From positions 1 through 39,130 of the forward strand of contig WRNW01000003.1 in the NCBI GenBank assembly GCA_009776375.1: a stretch of DNA of 39,130 bases, read 5' to 3'. Below the pieces are notes generated by a model. It ran no database searches and was not told the origin of the DNA. It saw nothing but the letters and a program-made list of their open reading frames with translations. The translations under genes were made by a program, and so were the position numbers. This document shows, piece by piece, positions 1 to 39,130 of this stretch. How positions within the stretch are numbered: the first letter of the stretch is position 1; every line of letters starts with the position of its first letter. The DNA is from Candidatus Saccharimonadota bacterium (lineage in GTDB: Bacteria > Patescibacteriota > Saccharimonadia > Saccharimonadales > Saccharimonadaceae).

Positions 1-396
1 GGAATAATCCGCCAAAGTTTTATGAACCACCCGCCGTTCGGCAGCATTCATCGGCCGGAGATGCAGCGGCTCGTCACTCGCTAAGGCTTGCTGGGCCCAC
101 TGTTCGGCCTGATCAGCAATCCGATCGTTGTGACGACGTTTGTAATCCGCCACATCGAGATTGACTCGCTGGAGTGCGGCCCCTTTTTGGATCAAAGTTG
201 TGCGAATCAAAAACTGCAAACTCCGCAGCGTATCGCCATTTTTCCCAATTAGTAGATTCGATAAATAAGTGTTCGGCACAGACAGCTCAATGACGTCTTC
301 GTCAGCCGTCGCATAAACATCGACGTTGATACCAAAAAACGACAGCACGTCTTCGACGTATTTTTTGGCGAACATGATTGATTCTTCTCTATCCAT
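1..396 (-). CDS. khpB: KhpB/Jag-like RNA-binding protein (KH + R3H), 3' truncated by window edge
   Basis: Manual minus-strand translation from ATG at 396: MDREESIMFAKKYVEDVLSFFGINVDVYATADEDVIELSVPNTYLSNLLIGKNGDTLRSLQFLIRTT...LHLRPMNAAERRVVHKTLADYS. Contains the KH GKNGDTL motif and R3H-type 'RPMNAAERRVVHKTL'; located downstream of yidC as is usual. Confidence 0.88.
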   Translation of the reverse strand, partial: MDREESIMFAKKYVEDVLSFFGINVDVYATADEDVIELSVPNTYLSNLLIGKNGDTLRSLQFLIRTTLIQKGAALQRVNLDVADYKRRHNDRIADQAEQWAQQALASDEPLHLRPMNAAERRVVHKTLADYS

Positions 397-499
397 AATA
401 CACGCTTCGCTTATGAGACAAACCTACGGTTTTTCTCATCGCGCCGGGCAAAAAACGCGGTTTTTGCTCGGGCTGCTCTTTTCCCTTCCATCTTACTTA

Positions 500-1516
500 T
501 CATCTCGCTTTAATCCTCCTGACGACTGTCGGCCCGCCGCTGGATTTGGGCGACGTTTTATTTGATTCTGATTTTTTATTTTGAGAAGGTTTCATCGTAA
601 CAATTTCCGCTTCGCGGGCTTTTTTGACTCGCTTTAACAGGTTTGGTTTACTAGCAAGTTTTTGCATTTCGTCCAAATCTTTGTTTAGGAGAACATGCTG
701 TTGAATGATGGCAACTAACGAGGTTGTTGCGTAATATAACATCACCGCGGCCGGTAGCGCCAGGCCGATCATAAACGTCATAACCGGGAAAAAATAAATC
801 ATTTTGCCGGTTGTCGCGGCCGCCATTTCGGCTTGGTCAACTTCCTTGCCAGCGGCAGCTTCGCGGAACATATCGCGCAGTTTACGTTTTTTATCACTCG
901 AGGGCATGGTTTGTTTACCTTGGTAGAATTGAAAAAGTGCCGCCAGTAGCGTCAGAATCACCGCCGGGAAATATTCGCTGGCGGTTTTCGTGAGATCAAT
1001 CGTGCCAAGGAGTTTTGGTTTAAAATTTTCCGGATCGTTGGTGGTGTCTTTGACTCGCTGAAGTTTATCAATCCCCGGATAAGCTAGGTTTTTTAGTTTC
1101 GCTTCGCGGTTTTCACGCGTCTCGACGGCTTGCTGGTAATTCGGCGCATCCTCGGCCGGTAGGTTCATATTAAATAATTGAATAACGCTAAAAACCGCAA
1201 TGAAAATCGGTAGTTGGATCACTAAAACCAAGATCGAACCAAACGGTTTAACACCTTTTTCGCGGTAGAGTTCCATCATCATTTGGCTCTCGAGCATGCG
1301 ATTACCCTTGGCTTGTTGCTTGATCCTTTTGAGTTCTGGCTGAATTGAACGCATTAATTTGGTTTGATGGAGCTGTTTTTTGACTAATGGCCAGAGCAAA
1401 AATCTAATCAGAATTGTCAGAATAATAATCGCGATGCCAAAATCAGCTAGAAAATTGTAAATCAGTGCTAATACGTTAAAAATCGGTTGCGTCAATAGAC
1501 GATCAAAGATACTCAT
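500..1516 (-). CDS. yidC: Membrane protein insertase YidC/Oxa1 family (short Gram-positive-like form)
   Basis: 338-aa ORF with 'FGIAIIILTILIRFLLWPLVKKQLHQTKLMRSIQPELKRIKQQ' and later TM segments typical of 60KD_IMP; synteny with rnpA/rpmH. Confidence 0.95.
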   Translation of the reverse strand: MSIFDRLLTQPIFNVLALIYNFLADFGIAIIILTILIRFLLWPLVKKQLHQTKLMRSIQPELKRIKQQAKGNRMLESQMMMELYREKGVKPFGSILVLVIQLPIFIAVFSVIQLFNMNLPAEDAPNYQQAVETRENREAKLKNLAYPGIDKLQRVKDTTNDPENFKPKLLGTIDLTKTASEYFPAVILTLLAALFQFYQGKQTMPSSDKKRKLRDMFREAAAGKEVDQAEMAAATTGKMIYFFPVMTFMIGLALPAAVMLYYATTSLVAIIQQHVLLNKDLDEMQKLASKPNLLKRVKKAREAEIVTMKPSQNKKSESNKTSPKSSGGPTVVRRIKAR

Positions 1517-1551
1517 GTGGATAGTTTAGCAGATTCTACCAAGAAATACCA

Positions 1552-1911
1552 TCACCCGCGAGCGATGCGGGTTTTGAGACCAGTTTGATGGAGGAGTGGC
1601 AAGAGTTGGATAGCGAGCTCTTGGTGTGTGGCGGTCAAGGCTGCCGCTAGATGCACGCTAATCACGATATCGATGGCTGGCGCGCCGAGCAGCAGCGGTC
1701 GAATAATCTCATACAGGCGGCGGCGCAGACGATTGCGTTTGACCGCACTTTTGAAAATTTTCTTGCTCACTATAATCGCCACCCGCGGATAGTGCCGATG
1801 TTGGTTAACCGCCCATTTAATGGTAAAAAACTCACTGCGTGTTCTGTGGCCGCTAGTTAAAACATAGCGCAGGCTACCATGACCATGAAAACGATATTTT
1901 TGAGAAATCAT
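1552..1911 (-). CDS. rnpA: Ribonuclease P protein component
   Basis: 119 aa with 'RVAIIVSKKIFKSAVKRNRLRRRLYEIIRP', the RnpA signature; between rpmH and yidC. Confidence 0.95.
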   Translation of the reverse strand: MISQKYRFHGHGSLRYVLTSGHRTRSEFFTIKWAVNQHRHYPRVAIIVSKKIFKSAVKRNRLRRRLYEIIRPLLLGAPAIDIVISVHLAAALTATHQELAIQLLPLLHQTGLKTRIARG

Positions 1912-1925
1912 AAATCTATTTTAGC

Positions 1926-1953
1926 AAAAATCGCCCGGTCTGGGGCGATTTTC
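1926..1953 (-). terminator. Intrinsic-terminator-like hairpin between rpmH and rnpA (minus strand)
   Basis: Minus strand AAAATCGCCC-cagacc-GGGCGATTTTT: perfect 10-bp stem (1927-1936/1943-1952), 6-nt loop, T run. Confidence 0.7.
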
Positions 1954-1957
1954 TACA

Positions 1958-2095
1958 TTAAATCGCGATTTTGTTGCGAGCTTTGTTGCGACGACGTTTA
2001 AGGACAATTTGACCAGTTTTAGTAGCCATCCGCGCTCGAAAACCGTGTACTTTGGCGCGTTTGCGAGTTTTTGGTTGATAAGTTCTCTTGGGCAT
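1958..2095 (-). CDS. rpmH: 50S ribosomal protein L34
   Basis: [45 protein letters not shown]; start trimmed from the longer ORF (2164) to the MPKRTYQ start. Confidence 0.97.
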
Positions 2096-2174
2096 AATGT
2101 AGGATATTGTAGCAGGTTTAACTTGGTTTGCCAAGGTCAACCACCAATAATAATTTTCCACCAAAAATCGTTAC

Positions 2175-2278
2175 TTGTCCACAGCTCCGCAGAGAGGAAT
2201 TTCAGCTGTGGAAAAACCGACCGCTAAACGTTTCAAATTCTGGCAAATCGAAAATTCCAGATTGGGGGTTGTGGAAAA
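2175..2278. promoter_or_regulatory. DnaA-box-like cluster upstream of dnaA (oriC part 1)
   Basis: TTGTCCACA at 2175-2183, TGTGGAAAA at 2207-2215 and 2270-2278; CCACAGCT (2179-2186) / AGCTGTGG (2204-2211) form a perfect inverted pair. Confidence 0.65.
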
Positions 2279-2292
2279 GTTACCAAGTTTGC

Positions 2293-2298
2293 TATGAT
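2293..2298 (+). promoter_or_regulatory. Extended -10-like element (TGCTATGAT) before dnaA
   Basis: 'tttgcTATGATgtt' 33 nt upstream of the GTG start; the same TTGCTATGATG string recurs before dnaN and the 15071 gene. Confidence 0.5.
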
Positions 2299-2330
2299 GT
2301 TCGTTAAGGAAAGGACTTTAGGGGAAACAA

Positions 2331-3677
2331 GTGGAGAAAAGTCAGGAAGAGGTTTTGTGGCAAACAATTCTCGGTGAAATCGAGCTATCAATGTCGCACG
2401 CGACATTTGCAACATGGTTCAAACCAACAGAACTGTTGTCTATTCAAGGTCAAAACTTGCGAGTTTTGGTCAATAATTTCTTTGCCAAGAATCAATTCGA
2501 GAAAAAGTTCGATGAACAAATCAAGCAGATTTTGCGCAAAAACGGTTTTTCGTCGCCGACCATTGAATACATTATCAAAGGCAAACGCGCCACCAAAGAA
2601 GAAACTGTTAGTGAAAAAACTAGTTCGTCGCCGACCGAACCATCGACGACCAAGAATCCGACTGGCCTCAATCCGAAATATCGTTTTGATAATTTTATTG
2701 TCGGAGCTTGTAATGATTTGGCACACGCCGCTTCGCAGGCCGCGGCCGCTCGGCCGGGAACTAAATATAATCCGATCTTTATTTATGGTGGGCCGGGCCT
2801 CGGTAAAACTCACCTGATCCAGGCGATTGGTAATGAGATTTTAGCGACCAAACCGGATTGGCGCGTGCTCTACGCGACGGCGGAAACTTTTGGTAATGAA
2901 TTTATTGATTATGTTCGGTTCAAGAAAAATCGCGATTTCGGTAAGAAATATCGCGATGTTGACGTTTTAATCATCGATGATATCCAGTTCATTGCTGGCA
3001 AGAAATCGACCCAGGAAGAATTCTTTAATACTTTTAATACTCTACATCAAGCGGACAAGCAAATCGTTTTAACGTCCGACAAACCGCCCGCCGAAATTCC
3101 GGGTTTGGCCGATCGGTTGCGTGGTCGTTTTCAAATGGGTATGGCGATCGATGTCTCGTTGCCAGATTACGAAACGCGCTCGGCGATTCTTGAAGCCAAA
3201 GCCGCAGCGCTCGGTGCTCATTTACCGACCGAATTAATTGAGTTTTTGGCCGATCAAATCCGCACTAATATTCGCGAACTCGAGGGCGCTCTTAATCAAA
3301 TTTTAGCTTATTCGGAAATGCGCCGTGAAGAGCCGACGATCGAGCTAGCTCAAGGATTGCTCGGCGATATTAAAAATTCACGGCCAAAACATATCACCGC
3401 CCGCCAAATTATCGATAAAACTGCCAGTTATTTCGATCTGCAAATTTCTGAACTTTGTAGTCCAGCTCGCGATCGTTATATCACCGAGCCGCGCCAAATG
3501 GCGATGTATCTTTTGCGTAGCGAGATCAAAATGAGTTTTCCAAAGATTGCCCACGAGCTTGGTCGTAAGGATCACACCACCGCCATTCACTCGGTTGAAA
3601 AAATCGAGCGGGAGATTAAAATTAACGCTCGAATGCGCGAGCAAATCTCTGATCTAAGGGAGCGACTATATGTGTAA
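2331..3677 (+). CDS. dnaA: Chromosomal replication initiator protein DnaA (GTG start)
   Basis: 'NPIFIYGGPGLGKTHLIQAIGNEI' Walker A, 'DVLIIDDIQFIAGK' Walker B, C-terminal 'FPKIAHELGRKDHTTAIHSVEKIE' DnaA-box-binding signature. Confidence 0.98.
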   Translation: MEKSQEEVLWQTILGEIELSMSHATFATWFKPTELLSIQGQNLRVLVNNFFAKNQFEKKFDEQIKQILRKNGFSSPTIEYIIKGKRATKEETVSEKTSSSPTEPSTTKNPTGLNPKYRFDNFIVGACNDLAHAASQAAAARPGTKYNPIFIYGGPGLGKTHLIQAIGNEILATKPDWRVLYATAETFGNEFIDYVRFKKNRDFGKKYRDVDVLIIDDIQFIAGKKSTQEEFFNTFNTLHQADKQIVLTSDKPPAEIPGLADRLRGRFQMGMAIDVSLPDYETRSAILEAKAAALGAHLPTELIEFLADQIRTNIRELEGALNQILAYSEMRREEPTIELAQGLLGDIKNSRPKHITARQIIDKTASYFDLQISELCSPARDRYITEPRQMAMYLLRSEIKMSFPKIAHELGRKDHTTAIHSVEKIEREIKINARMREQISDLRERLYV

Positions 3678-3908
3678 AAAGTGTGAAAAACCTGGGGGTA
3701 TTTTCCGGAAAACTTTGGGAAACTTTTCCAACTTTTCTATAGAAAAAATTAATCATCACATAACTGCGTGGAAAACGAGCTATTTTCTCACCCACTTTTA
3801 CCAAACATTTTCACAACCTATTTCACCACTTCAACCTCTACAATTTTTAAACTTTTCCCCACTTTCCACAAACCTTGCTATGATGACTAAATTAAAGAAA
3901 GGAATAAT
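3678..3908. promoter_or_regulatory. dnaA-dnaN intergenic region, candidate oriC part 2 / dnaN promoter
   Basis: AT-rich, degenerate DnaA-box-like motifs: CGTGGAAAA (3767-3775), TTTTCACAA (3808-3816), CTTTCCACA (3862-3870); -10-like TATGAT at 3879-3884. Confidence 0.55.
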
Positions 3909-5000
3909 ATGAAGGTCACCCTCACCCAAGAAAATCTAGCCCGAGCTTTGAATACCGTTAGTCGAGTCGCTAATAGTCGGACTACCCTGCCGATCCTTAG
4001 TAATATTTTAATCAAAACCGAAGACGGACTGTTGGTTCTCGCCGCCACTAATCTAGAAGTCGCGATTACTGAAAAAATTCCCGCCAAGATCGAACGCGAG
4101 GGCGCCACGATCGCACCAGCAAAACTAATCACTGAATTTATTACCAACTTACCAAAAACTAATCTTACTATTAACGCTAGCGACAATAAAATCACTATTA
4201 CTGCCGGAAACTACAAATCGGTGGTTAATACGATCACTGCTGACGAGTTCCCGGCCTTGCCCGAACCGAAAAACGTGGGGTTAATCAAAATCCCAGCCAC
4301 CATTCTCAAAAAAGCCGTTGCTGGAACAATCTTGGTTGCTAGTAGCGATACCACGCGACCGATTTTGACTGGTGTTTATTTACACACCACGGACGGTGAT
4401 TTATATATGGCCGCCACCGATGGTTATCGTCTAGCTGAGAAGAAAGTTTTATCCCTCACTAAAGAAATAAACACGATTATTCCTGCCTCGGCACTTAGCG
4501 ATGTAGTGCGAATTCTGAGCGATGAAACCAAGGAAGTAATTATGAGTTTTAGCGACGACCAGGTTAGTTTTGTGATTGGTGACGTGACGGTCACCTCACG
4601 ATTAATCGACGGTAATTTTATTGATTATCGTCAATTAATTCCGACAAAAACTGATGTGGTGGCGACGCTGGACCGCAATGAATTTATTCGGATTACCAAG
4701 ATTTCGGAATTATTTGCTCGCGAAAGCGCAGGCTCGATCACCCTTAAGGTTGATGCGAGTTCATCAACTCTGAGCATGCACTCAATCACTTCTGAGCTGG
4801 GCGAAAATAATTCAATCGTCGAGGCGACCATCAAAGGCAGCGGCGCGATCACCCTCAACTCCAAGTTTTTATTGGACGCCCTAAACCAAATCGATGGCGA
4901 AAATGTTAAACTACAATTTAGCGGCAAACTAGCTCCGGCGCTACTCACCGCCGATGGTGATGATACTTATAAGCACATTATTATGCCAGTAAAATCATAA
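3909..5000 (+). CDS. dnaN: DNA polymerase III beta sliding clamp
   Basis: 363 aa, 'MKVTLTQENLARALNTVSRVANSRTTLPILSNILIKTEDG', C-terminal 'DDTYKHIIMPVKS'. Confidence 0.97.
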   Translation: MKVTLTQENLARALNTVSRVANSRTTLPILSNILIKTEDGLLVLAATNLEVAITEKIPAKIEREGATIAPAKLITEFITNLPKTNLTINASDNKITITAGNYKSVVNTITADEFPALPEPKNVGLIKIPATILKKAVAGTILVASSDTTRPILTGVYLHTTDGDLYMAATDGYRLAEKKVLSLTKEINTIIPASALSDVVRILSDETKEVIMSFSDDQVSFVIGDVTVTSRLIDGNFIDYRQLIPTKTDVVATLDRNEFIRITKISELFARESAGSITLKVDASSSTLSMHSITSELGENNSIVEATIKGSGAITLNSKFLLDALNQIDGENVKLQFSGKLAPALLTADGDDTYKHIIMPVKS

Positions 5001-5028
5001 GTATTGTAATAAATGTTACAATATTAAC

Positions 5029-5553
5029 ATGAACCAAGCATTTATAGATGGCCAGAATTTACGTTATTCTACAACACACGCAGACAAGCCTTGGAGTGTT
5101 GATCTCGCGCGGTTGAGGATTTATTTAGCACAAAAATATAATGTTGATAGAGCATATTATTTTCTTGGTTATCAAATGGAAAGCCAACAATTCTTGTATC
5201 GTAAAATCCAAGAAGCTGGCTATATCCTACTGTTTCGTCAGCATAACGCCAAGATGAATAGCATTAAAAAGGGCAACGTTGACACTGATATTGTCTTCAC
5301 AATTATGCAAAAAATTGCCGATCGCGAAAAATTTGACAAAATTATCCTAGTATCAGGTGATGGCGACTACTATAAAATGGTGCAATATCTGATCAAGAAA
5401 GATAAATTCGGTAAATTACTAGCCCCCAACGGCAAAAACATGTCTTCGTTATATATTGATTTCTCAACCAAATATTATGATTTTCTCAACAAACCGGGGA
5501 TAAAATCCAAGATTCAATACACCAAGAAAAACAAAAAAGCGGGGTCCGCTTAG
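5029..5553 (+). CDS. NYN domain (LabA/DUF88-like) PIN-fold protein, putative RNase
   Basis: 'NQAFIDGQNLRY', 'GNVDTDIVFTIMQ', 'KIILVSGDGDYYKMVQYLIKKDKFGKLLAP': the conserved acidic motifs of NYN/LabA proteins. Confidence 0.88.
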   Translation: MNQAFIDGQNLRYSTTHADKPWSVDLARLRIYLAQKYNVDRAYYFLGYQMESQQFLYRKIQEAGYILLFRQHNAKMNSIKKGNVDTDIVFTIMQKIADREKFDKIILVSGDGDYYKMVQYLIKKDKFGKLLAPNGKNMSSLYIDFSTKYYDFLNKPGIKSKIQYTKKNKKAGSA

Positions 5554-5643
5554 GTAGTGAGCCGTTTGCATTGCCCGCGTCGGGATTAGGCCCCTATCAT
5601 AGCAAATTTTATTTCATGTGTCAATTAATGTTAAAATAACACT

Positions 5644-6672
5644 ATGATTAAGAATCTGCGCGTTCAGAATTTTCGAAAACATGCGGATTTGGTTGTGGAT
5701 TTTAAGCCTGGTGCGACCATCATCACTGGCGCTAACGGCAGCGGTAAAACGTCGCTGCTCGAGGCGATTTATATCGCTCTCCAAGGCAAAAGTTGGCGCT
5801 CAAACTTTGCGGAAATTTTGCGCGACGATGGTCAAAACATCGCCGAGTGGTGGCGGATTGACCTAGAGTTTAGTGGCGATCAAAAACGAGTGGTCAAATT
5901 CACCAACAACGCCAAAAATTTCGTGGTCGACACTCAAACTTTTACTCGTCTGCCCGCCAAACTAAAAAAACCAGTTATTTTATTTGAACCAAACGATCTG
6001 CAACTCTTGTACGGTTCGCCAGCTCGCCGACGCGATTTTTTCGATCGATTAATTTCTCAAATCGAACCGACGCATGCGACGACTTTACGAAAATTCGAAC
6101 GGATTTTGCGCCAGCGGAACAACCTGTTACGTCAAGGCACTTCGGCTAGTGAACTGTTCGTTTGGGATCTGCAATTTGCCGATTTGTCCGAGAAAATTAT
6201 CACTGCGCGCGATCGCTGGATCAAGGAAATTAATCATCATCTCACGAACGAATACCAAAAAATCGCCGCTACTAGTCGCGACGTCGTGAATGTCAAATAT
6301 CTGGCGTCGCATAAATCACGTCAACAAATCCTTGATCAGCTAAAACACGATTTTCTAGATGGTCGATTATACACTAAAACCGGCCCGCAAACTCATGATA
6401 TTAAATTCAAAATTAACAATCACGACGCGAAATTGACGGCTTCGCGCGGCGAAAATCGCACAATTATTTTTGCCACCCTAGCGACGATGACGAGAATACT
6501 AAGCCAAACTCTGGGCGAGAAAATCTACCTATTATTTGACGACATCGACAGCGAACTCGACGCCACCCGCCGCCAAGAATTATATAAATCAGAAATTTTC
6601 GCCGACAACTACCTATTCGCGACGACGATCAAGGCCGGTGATAGCAAAAGAGGCGCCATCCATCTAAGCTAG
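5644..6672 (+). CDS. recF: DNA replication and repair protein RecF
   Basis: 'MIKNLRVQNFRKHADLVVDFKPGATIITGANGSGKTSLLEAIY', 'KKPVILFEPNDLQLLYGSPARRRDFFDRLI', 'YLLFDDIDSELDATRRQEL'. Confidence 0.95.
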   Translation: MIKNLRVQNFRKHADLVVDFKPGATIITGANGSGKTSLLEAIYIALQGKSWRSNFAEILRDDGQNIAEWWRIDLEFSGDQKRVVKFTNNAKNFVVDTQTFTRLPAKLKKPVILFEPNDLQLLYGSPARRRDFFDRLISQIEPTHATTLRKFERILRQRNNLLRQGTSASELFVWDLQFADLSEKIITARDRWIKEINHHLTNEYQKIAATSRDVVNVKYLASHKSRQQILDQLKHDFLDGRLYTKTGPQTHDIKFKINNHDAKLTASRGENRTIIFATLATMTRILSQTLGEKIYLLFDDIDSELDATRRQELYKSEIFADNYLFATTIKAGDSKRGAIHLS

Positions 6673-6706
6673 CCTCAGGCAGAAAAACCTAGCATACTCC
6701 ACTCTG

Positions 6707-7876
6707 CTATTTCACGAATTCTATAAAATTGTCTTTGTTAATAACCCGGACGCCTTCTGTCCCATACTCTTTCTGAAAAGTATGTCCTGATGCCCCAGCT
6801 TTACTTTTACTCCATTTAATTTCAAACGGATATATATGGCCATCAAACTCTTCGATCAAATCAATCTCACCAGCATTTTTGAGACGCCAAAAATACAAAG
6901 TTTTATACAAGTTGTGACTCTGATTGTACTTTAACCGTTCGCCAATCATTAGGTTTTCCCACAATCCACCAACATCTCGACCAGTTGTAGCATCACTAAA
7001 ATTATCTGTTAATGCTGCAATAATTCCATTATCGTAAAAATAAAATTTCTTGCCTTTTTTTATTTCGTTACGCATATTTCTAGCAAATGACGGTAGCCGG
7101 TAAATTATAAAAGCCTGCTCTAGCAAACGAATATAGCTGGCTACAGTATTTTTATCAATATTCACTAAGCCAGCGATTTCAGTCATCGACACCTCATTGC
7201 CCACCTGGTAGGCTAACGCACGCAAAATATTCGTCAAGACCTCTGGGTTTTTGATGTCATTAAATTTGAATACGTCTTTGTACAAATAGCTCGTCGACAG
7301 ACTTTTCAGTTTTTCTTTGGCATCGTCGAGCGATTTCGCTAACAATATCTCTGGGTAACTACCGTAAATCAATCTAGCGCTGAGATTTTCAAAAAGCACC
7401 CGGTCACCATCGGTTTTGGCGATTTCACTGAAACTAATTGGGTAGAGAAAATACTCATAATGTCGGCCGGTTAATGGTTCATTGAGCTGGTTAGCCAGAT
7501 CGAAACTAGAAGAACCAGTGGCAACGATATTCATTTCTGGATAAGCATCAATGAATATTTTGAGCGATCTGCCGATATTCTTGACTGTTTGCGCTTCATC
7601 CAACACAATAATTTTGGAATTACCAAAAAAAGCTTTCATGACAATAGCTCTATGCGACAATAGTGCATCAACCACACCCTGGTCCTCGCAATTGAAATAC
7701 CCATCTTCGCTGTCATAGTTCCGCAGGATTTTTTTAGCCAAAGTGGTTTTACCGACCTGCCTGGGCCCATAAAGAACAATTATCTTACCGTTTTCAAACA
7801 ATCTCTTTTTGATATCTTGCTCTATGTTCCTAATATACTCTTTCATAACGCTCATCATTTTAGCACAAGCATTCAC
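6707..7876 (-). CDS. AAA_14 / DUF4143-type ATPase (start possibly internal, MSVMKEYI or MKEYI)
   Basis: 'KIIVLYGPRQVGKTTLAKKIL' Walker A, 'SKIIVLDEAQTVKNIGRSLKIFID' Walker B, 'NIVATGSSSFDL', C-terminal 'LKNAGEIDLIEEFDGHIYPFEIKWSKSKAG' (DUF4143, nuclease-fold-like). Confidence 0.9.
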   Translation of the reverse strand: MNACAKMMSVMKEYIRNIEQDIKKRLFENGKIIVLYGPRQVGKTTLAKKILRNYDSEDGYFNCEDQGVVDALLSHRAIVMKAFFGNSKIIVLDEAQTVKNIGRSLKIFIDAYPEMNIVATGSSSFDLANQLNEPLTGRHYEYFLYPISFSEIAKTDGDRVLFENLSARLIYGSYPEILLAKSLDDAKEKLKSLSTSYLYKDVFKFNDIKNPEVLTNILRALAYQVGNEVSMTEIAGLVNIDKNTVASYIRLLEQAFIIYRLPSFARNMRNEIKKGKKFYFYDNGIIAALTDNFSDATTGRDVGGLWENLMIGERLKYNQSHNLYKTLYFWRLKNAGEIDLIEEFDGHIYPFEIKWSKSKAGASGHTFQKEYGTEGVRVINKDNFIEFVK

Positions 7877-7930
7877 CGAAAGTCAAGACTTTTAGTGAGC
7901 GGGCTCACCGAAAAGCGTTACTTTTAGTGA
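7873..7930. repeat. Two direct copies of a 26-bp palindromic element TCACCGAAA-N7-CTTTTAGTGA
   Basis: Copy 1 7873-7898, copy 2 7905-7930; half-sites identical in both copies, N7 differs (gtcaaga / agcgtta), 32-bp period. Confidence 0.85.
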
Positions 7931-7940
7931 ACACAGACGA

Positions 7941-8693
7941 TCAGTAATAAAAATCATACTTATAAACTTGACAAGCATTAACGTCAAAATTACTGGTTGG
8001 GCAGGCATAATAGAGATTCACCCGATCACCTGTTTCGAGTGGTGGTAATGGACCAGCCAGCTGGGGCACATATTCGCTGGTGAGTGTGATAGCCCCCGAT
8101 GTCACACTGGTCCTGCCAGTGGGCAAATCGGCGCCTATCGGTAATATCCTACTAGAAAAACTGAAATTATTAATTGCAAAGACCTCCACGCCAGATTCAT
8201 TGAGTATTCTGACAGACATATTGGTTGTTTCTATGACGCTAACACTGAGATTGACTTGGTCTATATTAAAAACTAGCTTAAAGTCAGTGACTTTTTTGGG
8301 ATACAAACCGCCAGTACCACCACCAGAAACCGTTTCCTGACTGGTCGTAGAAGCATAGCTGCCTTGGACCATACTAACTCGCCAGAGGTCAATATTTTGT
8401 GTTCGGGCGTATAGTTTAATGACATTCTTAACCGCCTGGATCCAGATGTCGGTCTGCTCCGCGTAAACTTCACGTGGCCAAAAGTATTCGGGCTTAATTT
8501 TGGGTGCACCTTCGTTGGTTGGCGTCGACTCGACAATTTCCAAACCCGAAGCCGGATCTACCTCAGCCGATTTTTCTCCGCCAATCGAGAAGAAAACAAA
8601 TATCCCAATGACAACTACCGCTAGCGCCACATAGGCCACGACGATAGCCAGTGTTCGGTGTTGTTTGATCAGATTCATTAAATTATCCATCAT
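7941..8693 (-). CDS. Single-TM envelope protein (operon gene 4), paralog of 10003..10539
   Basis: N-terminal 'LIKQHRTLAIVVAYVALAVVVIGIFVFF' TM then extracytoplasmic domain; 4-nt (ATGA) overlap with the upstream gene. Confidence 0.8.
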   Translation of the reverse strand: MMDNLMNLIKQHRTLAIVVAYVALAVVVIGIFVFFSIGGEKSAEVDPASGLEIVESTPTNEGAPKIKPEYFWPREVYAEQTDIWIQAVKNVIKLYARTQNIDLWRVSMVQGSYASTTSQETVSGGGTGGLYPKKVTDFKLVFNIDQVNLSVSVIETTNMSVRILNESGVEVFAINNFSFSSRILPIGADLPTGRTSVTSGAITLTSEYVPQLAGPLPPLETGDRVNLYYACPTSNFDVNACQVYKYDFYY

Positions 8694-10006
8694 TGGCCCT
8701 CATAATAAATTGCTGTAGCCCCCATCCCATTAGCGTAGCCGGCACCTGTTTTAAAGGCAATGTCGACATCTTCCTCGGTAAATTCCTTGAGGCGGGTATT
8801 GCCCTTGGCGTCAGTGGTGGAGGCGTTGGGGTCGGCTATTTTCCACATGCCGTCTGCTGTGACACCGCGAACGACAAAGAAATGCCCATTGCCATTAGCA
8901 TCTCGAATTGCGGCATCGCTCTCTGCACCATAAACATTGCCCAGAATCAAAGCGCCATTTTGGAGAGCTTGCTTGGCTTCGGTAATATTGTTGAGAGCTT
9001 GCGTTCTAAATCCAGGCCGAAAACTAGTAATAAAAGCCACTGCGACGTCTGTACTGGTAACGGAAATATCCCTTAATCTACCGCCAGTCTCGTCGTTGAT
9101 TGCCTTGGGCGTTAAAGTAGAATCTTTCATCAAATTCGCAATAATCATCGCCACCGATGTTGGCAAGCAACCGGTCGAACAGGCGTCCCAGCTCATAATC
9201 TCTCTCTCTGTTTCGCATTGATTGTAATAAATCCACGTCCTGTCATCCAAGAAATTCCCAGCAGCTTCACTCACACAACTACTAGTCATACTGCTAGCGC
9301 CACCCGACGCGCCACAGTCTTCGATAAGCTTGTCCCACCGTTGCGATTGACTAGCATGTCGCATGTAATATTCGACACCAGTTTTTACCTCACCGATACT
9401 AGTTGGCATTGGTTCGCAGGTGTCTTTCCCAGATGGCAGAGCGCATCCTGTAGCGTTGACAAAGCGCTCGTTCCAATTCGCTGGACTAGTTGCATAACTA
9501 GCATTGCCGTCGGCAAAATTAGTAAAGTTGCTACCACCGACCACCTCATCAAAAATTCTATCCCAATCGGCTCGATCACCAGGTAAACCACTCGGCCAAC
9601 TAGATCCCCAATACCCGGCAGCATTTTTGCCGCTACAATCACTGTTGTCGTCATTAGCTGCGACAACACACTGAATTGAACCCATATTCCACGACAAAGT
9701 ACGGTTAAAAATCGTTTCCATCATGGCTTTCTTGTGAGCATCCGAGGAGGCATTTTCGACAGAGACTCTTTTATAGAGGTTAACTTTGTCGGCATCTGAC
9801 ATCGTCGCGGCGATCTCTTGTCTAACAGCAGCCAATGCGGCACAGCTGCCAGGGGCAACGCTACCGCCACCGCAAGAATCAACGTTGTAATAAGGTATAC
9901 CAGAGTTCAAGACCTGTTTTTGCCTTGTGCTCATAGCCCAGACATCCAGTGGCATCGCAGCCAGCAGAAAAACTAGACTAATGAAGATCAAAAACTTTTT
10001 CTTCAT
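8690..10006 (-). CDS. Secreted C39-like cysteine peptidase domain protein
   Basis: Signal peptide 'MKKKFLIFISLVFLLAAMPLDVWA'; 'CSTGCLPTSVAMIIANLM', 'GALILGNVYG...GHFFVVRGVTADGMWKIADPNAS' resemble the Cys/His/Asp arrangement of Peptidase_C39_2. Confidence 0.75.
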   Translation of the reverse strand: MKKKFLIFISLVFLLAAMPLDVWAMSTRQKQVLNSGIPYYNVDSCGGGSVAPGSCAALAAVRQEIAATMSDADKVNLYKRVSVENASSDAHKKAMMETIFNRTLSWNMGSIQCVVAANDDNSDCSGKNAAGYWGSSWPSGLPGDRADWDRIFDEVVGGSNFTNFADGNASYATSPANWNERFVNATGCALPSGKDTCEPMPTSIGEVKTGVEYYMRHASQSQRWDKLIEDCGASGGASSMTSSCVSEAAGNFLDDRTWIYYNQCETEREIMSWDACSTGCLPTSVAMIIANLMKDSTLTPKAINDETGGRLRDISVTSTDVAVAFITSFRPGFRTQALNNITEAKQALQNGALILGNVYGAESDAAIRDANGNGHFFVVRGVTADGMWKIADPNASTTDAKGNTRLKEFTEEDVDIAFKTGAGYANGMGATAIYYEGQ

Positions 10007-10539
10007 CTCCCCTGCTCCTGTTTCATCCGATCAGTACAAAGAAACGTTTCGTAGATCAATTCATCGGCAGTTGGGCAGAGGATCAGGAGGTTATAATCAC
10101 CACCTAGTCCGGCTAATTCGTTGGGCAAAGGTGAAAAGTAGTACTCGACGTGGTAAGATTGCTTAATCGTTGGAATATCAACCATAAAGCTGGTAAAGAA
10201 AATCTGCTTGCCTGGGTCATGGAGCGTTTGTTGATACGAACCCTCGCGAATCACTGCGCCAGTGGTCGGCGTGGTTTGGCCACCGAGATTAGCCTGGACG
10301 ACCCCATAGAGGACGGTTTCAATCAACGTCCACTCACTGTCGGGCAGGTTTTCGACCAAAGCTTCACCGCTATCGATAGTCGTGGTCTGTATGGCGGCGA
10401 TTACTGGTGGGACGTCTTCCTCGATCGGTTGAACGTTTGGCCACCACGACCAAGCTACTAAACCAACCATCACCACAAAACCTATCGAGGCAATCACCAA
10501 TGTTCGGTGCTGTTTAACTAGTTGGACAAAGTGTTTCAT
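10003..10539 (-). CDS. Single-TM envelope protein (operon gene 2), paralog of 7941..8693
   Basis: 'LVKQHRTLVIASIGFVVMVGLVAWSWW' N-terminal TM; shared 'GSYxxT...' and C-terminal 'CPT...C' with 7941..8693; ATGA overlaps on both sides. Confidence 0.8.
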   Translation of the reverse strand: MKHFVQLVKQHRTLVIASIGFVVMVGLVAWSWWPNVQPIEEDVPPVIAAIQTTTIDSGEALVENLPDSEWTLIETVLYGVVQANLGGQTTPTTGAVIREGSYQQTLHDPGKQIFFTSFMVDIPTIKQSYHVEYYFSPLPNELAGLGGDYNLLILCPTADELIYETFLCTDRMKQEQGR

Positions 10540-13500
10540 GGTGCTGCCCCGCCAACGATTTGAGCTAATTCGTCGAGCTTGAGCTGATCTTGCGGAATGT
10601 GGACAAAGACCATCTTACCGCCATACCAACTTTCAAACTCGGCGACAGTCTTTTGTTGAACCTCGGTGAAATCGCCATTAGTGCTGGTCGTGATTTGGCA
10701 GTGCGCCTCGCCGATAATAATCGTACCGTCTGGATTGACACCCAGGACTACACCAGTGTGGTTACCGGGTGATTGGATGCTAAAGATCGCATAAGGCTCT
10801 GGCGTCGTATCCAGTGTCCAACCGTATTGACTGGCCAGGTTGGTCGCTACGTCATTACCATTGCCGGTTGTAACAAATTTGGAACTAACGGTCGTAAAAG
10901 CGTTGACAAAATATTGCGACAGCGCCACACAATTCCAGCGTCCGTTTTTAACACAACCACTGCTGACTAGGTACACCGATAGAGCGCGAAGCTCACTATC
11001 AGTCAGTGTGTTTTCATAATAGTAGCGCAATTTCTCGGCTTGCTCGAGGCTCATACCACCGGTGATTGGGCCGGTTGGTGCGGCAGTGCCGCCACCAGTA
11101 CTTATCCCAACAACTGCGCAAGCTTCTTCGTCACCAAAATAGCAACCTTGAGCATTGACGATGCCCCAATCGAGCCCAGCGTAGATAGCGATACGGACAA
11201 AATCACGATCATATAAACTACTTGACGTGTCCATGAGGCTGGAGCAATTGTTAGTCTGGTAGGCACTACTTTCCGTCATCATGTAGTAGAAAGTTATGCC
11301 ATACCCGTCGTTTGTTGGATCGACATTAGTGACCGTTAAGTCATTGTGGTTGATGGCTTTACCTAGACAAATCTTCGCTAGGTCGTCGTACTTCTTGCCG
11401 TTAGAGCCGTTAAGAATCTCAGCCACCTTTTCAGCGTTACCAAAAATATCAGTTGACGGATCGGCTTGATCGCCCATGTTGTCTAAAACGTCCAACGGCA
11501 CAGTCACTGTCGGCACGTTATAATCATAGGCTGGCATGCCTGACGCCGCCATTACCGCGTTGGCTGGACCTTTTAGAAACGACGAAAACGCCAGTCCAGG
11601 TAATACGGCGAACATCTTGGCGGTGTTGGCTAGCTGCGTCCGAAGTCCACCATTCGGATTAATATCCGCGTTGCGTCCCAGGGTTGCCACCATCGAACGA
11701 TAATCTGTCGGATCGAATAGCTGAGCCAGCAGCGGTTTTGCGGCGAACTGCTCAGCCAAATAAAGGTTAGTTTCAGCTTTCCAAGCCATCGCTTGCGAAC
11801 TGTTCAACGCCACTCCACCATCACTCACGCCGATCAGTTGAGCATTGTAGCTGGCGCCATAGGCGGCGATGTTACCTTTAACCTCTGGAGGGACGGTAAT
11901 CCAGTCGATGTCTTCGCCATCCAGCTGGGGGGCTATCATTTCCATGGCTGGGCCAATGGCGTTCATAACCAACGCAATTAAACGCTCTTGCCAAGACGTT
12001 GCACCCACTAAATCCAGTGCGAAGTTGACCCCTTGTTTTGCAGCTTGGTTCAGGCTCGGTAGGTAATTGACTACTGCCCCGGCCAGTGCCAAGCCAAAAC
12101 CCGTCCAATCTCCCGTAAAGAAGCCCATGATACCTGCCACAGCGACGGACGCTATAGTCACAACAAACATACCTCTCTCGCTACATAGCCCGTTCAATAA
12201 ATCACGTACCAGTAGTGTACCCGACCCTGGCATCATAGAATTCATACCATCGACAATCCTATCTCTGACGGTAGTGGCTGCAGTACCTTTGGCCACATCG
12301 ATTAACTGACCATTAATCGCCGCTTGTTGTGTATCAGAACACTGATAGGTGGGATCCAGCTCAGTCTGGACTGTGCAGGCGTTCCAAAATGACGATGTTA
12401 CTGTTTCGTTAATACTAATTGTTCCTGGATCTGGATCAACCTCGTAGTCGCTCCATAAATCTGACGTGGCTGAATCTCCACTACTGTCAACATAATCATA
12501 GCTGTAATTGTCTTTCAGTCTGGCTGTCGTTTCGCTGACTACTACTGGATATTGATCATCATAGATAAATGCCTTGGTAATCGCACCAACATCATCTAAG
12601 CTGAGATCACCCGCCATCATTTGCGAAGGCGTGTTGGTCATAATACCAGCCAGTTTAATCGCTGGAATCACTGTATGTACGAAAGCGTCGGCTGCTCCCG
12701 ATTCAGCTAGGTTATGTAACTGACAGACAATTAGCACTACAAACATAATGATGCCAGCTGCTCGCCCAATTTTTTCGAGATGTCCCTCTATCGCAGTTGC
12801 TCGCGCACCCTCAATTTGGCCGAGATAACCTCGTCGCGTACCAATATGACCAGGTTCGACACCCTGGGTCTTCAACCTCTCCAACTCTACATTATTTCGG
12901 TGTGTCTGTTCATCAATCTCGGCCCGTGCCCGGCTATCTGTCGTTTGTTGTCTTTCGATTTCCAAGTCTTGATTACTCCTAGCCAAAGAGTTAGCACGAG
13001 CCTGTTCGGGCGTTGCTTTCATGCGTGTGAATAGACTAGTTACCTTGTCATACGCATAATTGCTTACTTGGGTTGTGGCGGCTTGGATGGGATGAAATAG
13101 CGCATCAACAAAACCAGCTTTGGTCGCATAGGCGCGCATACCGATTTCGCCAGATGCTTTGCCCATGCCGGCCGCCTCGTACCATCTTCTGAAAAACTTG
13201 TTGGCGTTACGTTTACCCAGGGCGCCAATTTGGGCAGGTGTTTCCACGTCCACGACCACTTTGCCGTTCTTGACGGTCGGATTATTTGGATCAATTGGTT
13301 TGATCGGTATATCTAATTCACTAGCGGCTGCTTGCAGATTATTATTAGCACGTTCAATGGCTTGTTGCCGCTGGTATCGCTCGCGGCTACTGATACCAGC
13401 CTCGTTAGGATCTCGCAGATTATACTGACTGTTACTAAGGACATGAGCTCCTGGATCAATACTCATAGTTGGCCGACCGGCCGAATCTACTCCTAGGTAG

Positions 13501-14126
13501 ACTCCTTTTGATGCCATTTGACTCTCATAACCGCTGGCTACTTTTTGGCCAACCTTGCCTAGGCGAGAATCGATGACTCGTTGCTGGTTTGAGTCAACGA
13601 TACCTTTAGCTAGCGATGAGCTGATTCGTCCTTCGCGATAAACCGTGACTAATTTGTGAACAGCATTGTAGGTGTCGTCAAAGAAGTGATAAATCTGTAG
13701 CAGCTGTGCTGGCCCAGCCAATATTCCAGCCAACCCGAACATACCACCACCGATAATCAATCCAATTAGTCCACCAATCACGCCCTTCTTGTGCCGGGTA
13801 AAGAAATTGTTCGACTTGTCCTGTGATGCGGCGATTGCTGCCTGACGTTTAGCCTCTAGATTATCAAACTTGGCCGCGGTGTTAGTCATCCAATTGGTGC
13901 CATGATCTCGTTCTTGCTTGCCGATATCGCGTGGATTTTTGTCTGCCGCCTGGTCTAATACCTGTTTTTCTGCGTTGGCCAGGGCTTGATTGGGTTGGAA
14001 CGGTACGATATCAGCCTTTGGTTTGTCGTTTTGCTTGCTCAGCCCGCCCTGAATCACACGCAAACCCGGCCCGTTAGCAGTATTCTCCCCGGGCTCCAGT
14101 TTGCGTGCGAGATTATCGCCAGCCAT
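10536..14126 (-). CDS. Large multi-TM protein with C-terminal CHAP-like amidase/peptidase domain
   Basis: 1196 aa; hydrophobic segments 'GVIGGLIGLIIGGGMFGLAGILAGP', 'AAGIIMFVVLIVCQL', 'FVVTIASVAVAGIMGFFTG'; C-terminus 'NGRWNCVALSQYFVNAF...YAIFSIQSPGNHTGVVLGVNPDGTIIIGEAHCQI' fits Cys-His-acid CHAP/NlpC-like order. Confidence 0.75.
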   Translation of the reverse strand: MAGDNLARKLEPGENTANGPGLRVIQGGLSKQNDKPKADIVPFQPNQALANAEKQVLDQAADKNPRDIGKQERDHGTNWMTNTAAKFDNLEAKRQAAIAASQDKSNNFFTRHKKGVIGGLIGLIIGGGMFGLAGILAGPAQLLQIYHFFDDTYNAVHKLVTVYREGRISSSLAKGIVDSNQQRVIDSRLGKVGQKVASGYESQMASKGVYLGVDSAGRPTMSIDPGAHVLSNSQYNLRDPNEAGISSRERYQRQQAIERANNNLQAAASELDIPIKPIDPNNPTVKNGKVVVDVETPAQIGALGKRNANKFFRRWYEAAGMGKASGEIGMRAYATKAGFVDALFHPIQAATTQVSNYAYDKVTSLFTRMKATPEQARANSLARSNQDLEIERQQTTDSRARAEIDEQTHRNNVELERLKTQGVEPGHIGTRRGYLGQIEGARATAIEGHLEKIGRAAGIIMFVVLIVCQLHNLAESGAADAFVHTVIPAIKLAGIMTNTPSQMMAGDLSLDDVGAITKAFIYDDQYPVVVSETTARLKDNYSYDYVDSSGDSATSDLWSDYEVDPDPGTISINETVTSSFWNACTVQTELDPTYQCSDTQQAAINGQLIDVAKGTAATTVRDRIVDGMNSMMPGSGTLLVRDLLNGLCSERGMFVVTIASVAVAGIMGFFTGDWTGFGLALAGAVVNYLPSLNQAAKQGVNFALDLVGATSWQERLIALVMNAIGPAMEMIAPQLDGEDIDWITVPPEVKGNIAAYGASYNAQLIGVSDGGVALNSSQAMAWKAETNLYLAEQFAAKPLLAQLFDPTDYRSMVATLGRNADINPNGGLRTQLANTAKMFAVLPGLAFSSFLKGPANAVMAASGMPAYDYNVPTVTVPLDVLDNMGDQADPSTDIFGNAEKVAEILNGSNGKKYDDLAKICLGKAINHNDLTVTNVDPTNDGYGITFYYMMTESSAYQTNNCSSLMDTSSSLYDRDFVRIAIYAGLDWGIVNAQGCYFGDEEACAVVGISTGGGTAAPTGPITGGMSLEQAEKLRYYYENTLTDSELRALSVYLVSSGCVKNGRWNCVALSQYFVNAFTTVSSKFVTTGNGNDVATNLASQYGWTLDTTPEPYAIFSIQSPGNHTGVVLGVNPDGTIIIGEAHCQITTSTNGDFTEVQQKTVAEFESWYGGKMVFVHIPQDQLKLDELAQIVGGAAP

Positions 14127-14203
14127 TACGTGACTATTCTAGCATAAGCGTTGTGGTTGCACAAAGCTATAACCCTGGTTCGACTTTGTTTTTTGTATAT
14201 AAG

Positions 14204-14926
14204 CTAGACAGCGTCCTGGAGATTTTGAGACTCACTAGGTATTGTGTTTGGATCAATGTATACGGTGTTGCTCTCAGGAGAGTAATTTCTGCCAGACGCG
14301 AGAGGCACAAGATTGTCACTCTGCCCCTGCTGTGTGTTTGCATAATCGTCAGGTGACATACCAGATGCCTTTTCAATAAACTGCTCAATAACCCTACTAT
14401 TGCTTACTGGAAATGAGACGGTATAAGTCGCTGCACCGGGCACCCCATTCTGCTGGCTAAGCATGATTTCTGTGCGTGCGTTATCAGTAACCATAGCGTG
14501 TATAGTACAATCGCCAACTGTCGCTATGTACGACGTATTATTTGCCGCGTCTTCACTCCAGATCGAACCGTATCGTGTATTATTCAAAGCGTCTAATACA
14601 GTATCTCCTGGTAGCTCTAACTCTGGCTGGCCTTGATTCCCGATCACCTCTCCTCCTGGCGTTGTCACAGAATTCTCCTCACCAGGCTGGCCTTCTTGAC
14701 CTCCTGGATTCTGCATACCACTGAGCTCTGGATTGGTCATTGCCTCTGCCCTATTCTTATTACCGTCACATCCAGCCACCGCAGCGCCTCCCGCAGCGAC
14801 CACGAACGCAAGTACCGCTGGCAAAAACTTTTTCTCAATATGCGAACGCCCTCGCTGAAACCAGCTAGAATTGTCAGGATCATGCCCGCTACCGTTGTTT
14901 GTTATTTTAGGTTCAAGATTTTCCAT
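14204..14926 (-). CDS. Putative lipoprotein of unknown function
   Basis: TM-like 'FLPAVLAFVVAAGGAAVAGC' with lipobox VAGC; S/G/N/P-rich linker then a compact domain. Confidence 0.65.
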   Translation of the reverse strand: MENLEPKITNNGSGHDPDNSSWFQRGRSHIEKKFLPAVLAFVVAAGGAAVAGCDGNKNRAEAMTNPELSGMQNPGGQEGQPGEENSVTTPGGEVIGNQGQPELELPGDTVLDALNNTRYGSIWSEDAANNTSYIATVGDCTIHAMVTDNARTEIMLSQQNGVPGAATYTVSFPVSNSRVIEQFIEKASGMSPDDYANTQQGQSDNLVPLASGRNYSPESNTVYIDPNTIPSESQNLQDAV

Positions 14927-14970
14927 AATGCCATTTCTCCTTTCATGCCATTACGAACGTTCACATCGGG

Positions 14971-14999
14971 ATTATATCACACTCTCCCCCAAAACGCAA
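14971..14999 (-). promoter_or_regulatory. Sigma70-like promoter for 14204..14926
   Basis: Minus strand TTGCGT-17 nt-TATAAT. Confidence 0.6.
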
Positions 15000-15012
15000 G
15001 CGAAAAATTCAG

Positions 15013-15041
15013 TTGACAAAAACGGTTAAGATTGCTATGAT
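15013..15041 (+). promoter_or_regulatory. Sigma70-like promoter for 15071..16915
   Basis: TTGACA-17 nt (aaaacggttaagattgc)-TATGAT with extended -10 TG. Confidence 0.75.
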
Positions 15042-15070
15042 GAAACGCGAAAGATTAGAAAGATAAATAT

Positions 15071-16915
15071 ATGTCGAACGATAAGTCGCCAGATGATAAC
15101 CCAACACTTGCGCTGGAGGCACTGCCAAATAAAAACAACGCTACAACTGACGACACAACTGGCTCAATGGGAGCGGTAGCTACACGAGCTGTTGAGCAAA
15201 ACAACGGTAATCCTGTCACATCAAACCCAGCTTCGACAGCAGGAGGTGAACCTAAGAAACTAGAGCCAATGAAGCCGTTAGATTTGCCAAATTTGGTTCG
15301 TGAATTGCAAGCGCTGCCAAAACATGTCCTTCTCTATGTCGTGAGAGAAATAGATTCAGAGCGACTCTCAGAAGAGCAGAAAGCCTGGTTAAACGAAAAT
15401 AAACTGTCACTTGAGGACTATCAGGACCTGAAAGACTCTAAAGGCAAACAAATTCAGGCCCTGATTGCCAGAGTCCAGGAGCAGCAAAAACTTCTACATT
15501 TTGATAGTAGGCATGATCCGATTGGCGCAGCGCTGGGGATATCGGAGCCGAACAGCGTCGAAAAAAAAGGGTGGCAAACACGTCGCCGCGACAGACTGGG
15601 GCGTGCAGCGTTAGTTGCCTACCTTATGGAGAATTCGGAACAAAAAATAGACGTGCGAATGGGTTTCTTAGCCCCGAAAGATAACTGGCATTATGAAAAC
15701 CTAAGTAAACGCCCACATCATCTCAGAGCACTAGCGACGCAAGTGCTAGCGTGGGTTGGTATTGAAACACCGCGAGTTAAAGGCACAACCAAAACACTAG
15801 AAGAGTATCGTACTGATCAAATCGAGGAATTAAAAAAGTTGCGTAGGGGCACGTACGCCTATTTGGGCAAAGTGGAAGCGTCTGAAATATATGGGGGCGA
15901 TGCGTATGCGCGGGAGCCATGGTCGTTGGCGGAGATGACTGATTTGCAGAAGCTACTAAAACGACAAACAGAAACGGGGAAATCTCAGTTATTGCCGGGC
16001 GAAGAGAATCAACAGGGTTGGCACCAAAGAAGTGACTCTTATGCGGCGACATCCAAGTATGGCAAACCAGAGGCGTTGTCCAAATCTACTGGGTTTAATA
16101 GCAGACTAGAAGAGCATCATGCCGTCCATGCTTTTCTTCAAAAAATTCTGGAGGACAATAACCCACGTTTGCACGCAGCACTGAGCGGCGCACTGTTCCA
16201 GGGTGGGGATAGTTTTAGCAATATTGACATTGATGGTACTAGGAAAACGGTACATACTTTAATGGGAGCGGTGGATGCGACTAACTACCTAAATAGCCTT
16301 GCTAAAGTAGCCGACACATTACAAAGTGCAGTTAATAATGAGCCCGAAGGTAGAGATACGCCTGAGGGGAAAGCGTGGGCACATTTCCTTAAAAAGCATC
16401 GAAATGACAACTCAGAAGCCAAGCGAGCAATGCGCTCCGTGATAGAAAACGCTGAAGCAGCGAAGAAAAAAATTGAAGACTCCACTCAGTTGGCCAAGCA
16501 AGAATGGGAGCGAATTCGTGATGGTCTGAAAGGTGTTTTTGACGAAGGAAAAATTCCGCATAAATCTCGGCCAGAGCGCTATACATACCGAAAAGTTACT
16601 GGGCGAGAGTTGTTACCGGAATTTACGCATGAAATAGGTATGGATCAAGACGGAACAGTGACTAGTTTTGATGTACGTAACCTTACTGGCGCTGATGGCC
16701 AGCCGTGGGACGTAGCGGATGTTATTTTCATAGAAGTACGTAAGTACATATTCGATGAAAGTAACGAGATAATTTCCAAAGATGAACACGAGGACCCTGG
16801 TGGCCACGTAGTTGGCTATATTGATACTCGCACTAGTGCACCCGTTGGCAACAAACCCATTGTGGAGATACAAAACATCAATCCTCCAGAGCCAGCACAG
16901 CCAAGAGCTGCTTAG
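15071..16915 (+). CDS. Large hydrophilic protein of unknown function
   Basis: 614 aa, no clear TM or signal; helical charged N-terminal region with 'LPKHVLLYVVREIDSERLSEEQKAWLNENKLS'. Confidence 0.8.
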   Translation: MSNDKSPDDNPTLALEALPNKNNATTDDTTGSMGAVATRAVEQNNGNPVTSNPASTAGGEPKKLEPMKPLDLPNLVRELQALPKHVLLYVVREIDSERLSEEQKAWLNENKLSLEDYQDLKDSKGKQIQALIARVQEQQKLLHFDSRHDPIGAALGISEPNSVEKKGWQTRRRDRLGRAALVAYLMENSEQKIDVRMGFLAPKDNWHYENLSKRPHHLRALATQVLAWVGIETPRVKGTTKTLEEYRTDQIEELKKLRRGTYAYLGKVEASEIYGGDAYAREPWSLAEMTDLQKLLKRQTETGKSQLLPGEENQQGWHQRSDSYAATSKYGKPEALSKSTGFNSRLEEHHAVHAFLQKILEDNNPRLHAALSGALFQGGDSFSNIDIDGTRKTVHTLMGAVDATNYLNSLAKVADTLQSAVNNEPEGRDTPEGKAWAHFLKKHRNDNSEAKRAMRSVIENAEAAKKKIEDSTQLAKQEWERIRDGLKGVFDEGKIPHKSRPERYTYRKVTGRELLPEFTHEIGMDQDGTVTSFDVRNLTGADGQPWDVADVIFIEVRKYIFDESNEIISKDEHEDPGGHVVGYIDTRTSAPVGNKPIVEIQNINPPEPAQPRAA

Positions 16916-16989
16916 GTTGTTAGTATACTTGCTAACTAGAGTGTGGCGATATATGCGCTATCGTTATGCGGCTAGGGGGAGGTTTTCGC

Positions 16990-19161
16990 TCATTGGGTAG
17001 GCAGGGGCGGGGCTGCGTTTGGTGTGGGTATATCATAGTTTGGATCACCTGCCCTAATAAATGAGAGCAGCGCATTTTCCAGACTAGGTGTCAATCGGCC
17101 AGAGTAAGTGACGTTTGTTTTGTAGGTATGATATAACACTTTAGCCTGAGCCTCCAGGTTAGTCCAGTTTCGCCTTCCGTCCGTGCTGCTTATCCGAAAC
17201 AAACGCTCCGCGGCTGTATCATTGTGCTGGCGTGCTAGTTGTAGCGTACGGAAAAAGTCTGCCACTATGAATTGATCTTTGCCTGGGAAGAAATCAATCG
17301 TATCGCTAAGCTTACCATCGGCCAGCGTGCGCGTCATTTCTATCATAGGATCAATTCGACCTTTGCCACTAGAACGCAACTCGTCGTATTCTTTCGCTGG
17401 ATTGTCTTGATCTATACCGTCAGTATCTAGAATCTTAGAGTCTCCGCCGAGCAGCATGCCCTTGACTGCGTCGCAACATTGATTGACATTATCAATTGCG
17501 AGTTGACGGACAGTACCTCGACCCTGATACCCGAGTGGTTTGTCAGCACCCGAAGCAAACACATCATTCTCGCGGCCCGCGTTACTAAGTATATGTTGAA
17601 CATCAGCGCCAAGCAGTGTATCATCAGCACCAGGATATGCCTTATAGCCGACCTCATTAATAAGGTTCTTGACAAAGAAGAGAACGTCACGTTTTTCGCC
17701 CTTACTACCAGATTTCAATAGTGTCCTTAGCAGAGCACGCAAGACGTAGCGTCCGCTTGCTGCATATTCACCATTTTTAAACATTGCTAAGCTCAATACG
17801 TTGGTAGTCTTGCCATTGCGTAACTCCAGGATTGAATTGACCAGCACAACTTCTTCACCGTTGATAAAGTCAACAATGTCGGAGTTGAGAAATGATCTGT
17901 CGAAAGTTTTGACCGCGTCTGTGCATTTAACCTCAAAAGCTTCATAAAAGTCATCGCCTGTGGGACCAAGGTTTCTCTCCTGGCGACGCGTTAAAACAGC
18001 ATCTATTTCTTTGATCACCCGGGGGATGATTCTAATGTTCTCAGGGATATCTTTGACCATGCGATCATCATCTTCCTCTAGCCAATCAATCCACCATTGC
18101 TCTTCGAGCGTAAGAGTGTCTCTGTTATAGCGCGCTACCATAAACTCTATCCGACCTTCAATTCTATTCTCTATCTGGTTATAGATTTCCTGATCCTGTG
18201 TTAGCATATCGTCATAATCTGTGAAACTACGAGTGCCGTTGATATATTCCTGAACAAACCTCTGCTGATTTTCGTCAAGCGGATCAGTAGTCTCGAAGGC
18301 TTCTACTATTTGGTCGCCAATTCTATCTATAATTTTCTCGGGTATCTTCCAGAGAGGAGTTTTTTTGTGCTCAAGTTGGTCAATGTAGTTCGTTCGCTTT
18401 TCAAGAGAAAGCTCGCTGTCCTCGTAACCTCGACGTGTTAGTATGCTCGCAGCAATCTCGACCGCGCTACTAGGTTTAAAACTATAGTTAGGGTCTTTGT
18501 TTTGTTCTTCTTCTATCAGCTTAGCTACAGATTGATCGAGCTCTACTAGTTCTTCGGTCGTGAGCACGTTGCCGTACCCAAGGGCATGCTCTACCCGACG
18601 CTTTATGGCTTCCAGGAGCGGCCTGGGCATCTTACCAAGATCATAATCACCGTTTGCTTCGGGAGCATTCGTGTCCATGAACTGCTTGATGAGTTCATTC
18701 TCGTTAAACGAAAAACCCCCGCCGCGAAAAATTTCTTTTACGGTGAGCTTTAGATCCCCCAAAGCGTTCTTGAGCGTTATGCTGAGATTATAGTTATCGT
18801 CAATATCTTTTCGAAGTCTATTGAGGTACGCTTCCTCTTTAGATGTTAGCTTATTATCTTTAAACCGCTTCTCTAAGTCTCCTTTGATTCTATCAAAGAC
18901 ATGCTTTGGTATCTGGCTTAGGAGGGACCTTTTATGCTCATCCTCATTCCCATCCTCATCTATCTCTCCTACCCGTTTTTCAAGCCATTCATCATTGAAC
19001 CAATCGAGCCATTTTCGGTTTTCTTCTTCTATCTCCGGCTGCTTTATTTCAACAGCTAAATCAACCTCGCTTGTTGCATTATCATCCTCAGGATCACCAG
19101 GAGGCGCTCCCTCAAAACTACTGTGTGGGTTACCACCAGAATTACCACCTACATCTGCCAT
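16990..19161 (-). CDS. Large hydrophilic protein of unknown function with degenerate helical repeats
   Basis: 723 aa; repeated pattern of 'x(W/Y)(L/I)DxL...(I/M)Pxxxxxx(I/V)..' within the first ~400 aa; proline-rich tail 'PTPNAAPPLPTQ'. Confidence 0.8.
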   Translation of the reverse strand: MADVGGNSGGNPHSSFEGAPPGDPEDDNATSEVDLAVEIKQPEIEEENRKWLDWFNDEWLEKRVGEIDEDGNEDEHKRSLLSQIPKHVFDRIKGDLEKRFKDNKLTSKEEAYLNRLRKDIDDNYNLSITLKNALGDLKLTVKEIFRGGGFSFNENELIKQFMDTNAPEANGDYDLGKMPRPLLEAIKRRVEHALGYGNVLTTEELVELDQSVAKLIEEEQNKDPNYSFKPSSAVEIAASILTRRGYEDSELSLEKRTNYIDQLEHKKTPLWKIPEKIIDRIGDQIVEAFETTDPLDENQQRFVQEYINGTRSFTDYDDMLTQDQEIYNQIENRIEGRIEFMVARYNRDTLTLEEQWWIDWLEEDDDRMVKDIPENIRIIPRVIKEIDAVLTRRQERNLGPTGDDFYEAFEVKCTDAVKTFDRSFLNSDIVDFINGEEVVLVNSILELRNGKTTNVLSLAMFKNGEYAASGRYVLRALLRTLLKSGSKGEKRDVLFFVKNLINEVGYKAYPGADDTLLGADVQHILSNAGRENDVFASGADKPLGYQGRGTVRQLAIDNVNQCCDAVKGMLLGGDSKILDTDGIDQDNPAKEYDELRSSGKGRIDPMIEMTRTLADGKLSDTIDFFPGKDQFIVADFFRTLQLARQHNDTAAERLFRISSTDGRRNWTNLEAQAKVLYHTYKTNVTYSGRLTPSLENALLSFIRAGDPNYDIPTPNAAPPLPTQ

Positions 19162-19167
19162 TCTGCT

Positions 19168-19196
19168 AGTATAACTAACTTAATCGTTTTTGGCAA
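19168..19196 (-). promoter_or_regulatory. Sigma70-like promoter for 16990..19161
   Basis: Minus strand TTGCCA-17 nt (aaaacgattaagttagt)-TATACT. Confidence 0.65.
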
Positions 19197-19299
19197 ATTA
19201 GACGAAAGTCCGTCGCTCTAGTTTGACGTTTCAATTATTACGCTCGCAATAACATCGGGCGGCAGAATAAGATTATCTTGGCTAAGAGTTTCGCCAGAA

Positions 19300-21075
19300 T
19301 TAGGGCTGGGGGGAGGTGTCGTCTGGTTGATTATTAGGCTGTCCAAAATTACGCATCCTCTGTTGGTCTTCAAGCAGAATCTTCCGGTTTTCGAGCTCTT
19401 TGACTACAGCCTCACGTTTGCCTTCGAATCTACCGCATTTGCCCTCTTCAAATACAGTCTCGAAGGTGTCAATAAAGCCTTGAATTTCGTCTACATCAGT
19501 AGCCTGTCCCGCACCAGTAGCGAATACTTTCAGCATGCCTAGAATGGACTGCTCTTCATTAGGCGAGATAGCGTCACCCTTTGCTATCATAGCTTTCAGA
19601 CTTTCTTGGCTCATGTCATTATCCTGGTATTTAAGACCTCCCTGCTCCTTAAGCGCGCCGATAATATTAAGAGGGGTAGCTCTCACCCCCTGCAGCACAC
19701 TCCCATCAGCGGCACGGATCTGACCAAGATTCTCAAAAAGTGCCTCCATACCGTCAGCGAGTTTGGCTTGCAGTTCATTGACGCGCATTGCTGCGCCCAG
19801 ATTAGTCGGATCCATCTCCAGTGCTCTGACAGCAGCCAGCCACTCGGCACTCATTACGCCTACCTCCGCTTGGAACGTAGCGACCGACTTCGCCGCAGTT
19901 TGCTCAATGACGCCAGCCCGTTTCTTGAGGTCTAGCTCATGTCTGTGCTTGCGCAGTTCTGCTTCTCGCGTGAACTCATTAGCTGTCAGGTTGGCTTTGA
20001 ATTCCTCAACCCTTTGAGCTCCTTGGGTGGTGCTCTTAGCGCTCTCAGCGGCGGTTTTCAGAAATTCTGTATAATTACCGTCACCAAAGCCGCTGGCAGC
20101 GCCAGCAAGTTTACTCGCGCCAGAGCGGACGGTTCTAAGGAATGCATTTCTACCAGTTCTGCGCAAGGCGGCTATCGCGGCACCATCCCCCTGCTCTGCA
20201 GCTTCTCGTGCAGAAGCGAGCCTTCTGTGCATGGCAGAGGTTTGGCTGAGATATTTCTTTTCGCCGTTGCGATCAATTTTATAGAATTTTCCCTCCTCCT
20301 CGTCCCACCGCATGTTCCCCTCATCTGTTATATACTGGGAGGCTCTAGTGGAGCCTAATGCCTTCTGTGCGGCTTGTAAGCTACGACTCTTAACCGCTTG
20401 CCCAGCGTAATTCCCCCAATCCTTAATCGGCGTTTTCTCGAGGCCTTTACGAGCGAGACCTTCGAGTTGGCTCAATGCTTGGCCACCCATCTTCATAATC
20501 GGGATGATGGTTAAAACCGGTACTACTTGTAATAAACAAATCATAATTAAACCCATTAGCGGATGTTCAACCGCATAGGATTTCATTAAGATATAAGTAA
20601 CCAGCTCTGTTGCACCCCAGACGAAAGCAATCGCCGGATAAATGAATAACACACGGGCAAATTCGGTCAGCCATTTTTTAAACCATTTTTCGGTATTGGG
20701 TAACAGGTATAGCACAAAGGCAATCGGTGAGATGATAATTAGAACGGTGACGAGAACTTCGCGGAAAGCCAGAACTGCAAAGACCATCAACACCGCAATT
20801 ATTACCGTTCCCAGATTGAGTAACACCAAAATAGCGGCACCGATTGTTACGATGACCATCGGGACAATATCTATAATGAGGCCACTAATATTAGCTGCCG
20901 CATTGTAGCCACTTTGATCAACTATGACAAGGTTTCTGATAAACTCGCGTAAACTTGCCCCCAGGATGTTACTGATATCCACCGCTGCGGCGCAGATTGG
21001 AAAGGAAATATTGACCAAAATCGCCACGATGACTAGGCGCGGGAGGATTTTCTTGACAGAATAATTGCTAAACAT
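19300..21075 (-). CDS. VirB6/TrbL-like T4SS membrane protein, C-terminal part (multi-TM + cytoplasmic tail)
   Basis: 'MFSNYSVKKILPRLVIVAILVNISFPICAAAVDISNILGASLREFIRN...' then several TM helices ('IVTIGAAILVLLNLGTVIIAVLMVFAVLAF', 'VLVTVLIIISPIAFVLYLLPNTEKWFKKWLTEFARVLFIYPAIAFVW') and a long charged tail. Confidence 0.8.
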   Translation of the reverse strand: MFSNYSVKKILPRLVIVAILVNISFPICAAAVDISNILGASLREFIRNLVIVDQSGYNAAANISGLIIDIVPMVIVTIGAAILVLLNLGTVIIAVLMVFAVLAFREVLVTVLIIISPIAFVLYLLPNTEKWFKKWLTEFARVLFIYPAIAFVWGATELVTYILMKSYAVEHPLMGLIMICLLQVVPVLTIIPIMKMGGQALSQLEGLARKGLEKTPIKDWGNYAGQAVKSRSLQAAQKALGSTRASQYITDEGNMRWDEEEGKFYKIDRNGEKKYLSQTSAMHRRLASAREAAEQGDGAAIAALRRTGRNAFLRTVRSGASKLAGAASGFGDGNYTEFLKTAAESAKSTTQGAQRVEEFKANLTANEFTREAELRKHRHELDLKKRAGVIEQTAAKSVATFQAEVGVMSAEWLAAVRALEMDPTNLGAAMRVNELQAKLADGMEALFENLGQIRAADGSVLQGVRATPLNIIGALKEQGGLKYQDNDMSQESLKAMIAKGDAISPNEEQSILGMLKVFATGAGQATDVDEIQGFIDTFETVFEEGKCGRFEGKREAVVKELENRKILLEDQQRMRNFGQPNNQPDDTSPQP

Positions 21076-21087
21076 ATTAGTCCTTCT

Positions 21088-22872
21088 TTAATTCCCTCCT
21101 GGTTTGCCTCCGATGGCTGTGGAATAAATGATGATCAAAAAGACAATCGCAAAAGCAATATTAGCAATCGGAATAAATGCGCTCCAAGCAGCTCTGATAA
21201 TAGCGCGGCCTTCGGGGTTATTGAGAGATTGATAATACAAACTATCGTCAATATATTTCATTACAGCATCAATCCCTGAACTTAGCATGTCGATTATCGG
21301 ACAAGCAATCCAGCCCATCGATCCCGATGCAGAGTAACAGTCGACGGGCGTCTCGGGGAGTTCGGAGTCATAGTCAGGATTATATACGAAATCACGACTG
21401 CTACCCTGGCCAAATAGGCACGCATCAATTAATCCCCCAGCCTGCGTTGAAATAACCCCTGTGCCATCTTCTACTGGCGTGTCTGAAACAACAATACTCC
21501 CATCCGCAAGACCATTTCTCAATGCTTCGCCCTGCCATTGCGGCTGAGCACTGGTACTTAGAGATGCAAATCTACTGCTCTGATAACACCAATTATCATC
21601 AGTGCTATTTTTAAAACCGTCAAAGCAGGCCTTATATTTGGCGTTGTATGTTTGGGTAGCGCTAAAACTTGCCTGATAGTCGTCATTGTAAAGGGTGTAT
21701 TCGTCATAGCAGAGGTTTTTAGCCGCTCGATCTCTTAATTCTTCAGCATATGCAGAGGCGTATTTATCCACAAGCTGTCTGACCTCGTCACATGACATGG
21801 TGCCTGCGCTACCATTGTCCGATGCTAGATTAGCACTTCCACCAGGGTAGCTCGGCATACTGGAGAGTATTTTATTCCAATCTGCAGTCGCGTACACTTG
21901 TTCGGCTAAGCCTCGGCTAGTAACGTAAGACAATGTTTTTTCGTTCGAAAGACCGGATTTTGTGCTGGTGATATCAGCACCGCAAGTCTTATCACTTTTG
22001 GTGATTAGTAGGTAATTATAAAAGACGTATCGGTCTTCGTCGGTCAACCTCTTTGGGTACACACTGTCTGGGGTGAACCAACCTGGCCACTTATGGTCTT
22101 TAAATCCTGTTATAATATCCTCAGCATCTTTTCCCTCAACTGCCTGGAACTCGACCGAATATGACTCCGCTAGAGAGTAAGAAACCCCCACGCCAGCCAT
22201 TTTGGTTGGCACCTTTGCACAAGCGTCTTTCGCACCGTCCTCTGTAGGGTCTGTTTCTGATTGACCAGTGTCCTTCATTTCGTTATCGTAATACCATTTG
22301 CCAGAACTATGATATAGGGGTATAAGTAGGCCATACGTCCAGCGCTCGCTTAAGGTATCGTATACATTCAACCCGCATTGAGCGGTTGCTGTTATCTGCC
22401 CAGAACCTTTTATTGGCGTGTAGGCATCGGTGAGATACTGTGCCTTAGTCTTGTTCAACACGGCGGGTGTTAAGGCGGCCTGCAGTGCTTCGCTGCACCA
22501 AGCTTCTCCATCATCGTTGGGATCAACAAACGGAGATACGTTAATAGCACCACTCACTGGGTGAGGACTCTTACGATATGAGCCAATCAGATCATCGAAT
22601 GAATACGATGCTGCTTGTGTATCGATACCACCCTTGGTCCCCTTGTTGAGTGGTGTTTTGGGCCTGCATCCCTCCAAGATAGCAGATACGAGTATAAATC
22701 GCTTGATGCGTTGGCTATAATCCGGTGTTTCAAAGACCACACCATACGCATCCCCCGGCATCAATACTCCTACCAAAACCTGACAGATCAACACTGCGAC
22801 AACCAAGAGCAAACCGAATCGTTGAGCGGCTGTTTTGATCCTAATGTTTCCACCGTTTGTTTTCATCATCAT
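21088..22872 (-). CDS. VirB6/TrbL-like T4SS protein, N-terminal extracytoplasmic part ending in the first TM of the channel domain
   Basis: N-terminal TM/signal 'FGLLLVVAVLICQVLVGVLMPGDAYG', Cys-rich ectodomain, C-terminal 'AWSAFIPIANIAFAIVFLIIIYSTAIGGKPGGN'; same frame as 19300..21075. Confidence 0.75.
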   Translation of the reverse strand: MMMKTNGGNIRIKTAAQRFGLLLVVAVLICQVLVGVLMPGDAYGVVFETPDYSQRIKRFILVSAILEGCRPKTPLNKGTKGGIDTQAASYSFDDLIGSYRKSPHPVSGAINVSPFVDPNDDGEAWCSEALQAALTPAVLNKTKAQYLTDAYTPIKGSGQITATAQCGLNVYDTLSERWTYGLLIPLYHSSGKWYYDNEMKDTGQSETDPTEDGAKDACAKVPTKMAGVGVSYSLAESYSVEFQAVEGKDAEDIITGFKDHKWPGWFTPDSVYPKRLTDEDRYVFYNYLLITKSDKTCGADITSTKSGLSNEKTLSYVTSRGLAEQVYATADWNKILSSMPSYPGGSANLASDNGSAGTMSCDEVRQLVDKYASAYAEELRDRAAKNLCYDEYTLYNDDYQASFSATQTYNAKYKACFDGFKNSTDDNWCYQSSRFASLSTSAQPQWQGEALRNGLADGSIVVSDTPVEDGTGVISTQAGGLIDACLFGQGSSRDFVYNPDYDSELPETPVDCYSASGSMGWIACPIIDMLSSGIDAVMKYIDDSLYYQSLNNPEGRAIIRAAWSAFIPIANIAFAIVFLIIIYSTAIGGKPGGN

Positions 22873-22941
22873 ATCCCCACTGTAATTTTCATAGAATTAT
22901 CATAACCGATATCGCGCGTGAACGCAAGGGGCCCACGATTG

Positions 22942-23502
22942 TCAAGCGGATTTTTTCCGCTTGACTGTGTGTTTGACTTTCATAATTGCGAAATTAACCT
23001 CAATACTGGTTTCGGTGTCGGTCGTTTCGAGATTATCGTCAAGGATCGATGACATGATTTCGCCACCCTCGGCGGCTAATTTTTCTTGCTCGGCCAGTTT
23101 GCTGGCGTCTGGTAGTCGATCCAAGACTCGCGCTAATTCGCGAATTTTGGCATAAGTTTCAACAATCGCCAGCGTGGCTTCGGTGGCGCGTGGGCTTTTG
23201 AGGATGGTTGCTAGCATGTAGAGGCCGCGTTCGGTGAAAGCTTTGGGCGGATATTTCGTATATTCACCCCTGCCCTTAGTTTTTAGGGTCGAAATTTTCG
23301 ACCTTAGAGCAATCAACTCCTGTTTATTCGTTTCTATGATATACCCATCTGGAAATTTATCCGGATTATTCTTGATTGCCTCGTTAACCCGTTTAGTTTC
23401 CACCCCATAAAACTGCGCGACGTCGCTATCGAGCAAAACTTGCTCACCCCGCAAGGTCAAAATTCTATCCTCAATCTGTTGCTTCATTAACATTTTATTC
23501 AT
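22942..23502 (-). CDS. ORF6N-domain DNA-binding protein (phage/accessory type)
   Basis: 'IEDRILTLRGEQVLLDSDVAQFYGVETKRVNEAIKNNPDKFPDGYIIETNKQELIALRSKIST...KYPPKAFTERGLYMLATIL', classical ORF6N. Confidence 0.93.
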   Translation of the reverse strand: MNKMLMKQQIEDRILTLRGEQVLLDSDVAQFYGVETKRVNEAIKNNPDKFPDGYIIETNKQELIALRSKISTLKTKGRGEYTKYPPKAFTERGLYMLATILKSPRATEATLAIVETYAKIRELARVLDRLPDASKLAEQEKLAAEGGEIMSSILDDNLETTDTETSIEVNFAIMKVKHTVKRKKSA

Positions 23503-23592
23503 GGCAATAACGATTATATCATATCGTTCGTTAATCCCATGGCTCCGGCCGCGCTTGCGCGAAAACCGTTAGCATGTTACGATACTACTATT

Positions 23593-24027
23593 ATGTTCAT
23601 GAAAAATAGACAAAAGTTTAGCCAGAAATCGCGGATAGTTTTTGGGCTGATGCTGGTGATGCTGGTGGGGATGATGGGATTCGCGACACTGAAAACCGAC
23701 GACGCACTAGCGGTGGATTGTGGTAAAACCACAACTTTTTTCGATTGGGGATGCAAAGACGTTAATGGCGATGGTGTGATAAATGAAAAGGATAACCAAA
23801 TCATCCCCGTACTGATGACGATTTTCAACTGGTTATCGATGGGTGTGGGGCTAGTGGTGATCGGTGGGATTATTTACGGTGGGATTACTTATTCAACATC
23901 GAGTGGTGATAGTGGTCGAGCTCAAGAAGCCGTCAAGCAAATCCGCAATGCAGTGATTGCTCTGATTATGTATTTTGCGATGTGGGCGCTGCTCAATTGG
24001 CTGGTACCGGGAGGGTTGTTTAACTGA
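23593..24027 (+). CDS. VirB2/TrbC-like T4SS pilin-type protein 1, with EF-hand/dockerin-like loop
   Basis: Leader 'IVFGLMLVMLVGMMGFATLKTDDALA'; 'DVNGDGVINEKD'; two TM helices around 'GGITYSTSSGDSGRAQEAVKQIRNAVIALIMYFAMWALLNWL'. Start trimmed from 23539. Confidence 0.8.
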   Translation: MFMKNRQKFSQKSRIVFGLMLVMLVGMMGFATLKTDDALAVDCGKTTTFFDWGCKDVNGDGVINEKDNQIIPVLMTIFNWLSMGVGLVVIGGIIYGGITYSTSSGDSGRAQEAVKQIRNAVIALIMYFAMWALLNWLVPGGLFN

Positions 24028-24494
24028 TGAAAAAGTTTTTAGTTAGTCTATTTGTCATCATATTTGGCTTGATCGTGCTGATGCCCGTGCCCACCGCTAG
24101 CGCCGCCAGCGTGACGTCTAACGAATGTAACGATCGCGCTCAATTTGCCGTCAATGCTTTTCTCGGTTTTCCAACCTGGTATCGCGGTTTGGAACTAGAG
24201 GCGAATGCCGAAAGAACCGGCTGCATTTTAGCCGAAAAAGCTTTCGAGGGCAAAGAAATTGGCCTGATCATCTTTACCATTGCTCTCAACGTGATCGACA
24301 TCGCGCTGCGGATCGCTGGGCTGATCGCGGTTGGTTTCGTCATCTGGGGCGGTTTTCATTACACGATGTCGCGCGGTGATCCCGAATCTACCAAGAAATC
24401 CCTGAACATTATTCGTAGCGCGATCATTGGTGTAGGTATCTCGATGGTCTCTAGCGCGGTTTTTAGCTTTTTGGTTTGGAGATTAGGTCAATGA
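24027..24494 (+). CDS. VirB2/TrbC-like pilin-type protein 2
   Basis: Signal peptide 'MKKFLVSLFVIIFGLIVLMPVPTASA'; 'FVIWGGFHYTMSRGDPESTKKSLNIIRSAIIGVGISMVSSAVFSFLVWRL'. Confidence 0.8.
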   Translation: MKKFLVSLFVIIFGLIVLMPVPTASAASVTSNECNDRAQFAVNAFLGFPTWYRGLELEANAERTGCILAEKAFEGKEIGLIIFTIALNVIDIALRIAGLIAVGFVIWGGFHYTMSRGDPESTKKSLNIIRSAIIGVGISMVSSAVFSFLVWRLGQ

Positions 24495-24745
24495 AAGCCG
24501 ATATTCCCCAAATGTCGATTGGAGATCTCATCAGAAATGGTTTGAATGTGGTTTACTTTGTCGTCGGGATTATTGCGGTGATTATGATCATTATCGCCGG
24601 GTATACCTATCTAACGGCCGACGGCGATCCTGAAAAATCCAAAAAAGGTATGCGGACGATCATCTATAGTTTTGTCGGTTTGGTGGTGGTGATTTGTGCT
24701 TTTGCGATTACTAATTTCATGATGGGTGGGATGGCCAAAACATGA
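24491..24745 (+). CDS. VirB2/TrbC-like two-TM protein 3, no leader peptide
   Basis: 'IGDLIRNGLNVVYFVVGIIAVIMIIIAGYTYLTADGDPEKSKKGMRTIIYSFVGLVVVICAFAITNFMM'; ATGA overlap with preceding gene supports start at 24491 rather than 24476. Confidence 0.8.
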   Translation: MKADIPQMSIGDLIRNGLNVVYFVVGIIAVIMIIIAGYTYLTADGDPEKSKKGMRTIIYSFVGLVVVICAFAITNFMMGGMAKT

Positions 24746-25218
24746 AACGTTTAGGATTAATAGTCGTCGGCCTGGCAGCTATCGCTAGTCTAGGGTTGGC
24801 GTTTGCGCCAGGAGTGGTGCGAGCTGAGGATGATGGCGATGAATGCACACCACCGGATCAAGGTAAATATTTCGACGGCGAATGTTATAGCATCGCCGAA
24901 TACAACATTCGGGTGATTTGTGCACAAAGTGAAAAAGAAGAAAACAAACCAGCAGTCTGTGACGATTTGGAAAAAGGAGGTTCGGACCAGGGAGTGATCG
25001 GCATCGTTCGCAACGTGATCAATATTCTATTATTTATCGGGGGAATTATCGCGGTGATTGTGATTATTGTCAGCGGCATTAGATTTGCCTCCTCGCGCGG
25101 CGATTCCAACGCCGTCACCAAAGCCCGCCAAAATATTGTCTACGCCGTCGCCGGCCTCGTTATCATGGTCGTCGCCTTTGCGGTCGTTAATTTCGTCATC
25201 GCGCAACTAAATAAGTAA
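24742..25218 (+). CDS. VirB2/TrbC-like pilin-type protein 4
   Basis: Signal peptide 'LGLIVVGLAAIASLGLAFAPGVVRA'; 'VINILLFIGGIIAVIVIIVSGIRFASSRGDSNAVTKARQNIVYAVAGLVIMVVAFAVVNFVIAQL'. Confidence 0.85.
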   Translation: MKRLGLIVVGLAAIASLGLAFAPGVVRAEDDGDECTPPDQGKYFDGECYSIAEYNIRVICAQSEKEENKPAVCDDLEKGGSDQGVIGIVRNVINILLFIGGIIAVIVIIVSGIRFASSRGDSNAVTKARQNIVYAVAGLVIMVVAFAVVNFVIAQLNK

Positions 25219-25221
25219 GTA

Positions 25222-25250
25222 TTGCGAAAACACTGGGATTTCGATACAAT
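25222..25250 (+). promoter_or_regulatory. Sigma70-like promoter for 25299..25709
   Basis: TTGCGA-17 nt-TACAAT. Confidence 0.5.
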
Positions 25251-25298
25251 GTTTGGCGTATAGCATAAGCACTGGCATGGGTTGCCAAGGAGGATCTG

Positions 25299-25709
25299 AT
25301 GAAAAAATTAGCGGTAATCGTGGCCAGTGTGGTGACGCTGGGGTTGGGAGCGATAGTGCTCGCGCCGGCGCCGGTTTATGCGAGTTGTGATGGTGTGTCG
25401 GGCACGCAGCTAGCTGCCTGTGCTGCCTGCGAAGCCGAACCGGGTGCTACCTGGAGTGACGGTACCTGTGATACTGGGGGCAAAAGCGCCACCGAAATCA
25501 TTCAAATTATCATTAACGTCATGTTGTTCATCGTCGGGATTTTGTCGATCATTATGATCATCTTTGGTGGGATTAGATATGTGACGTCGGCCGGTGATAA
25601 AGGCAAAGTCGACAATGCAAAAAACACGATTGTTTATTCGGTGGTTGGTTTGGTCGTGGCGATCGTCGCCTTTGCTCTAGTTCAATGGGTGTTCAACGCT
25701 TTACAGTAA
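25299..25709 (+). CDS. VirB2/TrbC-like pilin-type protein 5
   Basis: Signal peptide, Cys-rich short mature N-terminus, 'IIIFGGIRYVTSAGDKGKVDNAKNTIVYSVVGLVVAIVAFALVQWVFNALQ'. Confidence 0.88.
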   Translation: MKKLAVIVASVVTLGLGAIVLAPAPVYASCDGVSGTQLAACAACEAEPGATWSDGTCDTGGKSATEIIQIIINVMLFIVGILSIIMIIFGGIRYVTSAGDKGKVDNAKNTIVYSVVGLVVAIVAFALVQWVFNALQ

Positions 25710-25710
25710 T

Positions 25711-27540
25711 TTAGCGTGGTACTGCTTCGCGAGGGTTAGTGGTGATCAAGTCAGTCTCAGTCTGCGAGGCGATAATTTGAATATGGACGTGACTTTGGCC
25801 AGCAAAGAACAAACCTTGACCAACCGGAAAATTAGCTAGACGTTTGAGTTCTTCTTCGGTTAGTTTGAAAACTTGGCCCAGGACGTCGATCGCCGAAGCC
25901 GATTGTTTGAGCAGAATCTGCATGCTAGCGTTAGCGACAATCGCTCGACCCATTTGATCACCCATCATGTCTTCGACATCCTGGGAAATTGTCGTTAGTC
26001 CGAGATAATATTTGCGCGCCCGCTTGGCGATCGAAAAGAGGAAATTCGCCGCATCTGGCCACTTCATTAATTGCCAAGCCTCGTCGACGATCAACATCCG
26101 TTTCTTTTTATTCGTGCGGACGATATTCCAGATATGCGATAGCACGATATACATCCCCACCGGCCGCAGTTCGTCCTCGAGATCGCGAATATTAAATACC
26201 ACCATATGATTGTTGATACTCACGTTCGATTGTTGAGAGAAAATACCGGCGAAAGTTCCGGTCGTATATTGACGGAGACGCTGCGCCAATTGCGGTCCGT
26301 TACCACCCATGTGCGCCAACGTGTCATAGAGATCGGCCATCACCGGCGGTTGTGAATTATGAGTCAAAGGATCCGACGTGATCCCCACCCGCGCGTAAGT
26401 ATCAATCAAAGCTTGATCGATATCGGCTTCTTCGGATGGCGACAGGACATTGACGATTTCCCCACTAGCGGCGACCTGACCAGCGCCGAGCATCAACCGC
26501 AATAGTCCATGCAAAGTCACCAAATTCGCCCGCAGCGCGTCGGCCGATTCGCCATCACTACTGTCGACGACTCGCGGTAAATCGAACGGATTAACCCGAG
26601 TACTAGAATTCAAACTGAGGTGGATATAGCTACCACCGACCGCGTCACAGAGTCGATCGTATTCATTTTCCGGATCAATAATGATAATTTCTGCACCCAT
26701 CATCATCGTTCGTAGCGCCTCGAGCTTGACAGTAAATGATTTCCCAGCACCAGATTTAGCAAAAACCACCATGTTGGCGTTTTCCAAACTGAATCGATCA
26801 AAAATCACCAAACCGTTGTTGTGCATATTCACCCCGTAAAGGATGCCGTTATCCTGGGTTAAATCAGCGCTAGTAAACGGAAAAGAAGTCGAAATCGCTC
26901 CAGTATTCATGTTACGACGGATTTTCAGATCATCGATAAATTGCGGGACTGTCGAATTGAGACCTTGTTCCTGTTGGGCCGAAGCAACCTTGGTTAAAAC
27001 CATTTGTTGACCAAAGATGGTTTCAATTTTATGAGTGGCGAAATTGAGTTCTTCCTGGCTGTCGGCATAGAGCGTGACATAGAGGCCAAAACGGTAGAAC
27101 TTTTCCATACCAGTTTGCAATTGGTCGCGCAGTTCTTCGGCGTCCTGGTAAGCCGCCTCGAGCGCCGGGTCGCGGACTTTGCCCTTTTCCGCATTGATGG
27201 ACATGCTGGCCTCGAGCTGGGTGACTTTCTTGCGCAAGTTATTCATGACGACTTGACTGTCAACGGGATAGACAAAAATGCTGAGGTCGAGGACTTCGTC
27301 GAGGTTGATAATTGACGACAGCCAACCCGTGTAAATCGTGCGTGGATAAGCGTAAATGTAAAGCGTTCGGCACCACCGGGTGCCCAACATAAAGTAGCCG
27401 GCTTTGAAATCGATCGACGCCGGTGCCACCAAATCGCGCAGGGTGGTGATACCTTTTTGGAATTCGGCCTCGACCTCGGCGGCCTCACGCGCGCGCTGTT
27501 CGGCGGCGAGATCGACTTGGGAAACTTTCTTTTTAACCAC
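25711..27540 (-). CDS. VirB4-family T4SS ATPase
   Basis: 'NANMVVFAKSGAGKSFTVKLEALRTMMMGAEIIIIDPENEYDRLCDAVGGSYIHLS', 'RMLIVDEAWQLMKWPDAANFLFSIAKRARKYYLGLTTISQDVEDMM'. GTG start at 27540 preferred (RBS AAGGAGGT) over ORF start 27633. Confidence 0.95.
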   Translation of the reverse strand: MVKKKVSQVDLAAEQRAREAAEVEAEFQKGITTLRDLVAPASIDFKAGYFMLGTRWCRTLYIYAYPRTIYTGWLSSIINLDEVLDLSIFVYPVDSQVVMNNLRKKVTQLEASMSINAEKGKVRDPALEAAYQDAEELRDQLQTGMEKFYRFGLYVTLYADSQEELNFATHKIETIFGQQMVLTKVASAQQEQGLNSTVPQFIDDLKIRRNMNTGAISTSFPFTSADLTQDNGILYGVNMHNNGLVIFDRFSLENANMVVFAKSGAGKSFTVKLEALRTMMMGAEIIIIDPENEYDRLCDAVGGSYIHLSLNSSTRVNPFDLPRVVDSSDGESADALRANLVTLHGLLRLMLGAGQVAASGEIVNVLSPSEEADIDQALIDTYARVGITSDPLTHNSQPPVMADLYDTLAHMGGNGPQLAQRLRQYTTGTFAGIFSQQSNVSINNHMVVFNIRDLEDELRPVGMYIVLSHIWNIVRTNKKKRMLIVDEAWQLMKWPDAANFLFSIAKRARKYYLGLTTISQDVEDMMGDQMGRAIVANASMQILLKQSASAIDVLGQVFKLTEEELKRLANFPVGQGLFFAGQSHVHIQIIASQTETDLITTNPREAVPR

Positions 27541-28303
27541 TGACGGCACCTCCTTGATCTGGAGCTGGGGCTGGACCTTCACCCTTGCGGACGACGGTAT
27601 TGACGTAATTTCGAAAATCACCAATCGGTTCACGAACAGCGGTGTCAGGATTATAGACGTTATACATCAGTGCGCCGATTTCCTTGGTTTGGAGTTGGAC
27701 GGCTCGAACGCCAATCTGCATTAAGCCATTAATCACAGCAGCGACGCGGCGAGACATTTCTTCCTTGACGCGGTTGTATTGATCGGCGGGGACTTTGATG
27801 TATTGGTGACGTTTAGCAGGAATAAACAGATTAGTCAGCAGGCCTTTGCTAGTATCGCTATCGCGACCAAGTTGGGCGCTCTCATCTCCCAGAGTATACG
27901 GAATGACGATAAAGAAACTCTTGTCCATGATGTTGGCTTCCTGGGAGAGAATATCGATGAATTGAATATAATCGTCCATCAACACGCCGAGCAACATGTT
28001 GTCTTGGTTGACCCGAATCTGTTCTAACTTTTCAAGGTACGGACCAATGTCGACTTTTTGCGAACGAATATAGATCTGGATTGCAAAAGTCAAAGAATTC
28101 AAAAACTGTTGGTAAGAATACTCAATACCTTCACGCTCGCGCTCACTCATCAGATCAAAGTTGACCGATTGAGCAGCGACGATCGACCGATAAGTTCCAT
28201 CACCCATGATCAGCATGTTGTCGCGAATCTCCTGGAACATCAGCGTGTTCTGGGTCGAACTAGGATTTTTGAGCGCAACTGGCTGTGGTTGAATTGGATT
28301 CAC
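27533..28303 (-). CDS. TraC-like/conserved T4SS accessory protein in prgI-virB4 operon
   Basis: 'MFQEIRDNMLIMGDGTYRSIVAAQSVNFDLMSEREREGIEYSYQQFLNSLTFAIQIYIRSQKVDIGPYLEKLE'; GTG start at 28303 (VNPIQP) with upstream GGAAAGGG preferred over 28423. Confidence 0.8.
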   Translation of the reverse strand: MNPIQPQPVALKNPSSTQNTLMFQEIRDNMLIMGDGTYRSIVAAQSVNFDLMSEREREGIEYSYQQFLNSLTFAIQIYIRSQKVDIGPYLEKLEQIRVNQDNMLLGVLMDDYIQFIDILSQEANIMDKSFFIVIPYTLGDESAQLGRDSDTSKGLLTNLFIPAKRHQYIKVPADQYNRVKEEMSRRVAAVINGLMQIGVRAVQLQTKEIGALMYNVYNPDTAVREPIGDFRNYVNTVVRKGEGPAPAPDQGGAVSG

Positions 28304-28319
28304 TGGCCCACCCTTTCCT

Positions 28320-29330
28320 TTAACGTAGAGAAATTTCTCCACTTTGATTATCGTCAATTTCACTGCGACGTGGAGTCGCTGCGTCTTGTGTAACGGTGCT
28401 CGTCCTCGGAGAATCCTGAGCAAGCTCAGTTTCTCTCTCAGACGTTTCCATTATAGCAGATTCTGGCGCGGTTGTTGGCGGTGGCGTCGCGGCGGGCGCT
28501 GGTGTCGCGGTCGTCGTTAGCGTTGGATTATCCGGTACTGGCGAAGTACTCGGCGGTTGAACAACAGTCTGCCGAAAAGCCGTCATCGAATTGGCCGCCG
28601 ACTGTTTGAGCATAGCGCTGAGAGCGGCTTCGTCCTCGGTCGGCATCGCCGGCGCGGCGGGCGGCGGTGTGGTGGCGGCTGCGGCGGACGGTGGTGTATA
28701 GGTCGGTGGTGTGAAACTGGCCTGCGTGGTTGGTGCTGGCGTGGCGGGCGCGGTGGACAGAGTTTGCATGTGCGTCACGGCCGCCTGGCGGGCGCGCTGT
28801 TCGGATTGTTCGAGCATTTGAGACAGTTCGTTGTTCAAGGAAGTGTCTTCGAAAACGTCGGTGACGGTATTAGCCGCCAGCGCATAATCATCATAGAGAT
28901 TAACGTTCCCGCGCGTCGACCAACCTTGAGTATCGACGACATCCGCCAAAAATGACAAACGTTGCGTGGCTTCGGCGCTGCTGATGTCTTTGGTCTGAGG
29001 CGTGCTATCGATTGGTGGATTAGTAATTTCGACCAAACTTTCTTGACCGTCCGGATTCCATAGGCGTTTGGTTGGATAAAAGTAAAAGTGAATCAGCGCG
29101 CCGATATAGATTTCCATTGGTTGACCTCGGCGCGGAATCGCTAAAGTACCAAAAACCAAAGTAATCGGCAGCGGCACAACCGCGAGCGGTATGGCAATCA
29201 TCGTTGCCAAAAAATACGCCAAAGCCGCCGCCGCCAGCGCGATCATCGCGTAGATAAACTGACGAAACGATAACGGCCCGAGCAGTTTGTCGTCGGCTTC
29301 GACATCTTGGGGGACTTTGTGTTCAGCCAT
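28320..29330 (-). CDS. PrgI-family T4SS protein with long Pro/Ala/Thr-rich tail
   Basis: 'MAEHKVPQDVEADDKLLGPLSFRQFIYAMIALAAAALAYFLATMIAIPLAVVPLPITLVFGTLAIPRRGQPMEIYIGALIHFYFYPTKRLW'; start trimmed from 29405. Confidence 0.85.
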   Translation of the reverse strand: MAEHKVPQDVEADDKLLGPLSFRQFIYAMIALAAAALAYFLATMIAIPLAVVPLPITLVFGTLAIPRRGQPMEIYIGALIHFYFYPTKRLWNPDGQESLVEITNPPIDSTPQTKDISSAEATQRLSFLADVVDTQGWSTRGNVNLYDDYALAANTVTDVFEDTSLNNELSQMLEQSEQRARQAAVTHMQTLSTAPATPAPTTQASFTPPTYTPPSAAAATTPPPAAPAMPTEDEAALSAMLKQSAANSMTAFRQTVVQPPSTSPVPDNPTLTTTATPAPAATPPPTTAPESAIMETSERETELAQDSPRTSTVTQDAATPRRSEIDDNQSGEISLR

Positions 29331-29439
29331 ATTGATTATTTTATCATAAAAGTGCCTATGCTTGAAAACTGCTTGACCACCGAGTCTTTTTTGCTGTATA
29401 ATCAATTATATTAAACGTAAACGAGTATAAGGAGAAGAA

Positions 29440-29850
29440 ATGAAATCGGTTGTCAAAAAGATTGCTACGGCCCTACTGGTGGTACCGGTACTGATGTTGA
29501 CGCTTGGTCTAGGCGGAATGTTCGGTGCGCCGGCGTTTGCTGACTGTGATGAACAAACCGGACTGACTGGTGCACTGCAAGCAGAATGCTCCAAGGGTGA
29601 AGGCCAGCAAACTGATCTCTTTGGTCCCAATGGTGTTATCACTCTGATTATTAATATCATGCTCTTTATTATCGGGATTCTTTGTATCATCATGATTATT
29701 TTTGGCGGGATTCGCTATACGACTTCGACTGGTGATAAAGGTCGCATTGACAACGCTAAAAACACGATTATCTATGCTGTCGTCGGTCTGATCGTGGCGA
29801 TTGTCGCCTACGCGCTAGTTAGATGGGTATTCGGAGCGATAGGTGGTTAG
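29440..29850 (+). CDS. VirB2/TrbC-like pilin-type protein 6
   Basis: 136 aa, same length as and very similar to 25299..25709: 'IINIMLFIIGILCIIMIIFGGIRYTTSTGDKGRIDNAKNTIIYAVVGLIVAIVAYALVRWVFGAI'. Confidence 0.88.
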   Translation: MKSVVKKIATALLVVPVLMLTLGLGGMFGAPAFADCDEQTGLTGALQAECSKGEGQQTDLFGPNGVITLIINIMLFIIGILCIIMIIFGGIRYTTSTGDKGRIDNAKNTIIYAVVGLIVAIVAYALVRWVFGAIGG

Positions 29851-29906
29851 GGTGAGTCAATGAACAAGATTTTTTCTAAGATCACAAAATTACGAACAGG
29901 TTTAGC

Positions 29907-30281
29907 ATGCTGGTGCTATCGGCGCTGACCGCGGTGGCGGTTCTGCCTCGATCCGCTCGCGGGCTGTCGCTCATGGATGTCATCAACGGTGCTTATCGCG
30001 GTGAAGGTCAACCAACCGATTTATTCGCTGGTGGTGATGCACTGATTCCCCGGATGATTAACCTGATGTTGTTCATCGTCGGTATTTTGGCGATCGTTTT
30101 TCTGATCTTTGGTGGAATTCGTTATGTTATTTCTGGCGGTGACAAAACCAAAGTTGACGCCGCGAAAAACACCATCCTCTATGCGATTGTTGGTCTGGTG
30201 GTGGCAATTCTCGGTTACGCTGTGGTTAACTGGGTGATTGGCATCGTCAGCAATGGCGGCGGCAGTGGCGGGGTCGTCTAA
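29907..30281 (+). CDS. VirB2/TrbC-like pilin-type protein 7 (N-terminus possibly frameshifted)
   Basis: 'INLMLFIVGILAIVFLIFGGIRYVISGGDKTKVDAAKNTILYAIVGLVVAILGYAVVNWVIGIV'; charged N-terminus found in another frame from ATG at 29860. Confidence 0.8.
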   Translation: MLVLSALTAVAVLPRSARGLSLMDVINGAYRGEGQPTDLFAGGDALIPRMINLMLFIVGILAIVFLIFGGIRYVISGGDKTKVDAAKNTILYAIVGLVVAILGYAVVNWVIGIVSNGGGSGGVV

Positions 30282-30326
30282 TTTTACCCGTATAAATATA
30301 CGAGCAAAATCTGTCTGTTTCAATTA

Positions 30327-30800
30327 TTACTGAATCTGAACTTTGCGCGGTTGTTTTTCGCGAACTTTATTAAAGGAAATCGTCAGAACACCGTCCTTTA
30401 ACACGGCTTCGACTTCGTCTTCCTTGACCGGAATCGGTAGCACCAAGGTACGACTAAATTCACCCCAATAACATTCCTGGACGTGCCACTGGATCGCCGC
30501 GGTATCATCGCCACTACTGAGCGTACCGCTAATCGTCAGGACGCTATCAGCAATACTCACATCCAGATCACCCTTGTTGACGCCAGCCGTGCGGGCCTTG
30601 ATAATCAATTTTTCCTCAGTTTCGTAAACGTCCACCGCTAGCTGACCGGGTACGCTGTCGTATTCCTCCTCGATCGTGGTCATCGTCGTCACCATTTCTG
30701 GCTCGGCCGACTCAGTCGTCGATTCATCATCAGCCAAAAAAGCGGCCGCCAACTCATCATCTAGTAGCAGGTCGTCATCTGCTTGTTTATCTCTCGCCAT
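30327..30800 (-). CDS. Hsp20/alpha-crystallin small heat shock protein
   Basis: 'GQLAVDVYETEEKLIIKARTAGVNKGDLDVSIADSVLTISGTLSS...WGEFSRTLVLPIPVKEDEVEAVLKDGVLTISFNK'. Confidence 0.93.
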   Translation of the reverse strand: MARDKQADDDLLLDDELAAAFLADDESTTESAEPEMVTTMTTIEEEYDSVPGQLAVDVYETEEKLIIKARTAGVNKGDLDVSIADSVLTISGTLSSGDDTAAIQWHVQECYWGEFSRTLVLPIPVKEDEVEAVLKDGVLTISFNKVREKQPRKVQIQ

Positions 30801-30865
30801 GTCTCCCTCCTTTTCTCGCTAAAATTCGGCGTATGTGAGATAATTATAGCGTATATTGAGTAAGT

Positions 30866-31606
30866 GTGCAAGTTTTCGCAAAGCCCGGGCAGGTAAAAAT
30901 TACAATGATCGATTGGTTACTGCGGTGGTTGTCACCCCATATCTGCGAAGGTTGTGGTCAGGTCGGCGACAGCCTCTGCGAACGTTGTAATTTTTACATT
31001 TTAAAGCACCGCTGGCCAAAATGCTTAAATTGTCGATGTCTGATGACGATCGTTGAACGGGCGCCGCGCGGTAACCTGTGTCGTGATTGTCGCCGCCGCC
31101 TGCCCTTTGCTCGAGCCTTCGTCGTCGGCAGCAGAACCAAAACTTTGAAAAAGTTAGTCGGTAATTATAAATATTTTTCGCGACGTGAAAGTGCGCGAGC
31201 AATCGCTGGGTTGCTCAGCGCTATTTTACCCGAGGAATTGCCAGATTTGGTGATCGTACCTTTGCCGACCATTCCGCAACACATTCGTGAGCGCGGTTTT
31301 GATCACATGAAATTAGTCGCGCGACGATTATCGCGCCAGCGGAACCTAGCGTGCGAACCAAATCTGCTGCTGCGAACGGATAACATTTCCCAACATTCGG
31401 CCAATTTGCGCGAGCGGGCGAAACAGGCCGCGCAAGCTTTCACCATTAATCCGCGCCGTCCGATGCCCACGCGGATTCTGCTGATTGATGATATTTATAC
31501 TACTGGTGCGACGGTTGCGGCTGCGGCGAAACTTTTAAAGAAACACGGTGCTAAGGAAATCTGGCTGGGTATCGTCGCCCGCCAGGTCGATCGATCAAAT
31601 AAATAA
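30866..31606 (+). CDS. ComF-family phosphoribosyltransferase-like protein (start possibly ATG 30905)
   Basis: N-terminal zinc-ribbon-like 'CEGCGQVGDSLCERCNFYI...CLNCRC...CRDCRRRLPFARAFVVGSRTKTLKKLVGNYKYFSRRE', C-terminal PRTase 'RILLIDDIYTTGATVAAAAKLLKKHGAKEIWLGIVAR'. Confidence 0.93.
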   Translation: MQVFAKPGQVKITMIDWLLRWLSPHICEGCGQVGDSLCERCNFYILKHRWPKCLNCRCLMTIVERAPRGNLCRDCRRRLPFARAFVVGSRTKTLKKLVGNYKYFSRRESARAIAGLLSAILPEELPDLVIVPLPTIPQHIRERGFDHMKLVARRLSRQRNLACEPNLLLRTDNISQHSANLRERAKQAAQAFTINPRRPMPTRILLIDDIYTTGATVAAAAKLLKKHGAKEIWLGIVARQVDRSNK

Positions 31607-31816
31607 TATTGACGAAAACGCTAAAGCATATATTTGCAATACTTGCAAAGAGTACCTATCGTGATACAATAGGGACATCATTAATGATAAGAGGCGTGGA
31701 GTCGATTCCGCCTCATTCAATCTAGCCAGAACTCTGAGCGTGACTATTGAACGGATGCGTTTAGCTAAGGATACTTTTTTCATAATGATCGTTCTAAACT
31801 TGAATGACTAGATACT

Positions 31817-31909
31817 TGGCGGAGGAGGAGGGATTTGAACCCTCGCGCCAACTTTCGCCGACCTAACGATTTAGCAAACCGTCCCCTTCAGCCACTTGGG
31901 TACTCCTCC
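31817..31909 (-). tRNA. tRNA-Ser(GCT)
   Basis: GGAGGAG/CTCCTCC acceptor, anticodon loop TTTGCTAAA, long variable arm, GGTTCAAATCC T-arm, encoded CCA. Confidence 0.93.
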
Positions 31910-31950
31910 GCGTGCTTAAATTATAGCATATATCTGGTATAATCATATAT

Positions 31951-32040
31951 GGAAGGGTGACCGAGTGGTTTAAGGAGCCTGTCTTGAAAACAGGTGGGGG
32001 CTCACGCCTCCCGAGGGTTCAAATCCCTCCCCTTCCGCCA
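31951..32040 (+). tRNA. tRNA-Ser(TGA)
   Basis: GGAAGGG/CCCTTCC acceptor, anticodon stem CTGTC-TTGAAAA-CAG, long variable arm, GGTTCAAATCC, encoded CCA. Confidence 0.95.
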
Positions 32041-32143
32041 AGCATCTGGCCGCATCGGACTATGGCTGATCAGTATGAGACGGGTGCTCGGCTGCGCCAG
32101 AACTAGGATAGACTTTTATTTTTGATATTGTTATACTAAACAT

Positions 32144-32674
32144 ATGCAAGATGACAAGGGTGCGGTGAATAATCTGCCCAAGCAGACGAAAAGCAGCGCG
32201 GGCAATTTGGATATCCGCTGGACTGCGAGCGAGGCGATTGAATATGAACACAGCTCCAGATGGTACATGGCCGCCGTTGCGGTGGTCTTAGTCATCATTG
32301 GTTTTAATCTGTGGCTACAAGGTATCAATTTCGGTTCCATCTCGTTTGCGATCCTCATTCTGGTGATTTTTGCAGCGGTTCTGCTAGTTGTGCGTCGGCC
32401 GGCGCGTGAACTGCACTATGTGCTGACTGATGAAGGCTTAACTGTTGAGAATCAACTTCATCCGTTTAGTGAATTTCGGGCTTTTGGTGTGCGTCGCGAT
32501 GGTGCGATGTGGCAACTCGTGCTAATTCCAGTCCAACGATTTAGTTTTAGCTTGACTGTCTTTATCCACGATGATCAGGGCGAAGCAATCGTCGACGCTC
32601 TCGGGGCTCGTCTATCGATGGAAGAAATCAAAACCGATTGGTTGGACCGTCTAGTCAATAAATTAAAGATCTAG
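32144..32674 (+). CDS. Small membrane protein, two N-terminal TMs plus PH-like cytoplasmic domain (DUF5673-like guess)
   Basis: 'WYMAAVAVVLVIIGFNLWLQGINFGSISFAILILVIFAAVLLVVRRPARELHYVLTDEGLTVENQLHPFSEFRAFGV'. Confidence 0.75.
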   Translation: MQDDKGAVNNLPKQTKSSAGNLDIRWTASEAIEYEHSSRWYMAAVAVVLVIIGFNLWLQGINFGSISFAILILVIFAAVLLVVRRPARELHYVLTDEGLTVENQLHPFSEFRAFGVRRDGAMWQLVLIPVQRFSFSLTVFIHDDQGEAIVDALGARLSMEEIKTDWLDRLVNKLKI

Positions 32675-32691
32675 TGTTACAATAGAGTGAC

Positions 32692-32779
32692 GGAAGGGTG
32701 CAGGAGTGGTTGAACTGGCCGCTCTCGAAAAGCGGTAAATGGCAACATTTCGAGGGTTCGAATCCCTCCCCTTCCGCCA
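32692..32779 (+). tRNA. tRNA-Ser(CGA)
   Basis: GGAAGGG/CCCTTCC acceptor, anticodon stem-loop CGCTCTCGAAAAGCG, long variable arm, GGTTCGAATCC, encoded CCA. Confidence 0.94.
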
Positions 32780-32851
32780 GATCAAAATGATAGACTTTGC
32801 GCCTAGCAATCGATCCACTTTGGCTAGACCAATGCCGGCGCATATAGGCGA

Positions 32852-33709
32852 TTATTGTCGCATGATCACGTTGACGCTTTTTTCCTTCCTCGCGGTGATT
32901 TCTTGGACTGAGACTTGTTTATACTCGCCGCTGCCCTGGATGGTGACCGTTTTTTGCTCGCCCAGGTCAAAGGTCACGGCGTGTGTTTTTTGCCCGGGGA
33001 TTTTAGATAAAATGCTCGGCACGACGATCCGCATCAACCCCCAAAGTCCGCTGAGGTTGCCCGTCGCCCAAATAAATTTTCGACCAAGGAAAAATTTTCG
33101 ACCACGGAGGATTTTGGCCATACTGACGCCGTTAATCACTACAAAATCGGTAATTTTGTCCTTGATAAACGTGTCGCGTCGATGTCGAAACCACCACTGG
33201 GCGAGCGCCACAAACGAAAAGATCAACTTGCCTTTACGCTGGCTCTGCAACCATTCGCGTTTTTTTGGTTCATCGAAAATCTTGGTTGATTCGGCGAACA
33301 TACCGACGGTAAAGTAATTCAGATCATAACGAAAATGTTGACCATCGAGGAGCAATTCGATCGGCCAAACTATCACTGCCTGTCCACTCAGAGCGTCATC
33401 CAGGTTTCGCAGTCCCAAACTGCGGGCGGTGTCGTTAAAGTTTCCATACGGCAGCGCCGCGAAAACCGCATCCTTACCCGACAACATCACCGCGTTCAGC
33501 CCAATAATCGCCGTCGCATCCCCGCCCGCGCTAATCACTAAATCACCATCGTCAAGCATTCGCGCCAATTGCTCGGCATTCGCGTCGACGTTGGTGTCGT
33601 CAACTTCGTACTGTTGCAATAGCTGATCCTGCAGAGCATCCAGGACCTCTTGTTGCACCCGCCGCGCCTGGGTGCTCCGCGGATTAAAAACAATAACGAT
33701 TTTCTTCAT
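32852..33709 (-). CDS. Diacylglycerol/lipid kinase catalytic-domain-like protein
   Basis: 'KKIVIVFNPRSTQARRVQQEV', 'DLVISAGGDATAIIGLNAVM', 'FAALPYGNFNDTARSLGL', the DAGK-like GGDGT / P.GT.ND equivalents (degenerate). Confidence 0.8.
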   Translation of the reverse strand: MKKIVIVFNPRSTQARRVQQEVLDALQDQLLQQYEVDDTNVDANAEQLARMLDDGDLVISAGGDATAIIGLNAVMLSGKDAVFAALPYGNFNDTARSLGLRNLDDALSGQAVIVWPIELLLDGQHFRYDLNYFTVGMFAESTKIFDEPKKREWLQSQRKGKLIFSFVALAQWWFRHRRDTFIKDKITDFVVINGVSMAKILRGRKFFLGRKFIWATGNLSGLWGLMRIVVPSILSKIPGQKTHAVTFDLGEQKTVTIQGSGEYKQVSVQEITARKEKSVNVIMRQ

Positions 33710-33776
33710 CTAACTATGTCCTAATGGCTGACGATATCATGATATAATAATTGTAACATAGATGAAGGAGGAGATC

Positions 33777-34160
33777 ATGAAAGACAGTATTTTTATGAAA
33801 ATTATTCGTGGCGAAGTGCCAGCGCATCGGCTTTATGAAGATGAAAAAACTCTCGCCTTTTTGACGATCCAGCCGGAAAGTCTCGGGCATACTTTGGTGA
33901 TTCCGAAAATCGAGGTTGATAAAATTTACGATCTGCCCGACGATTACTACCAAGCTATGTGGGCGACGGCCAAAAAAGTCGCGCAAAAACTCGAAAATTT
34001 CAGTGGTCAGAGATCACTGATCAAAGTCATCGGTACCGACGTACCGCACGCGCATATTCATGTTTTTTCGGCCAGCGCTAATTATCCAAAACCGCCCGAA
34101 ATCCCGATGGCTGATGATGCTGAACTGGCCGACGTGGCTGCCAAATTACGCACGAAATAA
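33777..34160 (+). CDS. HIT-family protein
   Basis: 'KDSIFMKIIRGEVPAHRLYEDEKTLAFLTIQPESLGHTLVIPKIEVDKIYDLP...VPHAHIHVFSA' with HxHxH motif; ATG at 33777 after AAGGAGGAG. Confidence 0.95.
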   Translation: MKDSIFMKIIRGEVPAHRLYEDEKTLAFLTIQPESLGHTLVIPKIEVDKIYDLPDDYYQAMWATAKKVAQKLENFSGQRSLIKVIGTDVPHAHIHVFSASANYPKPPEIPMADDAELADVAAKLRTK

Positions 34161-34170
34161 GAAATAATTC

Positions 34171-34199
34171 TTGACATAAGCACAAACCTGTGCTATATT
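34171..34199 (+). promoter_or_regulatory. Promoter with palindromic spacer upstream of 34198/34210 ORF
   Basis: TTGACA-17-TATATT; spacer carries AGCACA-aacc-TGTGCT (34179-34194). Confidence 0.65.
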
Positions 34200-34521
34200 G
34201 TTGACTGTTGTGTATGAAAACCAAAAAACAATCCTACAAAACTTCCTTGTTAACACCAAGGATCTATTATCCAGCGTGGTCGGTTTTGGCGTGGTACTAG
34301 CGAGCACGCATGGTGCTCTGATACCGGATCATCATCGCGATTTATCACCAACCGACTTTAAAACCAAAGTTGCCCGCGAACTGCACACTCACGATGATCT
34401 AAAACTCCAAACTAATCATATTTTGGTTGATCCGAAATATTTGCGCAGTATTCGCTCTGAGGGTGACAAAGCGGCCGAAAATGACCGTCTGCGCGGCAAC
34501 TGGGACGTTTATCGGGTTTAA
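34198..34521 (+). CDS. Small protein of unknown function, possible single TM (true start likely GTG 34210 or later)
   Basis: 107-aa ORF 'YENQKTILQNFLVNTKDLLSSVVGFGVVLASTHGALIPDHHRDLSPTDFKTKVARELHTHDDLKL...'; start would otherwise fall inside the promoter. Confidence 0.55.
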   Translation: MLTVVYENQKTILQNFLVNTKDLLSSVVGFGVVLASTHGALIPDHHRDLSPTDFKTKVARELHTHDDLKLQTNHILVDPKYLRSIRSEGDKAAENDRLRGNWDVYRV

Positions 34522-34581
34522 AACTTGTCAAATAGTTTCTTTTGCGGTATGGTATTAGAGTAACTAATCAAGGAGGAGTCG

Positions 34582-35355
34582 ATGGGGGATACTGCCAAAA
34601 TTGAGGCGGCGACCGTTAATCAAAAATGCAAACTGCGGATGATAGTCATGATGACGGCCATCGTTGTTTTGATGATTAGCGTGACGGTCCTGGCGATTGC
34701 TCTAACTGGAATCGCGAATGACGTTAATGAGCTAAAATCTGCGCAAACCACTACCAAAGTCAAAGCGGTCGATCCTGATACTCTGGATGGAACCCGGTTG
34801 ATCACCGAGACTGATCTAGAGGAAGATGGAATTCCTGATCACTACGTGGGTAACCCTAGTGCCGCGGTTGTCGTCATCGAATACGAAGATTTCGCCTGTT
34901 CGCACTGTCAGGCGTTGTCCCAATCCGCCGAGCAAATTCACGCCGACTACGCTGACCAGGTTCTCTTTATCCACCGCAGTTTTAGTTTACGTTTTCCGAA
35001 TTCTGATAAAACCCTGCGCGCGGCCGAAGCAGCCTACCTCTTGGGCGGCCAAACAGCCTACTGGGCGATGTCGAAACTGCTGTACCAGGACACCCGGTGG
35101 TTGGGCGGAACAGTCTTTGGCGGCCAAGGGATTTTGAACGATTACGCCAAAACCGTCGGTCTAGACCCGGCGGCGTTCGAAGAAACCATGTCAGACGCGG
35201 CGGTGACGAACAAAATCTCCCGCGATAAAAGTTTGGGCACGCGAGCTGGCGTGGCCGGCACGCCTAGCTGGTTCATTGATGGTCAACTAGTCACTCCCCG
35301 CGATGCCGACATCCGCGCCGCCCTCGACGCCGCCTTGGCTCCCCAACCCCAGTAA
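34582..35355 (+). CDS. DsbA-like thioredoxin-fold protein, membrane anchored
   Basis: N-terminal TM 'MTAIVVLMISVTVLAIALTGIA'; 'VVVIEYEDFACSHCQALSQSAEQIHADYADQVLFIHRSF', 'RAGVAGTPSWFIDGQLVTP'. Confidence 0.93.
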   Translation: MGDTAKIEAATVNQKCKLRMIVMMTAIVVLMISVTVLAIALTGIANDVNELKSAQTTTKVKAVDPDTLDGTRLITETDLEEDGIPDHYVGNPSAAVVVIEYEDFACSHCQALSQSAEQIHADYADQVLFIHRSFSLRFPNSDKTLRAAEAAYLLGGQTAYWAMSKLLYQDTRWLGGTVFGGQGILNDYAKTVGLDPAAFEETMSDAAVTNKISRDKSLGTRAGVAGTPSWFIDGQLVTPRDADIRAALDAALAPQPQ

Positions 35356-35431
35356 TTTTAATTGTTGACTTTTATTCATAAGTGTGATACTATCATAGCA
35401 TAATTTAATAAATTGTAGTAAGAAGTATAGA

Positions 35432-35902
35432 ATGAACCCTAAGGATATCCCCCGCGGTTACCAAAGAGACAGCGGCCCACGAACGACCGGAGGTAATACA
35501 TTAGGAGACCTAGCAAACAATCTGCGAGAACGGTTTGATAGTGTAGGGGCACGATTGCTGCTAAGCATAGCAGCGGGCGCGGTAGCTATGAGTATTGTGG
35601 TACCTGAGGGGATATCGGCTCTTGACGGGGAGGATCTGTACAACCTTAAAAATATCCGGGATTTCTATGGGCAACGTGGCCAGGGCGATGCATTAGTAAG
35701 GGCAAACGAAGCGGTGAATCGACAACTAGAAGTAATGGCTAGTCGCAATGTTGGCAAAGAAGTTGCACTGGGCGCAATTGCTGGTGGACTTGTAGGCGGG
35801 GCTGTCGGTTTACCGTGGGCTTTGCAGGCGTCTAGTCGGCGGCGGCCCAATCGACAAGCGTTTAGTGAGCGTCGTCAACAAGATGAACGTTCGCAGCGTT
35901 GA
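35432..35902 (+). CDS. Small two-TM protein of unknown function
   Basis: 156 aa; TM 'ARLLLSIAAGAVAMSIVVP' and 'VALGAIAGGLVGGAVGLPWAL', Arg/Gln-rich tail; promoter-like TTGACT...TATCAT upstream. Confidence 0.65.
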   Translation: MNPKDIPRGYQRDSGPRTTGGNTLGDLANNLRERFDSVGARLLLSIAAGAVAMSIVVPEGISALDGEDLYNLKNIRDFYGQRGQGDALVRANEAVNRQLEVMASRNVGKEVALGAIAGGLVGGAVGLPWALQASSRRRPNRQAFSERRQQDERSQR

Positions 35903-35917
35903 GAAGCATTAGCTTGC

Positions 35918-38626
35918 TTACACCCCTAGCTCAACCATCAAGCGCGCCTCGAGGGCGCGTTTTTCCTTTAGCTGGGATCTAGTTTCTTCGACCAGGTGGG
36001 CCGGAGCTTTGGCGGTATAGCTCGGACTGGCTAAACGTTTGTCGAGCGTCGCGATCTCTTGACGGGTTTCCGCCAATCGCACCTCGAGACGCGTCTGGTG
36101 CTCATAGATCAACTCGTCGGATAAATCGAGCCAAGCCTGGCAACCAGCGGCCGCTAGGCGCAGTCCCCGACCCCGTTTGACCGATTTGACGGACTGGAGT
36201 TTAGCGAGCGCTTGGATCAGATCGGCGTGTTCCGCAATCAACGGATCATCCTGATATAGCAAATCATACTTGTCCGACGGCAATTGAGCAGTGACCAGAC
36301 GGAGGTTGCTGATCAAATCTCTAATTTGGTCGAATTCCCCAGCTTTTTCCTGATCAAAAGGCAGTTTCTCGGGCCAGATTTGAGCAATCAGTAGCGTTTC
36401 GTCGTCATGCACAGTCGTCCAGATGGTTTCAGAAACAAACGGTGCAAAAGGATGGACTAGGCGTAACGTGACATCGAGCACGTAGTCCAAGAACTCTGGC
36501 TGCGAAGTGGTTTTGCTGGCCTCAATAAACCAATCGGCGACATCATCCCAAACTACGTGGTAAATCGTGTCGATGGCTTCGGCGAAACGATAGTTTTTGA
36601 TATGTTTGTCGAGCTGTTTTCTAGCGTCGTCCAATTGGCGCAGGATCCAGTGGTCAGCGATAGTTTGGGGTTTGGCGTTTTCTGGTAATCGCGGCGAGAA
36701 CTTCAGTTCTTCATCTCGCGAAATTCGTTCAAGCGATCCGCGCGACATGACATCCCCATGCCCTTCGGGCGGGGACCCTGTCATTTCGGCGTCTCCATTG
36801 ACCGAATTTCCGTTTGATGATTCAGAACTGGAGTTCTCGCCGCGATTGCTGCTGATTTTGCTTTCGATAAACCGCGCAATATTCCATAACTTGTTGCAAA
36901 AATTGCGTCCAGCGACTACTGAGGCGGTCGAGAAAGCTTGCGCCTGACCGGCGGAGCGATTCATGACGATGCCGATCCTGAGAGCGTCGCTGCCATATTC
37001 GTCGATAACGTCCATTGGGTTGATGACGTTGCCTTTACTTTTGCTCATCTTGACACCATGTTCGTCCAAAACTAAACCGTGGAAAAAGACATCGCGAAAC
37101 GGCACGTCGTCGGTGGCATAGAGGCCGAGCATAATCATTCGCGCCACCCATTGACGCAAAAGGTCGACACCAGTTTCCATCACCGAGGTCGGATAAAAGC
37201 GCGCCAGATCACCTTTCTCGAGGTACTCCGTCGTGATAAACGGCCACTGACCAGACGAAAACCAAGTGTCAAAAGTGTCTTCGTCGCGGCGATACTTGAC
37301 GCCATCGATGTCGATTTCCTCCTTGTCGACGCGAGTGTCAAAAATCCACTCGTCCGAGGCATTAGAAGAGTCGTCAGATGGCTTTTTTATGCGCCGAAAA
37401 GCTGGAATCGGAATCCCCCAGGGAATCTGTCGGCTGATATTCCAATCACGCAATTCGTCAAAATAACGGACTAGTTCCCTACCCTTTTGCGCCGGCACAA
37501 ATTTGATCTGGCCATTTTCGATCACCTGTTTGGCGCGCTGGGCCAACGGTTGAACCCGAACGAACCATTGTTCCATCGGCAGCGGTTCGATCACCGTACC
37601 GCATTTGTAACAGCGGCCGATGCGAGTTTTGTAATTTTTGTCAACCTTGATAATCAGGCCCATTTCCTCCATCGCCTTGACAACCGCCGCGCGGGCTTCG
37701 AGCACCGGCAGGCCCTCGAATCGGCCGGCCACCGCGGTCATTTTACCGTCCAGATCGATTGCTTGCTTGAGTGGCAAGTTGTGCCGCCCCGCGACTTCGA
37801 AATCATCAAAACTATGCGCTGGTGTAATTTTTACAACACCCGTACCAAAGTTTAGATCGACCATTTCATCGGCGACAACTTGGACTTCAAAATCGCCATT
37901 GACCCCTGGAATCACGACAGTCTGCCCGACCCATTTGGCATAGCGTTTGTCGCTCGGATGAACCGCCACGGCGGTATCGCCAAACTTGGTCTCTGGCCGC
38001 GTCGTGGCTAGCTCGAACGGACCATATTTAATGTAATATAGCGGTGTTTTTTCTTCGCGATATTCGACCTCGATGTCGGCAAAGGAAGTTTGATGTTTTG
38101 TGCAGTAATTAACCAAACGTTTACCTCTGTAAATTAATTTATCATCCCACAGTTTCTGGAAAGTTTGGTAAACTCGATCGACAACTTTTTGATCCAAAGT
38201 AAACACCAAATTCGACCAATCACAGCTGGCGCCCAGAGCCCGCAACTGTAGTTCCATATTACCGCGATTCTGTTCGACAAAATCCCAAGTCATTTTATAT
38301 AATTCCTCACGTGGAAAATCAAAACGCGACTTCTCTGCCGCCTCGAGAGATCGCTCAAAAACCACCCAAGTTTCAAAACCGGCGTGATCAGCACCCGGAA
38401 TCCAAATCGTATCACGCCCGTTCATCCGATAATAACGAGTCAAAATATCCTCGATCGGAATCATATAGGCGTGGCCAACATGCAAATTCCCGTTGGCGTT
38501 AGGCGGCGGCATGATAATCGAATAAGGTTCGCCCTTCCCTGTTGGCGCGAACGCTCCCGAAGTCTCCCACAGCGCATAAATCGCCGGTTCGTACGTTTTC
38601 GGTTCATAGGCTTTCGCTAATTTCAT
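35918..38626 (-). CDS. valS: Valyl-tRNA synthetase, with a ~50-aa low-complexity insertion
   Basis: 'PPPNANGNLHVGHAYMIPIEDILTRY', 'ARFYPTSVMETGVDLLRQWVARMIM', 'GVKMSKSKGNVINPMDVIDEYGSDALRIGI'. Confidence 0.97.
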   Translation of the reverse strand: MKLAKAYEPKTYEPAIYALWETSGAFAPTGKGEPYSIIMPPPNANGNLHVGHAYMIPIEDILTRYYRMNGRDTIWIPGADHAGFETWVVFERSLEAAEKSRFDFPREELYKMTWDFVEQNRGNMELQLRALGASCDWSNLVFTLDQKVVDRVYQTFQKLWDDKLIYRGKRLVNYCTKHQTSFADIEVEYREEKTPLYYIKYGPFELATTRPETKFGDTAVAVHPSDKRYAKWVGQTVVIPGVNGDFEVQVVADEMVDLNFGTGVVKITPAHSFDDFEVAGRHNLPLKQAIDLDGKMTAVAGRFEGLPVLEARAAVVKAMEEMGLIIKVDKNYKTRIGRCYKCGTVIEPLPMEQWFVRVQPLAQRAKQVIENGQIKFVPAQKGRELVRYFDELRDWNISRQIPWGIPIPAFRRIKKPSDDSSNASDEWIFDTRVDKEEIDIDGVKYRRDEDTFDTWFSSGQWPFITTEYLEKGDLARFYPTSVMETGVDLLRQWVARMIMLGLYATDDVPFRDVFFHGLVLDEHGVKMSKSKGNVINPMDVIDEYGSDALRIGIVMNRSAGQAQAFSTASVVAGRNFCNKLWNIARFIESKISSNRGENSSSESSNGNSVNGDAEMTGSPPEGHGDVMSRGSLERISRDEELKFSPRLPENAKPQTIADHWILRQLDDARKQLDKHIKNYRFAEAIDTIYHVVWDDVADWFIEASKTTSQPEFLDYVLDVTLRLVHPFAPFVSETIWTTVHDDETLLIAQIWPEKLPFDQEKAGEFDQIRDLISNLRLVTAQLPSDKYDLLYQDDPLIAEHADLIQALAKLQSVKSVKRGRGLRLAAAGCQAWLDLSDELIYEHQTRLEVRLAETRQEIATLDKRLASPSYTAKAPAHLVEETRSQLKEKRALEARLMVELGV
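36687..36847. repeat. 161-bp nested palindromic element inside valS
   Basis: Perfect 16-bp terminal inverted repeat AATCGCGGCGAGAACT/AGTTCTCGCCGCGATT, plus inner complementary blocks CAGTTCT/AGAACTG, TCATC/GATGA, GAAATTCG/CGAATTTC, ATGACA/TGTCAT, CCCC/GGGG, GCCC/GGGC. Confidence 0.88.
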
Positions 38627-38630
38627 CTTG

Positions 38631-38678
38631 CTAATTTCCGAAACTTTTAAATTCCTAATTTCCTAAACTCTTAAATTC
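38631..38678. repeat. Tandem 24-bp duplication upstream of valS
   Basis: CTAATTTCCGAAACTTTTAAATTC followed by CTAATTTCCTAAACTCTTAAATTC (2 mismatches). Confidence 0.85.
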
Positions 38679-38956
38679 TGACATTTCACGTGAAGATACA
38701 ACACTAACCAACGACCACCCTGGCACATCTTTCTCTTTTGCGTTTTTGTTTCATGAATATTGTATCACATGTCAGGATAAATACTACTCAAAAATAGTGG
38801 CTAGGGGGAGCCTCTGTTATTATGATTATTAAACGATAAAATTGCCAAAAAGTCCAGATAGGGCAGAAGTCGACCCAGTTGTTTTCGCTCTCACATATGA
38901 TATAATCAACAAGGATGCGGGCTCGTTCACCCAATAAAACTTAAGAAAGGATTAGC

Positions 38957-39130
38957 ATGGCAAATATGCAATCTGTTCGTCTTCAGAATGGAGGACGCTT
39001 TACTGAAAACCTGACCAAGATTGCGAATTTTATCTTGGAGATCGGTTCGACTACCTATAACGCAATCGCACATGTTAAAATGGCGGATCAGATTCTACAT
39101 ATAGTTCGAGATTATGAGGACGGGGGGGGG
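38957..39130 (+). CDS. Unknown protein, truncated at the window edge
   Basis: RBS AAAGGA then ATG: MANMQSVRLQNGGRFTENLTKIANFILEIGSTTYNAIAHVKMADQILHIVRDYED...; runs into terminal poly-G. Confidence 0.6.
   Translation, partial: MANMQSVRLQNGGRFTENLTKIANFILEIGSTTYNAIAHVKMADQILHIVRDYEDGGG

Follow-up and report, generated by a model that had tools for sequence, protein, structure and literature searches.

A palindrome within the valS gene of a Saccharibacteria genome is probably one copy of a mobile hairpin whose arms are made at the insertion locus

The window analysed here, a stretch of 39,130 nucleotides in its full length, carries on its minus strand (35918-38626) a valS gene that hosts an insertion. 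The product of 902 amino acids was recognised as a valyl-tRNA synthetase in the list of open reading frames through its Pfam domains (PF00133, tRNA-synt_1; PF08264, Anticodon_1; PF10458, Val_tRNA-synt_C) and a phmmer match to the Thermus ValRS 1gax (E 7e-152). The insertion is situated in the linker leading from the catalytic body to the anticodon-binding domain, which comprises 66 residues (588-653) in this protein and 13 (590-602) in the Thermus enzyme. The initial annotation had described this linker as unusually long and had located there a palindrome lying in frame within valS, delimited by a perfect 16-bp inverted repeat (36687-36702 / 36832-36847); the repeat, its reading frame in the 902-residue ORF and the length of the linker were all confirmed. 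When the protein was aligned with the ValRS of the other genomes of the family, the linker proved to be its sole gain, and two genomes of the same genus have other giant hairpins at this place.

The outer arms of the palindrome, arm 1 (36687-36710) and its inverted copy, arm 2 (36824-36847), pair with each other with one mismatch in 24 positions, the 16 bp at 36832-36847 being perfect. The repeat, which had been proposed to continue with few mismatches to about 29 bp, extends over 24 nt with one mismatch, after which the core is reached. This core, a repeated structured unit which we call family A, was detected as a 112-position covariance-model match (R1; 113.9 bits, E 1.9e-32) on the plus strand at 36714-36825, antisense to valS. 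Its nested pairs close, as originally described, on a TTC-containing tip, GCCC-TTC-GGGC, seen on the plus strand at 36760-36770 both in the sequence and in the predicted fold. Both strands of the palindrome are strongly folded, with -104.1 kcal/mol (z = -9.3) for the plus and -94.9 kcal/mol (z = -8.9) for the minus strand, each against 200 dinucleotide shuffles. One point of the first description had to be abandoned: the whole 161 bp had been taken as the element, but what recurs elsewhere is the inner ~110 bp alone. The perfect outer repeat belongs to the valS locus only, the 16-mer of arm 1 being found at the two arms of valS alone in the entire genome.

There is no second copy within the window, as had been noted by eye. 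In the own genome (732,928 bases in 32 contigs, 85% complete, 662 bases of contig C16 left out) a BLAST-type search revealed two more full copies, in dnaG and in pcrA/uvrD. Furthermore, a tsaD gene at a contig end carries the first ~30 nt of another copy. This tsaD is split over two overlapping contig ends (C14, ~23275-23385, and C3, 44721), and the C14-side end corresponds to the start of a family A-like copy. Since contigs end inside such copies, the copy counts in draft genomes are probably underestimates. Sequence matches to the valS element were found in 6 of 101 genomes, the own genome and its relatives; a covariance model built from 11 copies recognised family A in 11 of the 394 genomes of one Saccharibacteria family, namely the own genome and 10 others belonging altogether to 8 genera. 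After the merging of contig-end halves the element occupies 22 loci, and the genomes G000, G001, G008 and G124 have 3-4 copies each. The MAGs bearing it presumably derive from termite-gut samples. Outside the family the covariance model gave no match among 393 genomes drawn from the order, and when 84,980 species genomes were scanned for the motif and the matches verified with the model, true ones remained only in MAGs of the same Saccharibacteria family. The motif matches in a gammaproteobacterium, two Bacteroidia, Butyricicoccus and a spirochaete have no covariance-model match and were dismissed as chance. No match was observed in the viral contigs scanned, the three Rfam matches (E 0.23-0.77) were all under the gathering score, and a literature search found no report of such an element in Saccharibacteria.

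All of this evidence is comparative and was drawn mostly from draft metagenome assemblies, and in several genomes a copy is cut off by the end of a contig, so that assemblers do struggle with them. An assembly artefact of the fold-back chimera type, or a chance palindrome in a low-complexity linker, is nevertheless extremely improbable: the same core recurs in independent assemblies, within contigs of up to 262 kb, and the reading frames are intact through both arms.

Nearly all family A loci (21 of 22) are inside genes and in frame, the remaining one being intergenic. Host genes other than valS were named by recognition from their sequence and not by family search. Several genomes share the hosts valS (3 cases, at two sites), tsaD (3), ychF, obg and pcrA/uvrD (2 each), while dnaG, tgt, mnmA, a TrmA-type methyltransferase, pseudouridine synthases of the RluA and RsuA/RluB types, an iscS-like gene, exonuclease I and a FemX-like gene are single cases. 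At the 21 genic loci the core stands 12 times in gene sense and 9 times in antisense, and the host frame is free of stops in all 18 complete genic copies. The frames open per copy (mean 2.1 of 6, compared with 0.7 in base shuffles and 1.6 in coding-rich genomic segments) are no more than suggestive of an adaptation of family A to coding. Every gene examined has orthologues free of the element, as is the case for dnaG, uvrD, mnmA, tgt, trmA, rluA, ychF and obg, and for leuS with the second family described below; G104, a genus-mate of G008, gave no orthologue match. The predicted peptide has a high content of Ser, Pro, Gly and Asp, and since the element keeps the reading frame of housekeeping genes in both orientations, it appears, most simply, to be translated as an extra protein loop of this composition. 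The earlier idea of a mobile hairpin that its host protein tolerates as added sequence, following the logic of the Rickettsia palindromic elements, is supported by these copies, which are dispersed in frame and absent from orthologues. Palindromes of another type, GTCATTGCGAG, were also observed within ORFs of the own genome (C4:13579, C18:3938, C26:6527), the one at C18 in ychF, and give VIASEAKQS-like peptides.

The family A core is imperfectly palindromic and contains conserved internal loops (CAAGCGATCC / GGCTCCATTG) and an ACCC bulge. In a model-fitted alignment of 27 distinct rows, a few of them antisense matches of the same copies, 95.7% of the pair cells hold standard pairs, a figure inflated by the fitting of the alignment to the structure, compared with 82.2% in shuffles (none of 500 as high) and 31-46% in slid-control alignments. 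Double-sided changes were detected in 20 of the 27 stem pairs, and an unfitted MAFFT/RNAalifold alignment already contains them in 13 of 27. It is these double-sided changes that establish the family A hairpin as a structure under selection. Such selection, together with the fact that the hosts are mostly genes of translation, tRNA/rRNA modification and DNA replication or repair, might be read as a sign that the hairpin serves the host, for instance as an mRNA control element or as a bypass or splice element. We regard this as hardly likely, since such genes abound in reduced genomes in any case, one copy is intergenic, and the element occurs in both orientations, patchily between sister species and with open frames. 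Selection for mRNA structure is likewise unsupported by the count of 5 G-U wobbles against 18 A-C mismatches when the stems are read as mRNA; as G-U is not favoured on this strand, the host transcript is a less likely target of selection than a mobile intermediate.

The arms behave differently from the core. In the 19 complete family A copies the sequences outside the core pair within a locus and not across loci: own-arm pairing scores are 17-54, against a mean of 14 and a 95th percentile of 20 for mismatched pairs, and the host part alone, with core and T-run left out, gives p = 1e-9. In one genome the cores at dnaG and uvrD are ~98% identical, yet their arms show no relation. Within a genome, arms from different loci generally have little in common beyond the T-run, the arm-core junction being usually a T-run / A-run of the form TTTTTTCT...AGAAAAAA, and the arms of the three copies in the own genome are found nowhere else in it.

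At some loci the origin of the arms could be traced. In leuS, which carries a family B element, the filled gene would have about 9 residues at the site with one arm and 3 with none, and five relatives have 10-13, so that one of the arms is native and its partner an addition. The obg gene of G124 has an arm whose translation, EIVGDL, aligns with the conserved native EIIADL, and in tsaD of G022 a conserved Phe-Pro is covered by one arm. In these three clear cases, leuS, obg and tsaD, the alignments support an arm pair made up of the native coding sequence and an inverted copy of it that was added. The rsuA-type, rluA-type and trmA-type loci are ambiguous, with one native arm or none. The orthologues of dnaG, uvrD, ychF and mnmA are in most relatives too short to hold either arm, and since both arms look gained there, these loci provide no evidence of target origin; the G002 orthologues of ychF and mnmA have the length expected with one native arm. 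The core has opposite orientations at the same obg site in G043 and G124, and likewise in tsaD of G000 and G001; palindromic centres may therefore flip, which makes the native side of the core unreadable.

Two other origins of the arms have to be weighed. The arms could be borne by the element, with the cores homogenised by gene conversion and the arms drifting independently, kept complementary by palindrome correction. The obg arms of G043 and G124, two genomes of the same genus, seem to share an origin and to have diverged since, the two arms changing in concert, as this explanation would have it. On the other hand, arms across the loci of one genome would hardly share so little next to nearly identical cores, leuS, obg and tsaD each have an arm that codes for native residues, and conserved core mismatches were left uncorrected; we therefore consider element-borne arms unlikely. 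Even less probable is a preference of the core for the centres of pre-existing palindromes, the arms being the target itself. Other giant hairpins, with folding energies of about -84 to -115 kcal/mol, do lie in the valS linker of G002 (L073) and G001 (L074) and in mnmA of G000 (L083, which belongs to family B) and G001 (L084), so that palindromes accumulate there. However, each gene would first need its own different ~40-bp palindrome, and no such arm pair is present in the orthologues at dnaG, uvrD, tgt, trmA and leuS. It is likely, but not proven, that the arms are an inverted duplication of the target produced by fold-back synthesis.

Family B, the second family, has a core unrelated to that of family A and was recognised in a hairpin census of the own genome, ranked by energy density because raw stem-pair counts were too noisy. 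Its copies in this genome lie in mnmA (C12:14951-15106), uvrD (C12:20522-20684), topA (twice, C10:23040-23206 and 23777-23964) and a recJ-like gene (C9:24786-24958), the copy in pcrA/uvrD being positioned C-terminally. The family occurs in 56 of the 394 genomes, chiefly in one large genus that we take to be possibly the oral Nanosynbacter. Its members are in frame and have locus-specific arms and the T-run (arm test, p = 2e-6), and the ValRS linker and the TsaD loop are sites common to both families. With the other giant hairpins of the valS linker and the mnmA loop, this marks these loops as sinks for hairpin insertion. In tatD of G341 (L235) and valS of G388 (L237) the family B inverted repeat reaches conserved native codons on both sides; this looks like arm-to-arm conversion in which one flank was rewritten as the mirror of the other, and such a conversion of arms is what the element-borne explanation predicts. 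A very long hairpin was additionally seen at C9:3164-3308 of the own genome, in or right after an apparent 5S rRNA gene.

Taken together, we consider that the valS feature is probably one copy of a non-autonomous mobile hairpin, family A, in which the core is mobile and the arms are made at the locus. The core might move as single-stranded DNA folded into a hairpin, or as a hairpin RNA that is then copied into DNA, and might enter T-rich sites at replication forks, where the polymerase would snap back on the hairpin, copy 15-25 nt of the flank as an inverted duplicate and rejoin the template. Later template switching may lengthen or re-match the arms, although the persistence of the conserved core mismatches, which continual re-matching would erase, counts against this as a continual process. 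Insertions that break the frame or a structured region would then be purged by selection, leaving in-frame copies in tolerant loops. The locus-specific inverted arms represent a direct and testable signature of the mechanism. Two unrelated cores having the same design of arms and T-run and the same sites argue for a shared machinery. We propose, tentatively and with clearly less confidence than the reading of valS itself, a general insertion system of Saccharibacteria, by which any of several unrelated hairpin cores could enter T-rich sites and be fixed there through fold-back synthesis, with a target duplication of 15-25 bp, inverted and not direct, as the result. Such a system, if true, would repeatedly add disordered loops at the same sites of universal proteins, and we know of no mobile element for which an inverted target duplication has been described as the outcome of transposition.

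No transposase, reverse transcriptase or other enzyme could be tied to family A. A Y1 (RAYT-type) transposase lies beside recA, flanked by REPIN-like hairpins (own genome, C2:~6264-6777, L179; also L181, L178 and L182). It is present in 8 of the 11 element-positive and 46 of the 383 other genomes (Fisher p 9e-6, confounded by kinship), or by genus in 6 of 8 and 12 of 53 (p 0.006, which kinship may also explain). A REPIN-like hairpin was also noted in frame in a TatD-type ORF (C27:4926-4995). A reverse transcriptase (PF00078) was considered as the mobiliser and was found unconvincing, occurring in 6 of 11 positive and 3 of 10 negative genomes.

Among known systems, a MITE of a DDE transposon was rejected, given that the outer repeats are not common to the copies and no consistent direct duplication was seen by eye in the flanks. 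REPINs, which are small hairpins and non-autonomous, owe their mobility to a single-strand transposase (RAYT, a Y1 transposase), and the RAYT-like gene beside recA with its own REPIN-like hairpins recalls them; family A has, however, a long structured core with no sequence in common with the RAYT-side hairpins, which in G000 and G001 are of the TTTGCA type, and to our knowledge REPINs have no locus-specific arms. Long inverted repeats in coding sequence are present in the mitochondria of Nematomorpha, where template switching or repeat conversion was proposed to make and keep them (PMC6649704). Unlike family A, those palindromes are without a repeated mobile core, and both of their arms are native coding sequence. 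Byp elements, of which PMC6649704 cites the Magnusiomyces case, are mobile hairpins inside genes. These byp or double-hairpin elements of fungal mitochondria resemble family A in their mobility, but byps are bypassed by the ribosome, whereas family A is open in the host frame.

The closest likeness in behaviour is to the Rickettsia palindromic elements, which Ogata and colleagues (2000 and 2002, as cited in PMC6649704) reportedly described as palindromic repeats lying in frame in unrelated genes and tolerated as extra peptide. Like family A, they are palindromic repeats with several copies per genome, inserted in frame in unrelated protein genes, absent from orthologues, patchy among relatives and divided into several families. 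The differences are that family A has arms made at the locus, both orientations and two usable frames in each, and that its core motif is in no Rickettsia among the 84,980 species genomes scanned for it. We know of no report of locus-specific inverted arms in the Rickettsia elements, whose insertion mechanism is, as far as we know, unknown, and locus-made arms are a feature that we have not seen described. Family A works like the Rickettsia elements but, judged by motif occurrence, is unrelated to them by sequence or lineage. A second, unrelated set of such insertions in a distant, gene-poor lineage suggests a recurrent route to the gain of protein sequence in small genomes.
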